The notes under the pieces were generated by a model. The model was not told where the DNA came from and did no database searches. It worked only from the letters and a program-made list of their open reading frames with translations. A DNA stretch of 64,000 nt, taken from the NCBI RefSeq assembly GCF_013912065.1, contig NZ_JACESA010000006.1, forward strand, positions 141,303 through 205,302, written 5' to 3'. Both the position numbers and the translations under genes were made by a program. This DNA is from Brevundimonas sp. (GTDB taxonomy: Bacteria; Pseudomonadota; Alphaproteobacteria; Caulobacterales; Caulobacteraceae). Shown piece after piece: positions 1 through 64,000 of this stretch (position 1 is its first letter; each line of letters starts with the position of its first letter).

Positions 1-323
1 CTGATCCGCACTACGCGTTCGTCCGTCTTGTCGCGCGTCCGCGTGACCAGGCCGGCCGCCTCCAGCCGCTTGATCAAGGGGGTTACGGTGTTGGATTCCA
101 GAAACAACCGCTCGCCCAGCCGGCCCACGGTCTGGTCGCCCTCGCGCCATAGCACCGTCATGGCCAGCAGCTGCGGATAGGTTAGACCCATCCGGTCCAG
201 CATCGGCTTGTAGAACCGGTTGAAGGCCAGACTGGCCGAATAGGCGGCGAAACACAGCATGTCGTCGAGCCCCAACAGCGTGGGCGCGGCGGCGGGTTCG
301 CAGGAAGGGGCCGCATCTTTCAT
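1..323 (-). CDS. ohrR: OhrR-type MarR family peroxide-sensing repressor (partial)
   Basis: The gene starts with ATG at 323 on the minus strand and runs off the left edge, leaving about 107 codons. The visible part carries the MarR winged-helix segment ([23 protein letters not shown], broken here only by listing, then the recognition helix region around [12 protein letters not shown] and the start of the wing at [12 protein letters not shown]). The motif LCFAAYSAS holds Cys24, matching the conserved N-terminal peroxide-sensing cysteine of OhrR proteins. It diverges from ohr, its expected target. Family knowledge: OhrR represses ohr until organic hydroperoxides oxidise the cysteine. The symbol rests on the cysteine motif plus the neighbour. 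Confidence 0.85.
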
Positions 324-401
324 GGACCAATAATAATCGCGCACGATCCAATCGCAAGCTTGACGATCTCGACATCCGCGCCTAGGTAATCACACGCGAT
401 T

Positions 402-417
402 ATATCGTGTACGATAT
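402..417. promoter_or_regulatory. Inverted repeat in the ohrR-ohr intergenic region, putative OhrR operator
   Basis: Perfect 7-bp arms ATATCGT and ACGATAT are separated by 2 bp. The site lies 21 bp before the ohr start codon, where a repressor would block transcription. A second, weaker palindrome (TAATC, 6 bp, GATTA) sits at 387-402 and an ATCG-N4-CGAT element near 336-347. Assignment to OhrR is inferred from position. Confidence 0.5.
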
Positions 418-437
418 TTATTTCCTCAGGAGCCCCC

Positions 438-863
438 ATGTCCCTCAACGTCCTTTACCGCACCACCGCCGTCGCCACGGGCGGCCGAGACGGCCGCGTC
501 GCCACCACCGACGGCGGGCTGGATCTCGCCCTGGGCATGCCCAAGGAACTGGGCGGCGCCGGCGTCGGCAATAATCCCGAACAGCTGTTCGCCTCCGGCT
601 ATGCCGCCTGTTTCCTGAGCGCGATGAAATTCGTCGGCACGCAAGAGGGTTTCGCCAAGGTCCCCGCCGAGGCGACGGTCAAGGCCACTGTCGGCATCGG
701 TCCGCGCAGCGACAAGGGTTTCGGCCTGGATGTGGCGCTGGAGATCAGCCTGCCAGGCGTCGATCGCGCCGAGGCGGAAGCTCTGGTGGCCGAGGCAGAC
801 ACGGTCTGCCCCTATTCCCACGCCACGCGCGGCAATATCAGTGTGACGCTGACGGTCGCCTAG
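438..863 (+). CDS. ohr: Organic hydroperoxide resistance protein Ohr
   Basis: This 141-residue protein has the length of the Ohr/OsmC family. Cys58 in the motif GYAACFLSAMK and Cys124 in DTVCPYSHATRGN are the two catalytic cysteines typical of Ohr thiol peroxidases, which reduce organic and lipid hydroperoxides in the cytoplasm using lipoylated partners. An AGGAG ribosome site lies just before the ATG. It is transcribed divergently from ohrR with palindromes between them, so induction by organic peroxides is likely. Its 3' end overlaps the convergent mltA gene by 4 bp. Confidence 0.95.
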   Translation: MSLNVLYRTTAVATGGRDGRVATTDGGLDLALGMPKELGGAGVGNNPEQLFASGYAACFLSAMKFVGTQEGFAKVPAEATVKATVGIGPRSDKGFGLDVALEISLPGVDRAEAEALVAEADTVCPYSHATRGNISVTLTVA

Positions 864-1996
864 CCCTTCGGGACCAGGCGCCACATGCGCAAGGGGTGAC
901 GCACCGTGCCGGCTTCGGTTCCGGCCGCGTCGCCCCGGCCCATATAGAGATCGGCGCGGACAGGGCCGCGAATGGCCGAACCGGTGTCCAGCGCCATGGC
1001 CAGACCGCGATAGGAGGCGGTCGCGCCGCGCAGGTTTCCGCCGTCGGCCTCAAGCCAGACCAATTCCCCATACCGCCACTGGGACGGATCGACGGCGACG
1101 GCGCGCCGCTCTGTCAGAGGTATGCCGGCCGCGCCCGGCGGATGGCCGTCATCGTCCGGATCCAGCCGGAAGAAGATGTAGCGGGGGTTCAGGGCCATGA
1201 CGGCCTGAGCTTCGGAGCCGCGATGATCGGCCAGCCAGCCGCGAATGGCTTCGCCGGAAGTTCCGTTCTCGGGCAGCAGGCCCTGACGCGCCATCGGTCG
1301 GGCGATGCCGACGAAGGGCCGGCCGTTGTCAGCGGCATAGGCGACGCGACCGCGACCGCCGTCCTCGAAGGTCAGATAGCCGGACCCTTGAATCTGCAGG
1401 AAGAACAGGTCCTCGGCCCGCATCCAGGCCAGGGCCTGGCCGAGCCGGGCGTTCGCCTCGATGGTCGCCCGGTCGCCCGCCGCGCGGGGATCGGCCGGCT
1501 TGGGCAGGACCGGCGCCGAGAACTCGGCGTCGGGCGTACGACGCGCCGGATATTCCGGAGCGAAATAGGCGGTCAAAAGGCCGTGTCCGCCGTCCGCGGT
1601 TCGGGCGGGAACGGCGCTGAAACTCGCTTCAAAGAAGGCGCGCGCGTCCGACGGCGTGACGGTTGACCTTGCGGTCATCGCCTGGGCGCGGGCGCAGACG
1701 GCGCGGCCGACCGCGTCGCGCGTAGCCCCGCAACCTTCGACATAGGCGCGAAAGGCGGCCAGATGATCCTCATCGCCCCAGCCTGGCAGAACGGCCGGGC
1801 TGACGGCGTCCGGGGGTGAGGGCAGGGGGGCGTCCGGCCCCGGCGTGGGTACATACGGGCGGGGGCCGGGTCCAGCCTCAGGAGCGGAGGCGGGGGGCGT
1901 CGGCGCCGTGGAACAGGCGGCGGCGGCGAGAACGGGCGCCATCACGGTCGCCAGGCGAAGTGACGGCCGCCGGGCAAGCCGGCCCAGAGCCGGCAT
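860..1996 (-). CDS. mltA: Membrane-bound lytic murein transglycosylase A
   Basis: The 378-residue product has an N-terminal hydrophobic segment (residues 15-27) followed by a cysteine (AAAC), a weak lipobox, then a Pro/Ala-rich linker, the MltA barrel and a C-terminal 3D domain. Near residues 337-355 the sequence DTGSAIRGPVRAD...GRG carries the Asp residues characteristic of the 3D domain, where the catalytic Asp is expected. The enzyme cleaves peptidoglycan glycan strands to 1,6-anhydro muropeptides from the periplasmic face. Its ATG overlaps the stop of the upstream Tim44-like gene, so the two are probably cotranscribed. Confidence 0.92.
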   Translation of the reverse strand: MPALGRLARRPSLRLATVMAPVLAAAACSTAPTPPASAPEAGPGPRPYVPTPGPDAPLPSPPDAVSPAVLPGWGDEDHLAAFRAYVEGCGATRDAVGRAVCARAQAMTARSTVTPSDARAFFEASFSAVPARTADGGHGLLTAYFAPEYPARRTPDAEFSAPVLPKPADPRAAGDRATIEANARLGQALAWMRAEDLFFLQIQGSGYLTFEDGGRGRVAYAADNGRPFVGIARPMARQGLLPENGTSGEAIRGWLADHRGSEAQAVMALNPRYIFFRLDPDDDGHPPGAAGIPLTERRAVAVDPSQWRYGELVWLEADGGNLRGATASYRGLAMALDTGSAIRGPVRADLYMGRGDAAGTEAGTVRHPLRMWRLVPKG

Positions 1997-2646
1997 CAGG
2001 CGTTGGCCGGCTCGACGCGGGCCAGGACCCAGTTGGGGTCGGCGGCGCCCAGGGTGCGTTCGAAGGTCCAGTGTTCGGCCGTGCGGCGTTCCTCGACCAC
2101 CGGCTCGCCGGTGGCGGGATCGGCGTTCTCGCCCGAGGACTTGCTGACGCGGCTGCGGAGTTCGGCGAGGAACCGAACCTTGGCCACGGCCTTGTCGCCC
2201 TGGGCTGTGGCGCCTTCCAGATCGGCGCGGGGCGGGAACAGGAATTCAACCGTTTCGGTTTCGCCGCGCGTTTCACGCGCCGCGATGCCGGCGTCGAACG
2301 AGTCCATGACCGTGGGGGTCAGTAGCGGCTTGAGCGCCGCCCGGTCGCCGGCGGCGTAGCCGCGCACGATCGTCTCATAGGCCTGGCGGGCGCCCTCGAT
2401 GAAACGGTTGGGATCGAACGCCGGATCGCGCGCCTTCAGTCCGGCGATCGAGGCCAGGGTCGCGGCGTCCAGGGCAGGAGTCTTGGGTGTTTCGGGCGCG
2501 GCCATCGGCGAGGGCGCCGCAATCTTGGCGTCCTCCTGGGGCTGACGGCCGACCTTCTTGCCCAGGACGTTATAGAGCTGGAACAGGACGAACGCCGCGA
2601 TGACGGCGAAGATCACGATCTGGAATTGGACCGGCAAGGCGGGCAA
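1996..2646 (-). CDS. Tim44-like domain protein
   Basis: A single N-terminal transmembrane segment (IVIFAVIAAFVLFQLYNVLG) is followed by a charged linker and a Tim44/TimA-like domain that starts around DPNRFIEGARQAYETIVRGYA and ends NWVLARVEPANA. Related proteins lie beside secB in many Alphaproteobacteria; they are membrane-anchored and their function is uncertain. I chose a TTG start at 2646 because AGGAAG sits 6 bases upstream and family members begin directly with the hydrophobic segment; GTG at 2616 is an alternative. The frame stays open to an ATG at 2763, but that would add about 39 residues unlike the family. Cotranscribed with mltA and divergent from secB. Confidence 0.82.
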   Translation of the reverse strand: MPALPVQFQIVIFAVIAAFVLFQLYNVLGKKVGRQPQEDAKIAAPSPMAAPETPKTPALDAATLASIAGLKARDPAFDPNRFIEGARQAYETIVRGYAAGDRAALKPLLTPTVMDSFDAGIAARETRGETETVEFLFPPRADLEGATAQGDKAVAKVRFLAELRSRVSKSSGENADPATGEPVVEERRTAEHWTFERTLGAADPNWVLARVEPANA

Positions 2647-2832
2647 AGCGAACTTCCTGACTGTCGGCGCGCGAGCGGGGCGGGCCACGGAGACGATTAG
2701 GGGCTCATATAGGACGAAGCAAGGCGGCGCGCGCCCCCTGGACGCGTGCGACATTGCGGCCAAGCGTCTCGCCGTGTTAGTCGCGGCGCCTTATTCCCGG
2801 CCCAATCAGCCCTTTTCCCATCGAAGACGCCC

Positions 2833-3354
2833 ATGACCGACGCCGTTCCGCCCGCCGAAACCAACCCCGCTCAGGGCGAAGGACAGCCGCAGCAGGGCCA
2901 GCCGGCCGGCCCCGGCTTCCGCATCCTGGCCCAATATGTCCGCGACTTCTCGTTCGAGAACCCGCGCGCGCCGGAATCCCTGCGCGTCGACGGCAAGCCG
3001 GCGATCGACCTGGGCGTCGAAATGTCGGCCCAGGGCCGTCCCGACGGCCTGTTCGAACTGGATCTGAAGCTGTCGATCAAGGCGACCCACGAGAACCAGC
3101 CGGTCTTCCATGTCGAACTGGTCTATGGCGGCCTGTTCCAGCTGACCAATGTCCAGGAGCAGGACATCGAGCCGCTGCTGCTGATCGAATGCCCGCGCTA
3201 TCTGTTCCCGTTCGCGCGCGAGATCGTCGCCCGCGCGACGGCGGACGGCGGCTTCTATCCGCCCTTCATGCTCGATCCGATCGACTTCGCCGCCATCTAT
3301 ATCGCCCGCCAGCAGCAGATCGCCCAGCAACCGGTCTCGACCGGCCAGGCCTAA
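2833..3354 (+). CDS. secB: Protein-export chaperone SecB
   Basis: The 173-residue protein shows the SecB core: [19 protein letters not shown] near residues 35-53, then the mid-region ending [10 protein letters not shown] and the C-terminal block [18 protein letters not shown] followed by [12 protein letters not shown]. SecB is a cytosolic tetramer that holds preproteins unfolded and delivers them to SecA. The N-terminus has a Gln/Pro-rich extension of about 30 residues. The ATG at 2833 is preferred over an upstream in-frame ATG at 2746, which would run into the divergent promoter region. A strong terminator follows immediately. Confidence 0.96.
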
Positions 3355-3364
3355 GGCGAGACGA

Positions 3365-3398
3365 GCCTCCCTTCCCGCGCGGGAAGGGAGGCCTTTTT
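3365..3398. terminator. Rho-independent terminator between secB and dnaQ
   Basis: A nearly loopless GC-rich hairpin with 12-bp arms around a CGCG centre occupies 3365-3392 and is followed by CTTTTT. It lies between the convergent ends of secB and dnaQ. The T-run serves secB; the dnaQ stop codon lies at 3397-3399. Confidence 0.9.
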
Positions 3399-4122
3399 AG
3401 GCCGCCTCTTCCTGGGCCTTGATCCCGTAGGCTTCCCACAGGGATCGGTCCTTCAGCACTTCGGCCAGGAAGGCGATATGGGCGGCCTGTTCGGCCTCGG
3501 TCGAACGCGGAGCCAGGGGGCGAGGGCGAGCCCCATAGACCGCGACCTGGGCGACTTCGCCCGCGGAGCGGCGGCCGACCGGGCCGGACGACAGGTCCAG
3601 AACCCGTTCCTTGCCGCCGCGAAGCTCCAGATAGACTTCGGCCAGCAGACGGGCGTCGATCAGGGCGCCGTGCAGGGTGCGTTCGACCAGCGACACCTTG
3701 AACCGCTTGCACAGGGCGTCCAGCGAATTTGGCATGCCCGGAAACCGGCTCTGGGCCAGTTTCAGCGTGTCTATCCAGCGCGCCTCGCCGGTGATCGCCC
3801 GACCGCACAAGCGGTATTCATAGTCGATGAAATTGCGGTCGAAGGCGGCGTTGTGCGCGATCATCGGCGCGTCGCCGATGAATTCGATCAGGTCGTCGGC
3901 GATCTGATGGAATTTGGGCGCGTCCTTGACCTTTTCGTCGGTGATGCCGTGCACCCGGATCGCGTCGGGCGGGATCAGACGTTCGGGATTGACGAAGCGG
4001 TGGAAGGTGCGACCGGTCGGCAGCAGGTCCTGCAGCTCGATACAGCCGACCTCAATCAGCCGGTCGCCCGTCTTGGGGTCGAAGCCGGTGGTTTCGGTGT
4101 CCAGAACGATCTCGCGCGCCAT
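3397..4122 (-). CDS. dnaQ: DNA polymerase III subunit epsilon (3'-5' proofreading exonuclease)
   Basis: The 241-residue protein has the DEDD exonuclease motifs in order: Exo I DTETTGF at residues 8-14, Exo II IAHNAAFDRNFIDYE near residues 95-110, and Exo III HGALIDARLLAEVY near 155-168. It removes misincorporated nucleotides as part of the polymerase III core. It is the last gene of the leftward operon, 6 bp downstream of coaE. The C-terminal region after residue 175 is variable and would contact the alpha subunit. Confidence 0.96.
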   Translation of the reverse strand: MAREIVLDTETTGFDPKTGDRLIEVGCIELQDLLPTGRTFHRFVNPERLIPPDAIRVHGITDEKVKDAPKFHQIADDLIEFIGDAPMIAHNAAFDRNFIDYEYRLCGRAITGEARWIDTLKLAQSRFPGMPNSLDALCKRFKVSLVERTLHGALIDARLLAEVYLELRGGKERVLDLSSGPVGRRSAGEVAQVAVYGARPRPLAPRSTEAEQAAHIAFLAEVLKDRSLWEAYGIKAQEEAA

Positions 4123-4128
4123 TCGCCC

Positions 4129-4779
4129 TTAATGGGGGGGTTCGCCGCCCGGCGAAAGAGCGGGCGCGCGCCGACGCGGAGATATCCACGCCGGATCCAG
4201 CACGGTCTCGACGATCGCGGCCACATCGGCGCGGGCGGCCTCCAGCCCCCGGCCGGTGTCGATGACGAAGTCGGCGCGAGCGCGCTTTTCAGCGTCGGGA
4301 AGCTGGCGGGCGAGGATGGCCTCGAACCGTTCGCGGGTCATGCCGGGTCGGGCCAGGACCCGCTCCGCCTGGATATCGGGGTCGGCCGTGACCACGACGA
4401 CGGCGTCGACATGGGCGTCGCCGCCGGTCTCGAACAACAGGGGAATGTCCAGCACCGCCAGCTTGGCCCCCGCGGCGCTCGCAGCCTCGAGATCCGCCGC
4501 CCGACCTTCGGCGACCAGAGGATGGACGATTAACTCCAGCCGGCGAAAGGCGGTTTCGTCGCGACCCAGGGCTTCGGCCAGCCGGGTTCTGTCCACGGCA
4601 CCGTCCACGACCACGCCGGGGAAAGCGGCCCCGACCGGATCGACAGCGGCGCCGCCTGGCGCATAGAGGCGGTGCACGGCGTCGTCGGCGTTCCAGACAA
4701 GGGCGCCCAGGTCGGCGAACATGGCCGTCGTCGTCGACTTGCCCATGCCGATCGAGCCGGTCAGACCCAGGACGATCAT
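4129..4779 (-). CDS. coaE: Dephospho-CoA kinase
   Basis: The N-terminus holds the P-loop [12 protein letters not shown], followed by the substrate segment [15 protein letters not shown], as in CoaE. The 216-residue product phosphorylates dephospho-CoA in the last step of coenzyme A synthesis. The start codon overlaps the aroE stop by 4 bp (ATGA), indicating translational coupling within the ppsR-maf-aroE-coaE-dnaQ operon. Confidence 0.96.
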
Positions 4780-5621
4780 GACCCCTCGCCCAGGTGCGCC
4801 GTCAGCAGGGCGCGCAGATTCAGCGGCGGGGGCGGCCGTCGGAACAGGGCCTCGAACGACGGCGCCGCCTGACCGATCAGCATGGAGAGGCCGTCCACGG
4901 TAGGCAGGCCACGCGCCCGCGCCGCCGCCAGGAAGGGCGTGATCAGGGGCTTGTAGGTCATGTCCATCATCACTGTGCCCGGCGCGACGGCGTCGAAATC
5001 CAGATCCGGCTGGACGCTGAGCGCATTGATCACCAGGACCGCGCCGTCCAGAGCCGCAGGTCCCTCCATGACCCGGACCGAGGGGCCGAGATCAGCGGCC
5101 AGGGCTTCGGCCCGGTCGGGCGACCGATTGACGATGCGGACCTGAGCGCCGGCCTCCACAAGGGCGCCCGCCCCGGCCCGCGCCGCGCCGCCCGCGCCCA
5201 GCAGGACGACCGGCTGACCCGCCACCGTCAGGTCCGGCGCCTGTTCACGAAGCCCGCGCATCAGGCCGACACCGTCGGAACTGTCGGCCTGAACCCGGCC
5301 GGCCTCGAACACCAGAATATTGGCCGAGCCGGTCAAGTTCGCCGCCGGGGTGGCCGTGTCGGCCAGGGCGAAGGCCTGTTCCTTGAACGGCGCCGTGACG
5401 TTCAGCCCCAGGATCAGACCGGCCCGACCGGCCGCGACCAGGGCCTCGAACCCCGCCGGGTCGGCGGGAGCGAAGGGGACATAGGCGCCGTCCATGTCGG
5501 CGGCGGCCAGCCAGGCGTTGTGGATCACCGGACTAAGCGAATGGGACACCGGGTCGCCGGCTATCCCGGCGACAAGGGCTGCCCCGGTGATGCGGTTCCC
5601 GCTCATTCCGCCAGCACTCAT
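4776..5621 (-). CDS. aroE: Shikimate dehydrogenase (NADP+)
   Basis: Residues near the N-terminus carry the shikimate site [15 protein letters not shown], followed by the catalytic-Lys region [12 protein letters not shown] and the nucleotide-binding motif [19 protein letters not shown]-type sequence ([13 protein letters not shown]) closes the fold. The enzyme reduces 3-dehydroshikimate in aromatic amino-acid synthesis. The start at 5621 makes a 4-bp ATGA overlap with maf; an ATG at 5606 is equally compatible with the family. The frame continues upstream to 5666, but that stretch is low-complexity and lies within maf. Confidence 0.95.
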
Positions 5622-6214
5622 TCCACCAACACTCCGGCCCGCCGCAACTCCGCCAGCACCGGCCACAGCGGCAGTCCCAGGACGGTGAAATAGTCCCCGT
5701 CTACGGCCGAGAACAGCTGCGAGCCCATTCCTTCCAGCCGATAGGAACCGACGCAGGACAGCAGGGCCTCACCCTCTGCCGCCAGATAGGCGTCGAGGAA
5801 GGCGTCGGAGAAGTCGCGCATCCGCATCTCGACCGTATCGACGCCGGACCAGACGATCTCGCTCTTTACGGCCAGGGCCGCGCCCGAGTGGAGATAATGG
5901 GTGCGTCCACGCATGGATTTCAGCCGTTCGCGAGCCGCCTCCAGACTGGTCACCTTGGACACCAGGCCGTCGTCGAAGGCCAGGGTCTGGTCCGAGCCCA
6001 GAACCCAGGCGGTCTCGACATCGCGAGACACGGCCAGGGCCTTGGCCTCGGCGAGACGGATCGCCAGGGCGGCGGGGTCCAGATCGGCGGAGACGGCCTT
6101 GATCGCGTCCTCGTCGACACCGGCGACCCGGACCTCGAACGGGACGCCGGCGTTTTCGAGCATGGCCCGGCGTGCGGCGCTCTTGGAGGCCAGGATCAGG
6201 GTTTCGCCGCTCAC
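5618..6214 (-). CDS. maf: Maf family nucleoside triphosphate pyrophosphatase
   Basis: The 198-residue protein begins LILASKSAARRAMLENAG, the Maf signature with SxSxxRR, and has the metal-binding VLGSDQTLAF segment near residue 73. Maf proteins hydrolyse non-canonical or selected nucleoside triphosphates to monophosphates; substrate class cannot be fixed here. The start is GTG, and GTGA overlaps the ppsR stop codon by 4 bp. Third base pair of overlapping genes in this operon. Confidence 0.93.
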   Translation of the reverse strand: MSGETLILASKSAARRAMLENAGVPFEVRVAGVDEDAIKAVSADLDPAALAIRLAEAKALAVSRDVETAWVLGSDQTLAFDDGLVSKVTSLEAARERLKSMRGRTHYLHSGAALAVKSEIVWSGVDTVEMRMRDFSDAFLDAYLAAEGEALLSCVGSYRLEGMGSQLFSAVDGDYFTVLGLPLWPVLAELRRAGVLVE

Positions 6215-7089
6215 CAGGTGGTTCCGATCTTGTGGTTGCGGTGCTCGCTGAGCAGGTTGGTGATGGCGGCCGCCGTCTCCTCCACCGAGCGGCGGGTGAC
6301 GTCGATCGTGGGCCAGCCGCGGCGTTCAAAGGCTCTCTTGGCCTTGATGGTCTCGTCGCGAACGGCGTCCTGATCTGTGTAGCTGGAGGCCTGAACGGCG
6401 TTCAGATTGTCGAGCCGGTTGCGGCGGATCTGGACCAGTCTGTCGGGCGAGACGGTCAGGCCGATGACCAGGGGGTTCTTCAGGTGGGTCAGGCGCTCGC
6501 CGTCCTCCTGCCCCGGCACCAGTGGCACATTGGCGGCGCGGATGCCGCGGTGGGCCAGATAGATGCAGGTGGGGGTCTTGGAGGTCCGGCTGACGCCGCA
6601 CAGCACCACGTCGGCGCCCTCGAGCTGCTCCAGACCGCCCTGGCCGTCGTCATAGGCCATGGCGAAGTCCAGAGCGGCGATGCGGTTGAAATACTCGTGG
6701 TCCAGCGCGTGCTGGGCGCCGACGCGGGTCGACAGGGCCGCGCCCAGATAGCGGGACATGGCGCCGACCAGCGGGTCCAGGGCGCCGATCTGGGGCATGT
6801 CCAGCCGCCGACAACCCTCCTCGAGCTGTCCGCGCAGGTCGCGGTCGACCAGGGTATGCAGCACCACGCCCGGCGCGGCCTCCACCTCCTGCAGCACCCG
6901 GTCCATCTGTTTCGCCGAGCGGACAAGGGCGTAGATGTGTTCGATCGGAATGACCCCGTCGAACCGGGCCGTCACCGCCTTGGCCATGGCGTTCAATGTC
7001 TCGCCGGTCGAATCCGACACCAGATGCACATGGAAATAGGTGGCCAGGCGGGCGGGGCCGGACGGACGGGCGGGTCGCGCGGGGCTCAT
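6211..7089 (-). CDS. ppsR: Pyruvate, phosphate dikinase regulatory protein (PSRP, DUF299)
   Basis: This bifunctional kinase/pyrophosphorylase family member (292 residues from this start) has HVHLVSDSTGETL near the N-terminus and the P-loop-like GVSRTSKTP near residues 165-173, the ADP-binding site that phosphorylates a target threonine. Known members control PEP synthase or pyruvate phosphate dikinase. ATG at 7089 is preferred because AGGGAG precedes it by 11 bases; the frame is open to a GTG at 7119. It is the first gene left of the putative origin, as in Caulobacter. Confidence 0.92.
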   Translation of the reverse strand: MSPARPARPSGPARLATYFHVHLVSDSTGETLNAMAKAVTARFDGVIPIEHIYALVRSAKQMDRVLQEVEAAPGVVLHTLVDRDLRGQLEEGCRRLDMPQIGALDPLVGAMSRYLGAALSTRVGAQHALDHEYFNRIAALDFAMAYDDGQGGLEQLEGADVVLCGVSRTSKTPTCIYLAHRGIRAANVPLVPGQEDGERLTHLKNPLVIGLTVSPDRLVQIRRNRLDNLNAVQASSYTDQDAVRDETIKAKRAFERRGWPTIDVTRRSVEETAAAITNLLSEHRNHKIGTTW

Positions 7090-7275
7090 TCGGTAGGTCG
7101 ACTCCCTGTTGAAGGACACGGCGCCGGCTGGGGACGGCGAGGGACCGTCGGGGCGCCTTTCTCCTTAGCCGCTGATCGCGCGGGCCGCGAGCGGGGATGA
7201 CGGTGGACGCTCCACCCCGCCCGACACGGCTTCATCCCAAGGCGGAAAACCGGTTTCATCCTCGCTGTGGAAAAT

Positions 7276-7291
7276 CCTAACGAAGGGTTAA
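7276..7291 (-). promoter_or_regulatory. CtrA-like binding site (minus orientation)
   Basis: Read on the minus strand the sequence is TTAACCCTTCGTTAGG, matching TTAA-N7-TTAA with one change. It mirrors a similar site at 7341-7356. In Caulobacter, CtrA at such sites blocks initiation. Confidence 0.5.
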
Positions 7292-7340
7292 TGTCGCTTA
7301 ACCCCGTTCACAGGCGAAGAGGCCCGTGAAGCCTTGCCTG

Positions 7341-7356
7341 TTAAGGTTTCGTTAGG
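7341..7356 (+). promoter_or_regulatory. CtrA-like binding site (plus orientation)
   Basis: The sequence TTAAGGTTTCGTTAGG matches TTAA-N7-TTAA with one change and shares TTCGTTAGG with the inverted site at 7276-7291. Confidence 0.5.
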
Positions 7357-7550
7357 GATTGTCCACCGACGGGACGAGGGTGTTCGACGGACTGGAGAGG
7401 CAGGGGCGGGGCGTGGATATCCGCTTTTGTTCCGGGGGCGAGGCCGACTTCGTCCCCGCCATTCCACCGCACTACCTGCCACTTCGAATCTTTTAATTCT
7501 TAATCTGATTAGGGATTGAGAGCGGGGGGCTGTGACCTTAATCGTCCGGC

Positions 7551-8609
7551 ATGACCGAACTCGCCCAAGCTTCCTCCCAGACGCCGATGATGATCAGGGC
7601 TCTCCGGGGAGAGGCGCTGGAACGTCCCCCCGTCTGGTTCATGCGCCAGGCGGGACGATACCTGCCCGAATATCGCCGTCTGAGGGCCGAGGCGCCGGAC
7701 TTCATCGCCTTCTGCCTGAACCCCGAGATGGCGGCCGAGGCCACCCTGCAGCCGATGCGGCGGTTCGGTTTCGACGCGGCCATCGTCTTCGCCGACATCC
7801 TGCTGATCCCGCGCGCCCTGGGCCAGGATGTCTGGTTCGAGGCGGGCGAAGGGCCGCGGCTGGGCGAGATGCCGATCCCCGGTCGGATGGCGGAACTGGC
7901 CCCCGAGGCGGGCGAACATCTGTCGGCCGTTGGCGAGACCCTGAGCCTCGTGCGCAAGGCTCTGGAGCCGGAGCGGGCCCTGATCGGTTTCGCCGGCGCG
8001 CCCTGGACGGTGGCCACCTATATGCTGGACGGCGAGCACCGGACCATCGGCAAGGGCGAACGCGCCCAGGCTCGCACCTACGCATATGCCGATCCGAAAC
8101 GGGTGGACGAGACGCTCGAGGTCCTGGTCGAGGCCACGGCTCGGTATCTGAAGATGCAGGCCGACGCCGGCGCCCAGGTGTTGAAGATCTTCGAGAGCTG
8201 GGCCGAGGGCCTGCCGGACGACCTGTTCGAAAGACTGGTCCTGAAGCCTCACCAGGCGCTGGTGAAGCGTGTCCGGGAGCTGGGGGTCGATGTCCCCCTG
8301 ATCGGCTTCCCACGGGGCTCTGCGGCGCTTGCTGAGCGCTATGCCGAGACGGTCGAGGTCGACGCCGTCGCCCTGGACACCGCCTGCCCCCTGGAGGTCG
8401 GAAAACGCGTGCAGCAGATCAAGCCGATCCAGGGCGCGCTGGATCCCCTGCTGCTGCGCGCCGGCGGCGATCTGCTGGACCGGCGGGTGGATCAGCTGAT
8501 GGAGGCCTGGGGGCAGGGACCTTGGGTCTTCAACCTGGGCCATGGCATACTGCCGGACGTGCCCATCGACCATGTCGAACGGGTGCTGAAACGGATCGGC
8601 GCCCAATGA
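7551..8609 (+). CDS. hemE: Uroporphyrinogen decarboxylase
   Basis: The 352-residue enzyme has the family signature PPVWFMRQAGRYLPEYR near residues 26-42 and GFAGAPWTVATYMLDG near 148. It decarboxylates uroporphyrinogen III to coproporphyrinogen III. It is the first gene right of the putative origin and starts a hemE-hemH-hemJ operon. No clear ribosome-binding site precedes the ATG, and the promoter must lie inside the origin region, as known for Caulobacter hemE. Confidence 0.97.
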   Translation: MTELAQASSQTPMMIRALRGEALERPPVWFMRQAGRYLPEYRRLRAEAPDFIAFCLNPEMAAEATLQPMRRFGFDAAIVFADILLIPRALGQDVWFEAGEGPRLGEMPIPGRMAELAPEAGEHLSAVGETLSLVRKALEPERALIGFAGAPWTVATYMLDGEHRTIGKGERAQARTYAYADPKRVDETLEVLVEATARYLKMQADAGAQVLKIFESWAEGLPDDLFERLVLKPHQALVKRVRELGVDVPLIGFPRGSAALAERYAETVEVDAVALDTACPLEVGKRVQQIKPIQGALDPLLLRAGGDLLDRRVDQLMEAWGQGPWVFNLGHGILPDVPIDHVERVLKRIGAQ

Positions 8610-8635
8610 CCGGGACCGAGTCGGGGGAAAAGACG

Positions 8636-9688
8636 ATGCTGAAGGGCCGTCGCATCGCCGTGGTGCTGTTCAATCTGGGGGGACCGGATGACCAGGCGTC
8701 GGTGAAGCCGTTCCTGTTCAACCTGTTCAACGACCCGGCCATCATCGGTCTGCCCGGCGTGGTGCGTACGCCCCTGGCGAAGCTGATCTCCAGCCGGCGC
8801 GAGACCAGTGCCCAGGCCAACTACGCTCTGATGGGCGGGGGGTCGCCGCTGCTGCCCGAGACGCGCCGCCAGGCCGAGGCCCTGGAGGCCATGCTGAACG
8901 GCCGACTGGTCGAGGACGAGGTGCGGGTCTTCATCGCCATGCGCTACTGGAACCCCCTGACCGAGGAGACGGCGGTCGATGTCGCCGCCTTCGGCCCGGA
9001 CGAGGTGGTGCTGCTCCCGCTCTATCCGCAGTTCTCGACCACCACGACCCAGTCGTCCTTGAAGCTGTGGACCGAGATCTACGCCGGTTCTGGCGTCAGT
9101 CGTTCAGTCTGCTGCTATCCCCGCGCGGCGGGTTGGGTCCAGGCCCAGGCTCAGGCCATTGGCCAAAAGCTTGACGAGGCGGGCGAGGCGAGGGTGCGCG
9201 TCCTGTTCTCGGCCCACGGCATTCCTGAAAAGCTGGTGAGCGGCAAGGGCGACCCCTATCAGGAACAGGTCGAAACGACTGTCGCCGCCGTGGTCGCCAT
9301 GCTCGAGGCCGAGCGGGGACCCATCGACCACGCGCTCTGCTACCAGAGCCGGGTCGGACCGATGAAATGGCTGGGCCCCTCGACGCCGGAGGCCATCGAC
9401 ATGGCGGCCCAGGACGGCGTGGGCGTGGTCGTCACCCCCATCGCCTTCGTCTCCGAACATATCGAGACCCTGGTCGAGCTCGACATCGAATACGGGGAAC
9501 TGGCCCACGAAAAAGGGGTCAGTCCCTATCTGCGAGCCCCAGCCGTGGGCATAGAACCTCTGTTCATCGACACCTTGGCTGACGCGACGGTTGAAGCTTT
9601 GGGCCGCACCGGCGTGGCGCCCTTCGGCCAGGGCTGCAAGGCCGGCTGGAAGGCCTGCCCCTATCGCAACGGGAAGAACGCGGCATGA
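8636..9688 (+). CDS. hemH: Ferrochelatase
   Basis: After MLKGRR the protein reads IAVVLFNLGGPDDQASVKPFL, the conserved ferrochelatase start, and contains RVLFSAHGIPEKLV, with the His that binds the porphyrin/metal site. It inserts Fe2+ into protoporphyrin IX. ATG at 8636 has GGGGGAAAAG just upstream; an ATG at 8606 would give an ATGA overlap with hemE and ten more residues. From 8636 the product is 350 residues. Confidence 0.96.
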   Translation: MLKGRRIAVVLFNLGGPDDQASVKPFLFNLFNDPAIIGLPGVVRTPLAKLISSRRETSAQANYALMGGGSPLLPETRRQAEALEAMLNGRLVEDEVRVFIAMRYWNPLTEETAVDVAAFGPDEVVLLPLYPQFSTTTTQSSLKLWTEIYAGSGVSRSVCCYPRAAGWVQAQAQAIGQKLDEAGEARVRVLFSAHGIPEKLVSGKGDPYQEQVETTVAAVVAMLEAERGPIDHALCYQSRVGPMKWLGPSTPEAIDMAAQDGVGVVVTPIAFVSEHIETLVELDIEYGELAHEKGVSPYLRAPAVGIEPLFIDTLADATVEALGRTGVAPFGQGCKAGWKACPYRNGKNAA

Positions 9689-10152
9689 ATATCTACGACC
9701 TGGCGCGGGGCCTGCACATTCTGGCGGTGATCGCCTGGATGGCCGGCATGCTGTTCCTGCCCCGCCTCTATGCCTATGACGTCGAGCAGAACGCCAAGCC
9801 CGAGCCTCTACGTGGCGAGATGCAGGGCCTGTTGCGGCTCTGGCAGACGCGGCTGCTGCGCATCATCGTCAATCCGGCCATGATCCTGGCCTGGGCCTTT
9901 GGCCTATGGCTGATCCATATCGACGTTTCCGCCCGTGGCTGGGCCTTTCTGGCCGAGCCCTGGATGGTGACGAAACTGGTCGGCGTCTTCCTGCTGAGCG
10001 GTTGGCATGGGTTCCTGGCCGGTCAGAGGAAGAAGATCGTCGCAGGGACGTCGAAATATTCAGGCAAGTTCTGGCGGATGACCAATGAGGTCCCGTTCGT
10101 CCTCGCCATTATCATGGTGCTGTCGGTGACGACGGAGTGGACCTTCGGTTGA
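9685..10152 (+). CDS. hemJ: Protoporphyrinogen IX oxidase HemJ
   Basis: The 155-residue membrane protein (UPF0093 family) has four hydrophobic segments and the N-terminal motif RGLHILAVIAWMAGMLFLPR, where His11 corresponds to the conserved heme-ligand His. It oxidises protoporphyrinogen IX in the inner membrane, the step just before HemH. Its ATG overlaps the hemH stop by 4 bp. At the position after RLYAY many family members, from memory, have His, whereas this protein has Asp; an alignment would show whether this is lineage-specific. Confidence 0.92.
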   Translation: MNIYDLARGLHILAVIAWMAGMLFLPRLYAYDVEQNAKPEPLRGEMQGLLRLWQTRLLRIIVNPAMILAWAFGLWLIHIDVSARGWAFLAEPWMVTKLVGVFLLSGWHGFLAGQRKKIVAGTSKYSGKFWRMTNEVPFVLAIIMVLSVTTEWTFG

Positions 10153-10182
10153 AGGCTCCGATCCTTGCGAATCGAAGCCTTC
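10151..10182. terminator. Stem-loop after hemJ
   Basis: Arms of 12 bp (11 paired) at 10151-10162 and 10171-10182 flank an 8-base loop. The hairpin overlaps the hemJ stop codon and separates hemJ from the convergent SDR gene. There is no T-run, so intrinsic termination is uncertain. Confidence 0.4.
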
Positions 10183-10199
10183 ATGGCGACGCTTCTACT

Positions 10200-10934
10200 T
10201 CAGACCTGAGCCAGGCCGCCGTCGACGAAGACCTCGCCGCCGGTCATGAAGCTACTGTCCGATGAAGCCAGGAAGGCCGCGACGGCGCCGGTCTCCGACG
10301 GTTCGCCCATCCGGCCGAGCACGGTCGATGCCCCTATCGCCGAGATACCCTCATCACCGAGAACCTCGAGCGCCAGCTCGGTCGTGATCGGTCCGGGAGA
10401 CAGGACGTTGACGCGAATGCCTGTACCTTTCAGGTCCAGCGCCCAGGACCGCGCCAGATTGCGGATCGCGGCCTTGGTGGCGCTGTAGATGCTGAAGGCG
10501 GGTGTTCCCATCACCCCGGTGCTGGAGCCGGTCAGGATGATCGACCCCCCTTCGCTCATCAGCGGCAGGGCCTTCTGCACCGTGAAGACCGTTCCCTTTA
10601 CATTGACGTCGAAAATCTGATCGTAGTGTTCAGGCGTGATTTCGCCCAACCTCGCGAAGGCGCCGGTTCCGGCGTTGGCGAACAGGATGTCCAGACTGCC
10701 GCGCTCGGACTTCACCGTTTCATAGAGCCGGTCGAGGTCGGCCTGATCGGTGATGGAGCCGCTTACCGCACGGGCGTTGTCACCGAGTTGGTTCACCGCG
10801 TCCTCGAGTTGAGCTCGCCGCCGTCCAAAGAGATAGACGAAGGCGCCTTCCTCGACGAACCTTTTGGCGGCTCCCAGGCCGATGCCGCTTCCGCCCCCCG
10901 TCACAACCGCCGTCTTGCCGCTTAGTCTGCTCAT
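10200..10934 (-). CDS. SDR family NAD(P)-dependent oxidoreductase
   Basis: The 244-residue protein shows the classical short-chain dehydrogenase plan: TGGGSGIG cofactor motif at residues 12-19, NAGTG near 85, catalytic Ser in ILTGSSTG, and YSATK active-site motif, then a PG segment (SPGPITTEL). The substrate is unknown. ATG at 10934 is chosen because AAGGAG lies 8 bases upstream; the frame continues upstream without an initiation signal. It is divergent from an HxlR regulator, a pairing often seen with HxlR-controlled oxidoreductases. Confidence 0.93.
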   Translation of the reverse strand: MSRLSGKTAVVTGGGSGIGLGAAKRFVEEGAFVYLFGRRRAQLEDAVNQLGDNARAVSGSITDQADLDRLYETVKSERGSLDILFANAGTGAFARLGEITPEHYDQIFDVNVKGTVFTVQKALPLMSEGGSIILTGSSTGVMGTPAFSIYSATKAAIRNLARSWALDLKGTGIRVNVLSPGPITTELALEVLGDEGISAIGASTVLGRMGEPSETGAVAAFLASSDSSFMTGGEVFVDGGLAQV

Positions 10935-10971
10935 GATGTGCTCCTTCATTGGTTGCACAGAGCTGGCGGCG

Positions 10972-11009
10972 CACCTACCTAACAGCAAGTATGCACCTTT
11001 TGGTAAGTG
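10972..11009. promoter_or_regulatory. Inverted repeat between SDR and hxlR genes, putative HxlR operator
   Basis: CACCTACCTA at 10972-10981 and TTGGTAAGTG at 11000-11009 are inverted copies matching at 8 of 10 positions across an 18-bp spacer. The pair lies in the 82-bp divergent promoter region. Assignment to the HxlR protein is an inference. Confidence 0.35.
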
Positions 11010-11016
11010 CCAAGAA

Positions 11017-11457
11017 ATGTCAGCGAAAGTATCAGACCCGGTTTCGGAGTCTCTTCCGATCCAGCCGCAGGCCGAGACCGATAGTTCAACCCTGCCAGGG
11101 TTTACCTGCGGACTTGACGCGACTCTGCGGGTTGTTTCCGGCAAGTGGAAACCTTTGGTGCTCTACTTCCTCGCCCAAGGGGGGCCAACCCGTTACGGAG
11201 ACCTTCGGCGCGCGGTGCGGGATGTCAGCGACAAGATGTTGATCCAGCACCTCAAGGAGCTGGAGGCCGACGGTCTGGTGAAGAGAACAGACTATAAGGA
11301 AATCCCTCCGCGCGTTGACTACAGCCTCACGCCCCTGGGACGCAGTCTCGCGCAGGCGCTGGTTCCGCTCTGTACCTGGGGCGCCGAAAACATGGCGGAG
11401 GTCACTCGCATATTCGCTGAACGCGACGCCTGGAGAGACAAGGGGCGTAAAGCGTGA
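11017..11457 (+). CDS. HxlR family winged-helix transcriptional regulator
   Basis: The 146-residue product carries the HxlR core: Cys31 in [18 protein letters not shown], the motif [21 protein letters not shown], the recognition region [18 protein letters not shown] and the wing [15 protein letters not shown]. Many HxlR proteins sense quinones, aldehydes or diamide through this N-terminal cysteine. The start at 11017 lies just after the inverted repeat shared with the SDR gene, its likely target. Confidence 0.9.
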
Positions 11458-11668
11458 TGAAAGACCGCAACGCCTCCGCTTGACCTTCACCCCCGCCTGT
11501 GGTTCCGCTGGCGACGAACCGTTCGGCTTTGTCGGCGGTCCCTCTCTTTTCGCGACGCCCGCCGGTTCTACCAGCGGGAGCCCGCCGCGCTCCCCTTCGG
11601 CCGTAAGGCCAGACATTTCCAGATACCCGACGCCGCAGCCCTGTTGCGCGCGCCCGCGAGCCTGCACC

Positions 11669-13102
11669 ATGACCGACGTCCGCGACACCAATCCCGACAC
11701 GCCCGAAACCGAGACCCTCGACGCGGAGGTCCGGACCCATCACGGCGCCGAATATGAAGCCGGCGAGTCCGCCGGCGCCGATTCCGGCGTGGACACAACG
11801 GCCGACGACGAGGACGACGGCGAGCCCGTCGTCGCCAACGGCCGGATCACCCTGGCCGAGCTGAACGAGAAGACGCCGGCCGATCTGGTCGCCTTCGCCG
11901 AACAGCTGGAGGTCGAGAACGCCTCCAACCTGCGCAAGCAGGATCTGCTGTTCGCGATCCTGAAGGCGCTGGCCGACGAAGAAGTCGAGATCATCGCCGA
12001 CGGGGTGCTGGAAATCCTGCCCGACGGCTTCGGCTTCCTGCGCAGTTCGGACGCCAACTATCTTCCGGGTCCGGACGACGTCTATGTGTCGCCCTCGCAG
12101 ATCCGTCGCTTCGGCCTGCGCTCGGGCGACACCGTCCACGGCGCCGTGCGGGCGCCGCGCGAGGGCGAGCGCTATTTCGCCCTGCTGAAGGTCGACACGA
12201 TCAATCTCGAAGACCCCGAGATGGTCAAGACCAAGGTCTTGTTCGACAACCTGACCCCGCTCTATCCCGAAGAGCGGCTGCATATGGAAATCCAGGACCC
12301 GACCCTGAAGGATCGTTCGGGCCGTGTGATCGACATCGTCTCGCCGCTCGGCAAAGGGCAGCGCTGCCTGATCGTGGCCCCGCCGCGGGTCGGCAAGACG
12401 GTGATGCTGCAGAACATCGCCAAGTCGATCGAGAAGAACCATCCGGAAGTGATCCTGATCGTCCTGCTGATCGACGAACGGCCCGAAGAAGTCACCGACA
12501 TGCAGCGGACGGTGAAGGGCGAGGTCGTGGCCTCGACCTTCGACGAACCGGCCACGCGCCACGTCGCCGTCGCCGAAATGGTGATCGAAAAGGCCAAGCG
12601 CCTTGTCGAGCACAAGAAGGACGTGGTGATCCTGCTGGACTCCATCACCCGCTTGGGCCGCGCCTATAACGCGACGGTCCCGTCGTCGGGCAAGGTGCTG
12701 ACCGGGGGTGTCGACGCCAACGCCCTGCAGCGCCCGAAACGCTTCTTCGGCGCGGCGCGGAATGTGGAGCAGGGCGGCTCGCTGACCATCATCGCCACGG
12801 CCCTGATCGACACCGGCAGCCGGATGGACGAGGTGATCTTCGAAGAGTTCAAGGGCACCGGCAACTCGGAAATCGTGCTGGACCGCAAGGTGGCGGACAA
12901 GCGGATCTTCCCGGCCATCGACGTGCTGAAGTCGGGCACCCGTAAGGAAGATCTGATCACGCCCAAGGATCAGCTGGCCAAGACCTATGTCCTGCGCCGT
13001 ATCCTCAACCCGATGGGCCCGCAGGACGCGATCGAATTCCTGCTCGACAAACTACGTCAGTCGAAGAACAATTCCGACTTCTTCCAGTCCATGAACACCT
13101 GA
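11669..13102 (+). CDS. rho: Transcription termination factor Rho
   Basis: The 477-residue protein has an acidic N-terminal extension (residues 1-60), the Rho N-terminal helical domain ([23 protein letters not shown]), the RNA-binding OSB fold ([22 protein letters not shown]), the Walker A motif PPRVGKT near residue 240 and Walker [17 protein letters not shown]. It is the hexameric RNA helicase that ends transcription. The frame remains open far upstream to 11315, but homology starts near the ATG at 11669. The 211-bp leader from 11458 shows no gene; Rho leaders are often autoregulated. Confidence 0.97.
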
Positions 13103-13124
13103 TCTAATTTGATCAGCCCGGGGA

Positions 13125-13140
13125 CGTTTCACGTGAAACA
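13125..13140. other. parS-like centromere site 1
   Basis: CGTTTCACGTGAAACA matches the consensus TGTTTCACGTGAAACA at 15 of 16 positions. It lies 22 bp after the rho stop and directly abuts the ribosome-binding site of the next gene. Confidence 0.85.
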
Positions 13141-13152
13141 GGAGACGCTCGC

Positions 13153-13377
13153 ATGAAGGTTCAGGTCGAGATCGATTGCACCCCGGCCGAGGCGCGCGCC
13201 TTCCTCGGTCTGCCCGATGTCGCCCCGCTCAACGAGGCGATGGTGGCGGAGATGCAGAAGCGGATGGAGGCCAATGTCGCCGCCATGCAGCCGGAAGAGC
13301 TGATGAAGACCTGGACCAGTTTCGGCCTCCAGGCTCAGGACCAGTTCCGCCGTCTGATGGAAGCGGCTGTGAAGTGA
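13153..13377 (+). CDS. Small conserved protein, DUF6489-like
   Basis: The 74-residue protein is helical and acidic, beginning MKVQVEIDCTPAEARAFLGL and ending with LQAQDQFRRLMEAAVK. I believe it belongs to the small alphaproteobacterial DUF6489 family, whose function is unknown. GGAG at 13141-13144 sits 8 bases before the ATG and touches parS site 1, so ParB binding could affect its expression. Confidence 0.8.
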   Translation: MKVQVEIDCTPAEARAFLGLPDVAPLNEAMVAEMQKRMEANVAAMQPEELMKTWTSFGLQAQDQFRRLMEAAVK

Positions 13378-13385
13378 CCGGACAC

Positions 13386-13538
13386 CGTCTCCTCCCCACA
13401 GAGTGGGGAGGGGGACCGCGAAGCGGTGGAGGGGCCCTTGCCGTGCCCCGGGCGTCTAGCTTTTATCGTGGTGAGAACCCCTCCGTCACGGCGCTGAAAA
13501 AGCGCCCCGCCACCTCCCCACGCTGTGGGGAGAAGACT
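13386..13538. repeat. MITE/REP-like palindromic repeat
   Basis: The left end (GTCTCCTCCCCACA... from 13387) and the right end, read in reverse (GTCTTCTCCCCACAG... from 13537), form inverted termini of about 24 bp, each itself a small hairpin with TCCCCAC and GTGGGGA. The internal part has CCGCGAAGCGG and CGCTGAAAAAGCG stems. A related copy lies at 58183-58264. It fills the gap between DUF6489 and mnmE. Confidence 0.7.
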
Positions 13539-13545
13539 TGAGATA

Positions 13546-14853
13546 ATGACCGACACCATCTTCGCACTTGCGACCCCGCCGGGACGGGGCGCCATCGCCG
13601 TGCTTCGTCTGTCCGGGCCGGCTGTCGAACAGACCTTGACCGCACTCGGCGCGACGCGGCTCAAGCCGCGGATGGCGTCGGTGCGCGATCTGGCCCACGA
13701 CGGGGTGCGCATCGACCAGGCCCTGGTGCTGAGGTTTGTCGCCCCTCATTCCTATACCGGTGAAGACTGCGCCGAACTGCATCTGCATGGTGGCCGGGCC
13801 GTGGTCGAGGCGGCTAGCCAGGCCCTTATAGCCCTGGGCGTTCGACCGGCCGAGCCCGGAGAATTCACTCGTCGCGCTTTCCAGAACGGACGGATGGACC
13901 TGGCCCAGGCCGAAGCGGTCGCCGACCTGATCGACGCCGAAACCACCGCCCAGGCGCGTCAGGCCCTCGGGCAGTTGGACGGACGGCTGAGTGAGACCTA
14001 TGCCGGCTTCCGCCGCGACCTACTGCACGCGCTGGCGCTGGTCGAGGCGGAGATCGATTTCCCCGACGAGGATGTGCCGGACAATCTGGCTCGCACCGCC
14101 GGTCCCGTGCTGGATCGGCTGGCGGAGGATCTGCGTCGGGCGGTGGAGACGGGGCGGCGCGGCGAACGGGTCCGCGACGGTTATCGCATAGTGCTGATCG
14201 GCGAGACCAACGCCGGCAAGTCCTCTCTGTTCAACGCCCTCGTGGCCCGCGAGGCGGCGATTGTCACCCCGATCGCGGGGACCACGCGCGATGTCTTGGA
14301 CGCCGATCTGATCATCGGCGGCTATGCCGTGACCCTGTCCGATACGGCCGGTTTGCGCGATAGCGACGACCCGATCGAGGCCGAGGGCGTGCGTAGGGCG
14401 CGGGCGCGGGCCGAGCAGGCGGATCTGAGACTATGGGTCCGCGCCCCGGGCGATCCAGACGGGGTCGCCGCCGACTATGTTCGACCGGGCGACCTGGTGG
14501 TGGCCAATAAGGCGGATCTCGAGGGAGCCGTGCCTAATCGAGGGCTGGAGGTTCTGACGGTCAGCACTCGAAGCGGCGAGGGGATGTCGCGGCTGCACGA
14601 CTGGCTGGCCGCACGGCTGGCCCGTGATTTGTCTGGTGCGGACTTTCCGGCCGTGACCCGGGAGCGACATCGTCTTCGTCTGACCGAGGCGTTGGCGGCG
14701 GTGGAGGCGGGGCGTAAGGCCCTGGATATTGCGCCTGAAATGGCGGGGGACGATTTGCGACGCGCGGCGGCGGCTTTGTCGCGGGTGACGGGTGAGGTCG
14801 GGGTAGAGGACATCCTTGGCGAGGTGTTCTCGAGCTTCTGTATCGGAAAGTAA
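13546..14853 (+). CDS. mnmE: tRNA modification GTPase MnmE
   Basis: The 435-residue protein begins DTIFALATPPGRGAIAVLRLSG, the folate-binding N-terminal domain. The G domain has GETNAGKSS (G1) near residue 219, GTTRDVLD (G2), DTAGLRD (G3) and NKAD (G4). The C-terminus FCIGK is the catalytic CxGK motif. With MnmG it makes 5-carboxymethylaminomethyluridine at tRNA wobble position 34. ATG at 13546 follows the repeat element; no strong ribosome site is visible. Confidence 0.96.
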   Translation: MTDTIFALATPPGRGAIAVLRLSGPAVEQTLTALGATRLKPRMASVRDLAHDGVRIDQALVLRFVAPHSYTGEDCAELHLHGGRAVVEAASQALIALGVRPAEPGEFTRRAFQNGRMDLAQAEAVADLIDAETTAQARQALGQLDGRLSETYAGFRRDLLHALALVEAEIDFPDEDVPDNLARTAGPVLDRLAEDLRRAVETGRRGERVRDGYRIVLIGETNAGKSSLFNALVAREAAIVTPIAGTTRDVLDADLIIGGYAVTLSDTAGLRDSDDPIEAEGVRRARARAEQADLRLWVRAPGDPDGVAADYVRPGDLVVANKADLEGAVPNRGLEVLTVSTRSGEGMSRLHDWLAARLARDLSGADFPAVTRERHRLRLTEALAAVEAGRKALDIAPEMAGDDLRRAAAALSRVTGEVGVEDILGEVFSSFCIGK

Positions 14854-14859
14854 TACCGG

Positions 14860-14875
14860 TGTTTCACGTGAACAC
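14860..14875. other. parS-like site 2 (degenerate)
   Basis: TGTTTCACGTGAACAC keeps the first 13 positions of the parS consensus, then looks shifted by loss of one A. It lies in the mnmE-mnmG gap. Confidence 0.6.
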
Positions 14876-14956
14876 CTTAAGTATGACCCCGTTCATCGAC
14901 CCTCGTGCGCGCCCTGACCTCTGGCGAAAACGCCGGATTTGCACTATGTGGCGCGG

Positions 14957-16852
14957 ATGAAAGCCTCAACCGAAATCTGCTTCGACGTCGTCGTCATCGG
15001 CGGCGGCCATGCCGGCTGTGACGCGGCGGCCGCATCGGCGCGCGCCGGCGCTCGCACCCTGCTGCTGACCCAGAAGCTGGAAACCATCGGGGAGATGTCT
15101 TGCAATCCGGCCATCGGCGGCTTGGGCAAGGGGCATCTGGTGCGTGAGATCGACGCCTTGGACGGGTTAATGGGGCGGTTGGCCGATGTGTCCGGCATCC
15201 AGTTCCGCCTGCTGAACCGGTCGAAGGGCGCGGCCGTGCGCGGCCCGCGTAGTCAGATCGACCGCCGCCTTTATCGCGAAGCCATGCAGGCCGAACTGGC
15301 GCGGACGTCCAATCTGACCCTGATGGCGGGCACGGCTGAACACCTGATCATGGACGGCGATCAGGTCACGGGCGTGGTCACGGGGGCTGGCGATAGACTG
15401 CGGGCAGGGGCCGTGGTGCTGACGACCGGCACCTTCCTGAACGGTGTGATCCACCGCGGCGACGAACGGATCCCGGCGGGTCGTCATGGCGAGGCGCCAT
15501 CGACGGGGCTGGCCGCCGATCTCCACAGTGCGGATTTGATGATGGGACGGTTGAAGACCGGCACCCCTGCGCGTCTGGACGGACGCACCATCGCCTGGGA
15601 CCAATTGGAGATGCAGCAGGCGGACGAGACGCCGTCGGCCTTCTCCTTCCTGACCGACCAGATCTCCGTGCCGCAGATCGCTTGCGGCGTGACCCATACG
15701 ACCGAGGAAACCCATCGTATCATCGCCGAAAATCTGGGCGAGAGCGCCGTCTATGGCGGCAAGTTGTCGGGCCGGGGACCGCGCTATTGTCCGTCGATCG
15801 AGGACAAGGTGGTCCGGTTCGCCGACAAGACCAGCCACCAGATCTTCCTCGAGCCGGAGGGTCTGGACGATCCGACCGTCTATCCGAACGGGATTTCGAC
15901 CTCGGTGTCCGAGGCGACCCAGCTGGCCTTTCTGCGGACCATCCCCGGTCTGGAGGCGGTGGAGGTGTTTCGGTACGGCTATGCGATCGAATACGACTAT
16001 GTCGATCCGCGCGAGCTGACCCCTGCTCTGGAAGTGAAGAAGCGGCCAGGCCTCTATCTGGCGGGCCAGATCAATGGGACGACCGGCTACGAGGAGGCGG
16101 CCGCCCAGGGCCTTATGGCTGGGTGGAACGCGGCGCGGGCGGCGGCGGGGCAGGCTCCGATGATTCTGGGGCGTGATCAGGCCTATATCGGCGTCATGAT
16201 CGACGACCTGGTGACACGGGGCGTGACCGAACCCTATCGCATGTTCACCAGCCGGGCCGAGTATCGACTGACCCTGCGTGCCGATAACGCCGACCAGAGA
16301 CTGACGCCGCTGGGCGTTGAGTGTGGGATCGTCGGCGACGAACGTCGCGTGCGGTTCCAGGCCAAGGCCGAGAAACTGTCCGTGGCCAGCACTGTTTCAC
16401 GTGAAACCCTGTTCACCCCCAAGGAAGCCAACAGCCTCGGGATTCCCGTCAACGCCGACGGTCGGCGTCGGTCGATGCGCGAACTGCTGGCCTTCCCCGA
16501 CGTGACGCTGGACCATTTCGTCCCCGTCTGTCCCACCATCTCTGGATGGGGCGCCGAGATCCGTGAACAGATCGAGATCGACGCCGGCTACGCCAACTAC
16601 CTGGATCGGCAGGCGATAGACGCCGAGGCTCTGCGTACCGAAGAGGCGATGCTACTGCCTGCCGACCTGGATTATGCCGCCATCGGCAGCCTGTCCAACG
16701 AGGTCAAGGAGAAGCTGGCCCGGATTCAGCCCAGAACCCTGGGCCAGGCGGGTCGTATCGAAGGCATGACGCCCGGCGCCCTGACGGCCCTCCTGGCCCA
16801 TGTGAAGAAGGCGCCGGCCAGGGCGTCCGCCAAGGGCGAGGTCGCCGCCTGA
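14957..16852 (+). CDS. mnmG: tRNA uridine-5-carboxymethylaminomethyl synthesis enzyme MnmG
   Basis: The 631-residue flavoprotein starts with the FAD-binding [19 protein letters not shown] and has the GidA signatures [26 protein letters not shown] and the C-terminal helical MnmE-binding region after residue 545. It partners MnmE. ATG at 14957 leaves only a few residues before the Rossmann strand; a TTG at 14939 is possible. A near-perfect parS site is embedded in the coding sequence at 16393-16408. The stop codon overlaps the rsmG start by one base. Confidence 0.96.
16393..16408. other. parS-like site 3, inside mnmG
   Basis: TGTTTCACGTGAAACC matches the consensus at 15 of 16 positions and encodes Val-Ser-Arg-Glu-Thr within MnmG. 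Confidence 0.85.
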
Positions 16853-17484
16853 TGTCGGACGCGGAACGAGCCGTCTTCCAGGCCAAGACAGGCGCCACGG
16901 TGGCGCAGATGGCGGACCTGGAGACTTTTCGTCTCCGTCTGACCGAGGCTAACGAGGTGATGAACCTTGTCGGTCCCGACAGCCTGCCGGATTTCTGGAA
17001 CCGGCACGCCTGGGACAGCGCCCAGCTACTGGCCCTCGCGCCGGATGCTCTGACCTGGGCCGACCTGGGCGCGGGCGCGGGATTTCCGGGCGTGGTGCTG
17101 GCGATTCTGTTGAAGGGCAGAGTTGGAGGCCATATCTGGTTGATCGACAGTCTGGGAAAACGGTGTCGTTTCCTGCAAGAGGTGGTGGACGCCTTCGATC
17201 TTCCGGCGACGGTCGTGAACGGCAGGGCCGAAGCTCAAACGATCCGATGCGACATCGTCACTGCTCGCGCGGTCGCGCCGATGGAGAAGTTGCTGGGTTA
17301 TGCACAGCCCTACTTTGAAAGGGGTGCACAAGGTCTGTTTCTGAAGGGGGAGAAGGCCGAATCCGAGTTGATCGAGGCGCGGAAATCCTGGCATTTTGAG
17401 GCTGAACTGGCCCCGTCGCAAAGCGACCCGCGCGGCCGCATCGTGACAGTCCGGAGTGTTCGACGTGCCCGCCCCCAGCACTAG
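16852..17484 (+). CDS. rsmG: 16S rRNA (guanine(527)-N7)-methyltransferase RsmG
   Basis: The 210-residue methyltransferase contains the RsmG segment FWNRHAWDSAQLL and the S-adenosylmethionine motif WADLGAGAGFPGVVLAI near residues 65-81. It methylates 16S rRNA G527. The gene is joined to mnmG by a TGATG overlap and its 3' end overlaps the start of parA by about 20 bp, giving the usual alphaproteobacterial order gidA-gidB-parA-parB. Confidence 0.95.
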   Translation: MSDAERAVFQAKTGATVAQMADLETFRLRLTEANEVMNLVGPDSLPDFWNRHAWDSAQLLALAPDALTWADLGAGAGFPGVVLAILLKGRVGGHIWLIDSLGKRCRFLQEVVDAFDLPATVVNGRAEAQTIRCDIVTARAVAPMEKLLGYAQPYFERGAQGLFLKGEKAESELIEARKSWHFEAELAPSQSDPRGRIVTVRSVRRARPQH

Positions 17485-18286
17485 CAAACTGCCTGCCCGC
17501 GTTCTCGCCGTGTCCAACCAGAAGGGCGGTGTGGGCAAGACCACGACGGCGATCAATCTGGGAACGGCTTTGGCCGCTATCGGCAAGCGCGTCCTGATCG
17601 TGGATATGGACCCCCAGGGCAATGCCTCGACGGGTCTGGGTGTTCCACGTGAAACACGCCGGGTCACCATCTATGATGTGGTTGTCGATCAGCGCTCGAT
17701 CGACGACGCCGCGGTGCAAACGACTGTTCCCGGCCTGTGGATCGTGCCGGCCGACGCCGATATGTCGGGCGTCGAGATCGAATTGAGCCAGGCGGATCGC
17801 CGCTCCTATCGTCTGCGCGACGCCTTGAGGACGCATGACGAAGGCCCTACCGCGTATGACTATGTGCTGATCGACTGTCCACCGTCGCTGAACCTGCTGA
17901 CGCTGAACGCCATGGCCGCCGCAGATGCGGTTCTGGTGCCCCTGCAATGCGAATTCTTCGCGTTGGAGGGCCTGAGCCAGCTGATGCGAACCATCGACAT
18001 GGTCAAGCAAAGCCTTAATCCCGCACTGGAAATTCAGGGCCTGGTCCTGACCATGTTTGATCGGCGCAGCGCCCTGTCGGGCCAGGTCGCCAATGACGTC
18101 CGCGCCCATTTTGGCGACAAGGTCTATGACAGCGTCATTCCCCGCAATGTCCGCGTCGCCGAGGCGCCTTCGTTCGGAAAGCCGGCGCTGATCTATGATC
18201 TCAAATGCGCCGGCAGCCAGGCCTATCTCCGCCTGGCGAAGGAAGTGGTGAAGCGGGAACGTCAACGGCTGAAGCTGGCGGCTTGA
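17465..18286 (+). CDS. parA: Chromosome-partitioning ATPase ParA
   Basis: The protein has the deviant Walker A motif KGGVGKTTTAINLG near residues 20-33, then VDMDPQGNASTGLG and YDYVLIDCPPSLNLLTLNAM (Walker B). It forms the nucleoid-bound gradient that moves ParB-parS complexes. GTG at 17465 is preferred because GGAG at 17453-17456 lies 8 bases upstream; GTG at 17456 is possible. A parS site at 17641-17656 is embedded in the coding sequence (GVPRETRR). Confidence 0.96.
   Translation: MPAPSTSKLPARVLAVSNQKGGVGKTTTAINLGTALAAIGKRVLIVDMDPQGNASTGLGVPRETRRVTIYDVVVDQRSIDDAAVQTTVPGLWIVPADADMSGVEIELSQADRRSYRLRDALRTHDEGPTAYDYVLIDCPPSLNLLTLNAMAAADAVLVPLQCEFFALEGLSQLMRTIDMVKQSLNPALEIQGLVLTMFDRRSALSGQVANDVRAHFGDKVYDSVIPRNVRVAEAPSFGKPALIYDLKCAGSQAYLRLAKEVVKRERQRLKLAA
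17641..17656. other. parS-like site 4, inside parA
   Basis: TGTTCCACGTGAAACA matches the consensus at 15 of 16 positions, with full symmetry except one base. It encodes part of ParA residues after STGLG. Confidence 0.85.
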
Positions 18287-18337
18287 TAGCGGTCGCTCAA
18301 GGCGGCCGATCCCTGGAAGAAGAAACGGAACAGTATC

Positions 18338-19219
18338 TTGGCTGAACGACAAAGAGGCCTGGGCCGCGGCCTGTCGGCCCTGATGGGCGAAAATGTGGAG
18401 GCGCCGACCGCAGCGGGGGCGACCCTGCCGTCGGGCGTGCAGACGGCGCCGATCGAAAGCCTGAAGCCCAATCCGGATCAACCGCGCAAGATCTTCACCC
18501 AGGAACATCTGGAAGAACTGACGGCGTCGATCCGCGACAAGGGGGTGCTTCAGCCCATTCTGGTGCGGTCGCAACCCGGCGAGGATGGGGTCTGGCAGAT
18601 CATCGCCGGTGAACGTCGCTGGCGCGCCGCCCAGGCCGCGCGTCTGACCGATGTGCCGATCGTCGTGCGTGAGATGGACGATGTCGAGGTATTCGAAGTC
18701 GCCATCATCGAGAATGTCCAGCGGGCGGATCTGAACCCTCTGGAAGAGGCCGACGCCTATCGCGTGCTGATGGAGCGGTTCGGGCGCACCCAGGACCAGG
18801 TCGCCGGCATTGTCGGCAAGAGCCGCAGCCATGTGGCCAATACCCTGCGCCTGCTGCAGTTGCCGGAGGAGGTGCTCTGGTACGTCCGTAACGGCAAGCT
18901 GACGGCTGGCCACGCCCGCGCCCTCGTGACCGCGCCCAACGCCCCGGCCTTGGCGGAACAGGCTTTTAACGAGGGACTGAACGTCCGCCAGGTCGAGGCC
19001 TTGGTTCGTCGCGCCGCCGAAGGTCCCAAGCCGGTCAAGGTCAAGCCGGCGACTGTAGGAGAGGGAGAGGCCGACGTCGCCGCTCTTCAGCAGGATCTCG
19101 CCGACGCTCTGGGCCTGAGCGTCCAGCTGAACGACAGGAACGGCAAGGGCGATCTGACCATCCGCTATGGGTCGCTGGAACAATTGGACGAGTTGTGCCG
19201 CCGCCTGATGCGGGGCTGA
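18338..19219 (+). CDS. parB: Chromosome-partitioning CTPase ParB
   Basis: The 293-residue protein begins RQRGLGRGLSALMGE, the ParA-stimulating N-terminus. It has the CTP-binding GERRWRAAQAA motif, ENVQRADLNPLEEA, and the parS-binding helix-turn-helix TQDQVAGIVGKSRSHVANTLRLL. The C-terminal dimerisation domain ends LTIRYGSLEQLDELCRRLM. ParB loads on parS and spreads as a CTP-dependent clamp. The start is TTG at 18338 with a purine-rich tract upstream. It follows parA by 51 bp. Confidence 0.96.
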   Translation: MAERQRGLGRGLSALMGENVEAPTAAGATLPSGVQTAPIESLKPNPDQPRKIFTQEHLEELTASIRDKGVLQPILVRSQPGEDGVWQIIAGERRWRAAQAARLTDVPIVVREMDDVEVFEVAIIENVQRADLNPLEEADAYRVLMERFGRTQDQVAGIVGKSRSHVANTLRLLQLPEEVLWYVRNGKLTAGHARALVTAPNAPALAEQAFNEGLNVRQVEALVRRAAEGPKPVKVKPATVGEGEADVAALQQDLADALGLSVQLNDRNGKGDLTIRYGSLEQLDELCRRLMRG

Positions 19220-19258
19220 GGCGCCAGACTCGTCCGGATGGGCGTGCTAGGGTATGGC

Positions 19259-19456
19259 ATGACCGACGAAACCACGCCCACGCCCACCGCCGCCGACAAG
19301 CTGAAACAGGCGCTCGCCGCCAAGAAGGCGCGAGCGGGGGGCGCCGGACACGGCTTTAACGCCCAGGCCGGCGCCCGGGCTGAGGAAAAGAGCGTCTCGG
19401 CCCGCAATGTCGCCATGGCCCAGCCCGCGTTCCGCAAGGCCTCAAAGCGGGGCTAG
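19259..19456 (+). CDS. Small basic hypothetical protein
   Basis: A 65-residue Ala/Lys-rich protein (TAADKLKQALAAKKARAGG near the start) lies 39 bp downstream of parB in the same direction. It has no transmembrane segment or cysteine and looks largely helical or disordered. I do not recognise a family. Codon use resembles the neighbours, which supports a real gene, but it could be spurious. Confidence 0.5.
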   Translation: MTDETTPTPTAADKLKQALAAKKARAGGAGHGFNAQAGARAEEKSVSARNVAMAQPAFRKASKRG

Positions 19457-19653
19457 CCCCGCCAAGGGGTGATGAGGGGAACGGCGGCCTGTCACGCCCG
19501 TTGTTGAACCCGCTGTCCTTCCAAGCTTCAGCGTCGCGATGAACAGGGCTTCATCGGAGCGCCGGAATATGGTCAGGCTGACGTCATTTCGACGCCAAGC
19601 TGGCCGGGCATGACGGCAGGATCGCTGACCATCCCGACCGGGAGACTGAACAC

Positions 19654-20343
19654 ATGACTGAACGCGCCATCTCCAGGGCCCAGGCCCTCGCCCCCGTCGA
19701 ACTCCAACGCCGCCAGCTGTTGCTGGGGGCGGGTCTTGTGACCGGGTTTGCGGCCCTGGGCGTCTTTGATGTCGCCGAGGCCCAGGCGAATTTGTCGGCT
19801 GAAGACCGCGCCGTGGTCCAGCAGGCCCAGGCCTATCTCCAGGCCCTGACCTCGGCTCAGGGAAGCTTCGTCGAGACCGGGCCGGGCGGGCAACGCCGCG
19901 AGGGCCGGTTCTATCTGCAGCGTCCAGGCAAGATGCGGTTCGAATACACCAATCCGGCCGGGCTCCTGGTCGTGTCGGACGGCTACAACGTCAAACGCTA
20001 TGACCCGCGTTTGAAGAATTTCCAGCAGGTGCCGCTGGGCCGCACGCCGCTGTCGACCTTCCTGGCGCGAAACGTGCGGCTGGATCAGGGTGTCCGCATC
20101 GATCGGGTGACGCGGATGGATTCCGGCGCCTTCGCCATCACAGCGCGCGACGCCGGCCGACCCAACGACGGCACGGTCGTCCTAGCCTTCGCCGGCAGTC
20201 CGATGCGTCTGCACGAATGGACGATCACGGACGCCCAGGGGGCGCGGACGCGGACCCAGTTGACCAGTCTGCAGCCGGCCTCGGGCTTGTCGGCCAGCCT
20301 GTTCCAGCTGCGAGACCCGACCCGTCGCCCCGGCCGTAACTAG
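19654..20343 (+). CDS. lolA: LolA family outer-membrane lipoprotein carrier protein
   Basis: The 229-residue protein has an N-terminal RRQLLLGAGLVTGFAALG signal-like segment with an RR pair (possibly Tat), ending near AEAQA. The mature part has the LolA features AYLQALTSAQGSFVETGPGG, GRFYLQRPGKMRFEYTNP and VVSDGYNVKRYDP. LolA shuttles lipoproteins from LolCDE across the periplasm to the outer membrane. Located upstream of xthA; in many Alphaproteobacteria lolA lies between ftsK and xthA, but here ftsK is some 15 kb away. Confidence 0.93.
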   Translation: MTERAISRAQALAPVELQRRQLLLGAGLVTGFAALGVFDVAEAQANLSAEDRAVVQQAQAYLQALTSAQGSFVETGPGGQRREGRFYLQRPGKMRFEYTNPAGLLVVSDGYNVKRYDPRLKNFQQVPLGRTPLSTFLARNVRLDQGVRIDRVTRMDSGAFAITARDAGRPNDGTVVLAFAGSPMRLHEWTITDAQGARTRTQLTSLQPASGLSASLFQLRDPTRRPGRN

Positions 20344-20445
20344 CTCGGAACTCATGGACCGCCGTTATCCATCCGTTGCCGGATAATCACGTCCAAACGG
20401 TAAATATGACAATTTGACCTTTTCTACCGATCGTGACATCTAAAG

Positions 20446-20551
20446 CACAGGACGGCGGCGGCCGTCCTACCGCTCGGATTTATCCCCCTCCCGGCGGCGA
20501 GAGAGACGATCAACTTCCATAAGCCCGGCCCGTAGCGGCCGGGCCTTTTTT
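20446..20551 (+). ncRNA. Candidate small RNA with C-rich loop and terminator
   Basis: Between lolA and xthA a TTGACC element (20414-20419) and a CTAAAGC element (20440-20446) could form a promoter. Downstream come a hairpin GGACGGC/GCCGTCC (20450-20467), a region with CCCCCTCCC (20484-20492) that can be looped between CCGC and GCGG, and a strong terminator (20523-20551). The C-rich stretch is complementary to Shine-Dalgarno sequences, a design seen in several alphaproteobacterial small RNAs. No ORF fits. It could instead be an attenuated xthA leader. Confidence 0.45.
20523..20551 (+). terminator. Rho-independent terminator upstream of xthA
   Basis: Perfect arms GCCCGGCC and GGCCGGGC flank a 6-base loop and are followed by CTTTTTT. 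It lies 28 bp before the xthA start, so it must end an upstream transcript (lolA or a small RNA). Confidence 0.9.
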
Positions 20552-20579
20552 ATGGGGCGAGGCCTGCTAAAGCGGGGCC

Positions 20580-21377
20580 ATGACAATTCGCCTCGCCACC
20601 TGGAACATCAACTCCGTCCGCCTGAGAATCGACCAGGTGGCGCGGTTCGTCGACGAACGCGCGCCCGACGTCCTGCTGCTGCAGGAGATCAAATGCACGA
20701 CGGACCAGTTTCCGCGCAACGCCTTCGAAGAGATGGGCATGCCGCACCTGCGGGTGGCGGGCCAGAAGGGATGGCACGGGGTGGCCATCGCCTCGCGTCT
20801 GCCGCTGGAGGACAGCGACACCATCCAGGTCTGCAAGCTGGGCCACGCCCGCTGCGCTTCGGCTAAGGTCGCGGGGATCGACGTGCAGAACTTCTATATT
20901 CCCGCCGGCGGAGACATTCCCGATCGCGCGCTGAATCCGAAATTCGATCACAAGATGGATTTCTATGAACAGCTGACCGCCCTCGTGGCCGGTGAGGACC
21001 GGGCCCGTCCCCGGGTGATGGCCGGGGATTTCAACATCGCGCCGGGCGAGGGCGACGTCTTCAACCATCGCTACATGTCCAAGATCGTCAGCCATACGCC
21101 GATCGAGGTCGAGACCCTGAATAGGCTTCAGGAGACGGGCGGCTTCGCCGACGTGCTGCGCGACCGCTTCCCCGAGCCGCAGAAACTGGCCAGCTGGTGG
21201 AGCTATCGCGCCGCGGATTTCCGCAAGTCCAATCGCGGCCTGCGCCTGGACCATATCTGGACCTCGCCGGGCCTGACGACGGCCGTGGTCAAGGACACCG
21301 CCCGCATCCACGACGACGTCCGCGAATGGGACCGCCCGTCGGACCATGCCCCGGTGACGGTGGACCTGGACGTCTGA
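20580..21377 (+). CDS. xthA: Exodeoxyribonuclease III
   Basis: The 265-residue enzyme begins IRLATWNINSVRLRIDQV and has LLQEIKCTTDQFP (metal-binding Glu near residue 37), AGDFNIAPGEGDV and the C-terminal GLRLDHIW and PSDHAPV motifs of the EEP superfamily. It is an AP endonuclease and 3'-5' exonuclease for base-excision repair. No clear ribosome site precedes the ATG, just after the upstream terminator. Confidence 0.95.
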   Translation: MTIRLATWNINSVRLRIDQVARFVDERAPDVLLLQEIKCTTDQFPRNAFEEMGMPHLRVAGQKGWHGVAIASRLPLEDSDTIQVCKLGHARCASAKVAGIDVQNFYIPAGGDIPDRALNPKFDHKMDFYEQLTALVAGEDRARPRVMAGDFNIAPGEGDVFNHRYMSKIVSHTPIEVETLNRLQETGGFADVLRDRFPEPQKLASWWSYRAADFRKSNRGLRLDHIWTSPGLTTAVVKDTARIHDDVREWDRPSDHAPVTVDLDV

Positions 21378-21397
21378 GCCCCACCAAACTCCATGAA

Positions 21398-21427
21398 AAA
21401 GGCGGCGAACCGGGGTTCGCCGCCTTT
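21398..21427. terminator. Bidirectional terminator between xthA and TonB receptor
   Basis: Perfect 13-bp arms AAAGGCGGCGAAC and GTTCGCCGCCTTT flank the loop CGGG, with A- and T-runs on the two sides. It separates two convergent genes. Confidence 0.9.
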
Positions 21428-21448
21428 CCTGTCTCTACTCCATCCTGA

Positions 21449-24391
21449 TTAGAAGTTCTTCTTCAGGCTGACGAAGACATAGCGTCCGAGGGCGTCATAG
21501 AGGGCCGGATAGGTGTTGCCGTTGGCGCCCGAGGGCGAAACCGGCGGATCGCTGTCCAGCACGTTGTTGACCCCGACGCGGGCCTCGAGCGTGTCGTTGA
21601 CCTGCCAGGTCGCGCCGAGATCGAAGTAGTTCATGGCGTCAAAGGTCGAATCCAGCTCCCCCTCGACCTTTCCGGTCAGGCTCGAGCCGAAATCGACCGA
21701 GCCGATGTGACGCCAGGTTCCGCTCAGGTCGACCGTCCAGGGCGTGCGCCACGTGATCTGGGCGCGGTGACGCCATTCCGGGTTGGGCGAACCGCACTGA
21801 TCCGAGCCGTAGTAGCCGACGCAGTCATAGACCGAGCTGGCCGTCTGGGTCCCGGTGTCGGTTTCCAGGGTCTCCAGCCAGGTGCCGGTGAAGGCGAGGC
21901 GGATCGAGCCCACAGCGGGCAGACGGACATCGGCCAAATCGAAGCCGTAGTTGGCGTTGACGTCGACGCCACTGGTCTTGAGGCCGCCGATATTGATCGA
22001 CAGGTTCTCCACATAGCCGTCGCCGAGCCACAGGGCGCCGGTATCGGCGTCGCGATTGATGCGCGCGCAGGCCGCCGCGTCATTGTCGTCGTAGCAGAGC
22101 GCCAGGGTGTTGGCGGCGCCGACCGTCGAGATCAGATCGTCGACGCTGATGTTGAAATAGTCGACCGAGATATTGAACCCGGGAAGGAAGCCGGGCGTGT
22201 AGACCGCGCCAAGGGTGAAGGTCTTCGCCGTTTCCGGATTCAGATCCTCGTTTCCGCCGGTCAGCTGATTGTACTGGCCCGCGGAATTATCGACTACAGA
22301 GCTGCCGTAATCGTCAGCCGACATGCCGGTCGCGACGCATTGCGCCAAGGTGGCGGTCATGGCCTCGCCGCAGGGATCCGCGTCCAGATCGAAGAGACCG
22401 AGGCCCTGGGCCGAGTAGAGCTCCAGAACATTGGGCGCCCGAACCGCTTCCGAATAGCTGGTCCGGAGACGCAGGTCCTGGACCGGCGCATAGTCGAAGC
22501 CGACCGTGTAGGTGTCGGTCGACAGGCTGGAATATTCCGAGCGGCGATAGGCGGCGTTCAGCGAGGCGGAATAGATGCCCGGCAGGTTGTCGATCAGCGG
22601 AACCTGGACCTCGCCGAAGATGTCGATGACGTCGCTGGAGCCGCTGACGCCGATCGTCGGGCCGCCCTGACCGGCGCCGTCGCCCGAGGCGAAGGCGGCG
22701 TCGGTGGTGGAGGTGAGGGCGTCGCGGCGGTATTCAGCGCCGAAGGCCACCTGAACGCCACCATCCGCATAGGGCGATCTGACGCCATACTGACCGAGGT
22801 CGCCGGTCATCGCCGCCGTCAGCACCTGCTGGGTGGTCTCGCCGGTCTGAACCAGCGGAATCTGCAGATAATCCAGCGCCTCCTGCGTCACGCCGCCTTC
22901 GGAAAAGATATCGTAAGGCACGCAGTTGGGATCGGTGCCGTCGACGACGGAGCGGCAGGTCGCGACGCCGTCGACACTGACGACGTCCAGGGCTCGGGTC
23001 AGGCGGGTGACGGAGAAGTCATTGGTATAGACCCGCGACAGGCGGACCTTGGAGAACTGGCCTGTGACGTCGTAGTCCCAACCGTTCGAGATCTCGCCGC
23101 GCACACCCCCGACGGCGCGGTAGGATTCGTAGTTGAGGACGTCCTGACGGCCGCCGCCTTCGACGTTTCTTCGACCGATGAGCAGCGAAACGCTGTCGCC
23201 CGCGGCGATATTGGCGGCGGTGCAGCCGATCGTCGTCGCCTGCTGGGCCGACATCAGTGGATTGTCGCAGTTGATCGTCGACGTATTGAAGAAATCGCCG
23301 GACGGCGCGATCTGGGCCACCGACGAATAGTCGGTGAACATCAGTTGAGCATAGGCTTCGGCGTGATCATTGATCTGATAATGTCCGAAGGCGCCGAACG
23401 TATATCGTTCGTCCGGACGTTGGTAATAGTTCATCGGACCGTAGTTGTAGGCGTTCTCGGATGCCGAATACGGGACAAAGGTCTGGTTCTCGCCGAGGGT
23501 GTAGCTGCCGGTCGAGGCGATGAAACGTCCCGGATAGGAGGTGCTGGAGCCGCCGCAGTCGTAGGTGTCTCCCGAACTCGGCGCAGTGATGGTGCAGGCT
23601 GAATAGTCACGGTTGGCCTGAAGCACGGCGTTGTTGCTCCGATAGCCGGCGTAGGCCGTCAGATTCCCTCGACCGTCAGGAGAGGACACGCCCATGGTCA
23701 GGGTGACGTCGCGGCTTTCGCCGTCGATGACATTGTCGTTGGGGAGCTGGAACTGGGACGCATTGGTTTCCGCCCGCGCGGCGATGGCCTCGCGGATGTT
23801 TCCGACGCCGTCATAGTCGTTATTGTGCTGGTAGAAGCCGTATTTGGCGTCCAGCTGGATGCCTTCGAAGTCCTTCTTCATGATGAAATTGACCACGCCG
23901 GCGACGGCGTCGGAGCCGTAAACGGCGGACGCGCCGCCGGTCAGGACTTCGATTCGCTCGACGAGGGAGCCGGGAATCTGGTTGAGATCCGCCGCGATGT
24001 CATTCGGCGACCCATAGCCCATCCGACGACCGTCGATCAGGACGAGGGTGCGCGAGGCCCCAAGATTTCGCAGCGAAACGGTCGCGGTGCCCGAGGCGCC
24101 GTTGGAGACGGTCGAGTTCTGCGAGGCGAAGGCCTGGGGCAGCTGGGTGACCATGTCCTCGATGCGCGACACCCCTGAGGCCGCGATGTCTTCGGATGTC
24201 ACCTGGGTCACCGGGCTGGTCGTCGTCAGGTTCGCCTGGCGAATACGTGATCCGGTCACCACGATCTCGCTGACGTCCGTGCCGACTGGAGGGGTGGCCT
24301 CCTGTGCAATCACCGGCGTCGCCCCGATCATTATGGCGCCGAACAAGATGCTGCTGGTCAGCAACTTTTGACGGATGGAATGAATTTTCAA
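21449..24391 (-). CDS. TonB-dependent receptor
   Basis: The product of about 980 residues has a signal peptide ending near TPVIAQ, a TonB-box/plug start VSEIVVTGSRIRQANL, the plug motifs LRNLGASRTLVLIDGRRM and VLTGGASAVYGSDAVAGVVNFI, and the C-terminal outer-membrane strand LGRYVFVSLKKNF ending in Phe. This subclass (plug with GSRIR and 'IDGRR') imports nutrients of unknown identity in Caulobacterales and sphingomonads. Start: TTG at 24391 follows GGGGG by 6 bases; a TTG at 24403 adds four residues. No partner transporter is adjacent. Confidence 0.93.
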   Translation of the reverse strand: MKIHSIRQKLLTSSILFGAIMIGATPVIAQEATPPVGTDVSEIVVTGSRIRQANLTTTSPVTQVTSEDIAASGVSRIEDMVTQLPQAFASQNSTVSNGASGTATVSLRNLGASRTLVLIDGRRMGYGSPNDIAADLNQIPGSLVERIEVLTGGASAVYGSDAVAGVVNFIMKKDFEGIQLDAKYGFYQHNNDYDGVGNIREAIAARAETNASQFQLPNDNVIDGESRDVTLTMGVSSPDGRGNLTAYAGYRSNNAVLQANRDYSACTITAPSSGDTYDCGGSSTSYPGRFIASTGSYTLGENQTFVPYSASENAYNYGPMNYYQRPDERYTFGAFGHYQINDHAEAYAQLMFTDYSSVAQIAPSGDFFNTSTINCDNPLMSAQQATTIGCTAANIAAGDSVSLLIGRRNVEGGGRQDVLNYESYRAVGGVRGEISNGWDYDVTGQFSKVRLSRVYTNDFSVTRLTRALDVVSVDGVATCRSVVDGTDPNCVPYDIFSEGGVTQEALDYLQIPLVQTGETTQQVLTAAMTGDLGQYGVRSPYADGGVQVAFGAEYRRDALTSTTDAAFASGDGAGQGGPTIGVSGSSDVIDIFGEVQVPLIDNLPGIYSASLNAAYRRSEYSSLSTDTYTVGFDYAPVQDLRLRTSYSEAVRAPNVLELYSAQGLGLFDLDADPCGEAMTATLAQCVATGMSADDYGSSVVDNSAGQYNQLTGGNEDLNPETAKTFTLGAVYTPGFLPGFNISVDYFNISVDDLISTVGAANTLALCYDDNDAAACARINRDADTGALWLGDGYVENLSINIGGLKTSGVDVNANYGFDLADVRLPAVGSIRLAFTGTWLETLETDTGTQTASSVYDCVGYYGSDQCGSPNPEWRHRAQITWRTPWTVDLSGTWRHIGSVDFGSSLTGKVEGELDSTFDAMNYFDLGATWQVNDTLEARVGVNNVLDSDPPVSPSGANGNTYPALYDALGRYVFVSLKKNF

Positions 24392-24713
24392 TGGAACCCC
24401 CAAAAATCAGGACAAATCCACCGTCAACCAATCACAATGTATCTAGGCTGATACAATGTATATCTTAGTTGCAATACACTATATCAAATTAGACATATTC
24501 AGCATTGACGCCGGCTGCCGACAGGGTTATTCTAAACAAACGCTCATGCATCATAAAACGCAGTGAGTGCGCTCATTATACATTCACATGTCATATTAAG
24601 GTCACGCTTCTGCCTTCGATCCCAAGTCGAGACGAAGAGATGTGTGCGGGTTCGGCTGGGAGACGTAAGATCGAGCAGAGCGCGTCGTCACTCTGCGCCG
24701 CGGGACGTGCGCC
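24392..24713. promoter_or_regulatory. AT-rich upstream region of the TonB receptor with repeated ACAATGTAT
   Basis: This 322-bp gene-free stretch is much more AT-rich than its surroundings between about 24410 and 24600. ACAATGTAT occurs at 24434-24442 and 24453-24461, 19 bp apart; the second copy lies in the perfect 11-bp palindrome ATACA-A-TGTAT (24451-24461). An imperfect TGAG...CTCA element is near 24562-24575. The arrangement suggests regulator binding over the receptor promoter. No protein gene is apparent. Confidence 0.5.
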
Positions 24714-26183
24714 TCAGTAGATAGGCACGGGGCGCGTGGGCTTCGTCACTGCCGGCTTGCCGCCCCGCGTCAGCCTGTGCGCCGCCCTTGCCAGCCGTTC
24801 GACCGCTTCGTCGAGCACGGGTTCGGGCAGGGTGTAAGGCAGGCGCAGGCGGCGTTCGAAGGCCCCGTCGACGCCGAAGCGGGGGCCCGCGGCCAGTCTT
24901 AGCCCTTCGGTCTCGGCCAGAACGGTCAGGGCCGAACTGATCGGCGCGGGCAGATGCGCCCACAGCGACAAGCCCCCAGCCGCGCGTGGACAGATCCAGT
25001 CCGGCAGGCGTTCGGCCAGGTGCGCGCGCAGATGATCGCGCCGCGCCCGCAGCAGGGGCCGGCGCGCCGCCAGGGCTTGGCCGCCGTCGTTCAGCAGTTC
25101 GACCGCCGCCAGCTGTTCCAGGATCGGGGTTCCGAGGTCGAAACTGGCGCGGCTCTGGGCCAGACGCTGGATCACGGCGCGGTCGGCGCGGATCCAGCCG
25201 ATCCGCAGTCCTCCCCAGACGCTCTTGGACATGGAGCCCAGCCGCACGATGCGTGGGGCGTCGACGGCGGAGGCGGTCAGGGCGGGCGGGCCGCTGAGGG
25301 TCAGTTCGACCAGGGTCTCGTCCAGCACCAGCAGGGTCTGCGACCCCTTGAGCGCGGCCAGCAGACGCAGGCGATCGGCGGCCCGCATCATCCGGCCGGT
25401 CGGATTGTTGTGGTCCAGGACCAGATAGGCCATGGGAGCCCCGCTGTCGCGACAGGCGGAGGCGAGACCCTCGACGTCCCAACCCTCGTCGCCTGGACCG
25501 TCTGGCAGGGCGACCGGAGCGGGACGGGCGCCTGCGGCCAGGATGGCGTCAATCGCCTGCGGATAGGTGGGGTGGTCGAACACCACCGCCTCGCCGGGCC
25601 GCACCGTCAGCCGCAGCAGATGGACCAGGCCGTTGTGCGCCCCGTGGGTGATCAGGATCTGACCCGGCGAGGTGGGCAGGCCGCGACGCCGATATCCGGC
25701 GGCCACCGCCTCGCGCAGTTCCTCCAACCCGGCCGTCTCATAGCCGTGGCCGGGCAGGTTCGCCGGCAGCCGCTCCAGCGCGCGGACATAGGCGGCGTGG
25801 ACATTGGGATCGGCGGGCAGGACGGCGGCGGTCAGATCGATCATGCCAGGCCCGGCGGACTCAGAGCGCGGCGATTCCTCCGTCGTCGCGCGAGCCCTGG
25901 GCGCGGCTGGCAGTCGGGTGCGCGCCGCCTCGCCCGGCCCCCCGTCCAGAAAGCCGTCATCCCGAAGTCTGCCGTAGGCGGCAGAGACGGTCGTACGGCT
26001 CAAACCCAGCGCCCGCGCCACTTCGCGCTCGCCTGGCAGCTTGGCCGCCAAGGGAAGTCGTCCGTCCAGGATCAACAGTCGTACCGCGCCAGCCAGTTGG
26101 CGATAGGCCGCGCCGCTGCCGGGGGTGCGCCAGGCGCCGAGATGCCGGATCAGGGTGGCGGGACCGAGGGCGCGGGGCGACAT
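24714..26183 (-). CDS. MocR/PdxR-type GntR regulator with aminotransferase domain (YczR-like)
   Basis: The 489-residue protein has an N-terminal GntR winged helix (YRQLAGAVRLLILDGRLPL...LPGEREVARALGLSRTTV) and a fold-type I aminotransferase domain with LVLDHNNPTGRMM, and RLGSMSKSVWGGLRIGW, whose Lys should bind pyridoxal phosphate. It is divergent from a YczE-family membrane protein, the pairing that defines the YczR branch of MocR regulators. ATG at 26183 is chosen; an in-frame ATG at 26234 would lie beyond the shared promoter. Function inferred: PLP- or aminoadduct-responsive control of the neighbour. Confidence 0.88.
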   Translation of the reverse strand: MSPRALGPATLIRHLGAWRTPGSGAAYRQLAGAVRLLILDGRLPLAAKLPGEREVARALGLSRTTVSAAYGRLRDDGFLDGGPGEAARTRLPAAPRARATTEESPRSESAGPGMIDLTAAVLPADPNVHAAYVRALERLPANLPGHGYETAGLEELREAVAAGYRRRGLPTSPGQILITHGAHNGLVHLLRLTVRPGEAVVFDHPTYPQAIDAILAAGARPAPVALPDGPGDEGWDVEGLASACRDSGAPMAYLVLDHNNPTGRMMRAADRLRLLAALKGSQTLLVLDETLVELTLSGPPALTASAVDAPRIVRLGSMSKSVWGGLRIGWIRADRAVIQRLAQSRASFDLGTPILEQLAAVELLNDGGQALAARRPLLRARRDHLRAHLAERLPDWICPRAAGGLSLWAHLPAPISSALTVLAETEGLRLAAGPRFGVDGAFERRLRLPYTLPEPVLDEAVERLARAAHRLTRGGKPAVTKPTRPVPIY

Positions 26184-26218
26184 GGGGCCAGAATGGCATA
26201 ACTGGCCCTTTTTTTCAA

Positions 26219-26231
26219 AGCCGGTTTGGCT
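26219..26231. promoter_or_regulatory. Inverted repeat in the MocR-YczE divergent promoter
   Basis: AGCC-N5-GGCT lies in the 60-bp gap between the two divergent starts, and TGGC/GGCC elements occur nearby at 26193-26207. It is a plausible MocR operator by position only. Confidence 0.3.
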
Positions 26232-26243
26232 CAAATCGGTCGA

Positions 26244-26861
26244 ATGACCCGTCGCCTTATCCAGCTTTTCGCCGGCCTCACCCTCTACGGCCTGTCCATC
26301 GCCCTGATCGTTCGCGCCGATCTGGGGCTTGATCCTTGGGATGTGCTGAACCAGGGGGTGTTCGAAAGATTCGCCGGGCCTGCGGGAATCAGTTTCGGCT
26401 TGGTGGTCAATCTGATTGGTATGGCCGTGCTGCTGCTGTGGATTCCGCTACGCCAGAGGCCGGGAATCGGCACTATGGCCAATGTGCTGGTGATCGGCAC
26501 GGTAGCGAATTTCGGTCTGGACTGGATTCCGTCAGACCTGGGACTACCGCTGCGAGCGGTGCTGCTGGGCGCCGGGATCGTGCTGAACGGCGTGGCCAGC
26601 GGGGCCTATATCGGCGCGGGGCTCGGTCCGGGTCCGCGCGACGGCCTGATGACAGGACTGGTGGCCCGCACCGGCTGGCCGGTAAAATGGGTGCGGACCA
26701 GTATCGAACTGGCGGTCGTCACCGTCGGCTTCGGCCTGGGCGGTTCGGTCGGCCTGGGCACGGTCCTCTACGCCCTGACCATCGGCCCGCTGGTCCATAT
26801 CTTCCTGCCGATGTTCGCGATCAAACCCCGCGACAGGCTCCGCGAACGGGCGGCTCACTGA
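26244..26861 (+). CDS. YczE/YitT-like integral membrane protein
   Basis: This 205-residue protein has five or six hydrophobic helices and the family motifs LGLDPWDVLNQGVFERF near residue 30 and LGPGPRDGLMTGL near residue 135. YczE-type proteins are membrane proteins of unknown transport function, commonly divergent from MocR regulators, as here. It converges on cenR with only 3 bp between stops. Confidence 0.85.
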   Translation: MTRRLIQLFAGLTLYGLSIALIVRADLGLDPWDVLNQGVFERFAGPAGISFGLVVNLIGMAVLLLWIPLRQRPGIGTMANVLVIGTVANFGLDWIPSDLGLPLRAVLLGAGIVLNGVASGAYIGAGLGPGPRDGLMTGLVARTGWPVKWVRTSIELAVVTVGFGLGGSVGLGTVLYALTIGPLVHIFLPMFAIKPRDRLRERAAH

Positions 26862-26864
26862 TCC

Positions 26865-27551
26865 TCAGGGCTGAAGCCGGTACCCGCCCGCGTCGGTCAG
26901 CAACAGCCGGGCCTGGCCGGGCTCGGGCTCGATCTTCTGGCGAAGGCGATAGATGTGGGTTTCAAGCGTGTGGGTCGTGACCCCGGCGTTATAGCCCCAG
27001 ACCTCGGTCAGCAGTTCCTCGCGCGACACCGGCTTGGCGCCGGCGCGGTAGAGGTATTTCAGGATGTTGGTTTCCTTCTCGGTCAACCGCACCTTCTTGC
27101 CCTTGGCGTCCATCAGCACCTTGGCGGCGGGACGGAACTCATAGGGGCCAATGGAGAAGACCGCGTCCTCGGACTGTTCGTGGCTGCGCAGATGGGCGCG
27201 GATACGGGCCAGCAGGACGGCGAAGCGGAAGGGTTTGGTGACATAGTCGTTGGCGCCGGCGTCCAGCCCCAGGATGGCGTCGGCGTCGGCGGCCTGGGCC
27301 GTCAGCATGATGACCGGGGTCGAGACCCCGTCCTTGCGCAGCAGGCGGCAGGCCTCGCGGCCATCCATGTCCGGCAGATCGACGTCCAGCAGGATCAGAT
27401 CGGCCCGAATCTCGCGCCCCATCCGCACCCCGTCCGACGCGGTCGAGGCTTGCTGGGTCTTGAACTCTTCGTGCAGATTCAACTGCTCCGCCAGCGCCTC
27501 GCGCAGGTCGTCGTCGTCGTCGATGATCAGAATGGTCTTGGGCGTGGGCAT
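26865..27551 (-). CDS. cenR: OmpR-family response regulator, CenR-like
   Basis: The 228-residue protein has a receiver domain with the acidic cluster IIDDDDDLREALAEQL, phospho-acceptor Asp56 (LLDVDLPDMDG) and Lys106 (TKPF), then a winged-helix output domain (VRLTEKETNILKYLYRAG, THTLETHIYRLRQKIE). I recognise it as the CenR type, the essential envelope regulator of Caulobacter, also encoded near the origin there. No sensor kinase is adjacent, consistent with the unlinked CenK. The orthology should be confirmed by alignment. Confidence 0.85.
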   Translation of the reverse strand: MPTPKTILIIDDDDDLREALAEQLNLHEEFKTQQASTASDGVRMGREIRADLILLDVDLPDMDGREACRLLRKDGVSTPVIMLTAQAADADAILGLDAGANDYVTKPFRFAVLLARIRAHLRSHEQSEDAVFSIGPYEFRPAAKVLMDAKGKKVRLTEKETNILKYLYRAGAKPVSREELLTEVWGYNAGVTTHTLETHIYRLRQKIEPEPGQARLLLTDAGGYRLQP

Positions 27552-27631
27552 GGTCAGACAATGGCGAGGCTTGGCCCCCGCGCCAAGGCTTGGGGGTGCG
27601 AATTCACGTCGGGTTACGGCCTAGAGGCTGT

Positions 27632-28330
27632 TTAAGGCCGATTTCGTTCCCCGAACAACGCGGTTCCGACCCGGACATGGGTGGCGCCGCAGCGGATCGC
27701 GGCCTCGTAGTCGCCGCTCATCCCCATCGACAGCACCGACAGGCCGTTGCGTTCGGCCATGTCCCGCAGCAGGGCGAAATGCGGCTCGGGCGGCTGGTCT
27801 GCCGGAGGGATGCACATCAGTCCGTCGACCGTCAGCCCATAGGTTTCGCGCGCCGCGGCGATCAGGGCGTCCGCGGCCTGCGGCAGGACACCGGCCTTCT
27901 GGGGTTCCGCGCCGGTGTTGATCTGGATGAGGACTCGCGGCGATCGGTCGCGCTTCTGAGCCGCCAGGGCCAGGGCGCGCGCCAGCTTCTCGCGATCCAG
28001 GGTTTCGATCACGTTGAACAGGGCGACGGCGTCCTCGGCCTTGTTGGTCTGCAGGGGGCCGATCAATCTCAACTCCAGACCCGGCAGATCGGCCAGCCGG
28101 TCCGCCCAGCGGCCCTGGGCCTCCTGAACCCGGTTTTCACCGAAAACCCGCTGACCGGTCGCCAGTATGGCGTCGATCGCCTCAGGGGGCTGGGTCTTGG
28201 AGACAGCGGCCAGGGTGACGCCGGCCGGATCGCGCCCCGCCGCCCGGCAGGCGGCCTCGATCCGGGCGCGGACCTCGGCCACCCGTTCGGCGATGGACGG
28301 GAATGGCGAAGCGGGGGAAGAAGGGCTCAT
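27632..28330 (-). CDS. yggS: YggS family pyridoxal phosphate homeostasis protein
   Basis: The 232-residue protein is a PLPBP: VTLAAVSKTQPPEAI contains Lys45 that binds pyridoxal phosphate, and VFGENRVQEAQGRW, LIGPLQTNKAED, CIPP and LSMGMSGDYEAAI are family blocks. It buffers PLP and affects amino-acid balance. Its ATG overlaps the ATG of the divergent ThiE-like gene (CATG), so any promoter for one must lie in the coding region of the other, unless starts are misplaced. Confidence 0.94.
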   Translation of the reverse strand: MSPSSPASPFPSIAERVAEVRARIEAACRAAGRDPAGVTLAAVSKTQPPEAIDAILATGQRVFGENRVQEAQGRWADRLADLPGLELRLIGPLQTNKAEDAVALFNVIETLDREKLARALALAAQKRDRSPRVLIQINTGAEPQKAGVLPQAADALIAAARETYGLTVDGLMCIPPADQPPEPHFALLRDMAERNGLSVLSMGMSGDYEAAIRCGATHVRVGTALFGERNRP

Positions 28331-28976
28331 GATCCTGCCGACCGGTTACAGCGACGACGCGCGCGCGCTCTGGGATGCGGCGACCGCTCTAAACCGCGCC
28401 GCCGCCGCTGTCAGCCCGGCCGCCGCCGGTCTGCCGCCCCTGCTCTTCTTCACTGACCCCGTCCGAACACCCCGCCCGTGGGAGACGGCCGCGCGGCTGC
28501 CGACCGGGGCGGGGGTCGTCTATCGGGCTTTCGGGGTCGAAGACGCGGTGAGGATCGGTCGCCGCCTGCGCGAGGCGACGGAACGGGCGGGCGTGAAACT
28601 GTTGGTCGGATTGGATGCCGGCCTTGCCGAGGCCGTGGCGGCGGACGGCCTGCACCTGCCCGAACGAGAGGCGGCGTGGGCGGCGGTGATAAGAGCGGAT
28701 CATCCGGACTGGCTGTTGACCGCCGCCTGGCATGGGGGGGCGGTCAGGACCGACGTCCTCGACGCCCTGGTCCTGTCGCCGGTTTTTCCGGCCGGGGGCG
28801 CCTCGGCCGACAAACCGGCGTTGGGCGTCATCGCGTTTGGCGAGAAGGCGAGGCGCGCCGCCGTTCCCGTCTATGCCTTGGGCGGGATCAGGCCGGACCG
28901 GACTGAATTATTGATGCAATCGGGCGCTTGCGGTCTGGCGGGGGTGGAGGCGGTTCAGTCCGCGTTCGCCGCTTAG
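28329..28976 (+). CDS. ThiE/TenI-like thiamine phosphate synthase family protein
   Basis: The 215-residue protein has TIM-barrel signatures of the ThiE/TenI family: LLFFTDP near residue 38, KLLVGLDAGLAEAVAADGLHLPE, then LDALVLSPVFPAGGASADKPALG and the phosphate-binding VYALGGIRPD. The usual ThiE sequence GVHLGQ.D is changed to GLHLPER, so true thiamine phosphate synthase activity is uncertain and a TenI-like role is possible. Start codon overlaps that of divergent yggS. Confidence 0.8.
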   Translation: MILPTGYSDDARALWDAATALNRAAAAVSPAAAGLPPLLFFTDPVRTPRPWETAARLPTGAGVVYRAFGVEDAVRIGRRLREATERAGVKLLVGLDAGLAEAVAADGLHLPEREAAWAAVIRADHPDWLLTAAWHGGAVRTDVLDALVLSPVFPAGGASADKPALGVIAFGEKARRAAVPVYALGGIRPDRTELLMQSGACGLAGVEAVQSAFAA

Positions 28977-29008
28977 ACCGACGCATCGTCCTCGGCGGGC
29001 TTCGAAGA

Positions 29009-29416
29009 TCAGAACTTGAAGATGGTCTCGAGGCGGACGCGCGGCTGGGCCCGGCCGTTGGTTTCCGGCGCACGGGCCGGATCGGCTTCGGGCGAGGCCA
29101 CGGCGGCGGCGGCGCCGACACGCAGCCGGTCGTTGAGGCGGTAATAGGCGCCCGCTTCGACATCGCCCCAGTCGGTCTCGCGGCCGACAGGTTGATTCAG
29201 ATTGAAATCGAGACCCCAGCGGCCGCGGTCGTTCAGACGCAGGCCGCGACGCTGTTGCGGGGCGTTGCGCTGTGCCGCCTGGGCTTCGGACAGGGTGACG
29301 CTGGGCGCGCGGCTCTGAGGCGTCGATCCTTGAGCCTGTGCAGCGAACACGGGCGTGGAGACGGCCAGGGCGGCCATCGTCGCAAGCACCACAGTCGAGA
29401 GACCGCCGAAACGCAT
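29009..29416 (-). CDS. NtrZ-like periplasmic protein
   Basis: The 135-residue protein has an N-terminal signal peptide ending near TPVFAAQA, a Gln-rich linker and a short domain RGRWGLDFNLNQPVGRETDW then GDVEAGAYYRLNDRLRVGAAA, ending RVRLETIFKF with a terminal Phe like an outer-membrane strand. I associate this domain with the NtrZ periplasmic family of Caulobacter, proposed to influence the NtrY kinase. ATG at 29416 follows GAAGGG. Downstream convergence with the ThiE-like gene. Confidence 0.7.
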   Translation of the reverse strand: MRFGGLSTVVLATMAALAVSTPVFAAQAQGSTPQSRAPSVTLSEAQAAQRNAPQQRRGLRLNDRGRWGLDFNLNQPVGRETDWGDVEAGAYYRLNDRLRVGAAAAVASPEADPARAPETNGRAQPRVRLETIFKF

Positions 29417-29786
29417 TTCAAACCCTTCGGACGTCGCCGAACGACGACGTCGCAAACCCTGAACCGACCGTTCTGGCCGTGAACGCCGCGATTAGACATC
29501 GGGGGTCCGCCCGGTCAACGCAACGTACCCCGGATAACGGAGTTCCACGTCATTGTTGCAGTGCGATGTGGCTCAAGCGTCACGGGAATTGGTTGAAATC
29601 GAGGAAGTCTGTCAGCGACTTGTCACAGAACGGCGCAATCGGTATCGCCGCCGTCCTTCACTTCGCCTTGTCATCGCCCCTTTTGCCCGTGTTATAGGGT
29701 CGCGCAGCGGCGTGGAGAAATCCGCAAAGCCGTACGCGCGTGGGGGCCGGCGCCTCCACGTCCCTGAGTTTACGGAGACTTCCTTG
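29417..29786. promoter_or_regulatory. Intergenic region with sigma-70-like promoter for the DUF3576 gene
   Basis: The 370-bp gap between divergent genes holds no credible ORF. TTGTCA (29668-29673) and TTATAG (29692-29697) are separated by 18 bp and would start transcription near 29704, giving a leader of about 80 bases before the DUF3576 start. GGCGCCTCCACG/CGCGTGGGGGCCGG near 29738-29760 can form a hairpin in that leader. Confidence 0.45.
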
Positions 29787-30239
29787 ATGAGCCTCAACAA
29801 GGCCCTGGTTCGTGGCGTCGCTCTCGCCCTGGTCTCGGGCGCCGCCCTGGGCGCCTGCTCGAGCATCCCCTTCGTCGGCGGCGGCAAGTCCGCCCCCAAG
29901 ACGAACGTGCAGCAAGGCATCGGCGTCAACGGCTATCTGTGGCGCGCGTCCCTGGACACGCTCAGCTTCATGCCGCTGGTGACCGCCGACCCTTGGGGCG
30001 GCGTCATCAACTATGACTGGTACGTCAATCCGCAGACGCCGAACGAGCGTTTCAAGGCGACCGTCTTCATCCTGGACACCCGCCTTCGCGCCGATGCGCT
30101 GAACGTGACGGTGACCAAGGAAGTGAAGGGCGCGGACGGCCAGTGGACCACGGCCCCTGTCGCCGCCCAGACCGAGGCCGATCTGGAAAACGCCATCCTG
30201 ACCAAGGCGCGCCAGCTTAACCTCGCCAACGCGGGCTGA
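29787..30239 (+). CDS. DUF3576 lipoprotein
   Basis: The 150-residue product has a lipoprotein signal with lipobox ALGACSS (Cys near residue 24). The mature domain, IGVNGYLWRASLDTLSFMPL and NYDWYVNPQTPNERFKATV, matches the DUF3576 family of alphaproteobacterial envelope lipoproteins, function unknown. GGAG lies 10 bases before the ATG. It precedes leuS, as in related genomes. Confidence 0.9.
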   Translation: MSLNKALVRGVALALVSGAALGACSSIPFVGGGKSAPKTNVQQGIGVNGYLWRASLDTLSFMPLVTADPWGGVINYDWYVNPQTPNERFKATVFILDTRLRADALNVTVTKEVKGADGQWTTAPVAAQTEADLENAILTKARQLNLANAG

Positions 30240-30308
30240 CGCCCACGTCAGTGTTCTTATCAGGCGCCGCCGCCCTTTGGGCTGTTTGAGCGCCATTTTT
30301 CCCGCGAT

Positions 30309-30327
30309 GCCGCCCACTGGCGGCTTT
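30309..30327 (+). terminator. Short hairpin after DUF3576 gene
   Basis: GCCGCC-CACT-GGCGGC followed by TTT forms a small terminator-like hairpin 70 bp after the stop. Another hairpin GGGCG-TCAG-CGCCC at 30381-30394 lies just before the leuS start. Both are weak. Confidence 0.35.
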
Positions 30328-30414
30328 AGTGCGGCAAATCTTCTTGGGCGCTGTCGTCCTTCGGGCTAGTTGAGCCGGGAGGGCGTCAGCGCCCTTCTGA
30401 CTTTCAGGACGACC

Positions 30415-32979
30415 GTGGCCCGTTACGAACCCAAGACCGCCGAACCCCGCCAGCAGGCTCGCTGGGCGGAAGCCTCCGCCTTCGTGACGAAGGACACCGG
30501 CCGGCCGAAATATTATGTGCTGGAGATGTTTCCCTATCCGTCGGGCAACATCCACATGGGTCACGCCCGCAACTATGTGATGGGCGATGTGGTGGCGCGG
30601 TCCAAGCGCGCCCAGGGCTTCGACGTCCTGCATCCGATGGGCTGGGACGCTTTCGGCATGCCGGCCGAGAACGCCGCCATGGAGCGGGGCATCCACCCCA
30701 AGGGCTGGACATACGACAATATCGCCCAGATGCGCGACCAGCTGAAACTGCTGGGCCTGTCGCTGGACTGGTCGCGCGAGTTCGCCACCTGCGACCCGGA
30801 ATATTACGGCAAGCAGCAGGCCTGGTTCCTGGAGCTGTATCGGCGCGGCCTAGTCTATCGCAAGGACGGGGTGGTCAACTGGGACCCGGTCGATAACACC
30901 GTCCTGGCCAATGAGCAGGTCATCGACGGGCGCGGCTGGCGTTCGGGCGCCGTGGTCGAGAAGCGCAAGCTGAACCAGTGGTTCCTGCGCATCACCGACT
31001 ATGCCGACGACCTGATCGACGGTTTGAAGACCCTGGACCGCTGGCCCGAGAAGGTCCGGCTGATGCAGGAGAACTGGATCGGTCGCTCCAAGGGTCTGCA
31101 AATGACCTGGGCCTTCGCAGGCCAGGCGCCTGCCGGCTACGAGTCCGGTGTCGAAATCTACACAACCCGGCCCGACACCCTGTTCGGCGCCAGCTTCCTG
31201 GGCCTGGCGCCCGATCACCCGATCTCGAAACAGCTGGCTGAAGCCGACCCGGCGGTGGCCGACTTCGTCGCCAAATGCCGCGCGGGCGGCACGTCTCAGG
31301 CCGACATCGACCAGGCTGAGAAGATCGGCTGGGACACGGGCCTGAAGGCGGTCCATCCCTTCACCGGCGCCGAAATTCCGGTCTGGATCGCCAACTTCAT
31401 CCTGTCGGAATACGGCACGGGCGCCATCTTCGCCTGCCCGGCCCATGACCAACGCGATCTGGACTTCGCCCGCAAATACGACCTGCCGGTGATCCCGGTG
31501 GTCCGGCCCGAGGGAGGGGGCGACGACTTCGCCGTAGCCGACGAGGCCTATACCGGCCCCGGCTCCATCTTCCATTCCGACTTCCTGGACGGTCTGGACA
31601 TAGAGGCAGCCAAGGCCGAGGCCGTCCGCCGCGTCGAGGCGGCCGGAACCGGCAAGGGGGCGACCATCTATCGCCTGCGCGACTGGGGCGTTTCGCGCCA
31701 GCGCTACTGGGGTTGCCCGATCCCGATCATCCACTGCCCGTCCTGCGGGCCGGTGGAGGTTCCCGCCGACCAGTTGCCGGTGGTTCTGCCCGACGACGTC
31801 ACCTTCGACGTGCCCGGCAATCCGCTGGACCGTCACCCCAGATGGAAACACGTCAAATGCCCGTCCTGCGGCCAGGACGCGACGCGCGAGACCGACACCC
31901 TGGACACCTTCGTCGACTCCAGCTGGTATTTCGCCCGTTTCACCGATCCGACGGCGGCCGAGCCGATCAACACCGAGGCGGCGAACCGCTGGCTGGCGGT
32001 GGATCAGTATATCGGCGGGGTCGAACACGCGGTGCTGCACCTGCTGTACGCCCGCTTCATCACCCGCGCCCTGTCGGACGCCGGCATGCTGTCGGTGAAG
32101 GAGCCGTTCGCCGGCCTGTTCACCCAGGGTATGGTGGTCCACGAGACCTATCGTCGCGAGAGCGGGCAATGGGTCGAACCCACCGACGTCGAGCTGACCA
32201 ATACTGACGGCGTCCGTTCGGCGCGCCAGCTGTCGACCGGCGAAGCCCTGGTCATCGGCGACATCGAGAAGATGTCCAAGTCCAAGAAGAACGTCGTCGC
32301 CCCTCAGGAAATCCTGGAATCGCATGGCGTGGACGCCGGTCGCCTGTTCGTCCTGTCCGACAGCCCGCCCGAGCGCGACGTGCAATGGACCCCCGGCGGG
32401 GTCGAGGGCGCCAGCCGGTTCGTGCAGCGCACCTGGACCCTGTTCGACGCGTATGACGCCGGCTTCGCCGGCGAGGACAAGGCCAACGCCGACCTGCTGC
32501 GCGAGACACACAAGGCGATCAAGGCCGTGTCCGAGGGGGTCGAAGGCTTCCGCTTCAACTCGGCCATCGCCAAGCTGTACGCCTTCGTCGCCACGATCCG
32601 CGACAGCGCCCAGGCGGGCGGCGACGCCAAGCGCCAGGCCCTGTCGGCCCTGGCCCGGCTGATCGCCCCCTTCACCCCGCACCTGGCCGAGGAATGCTGG
32701 ACGCGGCTCCATGCCGAGAACGGGGGCGAGGACGGGATGGTTCTGGACGCGCCCTGGCCCGTGTGGGACGCTGCGCTCGCGGCCGACGACGAGGTGGTCC
32801 TGCCCATCCAGATCAACGGCAAGCGCCGGGCGGAAATCCGCGTGGCGCGCGGCATGGAGCCGGTAGAGGTCGAGGCTCTGGTCCTGGCCGACGAGACGGT
32901 GCAGGCGCGGCTGGAGGGTCTGAGCGTGAAGAAGATCGTGGTGGTCAAGGACCGGATCGTCAATCTGGTGGCCGGCTGA
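30415..32979 (+). CDS. leuS: Leucyl-tRNA synthetase
   Basis: The 854-residue class I synthetase has the HIGH motif ([11 protein letters not shown]) near residue 47, an editing domain with [10 protein letters not shown], a zinc-binding-like pair CPSCG/CPSCG around the mid-region, and KMSKSKKN near residue 620. It charges tRNA-Leu. GTG at 30415 follows AGGA; the frame is open to 30370 but those codons are unlike the family. It overlaps lptE by one base. Confidence 0.97.
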
Positions 32980-33458
32980 TGCGTCTCGCGGCGGCATTCG
33001 CGGTTCTGTCGGCTCTGGCGGTCTCCGCCTGCGGCTTCACACCCATGTACGCCGAACCGGCCACTGGGTCGTCGCTGCGGCGGATCGCCGTCGCCACCCA
33101 GGACGACCGGCTGGGCTATCGGTTGCGCGAACAGCTGGAAGACGCCCTGGCCTGGGACCGCTCCGCCACGCCCCTGTACCGGTTGACGACCCAGGTCGAG
33201 CAGAACCGCCGCTCCCTTGGGCGGCGGATCGACGATACGGCCACCCGCTATGAGCTGACGGTCAAGGCGACCTGGACCCTGACCCCCGCCGCCGGCGGGA
33301 CGCCCGTCACGGGCGTGGAGACGGTGACCACCACCTACGCCTCCGCCGACCAGCCCTATGCCGCCATCGCCGCCCAGCAGGACGGCGAAGAGCGCGCCGC
33401 GTCGGAACTGGCTCGCCTGATCCGGCTCGACCTGATGCAGGCCCTGTCGAACCGGTGA
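32979..33458 (+). CDS. lptE: LPS-assembly lipoprotein LptE
   Basis: The 159-residue lipoprotein has a signal with VSACGF lipobox and the family start CGFTPMYAEP, followed by IAVATQDDRLGYRLREQLEDAL. LptE plugs the LptD barrel that inserts lipopolysaccharide in the outer membrane. The position between leuS and holA is the classic arrangement, and both neighbours overlap it (TGATG and GTGA). Confidence 0.93.
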   Translation: MRLAAAFAVLSALAVSACGFTPMYAEPATGSSLRRIAVATQDDRLGYRLREQLEDALAWDRSATPLYRLTTQVEQNRRSLGRRIDDTATRYELTVKATWTLTPAAGGTPVTGVETVTTTYASADQPYAAIAAQQDGEERAASELARLIRLDLMQALSNR

Positions 33459-34507
33459 TCCTCGCCAAACGCCCGGAAATCGATCGCTTCCTGAAGGCGC
33501 CCGATCCGGCCATCCGGGCGGCGGTGATCCACGGCAGGGACCGATCCGGCGTCGCGGAACGGGCCGAGGTCCTGTGCCGTACAGTCACGCCGGACCTGAA
33601 CGACCCCTTCAACGTCACCGTCCTGACCGACAGCGATATCGACAGCGACGAATCCAAGCTGGAAGAGGCCCTGACGGCCATGTCCCTGATGGGCGGGCGG
33701 CGTCTGGTGCGGATCCGGCTGTCGGCGCTGAAGCCCAGCGTGGACAAGGCCGTGGCCGCCGCCGTGAAGATCCATGCCGAGGGCGGCTATAATCCCGACG
33801 CCATGCTGGTGGTCGAGGCCGACCAGCTGGGCCGCGAATCCGCCCTGCGCAAGACGGCGGAAAAAGAAAACGGAGCCGTCGGCATCGTCTGCTACGAGGA
33901 CGAGACCGGGGATGTGGCGCGGATGACGCGCGAGGCGCTGGCCGCCGACAAGGTGGGCCTGACCGCCGACGCCCTGGACCGTTTCGTCGGGCGCCTGCCG
34001 CGCGAACGGGGCCTGATGCGTCAGGAGATCGAGCGGCTGGCCTTGTTCATCGGCCCCGGCTCGAGCCGGACCATCGACGTCAACGAGCTGGAACAGCATC
34101 TGGGCGTGGAGCCCGACGCCTCCCTGTCCGACGCGGCGCTCCAGGCCTTCGGCGCCCGGCCGGGACCGGCCCAGTCGGGCCTGAGACGCGCCTTCGCGGA
34201 AGGCGAGTCCTCGGTCCTGGCGGTACGGTCGGCCGCGTTGCATCTGGGCCGGCTGCGGCGGATCAACATCCTCCAGGCCAACGGGGCCGGAGCGAAAGAA
34301 GCCGCCAAGGCGGCCGGGGTCTTCTGGAAACAGGAGGCGGAAATGCTGCGTCAGGCCCGCGCCTGGCGGCTGGAAGCGCTGGACGAGGTTCTGGACAGCA
34401 TCAACACCGCCGACGTCGCCACCAAGACGACGGGCATGCCCGACCAGCTGATCGCCGAACGCCTTCTGCTGGAGATCGCCGGGCGGGCGCGGCGTCTGGG
34501 TCTCTGA
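33455..34507 (+). CDS. holA: DNA polymerase III subunit delta
   Basis: The 350-residue protein matches HolA: an N-terminal AAA-like domain (RAAVIHGRDRSGVAERAEVL) without a functional P-loop, the FNVTVLTDSDIDSDESKLEEAL segment, and a C-terminal collar domain. It opens the beta clamp in the clamp loader. The start is GTG, overlapping the lptE stop by 4 bp (GTGA). Confidence 0.93.
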   Translation: MILAKRPEIDRFLKAPDPAIRAAVIHGRDRSGVAERAEVLCRTVTPDLNDPFNVTVLTDSDIDSDESKLEEALTAMSLMGGRRLVRIRLSALKPSVDKAVAAAVKIHAEGGYNPDAMLVVEADQLGRESALRKTAEKENGAVGIVCYEDETGDVARMTREALAADKVGLTADALDRFVGRLPRERGLMRQEIERLALFIGPGSSRTIDVNELEQHLGVEPDASLSDAALQAFGARPGPAQSGLRRAFAEGESSVLAVRSAALHLGRLRRINILQANGAGAKEAAKAAGVFWKQEAEMLRQARAWRLEALDEVLDSINTADVATKTTGMPDQLIAERLLLEIAGRARRLGL

Positions 34508-34537
34508 GGCCAGAAATTGAAGCTTGGGGGCCTCAGA
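34503..34537. terminator. Hairpin at the holA-ftsK convergence
   Basis: Perfect 9-bp arms TCTGAGGCC and GGCCTCAGA flank a 17-base loop and include both stop codons. It could act in both directions; no T-run is seen. Confidence 0.4.
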
Positions 34538-36953
34538 CCATCGGCGGCGGACCGGCCAGGACGTCGCGCTTGCCCGCATGATTGGCGGGACTGACCACGC
34601 CCTCCTGTTCCATCCGCTCGATCAGCGAGGCGGCGCGGTTGTAGCCGATCTGCAGCCGACGCTGGACGTAACTGGTCGAGGCCTTGCGGTCGCGGGTGAC
34701 GACGGCCACGGCGCGGTCGTAGAGGTCGTCGCCCGAGCCGCCGTTGCCGCCCTCGTCGAAGCCGTTGTCTCCGTCGCCGTCCGGTTCGTCGGTGATCAGG
34801 TCCAGATAGTCGGGCTCGGCCTGGGCCTTCAGGTGTTTGCAGACGTCCTCGACTTCCTTGTCGTCGACGAAGGGGCCGTGCAGGCGGGTGATGCGGCCGC
34901 CGCCGGCCATATAGAGCATGTCGCCCTGGCCCAGCAGTTGCTCGCCGCCCTGTTCGCCCAGGATGGTGCGGCTATCGATCTTGGAGGTGACCTGGAAGCT
35001 GATCCGGGTCGGGAAATTGGCCTTGATGGTGCCGGTGATGACATCGACCGACGGGCGTTGCGTCGCCATGATCAGGTGGATGCCGGCGGCGCGCGCCATC
35101 TGGGCCAGGCGCTGGACGGCGCCTTCGACGTCCTTGCCGGCGACCAGCATCAGGTCGGCCATTTCGTCCATGACCACAACGAGGAAGGGCAGGGGCTCGG
35201 GCCGGATCTTCTCGGATTCATAGACCGGGCGGCCCTGGTCGTCGAAGCCGGTCTGGACCGTGCGTTCGAAATGCTCGCCCTTGGCCTGGGCCTCGCGGGC
35301 GCGCTCGTTGTAGGAGGCGATGTTGCGCACGCCCAGTTTGGACATGCGGCGATAGCGATCCTCCATCTCGCGCACCGTCCATTTCAGCGCGACGACGGCC
35401 TTCTTCGGGTCGGTGACGACCGGCGCCAGCAGGTGCGGGATGCCATCATAGACCGACAGCTCCAGCATCTTGGGGTCGATCATGATGAAGCGGCACTCGG
35501 CGGGGGAGTGGCGGTACAGGATCGACAGGATCATGGCGTTGACCCCGACCGACTTGCCCGAGCCGGTGGTGCCCGCGATCAGCAGGTGGGGCATGCGGGC
35601 CAGGTCGGCGACATAGGGCTCGCCGCCGATGGTCTCGCCCAGAGCCAGGGGCAGCAGATGGCCCTTCTTGTCGTATTCGGCGCTGGACAGCAGGTCGCGC
35701 AGATAGACGGTTTCGCGCTTGGCGTTGGGCAGTTCGATGCCGATGGCGTTGCGGCCCTGGACCACCGAGATGCGGCAGGCGCGGGCGGACATCGAGCGGG
35801 CGATGTCGTCGGCCAGGGCCACGACGCGGCCGTGCTTGACGCCCGGCGCAGGGACCAGTTCGTACAGGGTGACGACCGGGCCGGGGCGGATCTGGTCGAT
35901 CACGCCGCGCACGCCGAACTCCTGCAGCACGCCTTCCAGCATCTTGGCGTTCTGTTTCAGCGAATCCTCGTCGACCGCCCCGACCCGCTGGGCCGGCTTG
36001 GTCAGAATTCCCAGCGGCGGCAGGTCGAAGGCGCCCTCGGGTCGGACAAAGTCGAAGGCCTGCTGATCGGCGTCTTCCTTGCGGGGCTTGGGCGCCTTGA
36101 CCGCGGCGACGCGCGGTTCGACCGAGCGGGGGGCGGCCCGCGCAGGGGTCGGGGCGAGGTCGTCCTCCCACGGCGGCAGGTCGTCGTAGGCGGTCTGGGC
36201 GGACTCGGCCTCGACGGCGTCGGGGGTGGGGCCGTCGTGGATCGGCGCGGCGGAGCGGGGTTCGGGCCTGGCCTTGGCCGGCGCCTTGGCGCGGGCCTTC
36301 TTGACCGCCGGAGCGGGGGCCAGGGCGGCCGGGGCGCGCAACGACCGGCCCCAGTGCAGGGCGTCGACGAAATCCATGGCCCGGACGCCGATGGCGTAGC
36401 CGGTCAGCCACAGCCCGGCGACAAGAAACACCAGACCCGCGATGATCCGGCCGCCGGGGATGCGCAGGGCGGCGATTCCCTGGGCGGTCAGGCCGGTGAC
36501 GGCGTCGCCCCACAGGCCGCCGAGACCGGCCGCCAGGGGCCAGGCGGCGGGGGCGGCGAGGGCGGCGAGGGCGGCGGCCAGGGCCAGGGTTCCGCCGGTG
36601 GCGGCCAGGGCCTTGGGCGGGGTCGGCTTCAGTCTCTGCTGCAGGGCGTCGCCGATCGCGCGGGCCAGGCCGAAGGCGACCAGCAACAGGGCGGCGGGCC
36701 AGGCCGCCAGACCCAGGGACTGCATGAACAGATCGGCGAACAGGGCTCCGTTCGCGCCCAGCCAGTTGGTGACGGGTAGGCTGGAGGCGGCGTTCAGACT
36801 GGGGTCGGCCGGGTTCCACGAGACCAGGGCGATCAGCAGCAGGGTCGCCAGCAGGGCCTGAAGCACGCCCCGGAACCGCACCACGAAGGGCGCCTCCCAC
36901 AGGATGCGGGCGCTGATCCAGGCCTGACGGCCGACGGCGAGGGCGGTGGACAT
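34533..36953 (-). CDS. ftsK: DNA translocase FtsK
   Basis: The 806-residue protein has an N-terminal membrane domain with four hydrophobic helices (residues 25-170), an Ala/Pro-rich linker, and the motor with [19 protein letters not shown] (Walker A), [12 protein letters not shown] (Walker B) and [12 protein letters not shown]. The C-terminal gamma domain ([23 protein letters not shown]) reads KOPS sequences. FtsK coordinates division with chromosome segregation at the septum. It converges with holA and is divergent from the UbiH-like gene. Confidence 0.97.
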
Positions 36954-37089
36954 GAAAGGCGTGACCTTCCGGGCGGCTGACGTTCGACGGTCCTTGTCGC
37001 ATCCGCAGGGTTAAGAGCCTGTTTACCAGCGAGACCCCTGCGCGTTTCGTCCTCTGGACCTTTGGTTCGCGCAGGGCGAAAACGTCTCC

Positions 37090-38343
37090 ATGGCCGATAC
37101 AGAATCCTACGACATCGTCATCGCCGGCGCGGGACTGACCGGGGCTGCCTTCGCCCTGGCGGCGGCGCAGGGCGGGCTGAAGGTGGTGATGGTCGATCCG
37201 CAGCCGTTCAGCGTCCAGCTGGCGCCGAGCTTCGACGGCCGTTCGACCGCCATCGCCTTTTCGACCTTCCGGATGCTGGACGCCCTGGGCCTGGGCGAGA
37301 GCCTGCGGCCGCACGCCTGCCGGATGGATCATATTCTGGTGACCGACGGGCGGCGGCCGGGCGCGGCAAGTCGCGCCGCCTCGCCGGCCTTCCTGCGGTT
37401 CGACGCCGACGAGATCGGCGGCCGCACCGGTGGCGAACCCCTGGGCTATATGGTCGAAAACCGGCGTATCCGCGTGGCCCTGGCCGAGGCGGTCACGACG
37501 GCGGGGATCGCAGTGCGCGCGCCGGCGTCGGTGGCCCAGGTGGAACGCGACGCGGGCAAGGCGACGGTGACACTGGCGGACGGATCGACGCTGATCGCGC
37601 CCCTCGTCGTCGGCGCCGAGGGGCGGGGTTCGACCGTGCGACGCGCCGCCGGGATCGAGACCGTCGGCTGGTCCTATGGTCAGAGCGGGGTGGTGGCCAC
37701 CGTCCGGCTGGGCCGCGACCACGGCAATGTGGCCCACGAATATTTCCTGCCCAGCGGGCCGTTCGCCATCCTGCCCCTGACCGATCAGCGCGCCAGCCTG
37801 GTCTGGACCGAGACGACGCGGCGGGCCGAGGCGCTGCGCGACGCCTCCGACGCCGCCTTCCACGCCCATCTGATGCGGCGCTTCGGCGAGTTCCTGGACG
37901 GGGCCGAGGTCGAGGGGCCGCGCTTCGTCTATCCGTTGTCGCTGAGCCTGGCGGAGGCACTGACGGCGCCGCGCCTGGCCCTGATCGGCGACGCCGCCCA
38001 CGGGGTGCATCCGGTGGCGGGTCAGGGGCTGAACATGGGACTGAAGGACGCCGCCGTCCTGGCCGAGGTTCTGGCCGACGCCGCGCGCCTGGGTGAGGAC
38101 CTGGGCGCCGAGACGGTGCTGGAGCGCTATGCTCGTTGGCGCCGGTTCGACAACGCCGCCCTGGCGGCGGGTTTCGACGCCTTCGTGCGCCTGTTCTCGA
38201 ACGATATCGCCACGGTCCGTCTGGCGCGCGACTTGGGCATGGCGGCGGTGAACCGGATCGGGCCGCTGCGCCGCGCCTTCATGCAGGAGGCCGGCGGGGC
38301 GACCGGCGATCTGCCGCGCCTGCTGCGGGGCGAGGCGGTTTGA
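37090..38343 (+). CDS. ubiH: UbiH/UbiF-type FAD-dependent hydroxylase
   Basis: The 417-residue flavoprotein monooxygenase has the Rossmann motif IVIAGAGLTGAAFALAAAQ near residue 9, the DG/substrate region and the FAD ribityl motif LALIGDAAHGVHPVAGQG with LNMGLKDAA. It belongs to the UbiH/COQ6 family that hydroxylates the ubiquinone ring; which ring position is not clear. The symbol is by family. A coq7 gene lies 20 kb away in this window. Confidence 0.88.
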   Translation: MADTESYDIVIAGAGLTGAAFALAAAQGGLKVVMVDPQPFSVQLAPSFDGRSTAIAFSTFRMLDALGLGESLRPHACRMDHILVTDGRRPGAASRAASPAFLRFDADEIGGRTGGEPLGYMVENRRIRVALAEAVTTAGIAVRAPASVAQVERDAGKATVTLADGSTLIAPLVVGAEGRGSTVRRAAGIETVGWSYGQSGVVATVRLGRDHGNVAHEYFLPSGPFAILPLTDQRASLVWTETTRRAEALRDASDAAFHAHLMRRFGEFLDGAEVEGPRFVYPLSLSLAEALTAPRLALIGDAAHGVHPVAGQGLNMGLKDAAVLAEVLADAARLGEDLGAETVLERYARWRRFDNAALAAGFDAFVRLFSNDIATVRLARDLGMAAVNRIGPLRRAFMQEAGGATGDLPRLLRGEAV

Positions 38344-38377
38344 CCGCTTCTCTTTCGCCCGGAATGACGAAGAAAAA

Positions 38378-39193
38378 CTAGTTCAGCCGCATCCGCACGC
38401 GCTCGAAGGTCGTGTTGCGCCGGGCTTCCTCGACGCCGTCCAGACCGCGGGCGCGGGACAGAGCGTCGAGCGAGCCGGCCAGGGCGCCCTGTTTTTCGCG
38501 GGCCGCCGCGACGTCGAGCCAGGGGCGATGGTCGTCGGGGTCCAGCAGGGCGCGGCGCAGGGCGGATCGTTCGGCGGCGTCGTAGTCCTGACTGCGGATG
38601 GCGCGGCTGAACAACAGATTCTGTAGCCGGATCAAGGACTGACGGTCGGTCACCGGGGCCATCAGCAAATCCAGACGGTCCGCGACATGCGGCGTCAGGC
38701 CGGCGCGAAGGGCGCGGCGGGTCAGTTCGCTGGGCAGGACCAGCCGCCCCTGGCTGAAAGGGTCCAGGGCCACCGGACCCTCGGTCGTCTCGACCCGAAC
38801 CAGGAAATGGCCGGGGAAGTCGACCCCGGCCGCCTTCAGCCCCGCCGCCCTGGCGGCATGCAGATAGAAGACCGCCAAAACCGCCGACAGGCCGCGCCGA
38901 CGCTCGGCCACATCGATGATGTCCGTGTTGGAGGGATGGTCGTAGTGGAGCAGATCGCCGTTCAGCCGCAGGTCGGCGGCCATGGTCTCGGACAGGGCGT
39001 CGTCGGGGCTTTCGCCGCCGATCCGTTCCCTAAGCCGCTCGCAGGCGCTGCGGGCCAGGGTGCGCACCGGCTCGGCGTCGCGGAACGGATAGTCGTGGAT
39101 GGCGCAGGCGATCGCTGCCTCCAGCAGGGGGAAGCCTTCGTCGCCGGCCTCTCCGGCCGTCGTCAGGACGCCTTCGGCCTCCTCCCGCGTCAT
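38378..39193 (-). CDS. SirB1 family transglutaminase-like/TPR protein
   Basis: The 271-residue protein has the SirB1 domain (LLHYDHPSNTDIIDVAERRRGLSAVLAVFYLHAARAAGL, spanning residues 82-120, then VDFPGHFLVRV) and C-terminal TPR-like helices. Such proteins are related to transglutaminases; their role is unknown. It lies 9 bp downstream of yraN and is probably in the rsmI-yraN operon. Confidence 0.87.
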   Translation of the reverse strand: MTREEAEGVLTTAGEAGDEGFPLLEAAIACAIHDYPFRDAEPVRTLARSACERLRERIGGESPDDALSETMAADLRLNGDLLHYDHPSNTDIIDVAERRRGLSAVLAVFYLHAARAAGLKAAGVDFPGHFLVRVETTEGPVALDPFSQGRLVLPSELTRRALRAGLTPHVADRLDLLMAPVTDRQSLIRLQNLLFSRAIRSQDYDAAERSALRRALLDPDDHRPWLDVAAAREKQGALAGSLDALSRARGLDGVEEARRNTTFERVRMRLN

Positions 39194-39202
39194 AAGATCC
39201 CT

Positions 39203-39625
39203 TCAGCCCCCGCCGTGTCTCTGGACGCCGCGAAGATGACGCGGAAAGCGCCGTGGAGCCAGCGCCACCATATCAATTCTCAAATCAAGAGGTTGCAGGC
39301 CGGGACGACCGCGCCGGAGGGCCTCGCCCGCCGCCACCAGCCGGTCGTGCTGGGCGGGCTTCAACGCAAGGACCGCGCGCTCCAGAGTGGTGCGGCGCTT
39401 GACCTCGACCACGGCCAGGACCCGGCCGCGACGGGCCAGCAGGTCGATCTCGCCAGACCGGGTCTTCAGGCGGAAGCCCAGCACCCTATAGCCCTTGGCC
39501 ATCAGCCACAGGGCCGCGATCCATTCCGCCGCGTGCCCGGTCTTGAAGGCCGCGCCGCCCTTCGCCTGACGCCAGGCCGCCTTGGGACGACGGTTCGGCG
39601 CCGGGCGGGGCAGGCGGTCGATCAT
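39203..39625 (-). CDS. yraN: YraN family protein (UPF0102, endonuclease fold)
   Basis: The 140-residue protein has GHAAEWIAALWLMAKGYRVL, then KTRSGEIDLLARRGRVLAVVE with the catalytic-like E-x9-D-x-E pattern followed by VKRR, as in Holliday-junction-resolvase-like UPF0102. Function is not established. The ATG overlaps the rsmI stop by 4 bp. Basic N-terminus. Confidence 0.92.
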   Translation of the reverse strand: MIDRLPRPAPNRRPKAAWRQAKGGAAFKTGHAAEWIAALWLMAKGYRVLGFRLKTRSGEIDLLARRGRVLAVVEVKRRTTLERAVLALKPAQHDRLVAAGEALRRGRPGLQPLDLRIDMVALAPRRFPRHLRGVQRHGGG

Positions 39626-40494
39626 CGGCCCTGGAGCTCCAGGGCGCGGCGATACAGGGGCTTGCGCGGCAGATCGAGGGCGCGCGACACCTCCGACGCC
39701 GCCTCGCCCGGCGCCAGCCGGGTCAGGGCCTCGGTCAGGGCCGCGTCGGCGTCGGCGGCCGAGGCGACGGCGGCCTCGCCGGGGCCGACAACGACGACGA
39801 TCTCGCCCTTGGGTCCGTCGAGGCGCGGATCGGCCGCCAGTGCGTCCAGCGGGCCGCGCACGCATTCCTCGTAGAGTTTGGTCAGTTCGCGGGCCACGGC
39901 GGCGGGGCGAGGCCCCAGGACGGCGGCCATGTCGGTCAGGCTGTCGCGCAGACGGGGCCCGCTTTCGAAGAAGACCAGGGTCTGGCGCTGAGCCTTCAGG
40001 TCTTCGAGTGCGGCGACGCGGCCGGCGGTCTTGGGCGGCAGAAAGCCGGCGAAAAGCACCCGGTCGGCGGGCAGTCCGGCGATGCACAGGGCCGCCAGCA
40101 GGCTGGAGGGGCCGGGGATCGGATGGACCGGCAGGCCTTCGGCGATCACGGCGCGGGCCACGACGAAGCCGGGGTCGGACACCAGGGGGGTGCCGGCGTC
40201 GGAGACCAGGGCCACGACCTCGTCGTTCCTCAGACGCTCGATCGCCTGTTCGGCGGCGCGGGCCGAGGCATGGTCGTCGCACCGCTCCAGCTTCGCCTTC
40301 AGCCCATAGGCGGTCAGCAGTTTGGCGGTCACGCGGGTGTCCTCGGCCAGGACCAGGTCGGCGGCGGCGAGCACGTCGAGGGCCCTGAGCGTGATGTCGC
40401 GCAGGTTCCCGATCGGCGTCGCCACCAGATAGAGGCCCGGCTCCACCCGCCGTGGCGGGGGGGCGGCGGGCGGGAATGAACCGGGCTCGCTCAT
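39622..40494 (-). CDS. rsmI: 16S rRNA (cytidine(1402)-2'-O)-methyltransferase RsmI
   Basis: The 290-residue tetrapyrrole-methylase-fold enzyme has LYLVATPIGNLRDITLRAL near residue 22, VLAEDTRVTAKLL, and ALVSDAGTPLVSDPG. It 2'-O-methylates C1402 of 16S rRNA. The next gene, yraN, is its frequent operon partner. It starts 2 bp after the end of the malic enzyme gene on the same strand. Confidence 0.95.
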   Translation of the reverse strand: MSEPGSFPPAAPPPRRVEPGLYLVATPIGNLRDITLRALDVLAAADLVLAEDTRVTAKLLTAYGLKAKLERCDDHASARAAEQAIERLRNDEVVALVSDAGTPLVSDPGFVVARAVIAEGLPVHPIPGPSSLLAALCIAGLPADRVLFAGFLPPKTAGRVAALEDLKAQRQTLVFFESGPRLRDSLTDMAAVLGPRPAAVARELTKLYEECVRGPLDALAADPRLDGPKGEIVVVVGPGEAAVASAADADAALTEALTRLAPGEAASEVSRALDLPRKPLYRRALELQGR

Positions 40495-40496
40495 GG

Positions 40497-42854
40497 TCAG
40501 GCGGTCGGCGGCACCGCGGTGCTCGGCGTCTTGATCGTGGACGCGGGCGGCGGCGGGGCCGAGGTCAAGCCTGAACCCTGGAAGGCGGGGCCGGCGTCAT
40601 AGGCGGCGAAGGTCGCCGCCGTGATGATCTCGCTGACCGAGGCGCCCAGGGAGACGATCTGCACCGGCTTCTCGAGACCGACCAGCAGCGGGCCGATCAC
40701 GGTGGCGCCGCCCAGGGCCTGGACCAGTTTGGTCGAGATGGCGGCCGAATGGATGGCCGGCATGACCAGGACGTTGGCCGGCTTGGTCAGGCGATTGAAG
40801 GCATAGGCCGAGTGGCCCTTGGGATCGAGCGCGACCTCCGGCGGCATTTCGCCTTCGTATTCGAAGTCGACGCCCTTCTTGTCGAGGATGCGGATGGCCT
40901 CGCGCACCTTCTCGGCGCGGTCGCCGGGCGGGTTGCCGAAGGTGGAATAGCTGAGGAAGGCCACGCGCGGATTGCGGCCCAGCCTGCGCACCGTCTCGGC
41001 CGCCTTGATCGCGATATCGGCCAGCTCGTCGGCGTTCGGAAGTTCGTGGATCGTGGTGTCGGCGACGAACAGGGTGCGGCCCTTGGCCAGCAGGATCGAC
41101 AGGCCGATCAGGGTGTCCTCGACGTCCAGCACGCGCTGGACCTCCTTCAGGGCCATGTTGAAGTTGCGGGTGACGCCGGCGACCATGGCGTCGGCCCGGC
41201 CCTTGGCGACCAGGGTGGCGGCGAAATAGTTGCGGTCCTGATTGATCATCCGCGCCACGTCGCGGCGCAGATAGCCCCGGCGCTGCAGCTTCTCATACAG
41301 CCAGTCGGTGTCCTCGACATTGTGTTCGGAGACGCGGGCGTTGGTGATCTCTATGCCCAGGTCGTCGAAGTTCAGACCGGCCTCGGCGGCGTTCTGGCGG
41401 ATCAGATCCTCGCGCCCGACCAAGATCGGCGTGCCCAGATCGGCCTGCTTGAAGCCCCAGGCGGCGCGGATGACTGCGAGCTCCTCGCCCTCCGCGAAGA
41501 CGACCCGCTTGTTGGGACCGCCGCGCACCGCCGAATTGATTTTCTGCATCAGGGCCGCGGACGGATCGACGCGTGAACGCAGGGCGTTGCGATAGGCGTC
41601 CATGTCCTCGATCTGGACCCGGGCCACGCCCGTATCCATGGCCGCCTGGGCCACGAAGGGCGGGATGTACCAGATCAGGCGCGGGTCGAACGGGGTCGGA
41701 ATGATATAGTCCGGGCCGAACTTCAGCTTGCGGCCGCGATAGGCGGCGGCGACCTCGTCCGGCACGTCCTCGCGCGCCAGGGCGGCCAGGGCCTGGGCGC
41801 AGGCGACCTTCATCTCGTGGTTCACGCGGCGGGCCCGCACGTCCAGGGCGCCTCGGAACAGATAGGGGAAGGCCAGGACGTTGTTGACCTGGTTCACATA
41901 GTCCGAACGGCCGGTGGCGATGATGGCGTCGGACCGGACCGACTTGACGTCCTCAGGCGTGATCTCGGGGTCGGGGTTGGCCATGGCGAAGATGATTGGA
42001 TTGGGGGCCATCGAGGCCACCATTTCCCTGGTGAGGGCGCCCTTGGCCGACAGGCCCAGCACCACGTCGGCGCCGACCATGGCCTCGGCGAGGGTGCGCA
42101 GGGAGGTGTTCGTGGCGTGGGCGGCCTTCCACTGGTCCATGCCGTGCTCACGGCCCTGATAGACGACGCCGTCCCGGTCGCAGATCACCGTGTTCTCGGC
42201 CTTGACCCCCGCGGCCTTCATCAGGGCGATCGAGGACAGACCCGCCGCTCCGGCGCCGGCCAGCACCACCTTGACCTCGTCCAGCCGTTTGCCCGCGACA
42301 TGGCAGGCGTTGATCAGGCCGGCGGTCGAGATGATGGCCGTGCCGTGCTGGTCGTCATGGAAGACGGGGATGTCGAGCAGGTCCTGAAGCTCGGACTCGA
42401 TGACGAAACATTCGGGGGACTTGATGTCCTCCAGATTGATGCCGCCCCAGGTATCGCCGATGTTCTTGACGACAGTGATGAATTCGTCCGGATCGGTCGT
42501 CTTGACCTCGACGTCGAAGCTGTCGACGTCGGCGAACCGTTTGAACAGGACCGACTTGCCCTCCATAACCGGCTTGGACGCCATATGGCCCAGGTTGCCC
42601 AGACCCAGAATGGCCGTGCCGTTCGAGATGACGGCGACCAGATTGCCCTTGGAGGTATAGTCGTAGGCCTTGTCCGCGTCGGCGGCGATCGCCAGGACCG
42701 GCACGGCCACGCCCGGCGAATAGGCCAGCGACAGATCGCGCTGGGTCGCCATCGGCTTGGTCGGCGCCATCGAGATCTTGCCCGGCGTCGGGAAGAGGTG
42801 GAAGTCCAGCGCCTCCTGGTCGGAGAAAGTCTGTTTGTCGGTTTGATCGGGCAT
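40497..42854 (-). CDS. maeB: NADP-dependent malic enzyme with phosphotransacetylase-like domain
   Basis: The 785-residue protein is a MaeB-type fusion: malic enzyme domain (residues 1-430; LAYSPGVAVPVLAI, IPVFHDDQHGTAI, VVLAGAGAAGLSSIALM) and a phosphate acetyl/butyryl-transferase-like domain (residues 440-760), usually regulatory. It decarboxylates malate to pyruvate with NADP. The Ala/Pro-rich tail after residue 765 is extra. RsmI follows by 2 bp. Confidence 0.94.
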   Translation of the reverse strand: MPDQTDKQTFSDQEALDFHLFPTPGKISMAPTKPMATQRDLSLAYSPGVAVPVLAIAADADKAYDYTSKGNLVAVISNGTAILGLGNLGHMASKPVMEGKSVLFKRFADVDSFDVEVKTTDPDEFITVVKNIGDTWGGINLEDIKSPECFVIESELQDLLDIPVFHDDQHGTAIISTAGLINACHVAGKRLDEVKVVLAGAGAAGLSSIALMKAAGVKAENTVICDRDGVVYQGREHGMDQWKAAHATNTSLRTLAEAMVGADVVLGLSAKGALTREMVASMAPNPIIFAMANPDPEITPEDVKSVRSDAIIATGRSDYVNQVNNVLAFPYLFRGALDVRARRVNHEMKVACAQALAALAREDVPDEVAAAYRGRKLKFGPDYIIPTPFDPRLIWYIPPFVAQAAMDTGVARVQIEDMDAYRNALRSRVDPSAALMQKINSAVRGGPNKRVVFAEGEELAVIRAAWGFKQADLGTPILVGREDLIRQNAAEAGLNFDDLGIEITNARVSEHNVEDTDWLYEKLQRRGYLRRDVARMINQDRNYFAATLVAKGRADAMVAGVTRNFNMALKEVQRVLDVEDTLIGLSILLAKGRTLFVADTTIHELPNADELADIAIKAAETVRRLGRNPRVAFLSYSTFGNPPGDRAEKVREAIRILDKKGVDFEYEGEMPPEVALDPKGHSAYAFNRLTKPANVLVMPAIHSAAISTKLVQALGGATVIGPLLVGLEKPVQIVSLGASVSEIITAATFAAYDAGPAFQGSGLTSAPPPPASTIKTPSTAVPPTA

Positions 42855-43011
42855 GGGTGGCGTCCAGGGCGTCGGCGAGGCTGTAACCCTTCGTGTCCTA
42901 GAGGCTGGAAAGGGTCACGCCAAGTCTTGACCCCTCGGAAGGCGACCGGGTGGATTTGGAAGTTTCCGTTCGCGTCAGCGTCAATCCGTGGCGACTTCTC
43001 AAGCGATGGCT

Positions 43012-43842
43012 TCAGAAGGGGAGGGCGCCGGTGCGTTCGATCTCGACCGGGCCTGTCATCAGGACGTGGTCGTTGGCCTGGTCCCAGTCGATGACCAGTT
43101 CGCCGCCGTCGACGACAACCGTCGCTTTGCGATCTGTCAGGCCTCGCCGGACCGCCGCAACCTGGGCCGCGCAGGCGCCGGTGCCGCAGGCTCTGGTCAG
43201 GCCGGCGCCCCGCTCCCAGACCCGCAGGCGGATGCGGTCGCGGTCCAGCACATGGGCGAAACCGACATTGACGCCCTCGGGGAACAGGGGGTGATGCTCG
43301 ACCAGGGAGCCCGAGCCGGCGACGAAGCCGTCATCCTGGCGGTCGGTGAAGAAGACCACATGCGGATTGCCCATGGAGACGGCGCCGGGCGTGTGCAGGA
43401 CCGGATCGTCGATCGGACCCAGCTGGAGCTCGATGCCGCGGGTGTCCATCTCTTCGGACAGCGGCACCTGGGTCCAGTCGAGGCGGGGTCTGCCCATGTC
43501 GACCGTAACCCTGCGGTCGCCGGCGCGGACCGCGGTGGTCGGGCCGGCGGCGGTGTCGATGGTGACCCGATCGGCGCCGTTCGCCTCCATCAGCATCCAG
43601 CCCACGCAGCGCAGGGCGTTGCCGCAGGTCTCGACCATGGAGCCGTCGGCGTTCCAGACCCGCATGAAGGCGTCGGCACTGTCAGACGGCTCAATGGCGA
43701 TCAGCTGGTCGAAACCCTCGCCCGATGCGCGGTCCGCCAGAGAGCGGATCTGCTCCTCGGTCGGGCGGAACGGCTGTTCCAGCGCATTGACGACGACAAA
43801 ATCATTGCCGGCGCCGTTCATCTTGACGAAGGGACGGATCAT
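43012..43842 (-). CDS. dapF: Diaminopimelate epimerase
   Basis: The 276-residue enzyme has both catalytic cysteines: Cys73 in ETCGNALRC and Cys219 in RACGTGACAAQVA, with KMNGAGNDFVVVNA at the N-terminus. It interconverts LL- and meso-diaminopimelate for lysine and peptidoglycan. The 157-bp gap to the malic enzyme start (42855-43011) has no clear gene. Confidence 0.97.
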   Translation of the reverse strand: MIRPFVKMNGAGNDFVVVNALEQPFRPTEEQIRSLADRASGEGFDQLIAIEPSDSADAFMRVWNADGSMVETCGNALRCVGWMLMEANGADRVTIDTAAGPTTAVRAGDRRVTVDMGRPRLDWTQVPLSEEMDTRGIELQLGPIDDPVLHTPGAVSMGNPHVVFFTDRQDDGFVAGSGSLVEHHPLFPEGVNVGFAHVLDRDRIRLRVWERGAGLTRACGTGACAAQVAAVRRGLTDRKATVVVDGGELVIDWDQANDHVLMTGPVEIERTGALPF

Positions 43843-44025
43843 GGCCGGGATATAGTCCAGCCTGCGGCGGTGCGAAACGGCCAGACATGGTCATTCCCTC
43901 TTTCGCGCCTACAAGGATCAAATTGGCGGACGCACGGTGGAACCGTTGGACAGGACGGGCGGTAAACGATTGAGTGCGCCGCTCTCATAGGGTCCCGGCT
44001 CTCCCCGGGTGAGCGGAAGGTTGAT

Positions 44026-44820
44026 TTGGCTCAGACCGATACGGAATCTCGGGAAGACGGCCTGCGGCTACGCGCGCGGCTGCGCTATCTATATCACGGC
44101 AGCCAGCCGCCTGCGGTGAAGTTCCGGTTGACGGTGATCGTCATCGACTTCGCCATCATCGCCTTCTTCCTGGCGGCGCCGATCCTGAAGAACATGGGCT
44201 GGGCCTTCTACGCCCTGGACTATCTGGTCGCGGCCCTGCTGGCGGCCGATCTGGCGGCGCGGGCCTATGCCTATTCCGACATTCGCGACTGGCTGAAGCG
44301 CCCCATCGTCTGGCTCGATCTCTTCATTCTGGCGACCCTGCTGTTTCCGGCCTGGCTGTTCAACCTCGGCTTCCTGCGGATGCTGCGGCTGTGGACCCTG
44401 CTGAATTCGGACTTCTTCTGGCGAACCGTCGGGGCACGGTTCGACGACACACGGGTCGAGGGGATCGTGCGGGCGCTTTCGGGCCTCGTGACCTTCGTCT
44501 TCGTCGTGACCGGCTTCGTCTATGCGACCTTCAGGGGCCATGACGGGATCAGCGGCTATATCGACGCCCTCTATTTCACCGTCGCGACCCTGACGACGAC
44601 CGGCTTCGGCGACGTGACCCTGCCAGGGTCTCTGGGCAAGCTGTTGTCCATCGCCATCATGCTGGTGGGGATCACCCTGTTCCTGCGTCTGGCCCAGGCT
44701 CTGATCAAGCCGCACAAGGTGCGTTTCCCCTGCGAGCGCTGCGGTCTTCAGACGCACGACCCGGACGCAGTCCACTGCAAGGCCTGTGGCAATCTGATCT
44801 GTATTCCCGACGAGGGCTGA
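44026..44820 (+). CDS. Voltage-gated-type potassium channel with C-terminal zinc ribbon
   Basis: The 264-residue membrane protein has about six hydrophobic segments (S1 near 34-52, S2 62-80, S3 93-110, S5 148-168, S6 204-224) and a pore loop with filter TTTGFGD at residues 190-196, GFGD in place of the common GYGD. The usual S4 arginines are only partial (LRMLRLW). The cytosolic tail holds CERC (236-239) and CKAC (251-254), a zinc ribbon. TTG start with GGAAGG upstream. Ion selectivity is inferred. Confidence 0.88.
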   Translation: MAQTDTESREDGLRLRARLRYLYHGSQPPAVKFRLTVIVIDFAIIAFFLAAPILKNMGWAFYALDYLVAALLAADLAARAYAYSDIRDWLKRPIVWLDLFILATLLFPAWLFNLGFLRMLRLWTLLNSDFFWRTVGARFDDTRVEGIVRALSGLVTFVFVVTGFVYATFRGHDGISGYIDALYFTVATLTTTGFGDVTLPGSLGKLLSIAIMLVGITLFLRLAQALIKPHKVRFPCERCGLQTHDPDAVHCKACGNLICIPDEG

Positions 44821-44911
44821 GGAAAGATGACAAAACGGTAAGGGTCGGGTCCTCGCCTTGCCGCGTACGCCTCCGCCGTTAAGGTGCCGGGCTTATCTCC
44901 GGGGACTGTCC

Positions 44912-47092
44912 ATGATCCGCTCATCCGCCGCCGTGCTCGCGGCCCTTCTCGCCTCCACCAGCCTGACGTCGGTATCCATGGCCCAGACCGCCCCTGCTCC
45001 TGCTTCCGTTCCAGCCTCGGACTCCGGCTTCGCGACCAGCGAGGCGACCGATCCCTATGTCTGGCTGGAGGACGTCGAGGGCGAACGGGCCATGGAGTGG
45101 GTCAAGGCGCACAACGCCCATTCGCTGGGCGTGCTGCAGGGCGACCCGCGCTATGAGACCCTGCACGCCGAGGCGCTGGCGATCGTCCAGGCGCGCGACC
45201 GGATCCCGTCGCCGGGCTTCACCCACGACGGCCATATCGATAATTTCTGGCAGGACGCCGAGCATGTGCGCGGCGTCTGGCGCCGCACGACGCTGGACTC
45301 CTATCGCACGCCCGAGCCCCAGTGGGAGACGGTGCTCGACATCGACGCCCTCGCCGAGGCGGAGAGCGCCAACTGGGTCTACAAGGGTTCGACCTGCCTG
45401 GCGCCGGAAGAACGCTATTGCCTGATCAGCCTGTCGAACGGCGGCAAGGACGCGGTGACCCTGCGCGAGTTCGACACGGTCGCCCGCAGCTTCGTCGACG
45501 GAGGCTTCTTCCTGCCGGAATCCAAGGGCGGGGCGGCCTGGATCAACAGCGACACCCTGCTGATCGCGCGTGATTTCGGCGCCGGCACCCTGACCAACTC
45601 GGGCTATCCGATGGTGGTCAAGCGGATGACGCGCGGCCAGTCGCCGGATCAGGCCGAGGTGCTGTTTGTGGGCGAGCCGACCGACGTCTCGGTGTCCGGC
45701 TACACGCTGCGCGACGCCGACGGGGTGCTGAAGGCGACGCTGATCAACCGGTCCGTCGACTTCTATTCGTCCGAAACCTATCGCGTGACGGCCGACAGTT
45801 CGGTGGTGAAGCTGGCCCTGCCCGCCAAGTCGGACATCACCGGACTGGTCGCCGGCAAGCTGGTGGTGTCGCTGAAACAGGACTGGACCGCGCCGTCGGG
45901 TCAGGACTTCAAGAGCGGCGACCTGATCGCCTGGCCGCTGGACGCCTGGCTGGAAGACCAGACCACGCCCGCCGTCCTGGTGCTGCGCCCGACCGACCGC
46001 CAGGCCGTGGAAGGGGTCAACGCCACGCGCAACACCCTGGTCGTGGCCCTGTATGACAATGTGCGCGGGTCGGTGCGGGTCTATTCGCCCGGCGAGACGG
46101 AGTGGACCCACACCACTCTTGACCTGCCGCAGAACGTCTCGGTCGGGGTGGGCTCGGCCTCCGAGACCGACGACAAGGTCTTCGTCAGCGTCACTGGCTA
46201 TCTGAACCCGTCCAGCCTGTGGCTGGCCGATGGGGCGACCGGCGCGGTCGATCAGGTCAAGTCGATGCCGGCCAAGTTCGACGCGACCGGCATGACGGTG
46301 GACCAGCACGAGGCCCGCTCGGCCGACGGGACGATGATCCCCTATTTCGTGGTCCATAAGTCGGACATGCCGCTGGACGGATCGAACCCGACCCTGTTGT
46401 ACGGCTATGGCGGGTTCGAAAGCTCGCTGCTGCCCGGCTATTCGGCCACGGTCGGCAAGCTGTGGCTGGAGCGGGGCGGCGTCTATGTCATCGCCAATAC
46501 GCGCGGCGGCGGCGAGTTCGGTCCGCGCTGGCACGAGGCGGCCCTGCAACAGAACCGCCAGCGCGCGCACGAGGACTTCCAGGCCGTGGCGCTCGACCTG
46601 ATCGCCCGCGACATCACCAGCCAGCCGAAGTTGGGCGTCATGGGCGGGTCGCAGGGCGGCCTGTTCATGGGGGCGATGCTGACCCAGAGGCCCGATCTGA
46701 TCAACGCCGCCGTCATCCAGGTGCCCCTGTTCGACATGCTGCGCTTCCACAAGCTGTTGGCCGGCGCCAGCTGGATCGGCGAATACGGCGATCCGGACGT
46801 TCCCGAACAGCGCGCCTGGATCCAGGCCTATTCGCCGTATCAGAACCTGCGCGCCGACCAGCCCTATCCGGAGGTCTTCATCCATACCTCGACCAAGGAC
46901 GACCGGGTCCATCCGGGCCATGCCCGCAAGGCGGCGGCGCGTCTGGAGGAGCTGGGCTATCCGGTGCTGTTCTACGAGAACACCGACGGCGGCCATGGCG
47001 CGGCAGCGAACCTGCGTGAGACGGCGCGGCGGCTGGCGCTGGAATACACCTATCTGTCGCGCCGCCTGATAGATGCGCCGACGCAGGAATAG
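44912..47092 (+). CDS. S9 family prolyl oligopeptidase (first of tandem pair)
   Basis: The 726-residue protein has a signal peptide ending SMAQT, DPYVWLEDVEGERAMEWV at the start of the propeller and a C-terminal alpha/beta hydrolase domain with NPTLLYGYGGF, RGGGEFGPRWHEA, the nucleophile motif GGSQGG (Ser near residue 580), and His in DGGHGA. Such enzymes cleave proline-containing peptides in the periplasm. The ATG at 44912 begins a clear signal peptide. A paralogue follows. Confidence 0.92.
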   Translation: MIRSSAAVLAALLASTSLTSVSMAQTAPAPASVPASDSGFATSEATDPYVWLEDVEGERAMEWVKAHNAHSLGVLQGDPRYETLHAEALAIVQARDRIPSPGFTHDGHIDNFWQDAEHVRGVWRRTTLDSYRTPEPQWETVLDIDALAEAESANWVYKGSTCLAPEERYCLISLSNGGKDAVTLREFDTVARSFVDGGFFLPESKGGAAWINSDTLLIARDFGAGTLTNSGYPMVVKRMTRGQSPDQAEVLFVGEPTDVSVSGYTLRDADGVLKATLINRSVDFYSSETYRVTADSSVVKLALPAKSDITGLVAGKLVVSLKQDWTAPSGQDFKSGDLIAWPLDAWLEDQTTPAVLVLRPTDRQAVEGVNATRNTLVVALYDNVRGSVRVYSPGETEWTHTTLDLPQNVSVGVGSASETDDKVFVSVTGYLNPSSLWLADGATGAVDQVKSMPAKFDATGMTVDQHEARSADGTMIPYFVVHKSDMPLDGSNPTLLYGYGGFESSLLPGYSATVGKLWLERGGVYVIANTRGGGEFGPRWHEAALQQNRQRAHEDFQAVALDLIARDITSQPKLGVMGGSQGGLFMGAMLTQRPDLINAAVIQVPLFDMLRFHKLLAGASWIGEYGDPDVPEQRAWIQAYSPYQNLRADQPYPEVFIHTSTKDDRVHPGHARKAAARLEELGYPVLFYENTDGGHGAAANLRETARRLALEYTYLSRRLIDAPTQE

Positions 47093-47104
47093 GCTCTCTC
47101 AATC

Positions 47105-47230
47105 CGCTCATCCCGGCGAAAGCCGGGACCCAGTGCTTTCGTGAGGTTCGGCGGCTGGGATGAAGGTCTATGCGAATGGGCGGCGCCGAACGCCCAAAGG
47201 TCTCGGTCCCGGCTTCACAGGGACGAGCGG
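47105..47230. repeat. REP/MITE-like palindromic element
   Basis: The left end CCGCTCATCCCGGCGAAAGC and following bases form a hairpin (CCCGGC-GAAA-GCCGGG) and are mirrored imperfectly at the right end near 47202-47230 (GGTCCCGGCTTCACAGGGAC, then GAGCGG). It separates the two S9 peptidase genes and resembles dispersed extragenic repeats common in Caulobacterales. Confidence 0.6.
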
Positions 47231-47243
47231 AGTATTCCAAGCC

Positions 47244-49451
47244 ATGCGACACCTGATCCTGTCCGCCGCTATCCCGGCGCTTCTGCTCGGCGCCTGCGCG
47301 AGCACGCCCGCCATGAGGGGCGCCGAGGAAATCTTCGTCACGACCAATGACCGGCCGCCGCCTCACTTCCCCCGCGATCTGACCCCGGCCGGCGTCGCGG
47401 CGGCGGACGATCATCTGGCGCTGGAACAGGTGGACGGGGCCGAGGCCATGGCCTTCGTCGCCGAGGAGAACAGGAAGTCCCTCGCGGCCCTGACCGGCGA
47501 CCCTCGCTACGACACCTTCCGCCAGGAGGCCCAGGCCATCCTGACCGCCACCGACCGGATCCCCACGCCGGCCTTCCTCGGCGACGGGGTCGGCAACTTC
47601 TGGCAGGATGCGGCGAATCCCAAGGGCGTCTGGCGCCGAACCTCGCTGGAGTCCTATCGGTCGGCGACGCCGCAGTGGGAGACCTTGCTGGACATCGACG
47701 CCCTGTCGAAAGCTGAGGGCCGGGACTGGGTGTTCAAGGGCGCCGACTGCCTGGCGCCGGACGACACCCGCTGTCTGATCAATCTGTCGGACGGCGGCAA
47801 GGATGCGGTGGTCGTGCGCGAGTTCGACCTGACGACCAAGCAGTTCGTAGGCGCCGGCTTCAACCTGCCCGAAGGTAAGCACCGGATCGAATGGCTGGAT
47901 CGCGACACGCTTCTGGTCGCCACCGACTTCGGCGCCGGGACCATGACCGAGTCGGGCTATCCCTTCATCGTCAAGACCCTGAAGCGCGGCCAGACCCTGG
48001 CCCAGGCGGTCGAGGACTATCGGGGCGACGCCTCGGACGGCGGTTACGGCGTCAGCCCGGCCGTCTATCGCGACAAGGAGGGCAAGGTCACGGCGGTGAT
48101 CATCACCCGCCCGCTGGACACCTTCCGGTCCGAGACCTGGAGCCTCTCTCATGACGGAACCCCCACGCGTCTGGCCCTGCCGGACCGGGTCAACGTCTTC
48201 GGCGCCCAGGGAAGACTGCTGATCTTCTCGAACGACGAGGCGTGGACCTTCAGAGGTCTCGACTACAAGGCCGGCTCGCTGCTGGCGATGACCCTGTCGA
48301 GCCTTCAGACCGCTCCGACGGACCTGGGCGTCAGCAATCAGGCCGCGATGATCTATGAGTCGGGCGAGCGGCAGTCGCTGGGCGATGTGCGGGTCCTCGA
48401 TCGGCATGTTGTCGCCTCCCTGTCGGATAATGTGGCTGGGCGGCTGGCCGTGTTCGAGAACGGCGGCGAGTTCGGGTGGCGTCGTCAGGACGTGGCCACG
48501 CCGGAGAATGTCGCCGTCGGACTGGGCGATTCCTCCAAGTCGAAAGGCCAGGTCTTTGTCTCGACCCAGGGCTTCCTGACGCCGCCGACGTTGAGCCTGG
48601 CCTCGGTCGGTTCGAGCGCCCTGACCGAGCTGAAGTCCGCGCCGGCCAAGTTCGACGCCTCGACCCATGTGGTGGAGCAGTATGAGGCCACCTCGACCGA
48701 CGGGACGAAAATCCCGTACTTCATCACCCGGCCGCGCGACATGAAGCTGGACGGGTCCAACCCGACCATCATGCTGGGTTATGGCGGTTTCCAGATCAGC
48801 CTGAATCCGGCCTACAAGCCCGAGATGGGCAAGCTGTGGCTGGAGCGGGGCGGCGTCTTCGTCCAGGCTAATATCCGCGGCGGCGGCGAGTTCGGGCCCG
48901 ACTGGCACCAGGCGGCGCTGGATGGAAACCGCCAGCGCGCCTTCGACGACTTCGCCGCCGTGGCGCGCGACCTGGAGACGCGGGGCGTCACCAGCCCGCG
49001 TCGGTTGGGCATCTATGGTCGATCGAACGGCGGGGTCCTGACCTCGGTGTCGATCACCCAGCATCCGGAGCTGTTCAATGCGGCGGTGATCGAAAGCCCT
49101 CTGGTCGACATGCTGCGCTATCACGAGCTGCCGGCCGGGGCGTCCTGGATCGGCGAATACGGCGATCCGCGCATTCCGGAAGAAGCCGAATGGATCGCGA
49201 AATATTCGGCCTATCAGCAGCTACGGCCGGACGTGGACTATCCGCGTGTCTATGTGACGACCAACACCCGCGACGACCGGGTCCATCCGGGTCATGCGCG
49301 CAAGTTCGCCGCCCGGCTGGGCGACCAGGGCCATGACCATCTCTATTACGAGGATACGGCCGGCGGTCACTCCAACGACGCCGATCCGGTCGCCAACGCT
49401 CGTCGCTGGGCGCGCCACTATGTCTATCTGTCGCAACAGCTGATGGATTAA
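47244..49451 (+). CDS. S9 family prolyl oligopeptidase lipoprotein (second of tandem pair)
   Basis: The 735-residue paralogue of the preceding gene has a lipoprotein signal (LLLGACAS) instead of a cleavable secretory one. Hydrolase motifs are NPTIMLGYGGF, RGGGEFGPDWHQA, GRSNGG (Ser near residue 594), DDRVHPGHA and GGHSND. The nucleophile motif differs from its neighbour's GGSQGG. ATG at 47244 is chosen because it begins the signal; the frame is open to 47160 inside the repeat element. Confidence 0.92.
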   Translation: MRHLILSAAIPALLLGACASTPAMRGAEEIFVTTNDRPPPHFPRDLTPAGVAAADDHLALEQVDGAEAMAFVAEENRKSLAALTGDPRYDTFRQEAQAILTATDRIPTPAFLGDGVGNFWQDAANPKGVWRRTSLESYRSATPQWETLLDIDALSKAEGRDWVFKGADCLAPDDTRCLINLSDGGKDAVVVREFDLTTKQFVGAGFNLPEGKHRIEWLDRDTLLVATDFGAGTMTESGYPFIVKTLKRGQTLAQAVEDYRGDASDGGYGVSPAVYRDKEGKVTAVIITRPLDTFRSETWSLSHDGTPTRLALPDRVNVFGAQGRLLIFSNDEAWTFRGLDYKAGSLLAMTLSSLQTAPTDLGVSNQAAMIYESGERQSLGDVRVLDRHVVASLSDNVAGRLAVFENGGEFGWRRQDVATPENVAVGLGDSSKSKGQVFVSTQGFLTPPTLSLASVGSSALTELKSAPAKFDASTHVVEQYEATSTDGTKIPYFITRPRDMKLDGSNPTIMLGYGGFQISLNPAYKPEMGKLWLERGGVFVQANIRGGGEFGPDWHQAALDGNRQRAFDDFAAVARDLETRGVTSPRRLGIYGRSNGGVLTSVSITQHPELFNAAVIESPLVDMLRYHELPAGASWIGEYGDPRIPEEAEWIAKYSAYQQLRPDVDYPRVYVTTNTRDDRVHPGHARKFAARLGDQGHDHLYYEDTAGGHSNDADPVANARRWARHYVYLSQQLMD

Positions 49452-49536
49452 TGCGGGCGCGCGGGCGGCGGCTGGTCTGGAGGCTTCACGCGAATATGAG
49501 GCGCGGCCCGTGCGGACGGTGGTTAAGAACGTCGTC

Positions 49537-50304
49537 ATGAAACACAGGGTCTGGGTCATAGCGGCGACGATGACGGCGGGCGCCCTGCTGTCCATGGCGT
49601 CGGCGGCCCAGCCCGCTGGCGCCCGCGCCCCCGCGGCGCGAGCCGCCACGGCCCGCCACGACGCCCAGGTCGGTCCGCCCGTGGTCGTCGAACTGTTCAC
49701 CGCCCAAGGCTGCGGCGGCTGTATCGAGGCCAATGCGGTGCTGGAGCGCGCGGCCGCCGAGCCTGGCGTCATCGCCCTGACCTATGGCGTCGACTACTGG
49801 GACTATCTGGGCTGGACCGACACCTTCGCCAGGCCCGAGTTCGCTCAACGTCAGCGCGCCTATCGCGCCGCCCTGCGCCAGCGGGGCGTCTCGACGCCCC
49901 AGGTGGTGATCGACGGCCGCCGCCAGGTGTCCGGCGCGCGCGGACTGGAGCTGGAGACCGCCATCGTCGAGGAGGCCGGCCGTCAGGTCTGGCCGCCTGA
50001 AATCGAGTTCCGCGAGACCGGCGACCGCGTAGGGATCGGCTCGGGCCGGCCGCCGGCGGGGGGGGCCGAGGTCGTGGCTGTCACCTATATCCCTGGCCCC
50101 CAGGTGGTCGAGGTTGCGCGCGGCGAAAACCGGGGCCGGGAAGTCCGCCACGTCAATGTGGTGCGCGACGTCGTCCGCCTGGGCGACTGGCGCGGCCGCC
50201 CCGCCCTGTTCGACCTGCCTGAGACCCAGGCCGACGAGGCGGTGGTGGTGATGATCCAGGGCAAGACCGACCGTCGCATCCTGGGCGCGGCGGTCAGGAA
50301 CTAG
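49537..50304 (+). CDS. DUF1223 thioredoxin-like secreted protein
   Basis: The product of 255 residues has a signal peptide ending near SAAQPA and the DUF1223 core: VVELFTAQGCGGCIEANAVL with a CxxC motif, ALTYGVDYWDYLGWTDTFA, and TPQVVIDGRRQVSG. The thioredoxin-like fold suggests periplasmic redox or metal function, but it is uncharacterised. A GTG at 49510 is an alternative start. Confidence 0.85.
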   Translation: MKHRVWVIAATMTAGALLSMASAAQPAGARAPAARAATARHDAQVGPPVVVELFTAQGCGGCIEANAVLERAAAEPGVIALTYGVDYWDYLGWTDTFARPEFAQRQRAYRAALRQRGVSTPQVVIDGRRQVSGARGLELETAIVEEAGRQVWPPEIEFRETGDRVGIGSGRPPAGGAEVVAVTYIPGPQVVEVARGENRGREVRHVNVVRDVVRLGDWRGRPALFDLPETQADEAVVVMIQGKTDRRILGAAVRN

Positions 50305-50316
50305 AATCTGACGGCC

Positions 50317-50991
50317 ATGGACGCCGATGGGCTCAGCTTCACGCGAGACGGCGCGCAACGTTTTCGCGGCGCAGTGGCTGATTGCCTCGACGCTTTGCGA
50401 TCCGCCCTAGCGGGTCTGCCGTCCGGGCACGCGGGCGTGCGTTTTCACGGTCTCGACCCAATCAACGCATTTCTGGCTGCAGAGGGTCAGATCGGATCGG
50501 TCGCCGCGACGATGCTTGGAGCCGAGAGCCGGCCGGTAAGAGCGATTCTCTTCGACAAGACAGCTGAGTCCAATTGGTCTCTGGGCTGGCATCAGGACCG
50601 AACCATTTGCGTCAAGCAGCGGGTCGAGACGGACGGCTTTGGTCCGTGGACTATGAAGGCCGGGATGCAACATGTCGCGCCGCCGTTCGACATTCTCGCG
50701 AGAATGGCGACGCTTCGGGTTCACCTCGACGATGTGTCGGCTGATAATTCCCCGCTTCTGGTCGCCCCCGGATCGCATGCTGAAGGTCGAGTGGCGGTCG
50801 GCGACGTCGACGCCGTCGTTCGTCGAAGGGGCGTGCGGGCCTGTCTCGCCGACGCTGGAGACATCTGGCTTTACGCCACTCCTATCCTGCACGCGTCAGG
50901 GGTCGCCACCACGCCGTCGCGCCGTCGAGTCCTACAGGTCGACTACGCCCGGGACCGCCTTCCGGGCAGGCTGGAGTGGCAGGGCGTCTAG
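50317..50991 (+). CDS. Phytanoyl-CoA dioxygenase (PhyH)-like protein
   Basis: The 224-residue protein has the Fe(II)/2-oxoglutarate facial triad pattern: His92 and Asp94 in WHQDRT and His192 in ILHAS, with Arg203-204 positioned to bind 2-oxoglutarate. Substrate is unknown. It begins 12 bp after the DUF1223 gene, so the two may be cotranscribed. Confidence 0.85.
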   Translation: MDADGLSFTRDGAQRFRGAVADCLDALRSALAGLPSGHAGVRFHGLDPINAFLAAEGQIGSVAATMLGAESRPVRAILFDKTAESNWSLGWHQDRTICVKQRVETDGFGPWTMKAGMQHVAPPFDILARMATLRVHLDDVSADNSPLLVAPGSHAEGRVAVGDVDAVVRRRGVRACLADAGDIWLYATPILHASGVATTPSRRRVLQVDYARDRLPGRLEWQGV

Positions 50992-51014
50992 CGTCCACCC
51001 CGAGATGAGCCGCG

Positions 51015-52088
51015 TCACGCCCCCGCCTTCCTGGCGAACCCCCAGGCGGCGTCGCTGAGGGGGGCGACCTGGGCGGCCATGGTTATGGCGTGGGCGCTGG
51101 CGGCCGTGCCGTCGCGCACGCGGCCGGCTATGCCCTGGCAGATGGCCGCCAGACGGAACAGATTATAGGCGTAGAGCCAGTCCAGGTTGACGGGGCGCAG
51201 GCCGGTGGCGGCGGCGTAGCGTTCGACCGTCTCCTCGACCGACGGAATGCCCAGGGCCTCCAGATCGGCGCCGGCCAGGCCGTTGCGGAGCGAGGCGGGA
51301 ATGGCCCAGGCGATCAACAGATAGGAGAAGTCGGCCATTGGATCGCCCAGGGTCGACAACTCCCAGTCCAGCACGGCGCGGACCTCGGCCGCATCGGGCG
51401 CCAGGATCATGTTGTCGAGGCGGAAGTCGCCGTGGACGATGCGGCTGGGCCCCTCGGGCGGCAGGCTGTCGGGCAGGAAGGCGATCAGCCGGTCCATGGC
51501 CGGGATCGGTTCGATCTCCGAGGCGCGATATTGTTTGGTCCAGCGCCCGACCTGGCGGGCGAAATAATTGCCCGCCTTGCCATAGTCCGACAGGCCGATG
51601 GCGTCGGGGTCGAAGGCGTGCAGACGCGCCAGGGTATCGGTCTGGGCCTCGTAGATCGCCCGGCGTTCGGCGGGGGTCAGGCCCGGCAGTTTCAAATCCC
51701 AGAAAATCCGGCCCTCTACCTTGTCCATGACATAGAAGATCGAGCCGATTACCGTCTCGTCCGTGCACAGGGCATGGGGCGTGGCGACCGGGAAGCCCTG
51801 GGCGGCGAGGGCGGATATGACTTGGAATTCGCGGTCCACCGCATGGGCGCTGGGCAGCAGAAGGCCCGGCGGCTTGCGACGCAGCACATAGGCCGCGCCC
51901 GGCGTGGTCAGCTCATAGGTCGGGTTCGACTGGCCGCCCTTGAACTGGCGCACGGTCAGGGGGCCGGCGTAGCCCGCGACATGGGCCGCCATCCAGGCGT
52001 CGAGCGCGGCCTCGTCCAGCCTGTAGCGGGGATCGACCTCGCGGGTGCCGGAAAAGGCGGATTGGGCGTCGAGGGCTGTGGCGGTCAT
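51015..52088 (-). CDS. Phosphotransferase family protein (APH/ACAD10-like)
   Basis: The 357-residue protein has the kinase-like fold with QFKGGQSNPTYELTT (nucleotide loop), YVLRRKPPG, catalytic IVHGDFRLDNMIL and metal-binding VLDWELSTLGDPMAD. This ACAD10/11-like group often sits with acyl-CoA genes and may phosphorylate hydroxyacyl groups; the substrate here is unknown. Its start overlaps the glpK stop by 4 bp. Confidence 0.9.
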   Translation of the reverse strand: MTATALDAQSAFSGTREVDPRYRLDEAALDAWMAAHVAGYAGPLTVRQFKGGQSNPTYELTTPGAAYVLRRKPPGLLLPSAHAVDREFQVISALAAQGFPVATPHALCTDETVIGSIFYVMDKVEGRIFWDLKLPGLTPAERRAIYEAQTDTLARLHAFDPDAIGLSDYGKAGNYFARQVGRWTKQYRASEIEPIPAMDRLIAFLPDSLPPEGPSRIVHGDFRLDNMILAPDAAEVRAVLDWELSTLGDPMADFSYLLIAWAIPASLRNGLAGADLEALGIPSVEETVERYAAATGLRPVNLDWLYAYNLFRLAAICQGIAGRVRDGTAASAHAITMAAQVAPLSDAAWGFARKAGA

Positions 52089-53623
52089 TCGGCTTGATGT
52101 CCTGGCGTTTCCTGAGCGGCCACGTCTTGCGCGCGATCCGGGGCCGCGATGATGGCGGCCTTCACCGCGCGACGCCAGCCGGAAACCAGTCTTTCCCGTT
52201 CGTCCGCCGACATGCGTGGGGTCCAGCGGGCCGGCGCCTCGGCGGGTCGCGCCTCGAGATCGGACAGCAGGCCGACTCCCAGGGCTGCGAGCCGGGCTGC
52301 GCCGAGGGCTGTCATCTCCTGGAAGGCGGGCCGTTCGACCTCGACCTCGCAGATGTCGGCGACGAACTGCATGGCGAAACTGTTGGCGGTTACGCCGCCA
52401 TCGACCTTCAGCGTCTTCAGCGGCGGAGCCCCGTCCTCGGCCAGAGCGTCCAGCAGGTCGCGGGTCTGATAGGCCAGGGCCTCCAGGGCGGCGCGGACGA
52501 AATGGGCGGGACCCGAATCCCGCGTCAGGCCTACGACTGTTCCCCGCGCCTCCGGCTCCCACCACGGCGCGCCCAGGCCGGTGAAGCCCGGAACCATATA
52601 GACCCCGCCGTTGTCGGACAGGCCCTGGGCCATGGCCTCCGACTGGCGCGATTCCGAGATCAGCCCGACCCCGTCGCGCAGCCACTGGATCGCCGAACCG
52701 GCCGAGAAGATCGAACCTTCCAGCGCATAGGCCGTCCGGTCCTGCGCCTGATAGGCCAGGGTGCTGAGCAGACGGCGGCGCGAGGCCACCGGCTCAGACC
52801 CCACATTGGCGACCAGAAAGGCGCCGGTGCCATAGGTGATCTTGGCGTCGCCGGGCCGCAATGCGCCGTGGCCGACCAGGGCCGCCTGCTGGTCCCCGGC
52901 GGATCCGGCGATGGGCAGGGGCCGCCCGAACAGGCCCGGCTCGGTCTCGGCGACGACGCCGGCGCAGGCGACGATGTCGGGCAGGGCGACGCGAGGCACG
53001 TCGAACAGGACGCACAGGTCGTCGCGCCATTCGACCGTCTTCAGATCCATCAGGGCGGTCCGCGCAGCGTTGGCGGCGTCGGTGGCGTGAACGCGGCCGC
53101 CGGTCAGTTTCCAGATCAGCCAGGCGTCGATCGTGCCCAGCTTGACCTCGCCCTGGGCCGCCCGCTGGCGTGATCCCGGCACGGCGTCCAGCAGCCAGGC
53201 GAATTTCGTCGCGGAGAAATAGGGATCGAGGATCAGGCCGGTCGACGCCTGGACCGACGGCTCGCAGCCCTCGGCGGTCAGGCGGGCGGTGACGTCGGCG
53301 GTACGGCGATCCTGCCAGACGACGGCGCGGTGCAGGGGTTCGCCGGTCTGAACGTCCCAGAGAACGGCCGTCTCGCGCTGGTTGGTGATGCCGACGGCGG
53401 CGAAACGATCGACCCCGCCCGCCTTGCGCACCACTTCGCGGCAGGTCTGGAGCACGGCGGACCATATCTCTGCCGCATCATGCTCGACCCAGCCGGAGCG
53501 GGGAAAATACTGGGCCAGTTCGATCTGGCTGACGGCGACCGGACGAAGATCCCGGTCCCGCACCTCGAAGGCGATGGCGCGGGTCGAGGTCGTGCCCTGG
53601 TCGATGGCGAGGATCAGGCTCAA
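52085..53623 (-). CDS. glpK: Glycerol kinase
   Basis: The 512-residue FGGY kinase starts LILAIDQGTTSTRAIAFE and has GITNQRETAVLWD, WLIWKLTGG, GSAGDQQAALVGHG, ITYGTGAF and the GxGLAPWWxPxARG-type segment (TGLGAPWWEPEARG). It phosphorylates glycerol to glycerol 3-phosphate. No glpF or glpD is adjacent; the downstream APH-like gene is coupled to it. Confidence 0.95.
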   Translation of the reverse strand: MSLILAIDQGTTSTRAIAFEVRDRDLRPVAVSQIELAQYFPRSGWVEHDAAEIWSAVLQTCREVVRKAGGVDRFAAVGITNQRETAVLWDVQTGEPLHRAVVWQDRRTADVTARLTAEGCEPSVQASTGLILDPYFSATKFAWLLDAVPGSRQRAAQGEVKLGTIDAWLIWKLTGGRVHATDAANAARTALMDLKTVEWRDDLCVLFDVPRVALPDIVACAGVVAETEPGLFGRPLPIAGSAGDQQAALVGHGALRPGDAKITYGTGAFLVANVGSEPVASRRRLLSTLAYQAQDRTAYALEGSIFSAGSAIQWLRDGVGLISESRQSEAMAQGLSDNGGVYMVPGFTGLGAPWWEPEARGTVVGLTRDSGPAHFVRAALEALAYQTRDLLDALAEDGAPPLKTLKVDGGVTANSFAMQFVADICEVEVERPAFQEMTALGAARLAALGVGLLSDLEARPAEAPARWTPRMSADERERLVSGWRRAVKAAIIAAPDRAQDVAAQETPGHQAE

Positions 53624-53683
53624 GCGGTTTCTCTCCTTGTCGGCGCCTTACGCGGCGCTCGGTGGTTGGGCTAAGGGGAGCAT

Positions 53684-54664
53684 ATGACGACGCACCTGCC
53701 CAGCTATGAAGGCGTTCTGGACGCCGCCCGCCAGATCGACGGCGTCGCCGTCCGCACTCCCCTGATCGAAAGTCCCGCTCTGAACGCGGTGGTCGGCGGT
53801 CGGGTGCTGATGAAGGCGGAGAACCTGCAGCGCGCCGGCGCCTTCAAGTTCCGGGGCGCCTATAACCGCATCAGCCGTCTAAGCCCCGAGGAAAGAGCGC
53901 GTGGCGTCGTCGCCTTCTCGTCGGGCAATCATGCCCAGGGCGTAGCGGCGGCGGCGGCCCTTGTGGGGACGGCGGCCGTGATCGTCATGCCGTCGGATTC
54001 GCCCCAGGTGAAGGTCGAAGGCGTGATCGGCTTCGGCGGCGAGGTCCGTCTCTATGACCGCTGGACCGAAAGCCGCGAGGCGATCGGCGCGGCCATCGCC
54101 GGCGAGCGCGGCTCGGTCCTGGTGCCGCCGTTCGACGACCCCTTCATCATCGAGGGCCAGGGCACGACGGCTCTGGAGATGCTGGACCAGTCAGACGCGC
54201 CGATGGACCAGCTGCTGTGCGGCGCTTCCGGCGGGGGGCTGATGGCCGGGATCAATCTGGTCATGGCCGCGCGCAGCCCCGAGACCCGCGTCCTGGTGGT
54301 CGAGCCGGAAGCCTATGACGATACGGCGCGGTCGCTAGCGGCCGGGATGCGGGTCGGGCATCCGGAGGGACCGCCCTCGATCTGCGACGCCCTGATGGCG
54401 CCCATGCCGGGCGTGCTGACCTGGCCGATCAACCAGCGGTTGGCGGGGGCGGTCACGGTGTCCGACACAGAGGTCGCCGAGGCGGTGCGTTTCGCCTTCC
54501 GCCATCTGAAGCTGGTGGTCGAGCCGGGCGGGACGGTGTCCCTGGCGGCTCTGCTGGCCGGCAAGATTGCGGCGGAAGGCCGCATCACAGGCCTTGTCCT
54601 GTCCGGCGGCAATATCGACCCGGGCCTCTACGCCGAAATCATTGAGGGTCGTTTCAAGGGTTGA
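53684..54664 (+). CDS. Threonine/serine dehydratase (fold-type II PLP enzyme)
   Basis: The 326-residue enzyme has Lys55 in GAFKFRGAYN that binds PLP, SSGNHAQGVA (substrate carboxylate/phosphate) and GASGGGLMAG (phosphate cup). The short length without an ACT domain fits catabolic threonine dehydratase or serine racemase; these cannot be separated by eye. GGGGAG lies before the ATG. Confidence 0.93.
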   Translation: MTTHLPSYEGVLDAARQIDGVAVRTPLIESPALNAVVGGRVLMKAENLQRAGAFKFRGAYNRISRLSPEERARGVVAFSSGNHAQGVAAAAALVGTAAVIVMPSDSPQVKVEGVIGFGGEVRLYDRWTESREAIGAAIAGERGSVLVPPFDDPFIIEGQGTTALEMLDQSDAPMDQLLCGASGGGLMAGINLVMAARSPETRVLVVEPEAYDDTARSLAAGMRVGHPEGPPSICDALMAPMPGVLTWPINQRLAGAVTVSDTEVAEAVRFAFRHLKLVVEPGGTVSLAALLAGKIAAEGRITGLVLSGGNIDPGLYAEIIEGRFKG

Positions 54665-54728
54665 TCCCTTCCCATCGGCTCGCGTCTCGGTCACCTTTCG
54701 GGAAACAAGAGCGAAAAAAGGGACGGCG

Positions 54729-55181
54729 ATGACGAAACCAGGTGAGCTTCAGGAACTGATCGGTCGTGAGGTCGGGGTTTCCCGATGGTTCGAGGTCGAC
54801 CAGGCGCGAATAGACGCCTTCGCCGACTGCACCGAAGACCGGCAGTTCATCCATGTGGATCCCGTGGCCGCCCAGGCTACGCCGTTCGGCGGGACCATCG
54901 CCCACGGCTTTCTTACCCTCAGCCTCGCTTCGGCGATGAGCTACGACGCCGTTCAGCCTCTGGACGGGTTGAAGATGGGTATCAACTACGGCTTCGACAA
55001 ACTCCGGTTTCTGGCGCCCGTCTTGGCCGGGTCGCGGCTGAGGGGACGGTTTCGCCTGTTGTCGGCCGAGGACAAGGGAGCCGGCCGCTGGTTGTTGAAG
55101 CACGAGTTGACGGTGGAGATCGAAGGCGAGGACAAGCCTGCCCTCGTCGCCGAGTGGCTGGGAATGCAGGTGGTCGCCTGA
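54729..55181 (+). CDS. MaoC family (R)-hydratase
   Basis: The 150-residue hot-dog protein has the hydratase motif FADCTEDRQFIHVDP (Asp/His catalytic pair) and FGGTIAHGFLTLSL. It likely hydrates enoyl-CoA substrates, perhaps linked to the thiolase nearby. Start ATG at 54729 follows AAAAAGGGACGG. Confidence 0.92.
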   Translation: MTKPGELQELIGREVGVSRWFEVDQARIDAFADCTEDRQFIHVDPVAAQATPFGGTIAHGFLTLSLASAMSYDAVQPLDGLKMGINYGFDKLRFLAPVLAGSRLRGRFRLLSAEDKGAGRWLLKHELTVEIEGEDKPALVAEWLGMQVVA

Positions 55182-55403
55182 TACTCGATGATTGATGGTA
55201 TGTGAGGCGCGAGGACAGATTGGGTCACAAAACGGCGAAAGATCGTCCAGCCCGGGATTATTTTGCTAATTTCACCTGTAGCATCAATAGCACGGTGCGA
55301 ATTTCCACGCCCTCCACCGCCCAGTTTTCGCCTCGACCTTCCACGGCAACGCTGATAAGACACGCCCAGGCGGTAGACCCGCCCTAGATACAACAGGCGG
55401 AGG

Positions 55404-56705
55404 CTAACCCCTATGCATATGAAGACTTTCGTGCTGGCCTCCAGCGCAGCGGCCGCCCTGGCCCTGTCGGCTGGCTCCGCGTCGGCCGAGCCCAACGGCT
55501 GGTACGGCGCGATCGACGCCGGCTACCACGTGATCGACGACATCAACGCCGAGTCGTCGACCACGGGCGCGAACTGGAACTATGAAGTGAACGACGGCTG
55601 GGCGGCCTTCGCCCGTCTCGGCTATCGCTTCAACCCCAACTGGCGCGTGGAACTCGAAGGCGGCTACCGCTCGGGCGACATCGGCAAGATCCGCGCCGTG
55701 TCGGGCACCCAGGGCCTGTGCAACGTCACTCCGGCGACCGGCGGCTGCTTCTCCCCGGAAGGCGACATCGAATCCACCACCCTGATGGCCAACGTCATCT
55801 ATGACTTCGGTTACGAAGCCTGGGGCGTGCGTCCGTTCGTCGGCCTCGGCGCCGGCGTGAACCGCGTCAACACCGAGACCGTCGGCTATCTGCGCGCCAA
55901 CCGCGGCGCCGCCTTCGCCATCGACGACAGCTCGACCGAGTTCGCCGCTCAGGCGATCGCCGGTCTGGCCTGGGCCATCGGCGACCGCACCAACATCGAC
56001 CTGACCTACCGCTACCTGACGGGCGACGCCTCCTGGGAGTCGACCACGGTCGGCACCGGCGCCGGCGCCGGTGCCGACCGTGGAAGACTCCCAGGAGGCG
56101 TCGCCCGTCAGGTAGCGGTAGGTCAGGTCGATGTTGGTGCGGTCGCCGATGGCCCAGGCCAGACCGGCGATCGCCTGAGCGGCGAACTCGGTCGAGCTGT
56201 CGTCGATGGCGAAGGCGGCGCCGCGGTTGGCGCGCAGATTGCCGACAGTCTCGGTGTTGACGCGGTTCACGCCGGCGCCGAGGCCGACGAACGGACGCAC
56301 GCCCCAGGCTTCGTAACCGAAGTCATAGATGACGTTCGCCATCAGGGTGGTGGATTCGATGTCGCCTTCCGGGGAGAAGCAGCCGCCGGTCGCCGGAGTG
56401 ACGTTGCACAGGCCCTGGGTGCCCGACACGGCGCGGATCTTGCCGATGTCGCCCGAGCGGTAGCCGCCTTCGAGTTCCACGCGCCAGTTGGGGTTGAAGC
56501 GATAGCCGAGACGGGCGAAGGCCGCCCAGCCGTCGTTCACTTCATAGTTCCAGTTCGCGCCCGTGGTCGACGACTCGGCGTTGATGTCGTCGATCACGTG
56601 GTAGCCGGCGTCGATCGCGCCGTACCAGCCGTTCGGTTCTGCCGAGGCCGCGCCGGCTGCGAACAGCCCCGCTACGGCGACGGAGGCGAGAAGTTTGAGC
56701 TTCAT
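55404..56705 (-). CDS. OmpA-type outer-membrane beta-barrel, 5' half (right copy), frame continues into inverted copy
   Basis: Starting at ATG 56705 (GAGGAAG upstream), the protein has its own signal peptide (MKLKLLASVAVAGLFAAG...AASA) and a beta-barrel beginning EPNGWYGAIDAGYHVIDD. The gene-like part ends at the palindrome axis 56064; after that the frame reads the antisense of the left copy with no recognisable domain. No OmpA peptidoglycan-binding domain is present, so the gene is truncated. About 214 residues look genuine. Confidence 0.6.
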   Translation of the reverse strand: MKLKLLASVAVAGLFAAGAASAEPNGWYGAIDAGYHVIDDINAESSTTGANWNYEVNDGWAAFARLGYRFNPNWRVELEGGYRSGDIGKIRAVSGTQGLCNVTPATGGCFSPEGDIESTTLMANVIYDFGYEAWGVRPFVGLGAGVNRVNTETVGNLRANRGAAFAIDDSSTEFAAQAIAGLAWAIGDRTNIDLTYRYLTGDASWESSTVGTGAGAGADRGRLPGGVARQVAVGQVDVGAVADGPGQTGDRLSGELGRAVVDGEGGAAVGAQIADGLGVDAVHAGAEADERTHAPGFVTEVIDDVGHQGGGFDVAFRGEAAAGRRSDVAQALGARHGADLADVARAVAAFEFHAPVGVEAIAETGEGRPAVVHFIVPVRARGRRLGVDVVDHVVAGVDRAVPAVGLGRRGASRQGQGGRCAGGQHESLHMHRG

Positions 56706-56723
56706 AGCTTCCTCATTCTGTAA
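55413..56723 (+). CDS. OmpA-type outer-membrane beta-barrel, 5' half (left copy), frame continues into inverted copy
   Basis: ATG at 55413 follows GGAGG. The protein has a signal peptide (HMKTFVLASSAAAALALSAG...ASA) and the barrel EPNGWYGAIDAGYHVIDD... through DLTYRYLTGDASWES (residues 28-210). After the axis at 56063 the frame runs in antisense of the right copy to 56723, giving a 436-residue ORF whose second half is not protein-like. The expected C-terminal OmpA domain is missing. Signal peptide and promoter differ from the right copy, so these are two paralogues. Confidence 0.6.
   Translation: MHMKTFVLASSAAAALALSAGSASAEPNGWYGAIDAGYHVIDDINAESSTTGANWNYEVNDGWAAFARLGYRFNPNWRVELEGGYRSGDIGKIRAVSGTQGLCNVTPATGGCFSPEGDIESTTLMANVIYDFGYEAWGVRPFVGLGAGVNRVNTETVGYLRANRGAAFAIDDSSTEFAAQAIAGLAWAIGDRTNIDLTYRYLTGDASWESTTVGTGAGAGADRGRLPGGVARQVAVGQVDVGAVADGPGQTGDRLSGELGRAVVDGEGGAAVGAQIADSLGVDAVHAGAEADERTHAPGFVTEVIDDVRHQGGGFDVAFRGEAAAGRRSDVAQALGARHGADLADVARAVAAFEFHAPVGVEAIAETGEGRPAVVHFIVPVRARGRRLGVDVVDHVVAGVDRAVPAVRFCRGRAGCEQPRYGDGGEKFELHSFLIL
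55494..56633. repeat. 1.14-kb spacerless inverted repeat (palindrome) of two ompA-like 5' halves
   Basis: Arms of 570 bp meet at 56063/56064 without a spacer. I found five base differences between arms by reading: one near 55793, two near 55883-55887, and two near 56042-56043, about 99% identity with no indel. The central 40 bp (56044-56083) are a perfect palindrome. Homology ends abruptly at the codons before NGWYG of the mature protein. Confidence 0.95.
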
Positions 56724-56973
56724 AAATGCCCGAAGCCGAGCTGTCGCCCGACGTTCCCGAGCCGAACGGCACGGCTCGGACGTGGTTCCACACCCAGTCC
56801 AACGAATGTGGCGACTGTGGCGCCGTTTCAACACAATAACGAGAGCGCGACCGATAGGTCGAGGGATCGGGGTTCATCTCCGCCCTTGCGTTGACCCGAC
56901 GTGAGGCGCCTAACTTCGGGCAACGAGAAACAGTCGATCGCCCCCCAGGGCGACGGACCCCAGGAGAAATCCC

Positions 56974-58176
56974 ATGCGCGAAGCCGTCATCGTCTCCACC
57001 GCCCGGACCCCCATCGGGCGGGCCTATCGCGGCGCCTTCAACGACACCCAGGCCCAGCAGCTGGGCGCCCATGCGGTGAAACACGCGGTTCAGCGCGCCG
57101 GAGTCGATCCGGCCGAGATCGAGGACGTGATCATGGGCGCGGCCCTGCAGCAGGGCTCGACCGGGACCAATGTGGCGCGCCAGGTCGCCCTGGCCGCGGG
57201 ATTGCCGTCTTCGGTTCCGGGCATGAGCCTGGACCGCCAGTGCGCCTCGGGCCTGATGGGGATCGCCACGGCCGCCAAACAGGTGATGTTCGATCAGCAG
57301 AAGATGGCGGTCGGCGGCGGGCTGGAGAGCATCTCCCTGGTCCAGAACCAGCATATGAACCTGTACCGCGGCAAGGACGAGGCCCTGCTGAAACTGGCGC
57401 CCCATATGTATATGTCGATGTTGGAGACGGCCGAGGTCGTGGCCCGGCGCTATAATATCGACCGCGACCGCCAGGACGAATACGCCCTCCAGTCCCAGCA
57501 GCGCACGGCCAAGGCCCAGGCCGAGGGCCGGCTGGACGCAGAGATCGTGCCGATGACCACCACCATGCTGGTCACGGACAAGGCGACCGGCGAAACCTCA
57601 TCGAAGGAAGTGACCCTGTCCAAGGACGAGGGCAACCGGCCCGACACCACCCTGGAAGGCCTGAAGTCGCTGAAGCCGGTGTTCGGCAGCGGCGAGGAGA
57701 TCCAGCAGGGCGAGTTCATCACCGCCGGCAATGCGTCGCAGCTGTCGGACGGCGCCTCCGCCTGCGTCATCATGGAGGCCGGCGAGGCGGTGAAACGCAA
57801 TCTTCAGCCGCTCGGCGCCTATCGCGGCATGGCCGTCGCGGGTGTGGAGCCCGACGAAATGGGCATCGGCCCGGTCTACGCCGTGCCCAAACTGCTGAAA
57901 CGCCACGGCCTGACGGTGGACGACATCGGCATCTGGGAGCTGAACGAGGCCTTCGCCGTCCAGGTCCTCTATTGCCGCGACACCCTGGGCATTCCCGACG
58001 AACTTCTGAACGTCTCGGGCGGCGCCATCTCCATCGGCCACCCCTACGGCATGTCGGGCGCCCGGATGACCGGCCACGTCCTGATCGAGGGCAAGCGGCG
58101 CGGGGCCAAATACGGCGTCGTCACCATGTGCATCGGCGGCGGCATGGGCGCGGCGGGATTGTTCGAGATCTTCTGA
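56974..58176 (+). CDS. Acetyl-CoA acyltransferase (thiolase)
   Basis: The 400-residue thiolase has Cys90 in [38 protein letters not shown] (catalytic His) and [10 protein letters not shown] (second Cys). It makes or cleaves 3-ketoacyl-CoA. The fatty-acid or acetoacetyl class cannot be fixed. GGAG lies 8 bases before the ATG. The upstream gap 56706-56973 has no gene that I can support. Confidence 0.94.
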
Positions 58177-58182
58177 GGCTCC

Positions 58183-58264
58183 CGTCTCCTCCCTGTCGCG
58201 CAGCGACGGGGAGGTGGCGCGGCGCGGCTTCGCGGTCCCCTCCCCACGATGTGGGGAGAAGATG
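58183..58264. repeat. Short copy of the MITE/REP-like repeat
   Basis: Begins GTCTCCTCCC and ends with CTCCCCAC-GAT-GTGGGGAG followed by AAGATGAC, with CGGCTTCGCGG inside. It shares ends and motifs with the element at 13386-13538 but is about half as long. It fills the gap between the convergent thiolase and coq7. Confidence 0.6.
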
Positions 58265-58266
58265 AC

Positions 58267-58854
58267 CTAGACCTTCTCGCTGACCTTGATCGCCACCCGG
58301 CACCCGGCCTTGATCACGCCCGACAGCAGGCGATAGGCGGGCGCCTCGCGGCTGCCGTGTTCGATCGCGTGGTCGTGGTGGGCCAGTTCCTCGTCGCGGA
58401 ACTGTTTCAGCTCGGCCGCCAGGGCCGGGTCGCGGTCGCCGATTTCGGCGATCTGGTCGGCATAGTGTTTCTCGATCACGCTCTCGACCGCCTCGGTGCA
58501 GGCGTGGGCCGCCTTTTCGCCCATCAGGGCCGTGCCGGCGCCCAGGGCCGAGGCCGCGATCCGCCACAGGGGCGTCATGACCGTGGGCCGAACCCGCCGT
58601 TCGTTCAGCAGCCGGTCGAACCGCGCCAGATGGACCGCCTCCTGGTCCTGCATCTCGCCCAGGTCGCGCACCATGTCGCCGTGCGCCTTGCGGCCTTCGA
58701 ACACGGCCTTCTGGGCGCGATAGATCAGGACCGCCGCATATTCGCCGGCGTGATCGACGCGCAGGATCTCGTCCATCCGCGCCTTGTCGGCGCCCCGGCC
58801 CGGCCGAGGCAGAGGGGGGCGGTCCCGAGGAATGTCGCTGGTGGTCTCAGGCAT
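58267..58854 (-). CDS. coq7: Demethoxyubiquinone hydroxylase Coq7
   Basis: The 195-residue di-iron protein has ILRVDHAGEYAAVLIY, MQDQEAVHLARF (ExxH) and FRDEELAHHDHAIEHG (ExxH), the ligands of the COQ7 ferritin-like fold. It hydroxylates the ubiquinone precursor. The ATG at 58854 is 5 bp from the dsbB stop codon, giving a dsbB-coq7 operon. The Pro-rich N-terminus of about 25 residues is variable. Confidence 0.95.
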   Translation of the reverse strand: MPETTSDIPRDRPPLPRPGRGADKARMDEILRVDHAGEYAAVLIYRAQKAVFEGRKAHGDMVRDLGEMQDQEAVHLARFDRLLNERRVRPTVMTPLWRIAASALGAGTALMGEKAAHACTEAVESVIEKHYADQIAEIGDRDPALAAELKQFRDEELAHHDHAIEHGSREAPAYRLLSGVIKAGCRVAIKVSEKV

Positions 58855-58859
58855 GAGGC

Positions 58860-59402
58860 TCAGGCCTTTTCGATCCGGGGGGCGCGGGCGTCCTTGGGGC
58901 GTTTGGCCGCCAGCAGGCTGAATGTGGCCAACGCCAGCGAAATCAGGGCGTTCCAGCCGGCCATCGACAGGCCCAGCCAGCTCCAGGCCACGGAATCGCA
59001 CATGGCCACCCGCTGGACCGGTCCCGTGCCCAGGGCCAGGGCGGTCAGGCTTTCCAGGTCGATGTCGCCGCCGCCCGCGCAGGTCGCCGGCAGGCTCCAC
59101 CACTTATACTCGCCGCCCATGTGGAAGACGGCGGTGATCGCGCCGGTGGCGAAGACGGCCGCCAGCAGGAAGGACGCGATCCGGGGCGTGCCGCGCCGGC
59201 TTCCGCTCAGGATCGTCCAGGCCGTCGCCACCAGGGCCACGGCGACCGCGCCCCAATAGACCTCGCGCTGTTTGAGACACAGGTTGCAGGGCGCCAGGCC
59301 CGCGAACCGCTCGAACCCATGGGCCGCGGCCAGCATGACCACCGACGCGGCCAGGGCGAAGGCGGTCCACCAACGGGTCAACAGGCGATAGATGTCTCTC
59401 AT
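58860..59402 (-). CDS. dsbB: Disulfide bond formation protein B
   Basis: The 180-residue membrane protein has four hydrophobic helices, Cys39/Cys42 in APCNLCLKQREVYW, and a second periplasmic pair in PATCAGG and AMCDSVAW. It reoxidises DsbA using quinone. No dsbA is present in the window. Confidence 0.93.
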   Translation of the reverse strand: MRDIYRLLTRWWTAFALAASVVMLAAAHGFERFAGLAPCNLCLKQREVYWGAVAVALVATAWTILSGSRRGTPRIASFLLAAVFATGAITAVFHMGGEYKWWSLPATCAGGGDIDLESLTALALGTGPVQRVAMCDSVAWSWLGLSMAGWNALISLALATFSLLAAKRPKDARAPRIEKA

Positions 59403-59518
59403 CGTCCGAATATCTACCCCGCTCCAGCGTCGCCGTCGATGGACGGTTTCGGCTTCGCCGTGGCGCGGAGCATGCTAAGGCTTTTCGGCCCTTCCCTCCC
59501 CTTAGACCTAAAGCGCCC

Positions 59519-60148
59519 ATGTCCGCCCCAGATTCGCACCAGGACGACGTCAGCCAGAACATCACCCGCCTGCTGCGCCGTCTGTCGGACGACGGGGGCG
59601 AGGCCGGCCTGACCCTGGACGAGATCCGCGACCGGCTGGACGAGCGGGCCTATGGCCTGCTGATCCTGCTGCTGTCCATTCCGTGCCTGGTGCCGGGCCT
59701 TTACGGCGTGCCCCAGGTGGTCGGAATCGCCATCATCCTGCTGGCCGCCCAGATGCTGGTTGGACGCCAGGAGCCCTGGCTGCCGCGCTGGCTGCTGAAC
59801 CTGCGCGCCAAGGGATCCTGGCTGAAGGCCATGGCCGATTTCGCCGAGACGAAACTGGGCTGGATCGACCGGCTGTCCCGCCCCCGCCTGCGTCGCTTCG
59901 CCGACGGACCGGGCGAGAAGCTGGCGGCGGTCTTCATGATCCTGGCCACCCTGACCATCGTCCTGCCCCTGACCAACACCATCCCCTCGGTGGCCCTGGC
60001 TCTTCTGGCGGTCGGTCTGATTCAGCGTGACGGTCTGTTCGTCATCGGCGGCGTGGCGGTGACGACAGCCTGGGTGGCGATCCTCGGCGCAGTGGCGACC
60101 GGCCTTCTGCTGGGCGCCGAATGGGCGACACGGCTGCTGCCGGGCTAG
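59519..60148 (+). CDS. exoD: ExoD family membrane protein
   Basis: The 209-residue protein has the family start EAGLTLDEIRDRLDERAYGLLILLLSIPCLVPG (residues 28-60) followed by helices near 60-76, 137-158 and 170-195. ExoD affects exopolysaccharide production in rhizobia; its mechanism is unknown. The 116-bp gap upstream is a divergent promoter region with dsbB. Confidence 0.9.
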   Translation: MSAPDSHQDDVSQNITRLLRRLSDDGGEAGLTLDEIRDRLDERAYGLLILLLSIPCLVPGLYGVPQVVGIAIILLAAQMLVGRQEPWLPRWLLNLRAKGSWLKAMADFAETKLGWIDRLSRPRLRRFADGPGEKLAAVFMILATLTIVLPLTNTIPSVALALLAVGLIQRDGLFVIGGVAVTTAWVAILGAVATGLLLGAEWATRLLPG

Positions 60149-60266
60149 GCGCCATCACGACCCTGTGGGTCCGCCTTGGCGATCCGGCCGTCCGCGACTA
60201 GGTTCCGCGCCAATCGGCGGCCCCTTTCGGTTAAGCCCGCCTCAGAAGCTACGCGGGAGACGCGCC

Positions 60267-61400
60267 ATGAACGACATGACCTCAGCCCAGAACCAGGCCT
60301 CTAACCAAACCCCCGACCAGGTCACTGCGGAACAGATCGACCTGGAGAACCCCCTCGGCGTCGACGGATTCGAATTCGTCGAATTCACCGGCCCTGAACC
60401 CAAGGCGATGATTTCGCGCCTCGAACTGATGGGCTTCACCCAGACCCACGTGAACCCCAAGACCGACGTCGTCCGCCTGAAACAGGGCGACATCTCCTTC
60501 CTGGTCCATCGCACGCCGAACGGCCAGGCCCAGGCCTTCGCCGCCGATCACGGCCCCTCGGCCAACGGCATGGCCTTCCGCACCACCGACGCCAAGGCCG
60601 CCTATGAGGGCGCCCTGGCGCGCGGCGCCGTCGCGGCGACCGATGCGAACGGCGGAGCCCTGGGCGATCATCCCTATATCCTCCAGGGCATCGGCGGTTC
60701 GCTGCTTTATGTGATCGACCAGTACGGCGACGCCGGCTCCCTGTACGACGCCTGGGACGAGGTCGAGGGCTGGGAAGAGGCCGAGCGCAAGAACAATGTC
60801 GGCCTCGAGGTTCTGGACCACCTGACCCACAATGTCCGTCGCGGCCAGATGCGCACCTGGTCGGGCTTCTACGGCTCGGTGTTCAACTTCGAGGAGCAGA
60901 AGTATTTCGACATCAAGGGCAAGGCGACCGGCCTCTTCTCCCAGGCCATGATCGCCCCCGACCGCGCCATCCGCATTCCGCTGAACGAGAGCCAGGACGA
61001 GAACTCCCAGATCGAGGAATTCATCCGTCGCTACAACGGCGAAGGCATCCAGCACATCGCCCTGACGACCGAGAACATCTTCGAGACGGTCGAGGCCATG
61101 CGGGCGCGCGGCGTGGATTTCCAGGACACGATCGAGACCTATTTCGAACTGATCGACAAACGCCTGCCCAACCACGGCGAGGATGTGGAGCGGATGCGCA
61201 AGAACCGCATCCTGATCGACGGTTCGGACGAGGAGGGCCTGCTGCTGCAGATCTTCACCCAGGATACGTTCGGCCCGATCTTCTTCGAGATCATCCAGCG
61301 CAAGGGCAACGAGGGTTTCGGCAACGGCAATTTCCAGGCCCTGTTCGACTCGATCGAACTGGACCAGATCCGTCGCGGCGTCATCAAGGTCGACGCCTGA
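60267..61400 (+). CDS. hppD: 4-Hydroxyphenylpyruvate dioxygenase
   Basis: The 377-residue non-heme iron enzyme has LEVLDHLTHNV (first His ligand), EGIQHIALTT (second His) and FFEIIQRKGNEGFGNGNF (Glu ligand and C-terminal helix). It converts 4-hydroxyphenylpyruvate to homogentisate in tyrosine breakdown. No other pathway genes lie nearby. GGGAGA precedes the ATG. Confidence 0.96.
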   Translation: MNDMTSAQNQASNQTPDQVTAEQIDLENPLGVDGFEFVEFTGPEPKAMISRLELMGFTQTHVNPKTDVVRLKQGDISFLVHRTPNGQAQAFAADHGPSANGMAFRTTDAKAAYEGALARGAVAATDANGGALGDHPYILQGIGGSLLYVIDQYGDAGSLYDAWDEVEGWEEAERKNNVGLEVLDHLTHNVRRGQMRTWSGFYGSVFNFEEQKYFDIKGKATGLFSQAMIAPDRAIRIPLNESQDENSQIEEFIRRYNGEGIQHIALTTENIFETVEAMRARGVDFQDTIETYFELIDKRLPNHGEDVERMRKNRILIDGSDEEGLLLQIFTQDTFGPIFFEIIQRKGNEGFGNGNFQALFDSIELDQIRRGVIKVDA

Positions 61401-61586
61401 ATGCGGATGCGGCCGCCGACCTGGCTGCCCTGGCTCGGCCCGGTCCTTGCGGCCGGCGCCGGAGCTGCGGCGGGGGAATATTGGCTGGGCGGCGGTTTCT
61501 GGACCGTGCTGCTCGCCGCCCTCGTCTGCGGCTTCGCCCCCATCGTCGCCTATCGGGTGTGGAAACGGCTGCATCATCGGGGCTGA
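61401..61586 (+). CDS. Small two-helix membrane protein
   Basis: The 61-residue ORF starts immediately after the hppD stop. It has two hydrophobic stretches (LPWLGPVLAAGAGAAAGEYW and FWTVLLAALVCGFAPIVAYRVW) and a basic end. No family is recognised; the tight junction and membrane pattern make it plausible. Confidence 0.55.
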   Translation: MRMRPPTWLPWLGPVLAAGAGAAAGEYWLGGGFWTVLLAALVCGFAPIVAYRVWKRLHHRG

Positions 61587-61730
61587 GGGGCGCCCCCGTT
61601 CCCTGCCCGCTCCCCTCCCAATTCCGGTCGCCCCGCCACTGAAAATACAGTCTTTTTCAGATTTTCGGAGCAATCGACCTGACACGCCCTGAGGCCGGGC
61701 TACAATGACCGCCTCAATGGGGAGCCTGCC

Positions 61731-62942
61731 ATGACGCGAACTGCACGGACCGCACTGTCTTTCTTCAGCACAGTCCCAGCCCTCCAGGGTCCGACCGCAT
61801 CCGCCCCACCCGAAAAACGCACTAATCTGCACTCGAAAAAATCAGTCCGGCATGCGGCCCTGTCCGCTCTGACGGCCCTGGCCCTTCTGGCCGCATCCCC
61901 CGCCTTGGCCCAAACCCCGGCCCAGACTCAGCCCCGGACCCCGGCCCCGACCACGACCGACGCCCCCCGCTGGTCCCTGGCCATCCACGGCGGCGCCGGC
62001 GTGATCGAGCGGGCCGGCCTGACGCCGGAACAGGACGCCGCCTATCGCGCCAGCCTGAACCGGGCCCTGGCCGCCGGCGCGGCGGTGCTGGAAAGCGGCG
62101 GCGCGGCCCTCGACGCCGTCCAGGCCGCCGTCCAGGTGATGGAGGACGATCCCCTGTTCAACGCCGGGCGCGGCGCGGTCTTCACCGCCGCGGGCCGCAA
62201 CGAATTGGACGCCGCCGTCATGAACGGCCCCGACCTGACCGCCGGCGCCGTCGCCGGCCTGACCACCACCCGTCACCCGATCGCCGCTGCCCGCGCCGTG
62301 ATGGAACAGTCGCCGCACGTCATGCTGATCGGACCGGGCGCCGACGCCTTCGCCGCCCAGGCCGGCCTGGAACAGGTCGATCCCGCCTTCTTCTTCACCG
62401 AACGCCGCTGGCAGGGCCTGATCAAGGCCTTGACCGAGGCCGGCCTGCCCCTTCCCGAGCGCCGAGCCGGCGCGCCCGCACCCGGAGCCCAAGCCGCCGT
62501 CGCTCCGCCCCTGAACGAGAAGAAGTTCGGCACCGTCGGCGCCGTGGCCCTGGACAGTCAGGGCCGCCTCGCCGCCGCCACCTCGACCGGCGGAATGACC
62601 GCCAAACGCTGGGGCCGGGTCGGCGACGTCCCGATCATCGGCGCGGGCACCTACGCCTCCAACCGGGACGGCTGCGCGGTCTCCGCCACCGGGTCCGGCG
62701 AATATTTCATCCGCTCCACCGTGGCCCGCGACATCTGCCGCCGCACCGCCGACGGCGCGACCGTCCAGGCGGCGGCCGACGCCGAGATCGCCGACGTCGG
62801 CTCCATCGGCGGCGACGGCGGGGTCATCGTCATGGGCCTGACTGGAACCCCGGCCTTCGCCATGAACACCTCGGGCATGTATCGGGGGGCGGTCTCCAGC
62901 GCCGCTCCGGCGCAGGTCGCCATCTACGCCGATGAACCCTGA
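61731..62942 (+). CDS. Isoaspartyl peptidase/L-asparaginase (Ntn hydrolase)
   Basis: The 403-residue proenzyme has WSLAIHGGAGVIERAGLT, DDPLFNAGRGAVFTAAG, and the autocleavage site FGTVGAVALD where Thr becomes the N-terminal nucleophile, followed by AAATSTGGMTAKRWGRVGDVP. It hydrolyses isoaspartyl dipeptides or asparagine. GGGGAG supports ATG 61731, but a 35-residue polar stretch precedes the hydrophobic signal ALTALALLAASPALAQ, unusual for a signal peptide; a later non-ATG start is possible. Confidence 0.9.
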   Translation: MTRTARTALSFFSTVPALQGPTASAPPEKRTNLHSKKSVRHAALSALTALALLAASPALAQTPAQTQPRTPAPTTTDAPRWSLAIHGGAGVIERAGLTPEQDAAYRASLNRALAAGAAVLESGGAALDAVQAAVQVMEDDPLFNAGRGAVFTAAGRNELDAAVMNGPDLTAGAVAGLTTTRHPIAAARAVMEQSPHVMLIGPGADAFAAQAGLEQVDPAFFFTERRWQGLIKALTEAGLPLPERRAGAPAPGAQAAVAPPLNEKKFGTVGAVALDSQGRLAAATSTGGMTAKRWGRVGDVPIIGAGTYASNRDGCAVSATGSGEYFIRSTVARDICRRTADGATVQAAADAEIADVGSIGGDGGVIVMGLTGTPAFAMNTSGMYRGAVSSAAPAQVAIYADEP

Positions 62943-62951
62943 GCGGCGGTT

Positions 62952-62996
62952 TTCAGACTATTCAGACTATTCAGACCCTCTTTTTTTCAGACTGCC
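62952..62996. repeat. Tandem 9-bp repeats TTCAGACTA
   Basis: TTCAGACTA occurs at 62952-62960 and 62961-62969, TTCAGACCC at 62970-62978, and a fourth TTCAGACTG at 62987-62995. They lie right before the next start codon. Confidence 0.7.
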
Positions 62997-62999
62997 CCA

Positions 63000-63266
63000 A
63001 TGACCCCGACCGACGACGAACTGACTGTGATGGCGCAAGAAGAGCTGGACGCCGCCTGCGCCATGCCTTTCGTCGAGCTGAAGAAGATCACCCCCTGGGG
63101 CGACAGCTTTGTCGGCTTCGCCCCGTCCGGCCGCGAGGTCGAGGTCGAGCGCCGCTATCTGTGGGCGGTTGAACCCGCGGGCGGGGTGGTGGTCGAGGTC
63201 GAGGTGCGCGACCCGGCGGCCCGCGCCGGGGCCGAGGCGAAAGCCCTGCTCACCGAACCGCGTTAA
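63000..63266 (+). CDS. Uncharacterised small acidic protein
   Basis: The 88-residue protein has FVELKKITPWGDSFVGFAPSGREVEVERRYLW, with no membrane segment; a small beta-rich domain is likely. I do not recognise a family. It follows the isoaspartyl peptidase by 57 bp with tandem repeats between. Confidence 0.65.
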   Translation: MTPTDDELTVMAQEELDAACAMPFVELKKITPWGDSFVGFAPSGREVEVERRYLWAVEPAGGVVVEVEVRDPAARAGAEAKALLTEPR

Positions 63267-63340
63267 CCTTTCACTTGGCCCAGCTTCGCGGCTGCGGCAT
63301 GATGCCGGCAGCGGACAACGGGTCAGGCAGGGTGCGGCAT

Positions 63341-64000
63341 GTCGGTGAGCGTCTCCAACTATCCGCAGGACTTTCCGCCCGCCGATGCGGCGGGGCTGGA
63401 GCCCGTTGATCCCACACTGTTTCTGGGCGTCCACCCGCTGCTGCTCCTGCTGCTGGCGGCCCTGATCCTGGCGCTGATGATGGGGGCCTGGCGCGCGGGC
63501 AAGGGCGGCGCGGCCGCCCTGCCGGACGCCTCCGAATCGATCTGGCGCGCCATCGACCGCGCCTGTCAGGCTGCGATGAAGGCCAACAGCGACGCCCTTC
63601 CGGGCCAGACCAAGGCGCTGCGGGCCGTGATCGACGACTGCCTGGGCGCCGTGGTGATGCTGGCGGACGGTCCGGCCAAGCCCTTGAAGACCATCGACCA
63701 GGCCTTGAAGGGCCGTATCAAGGAGCCGGTGAAGCCGAAGGACCCGCACCCGACGTCGCCGCATGGACATGGGCACGAGCATCCCCGCGCCCACGCCGAC
63801 GGCAAGCCAACGCCCCGGCCCCAACCCGCGCACGTCACCATCATGTCCAGCAGCGTCGTCATCGCCGCCGACAGCCTGGTCTGCGAGGCCGAGCCGGTCG
63901 ACTGTCGCCCCGCCTCGCCCCTGCCCCGCGCCTATCAGTGGGCCGACGGCTCGGCCTATGTGAACCACGTCGAACTGGTGCGCCGGGCGCGCGGCGCCGA
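63341..64000 (+). CDS. Uncharacterised single-pass membrane protein with His-rich linker (partial)
   Basis: The frame opens at ATG 63341 and is still open at the window end (about 220 codons). It has one hydrophobic helix (HPLLLLLLAALILALMMGAW, residues 32-51), a helical domain and a His-rich linker HPTSPHGHGHEHPRAHADG near residues 143-161. No family is recognised. GTGCGGC precedes the start. Confidence 0.65.

Follow-up and report, generated by a model that had tools for sequence, protein, structure and literature searches.

A near-perfect palindrome built from two OmpA-type gene halves

The window, that is, the whole stretch of 64,000 nucleotides (64 kb) of the Brevundimonas sp. contig that was analysed here, contains a near-perfect palindrome at 55470-56657, which consists of two arms of 594 nt each (55470-56063 and 56064-56657) with 0 nt between them. 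The palindrome is far beyond chance and is the only perfect fold-back in the window when arms of 20 nt or longer and spacers no longer than 40 nt are sought. The arms differ at 12 of the 594 positions; the signal-peptide part accounts for seven of the mismatches (55472-55493), and the remaining five lie further inward, in the part coding for the mature protein (55790, 55880, 55887, 56042 and 56043), so that the perfect core around the axis at 56063/56064 spans 40 bp (56044-56083). Profile searches detected a PF13505 (OMP_b-brl) beta-barrel in both arms (E-values 3.5e-16 and 4.4e-17) and no match to the OmpA C-terminal domain in either. The signal peptides encoded by the two arms (MHMKTFVLASS... 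and MKLKLLASVAV...) are unlike each other, and so are the upstream sequences. Each arm is the 5' half of a real OmpA-type gene cut in the linker, and the two genes are paralogues, denoted A and B below. An earlier note on this DNA had already recognized a palindrome formed by the halves of two outer-membrane genes, both without their C-terminal halves, and had assigned the arms to two paralogues, all of which holds; the roughly five differing bases that it counted agree in number with those inward of the signal-peptide part, to which the seven outer ones have to be added. The features of the locus are as follows:

55413..56063, plus strand: 5' part of paralogue A (signal peptide, beta-barrel and start of the Gly/Ala linker), with the 3' part absent here; assigned by PF13505 and collinearity in three relatives
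56064..56705, minus strand: 5' part of paralogue B, inverted relative to A, start codon at 56705-56703; assigned by PF13505 on 56064-56702 and collinearity with the thiolase side in three relatives
55470..56657, no strand: the whole near-perfect palindrome, 2 x 594 nt, without a spacer; defined by the list of mismatches
56044..56083, no strand: 40-bp perfect palindromic core round the join; centred on the axis
56058..56069, no strand: 12-bp self-complementary GGCGCCGGCGCC, probably the sole native part of the palindrome; delimited by the end of the homology to relatives and the occurrence of the 12-mer in the related genome G004

Complete and separate paralogues in related genomes

In all three relatives compared (G028, G011 and G004), both paralogues are full length and occupy separate loci, with the layout of barrel, Gly/Ala linker, last barrel strand, long Pro-rich tract and OmpA C-terminal domain. 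Locus A of each of these genomes is collinear with the left side of the window up to 56068/56069 and then, about 250 bp further on, with the beginning of another contig of the window's own assembly, C26. Locus B of the three relatives is collinear with the right (thiolase) side of the window and, with G004 as the query, the 3' half of B and the region downstream match the end of contig C20. The paralogues are 330-430 kb apart and in direct orientation in G028 and G011. A search across the genus produced a match in 129 of the 131 genomes, that of the window included, and two or more matches in 27 of the 28 single-contig genomes, with weak matches counted; inspection by eye revealed no adjacent tail-to-tail pair in other genomes among the matches listed. 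The pairs in the three relatives and in the window share the same flanks and the same N-terminal halves, but are complete and separate in the former, whereas they are truncated and fused tail to tail in the latter.

The barrel-coding parts of the two paralogues appear to have exchanged sequence. In a tree of 24 rows based on 540 nt of the mature barrel, A and B are mutually nearest in 5 of the 12 genomes (that of the window among them), where they are 97.0-99.3% identical; in the other seven genomes, the two differ by 9-29% over the same 540 nt. The upstream-plus-signal regions (175 nt) of A and B are 47-54% alike within a genome, and between genomes those of the same locus show a mean similarity of 85% for A and 77% for B. 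The regions compared are 55490-56040 and 56087-56640 of the window and their counterparts in relatives among L011-L036 and L056. This pattern suggests episodic gene conversion between the paralogues, which would account for the near-identity of the two arms. A literature search for gene conversion of OmpA in Brevundimonas found no paper.

The native sequence at the axis

At the six loci of the three relatives, homology to the window ends 5-6 bp past the axis, so that about 12 bp (56058-56069) look native. In G004, both copies contain GGCGCCGGCGCC, and what comes after it is not palindromic. Most of the 40-bp perfect core would then be a product of the join rather than a native element. The earlier note placed a 40-bp perfect palindrome within the coding sequence; such a core is indeed there, but as a property of the gene it shrinks to about 12 bp. 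The 12-mer GGCGCCGGCGCC, which occurs at 46 sites in the same genome, could fold into a 4-bp stem with a 4-nt loop or pair two 3' ends. In copy B of G004, 96 nt separate the axis from the beginning of the Pro-rich tract, and because the 5' break lies that far ahead of the tract, the tract alone is insufficient to set the break point.

The missing middle and the 3' halves on other contigs

No intact copy of A or B was found in the assembly, and the middle of the gene is absent as well, an appearance that a deletion and an assembly gap would share. For the approximately 90 nt expected after the axis, a 261-nt query yielded no convincing match in the same genome among the matches listed, which fall in the Pro-rich or later part of the query except for one 39-nt match at 85%. 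The stretch that is absent from both C42, which holds the 5' halves, and C20 amounts to about 150 bp in the coordinates of G004 and comprises the last barrel strand and the Pro-rich tract. The lengths of the 45 contigs sum to the whole assembly and the shortest of them is 6,855 bp, which suggests that short contigs were omitted.

The 3' halves are found at the ends of two other contigs. The end of C20 runs from the OmpA C-terminal domain of B to the edge of the Pro-rich tract, passes through a 13-nt loop flanked by GCCGGC on both sides, and returns over 81 identical nt, at the end of which the contig stops. The 3' half of A is in C26, and the last base of the folded 3' half in C20 adjoins the start of C26 within the gene. 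The first 91 nt of C26 are exactly identical to C20, and because the identity extends over exactly this length, C26 looks like the start of a graph branch. Among the 16 distinct pairs of overlapping contig ends in the assembly, an overlap of exactly 91 nt recurs in 14 (the remaining two measure 79 and 22 nt), as is characteristic of a de Bruijn graph whose k is near 91.

Fold-backs at contig ends across the assembly

Both ends (3 kb or more) of the 45 contigs were scanned for perfect fold-backs, with a minimum arm length of 20 nt and a maximum spacer of 40 nt. Such a fold-back is located exactly at the terminus in 9 of the 90 contig ends, with arms of 32-81 nt and spacers of 3-37 nt:

C2, start: arms 56 nt, spacer 9 nt
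C12, start: arms 49 nt, spacer 37 nt
C22, start: arms 75 nt, spacer 3 nt
C25, start: arms 45 nt, spacer 3 nt
C27, start: arms 32 nt, spacer 5 nt
C33, start: arms 41 nt, spacer 14 nt
C34, start: arms 40 nt, spacer 6 nt
C17, end: arms 77 nt, spacer 10 nt
C20, end (inside the OmpA-type gene, 3' half): arms 81 nt, spacer 13 nt

Example coordinates of contig-end fold-backs are L119:1-121, L139:1-153 and L178:2837-3000. One end of C11 carries 20-nt arms that fall 2 nt short of the terminus, along with an interior 20-nt pair in the same stretch, and imperfect or more widely spaced fold-backs are present at three more ends (C15 start, C40 start and C25 end). At the start of C15 (L132:1-406), the arms are about 187 nt long, with mismatches at 86 and 181; comparison of this end with six relatives gave no useful homology.

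Two of the nine fold-back ends, the starts of C22 and C2, were compared with six relatives. In all six, forward homology begins near the hairpin, and the outer arm maps to the opposite strand at the same place. Because the outer arm matches the opposite strand only, the relatives have one straight copy to which this assembly adds an inverted second one. In most of the six relatives, homology enters the outer arm by about 7-9 nt at both C2 and C22. A short native hairpin or palindrome that could prime a fold-back is present at the axis in several of these places: 12 bp in the palindrome of the window, GCCGGC at C20, and about 7-9 nt at C2 and C22.

A control scan for arms of 25 nt or more covered 541,011 bases in 54 loci of other assemblies, and none of the 28 contig ends among them carries a fold-back, which makes this a fault of the present assembly and not of draft genomes in general. 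The same 54 loci contain a single fold-back overall, in Brevundimonas sp. G8 and away from contig ends; a further 35 loci of relatives (L066-L100) yielded only this G8 fold-back again. It occurs in copy A of the gene in that independent assembly (LR732816.1), where a perfect 137-nt fold-back with a 5-nt spacer is located at the start of the Pro-rich tract (L024:6587-6866), directly followed by N; beyond this base, the gene goes on with its normal 3' half. Copy B of G8 (L027:6726 onward) passes, where the tract begins, into sequence in which no OmpA C-terminal domain is encoded. Both G8 copies look misassembled, and the linker/Pro-rich region of OmpA seems hard to assemble in general.

Origin of the palindrome

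The fold-backs at many contig ends, the complete genes in relatives, the missing middle of the gene and the 91-nt overlaps are direct observations. Judging from these comparisons of sequences, the palindrome is very likely a fold-back artefact of sequencing and assembly that, in all probability, does not exist in the organism. The genome would contain two intact, near-identical OmpA-type genes at distant loci, with glpK/MaoC-type genes next to A and a thiolase gene next to B. The linker and the edge of the GC-rich Pro-rich tract contain short native hairpins at which single-stranded library molecules could snap back or, alternatively, pair end to end; copying would then yield inverted chimeras. 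In unique DNA, a fold-back of this kind would merely leave a short hairpin at a contig end, where the assembler stops. Here, A and B are 99% identical and the fold-back would be common to both, so that the assembler could exit A via this common fold-back and continue along B on its reverse strand, thereby joining the 5' halves of both genes. One feature of the join counts against the simplest artefact route. Just 20-21 nt from the axis (56042-56043), the bases on the two sides of the join already differ in type, A here and B there, so that with k = 91 the join needs either an A/B chimeric molecule or a step at low k, and a simple fold-back of A on A would not yield it. The earlier note held that the differences between the arms speak against a chimeric read, an argument that does not carry over to a chimera between two paralogues, which would keep both sets of flanks.

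Fold-back or PDSM chimeric reads at palindromes or inverted repeats are described as an artefact of library preparation in the part of PMC10908179 considered here, and the model given there includes pairing between strands of a similar molecule. The resemblance lies in chimeric reads that arise at natural palindromes or inverted repeats and combine part of the original strand with part of its reverse complement. That work, however, concerns reads from human targeted sequencing, whereas here the chimera would be built into a bacterial contig and involve two paralogues. Among the titles and the opening parts of abstracts of the papers listed, no description of such a case of fold-backs at contig ends was found.

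A real chromosomal inversion, with a break in each of the two direct paralogues followed by rejoining of A 5' to B 5' and A 3' to B 3', was the first of the two readings offered by the earlier note, which invoked exchange at a self-complementary linker. The joins would have formed by microhomology (GGCGCC repeats; GCCGGC), with the intervening segment flipped and about 150 bp lost at the joins. This scenario appears highly improbable to us, even though both half-joins have a counterpart (the 5' halves in C42 and the folded 3' half at the end of C20, beside the start of C26) and the paralogues are in direct orientation in G011 and G028. A 5'-5' join together with a fold on the 3' side would be left behind by an inversion, too. 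Of the reciprocal 3'-3' join that the note predicted elsewhere in the genome, one half was found, a folded 3' half at the end of C20, with identical 81-nt arms and a 13-nt loop at a different site. These arms, identical throughout and ending with the contig, resemble the fold-backs at eight other contig ends. An inversion would also disrupt both copies of a gene that is matched in 129 of 131 genomes, and both breaks fall on self-folding sequence, which a fold-back needs and an inversion does not. Nor do we give more than a very slight chance to the full version of this scenario, in which several hundred kilobases between gene-converted direct paralogues were inverted and a spacerless palindrome of 1.2 kb was stably kept with no SbcD recognised. 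According to the part of PMC3315005 considered here, SbcCD of E. coli cleaves the hairpin formed by a 246-bp interrupted palindrome. A search of the window's genome with TIGR00619 found no SbcD homologue; the protein may have diverged or be missing. The same profile matched 13 of 14 control genomes, Caulobacter vibrioides not being among the 13. Hairpin cleavage may thus be weaker than in E. coli, which favours an inversion, and the instability of palindromes via SbcCD was dropped as an argument against the reality of this one, as no SbcD was found with TIGR00619. A long inverted repeat in a bacterial chromosome is on record in Lactobacillus delbrueckii ssp. bulgaricus (PMC5345009, in the part considered here); the repeats there are 38-76 kb long and located at the replication terminus, whereas the present case involves 2 x 0.6 kb and two gene halves.

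The least probable account, in our estimate, is a pure walk of the assembler through a self-complementary k-mer, without any chimeric molecules. The axis is self-complementary and the 91-nt contig overlaps point to a de Bruijn assembler, but the native palindrome is just about 12 bp and the same 12-mer is found at 46 sites in the assembly. Moreover, spacers of 3-37 nt separate the arms of the other fold-backs, and such spacers call for copied molecules and not for k-mer symmetry. The misjoin suggested as a second possibility in the earlier note is retained without its proposed route: with about 12 native palindromic bp against overlaps of 91 nt, it takes molecules that folded back, or else a step at low k.

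Implications

Taken as a fold-back artefact, the palindrome is a warning, given that a tenth of the contig ends in this assembly carry perfect fold-back hairpins. Where near-identical genes coincide with fold-back sites, the artefact can join loci that lie far apart into a long palindrome that looks genuine. As an independent Brevundimonas assembly also has a fold-back in this gene, Pro-rich linkers of OmpA appear to be a repeated pitfall when genes are predicted, synteny is analysed or palindromes are surveyed.
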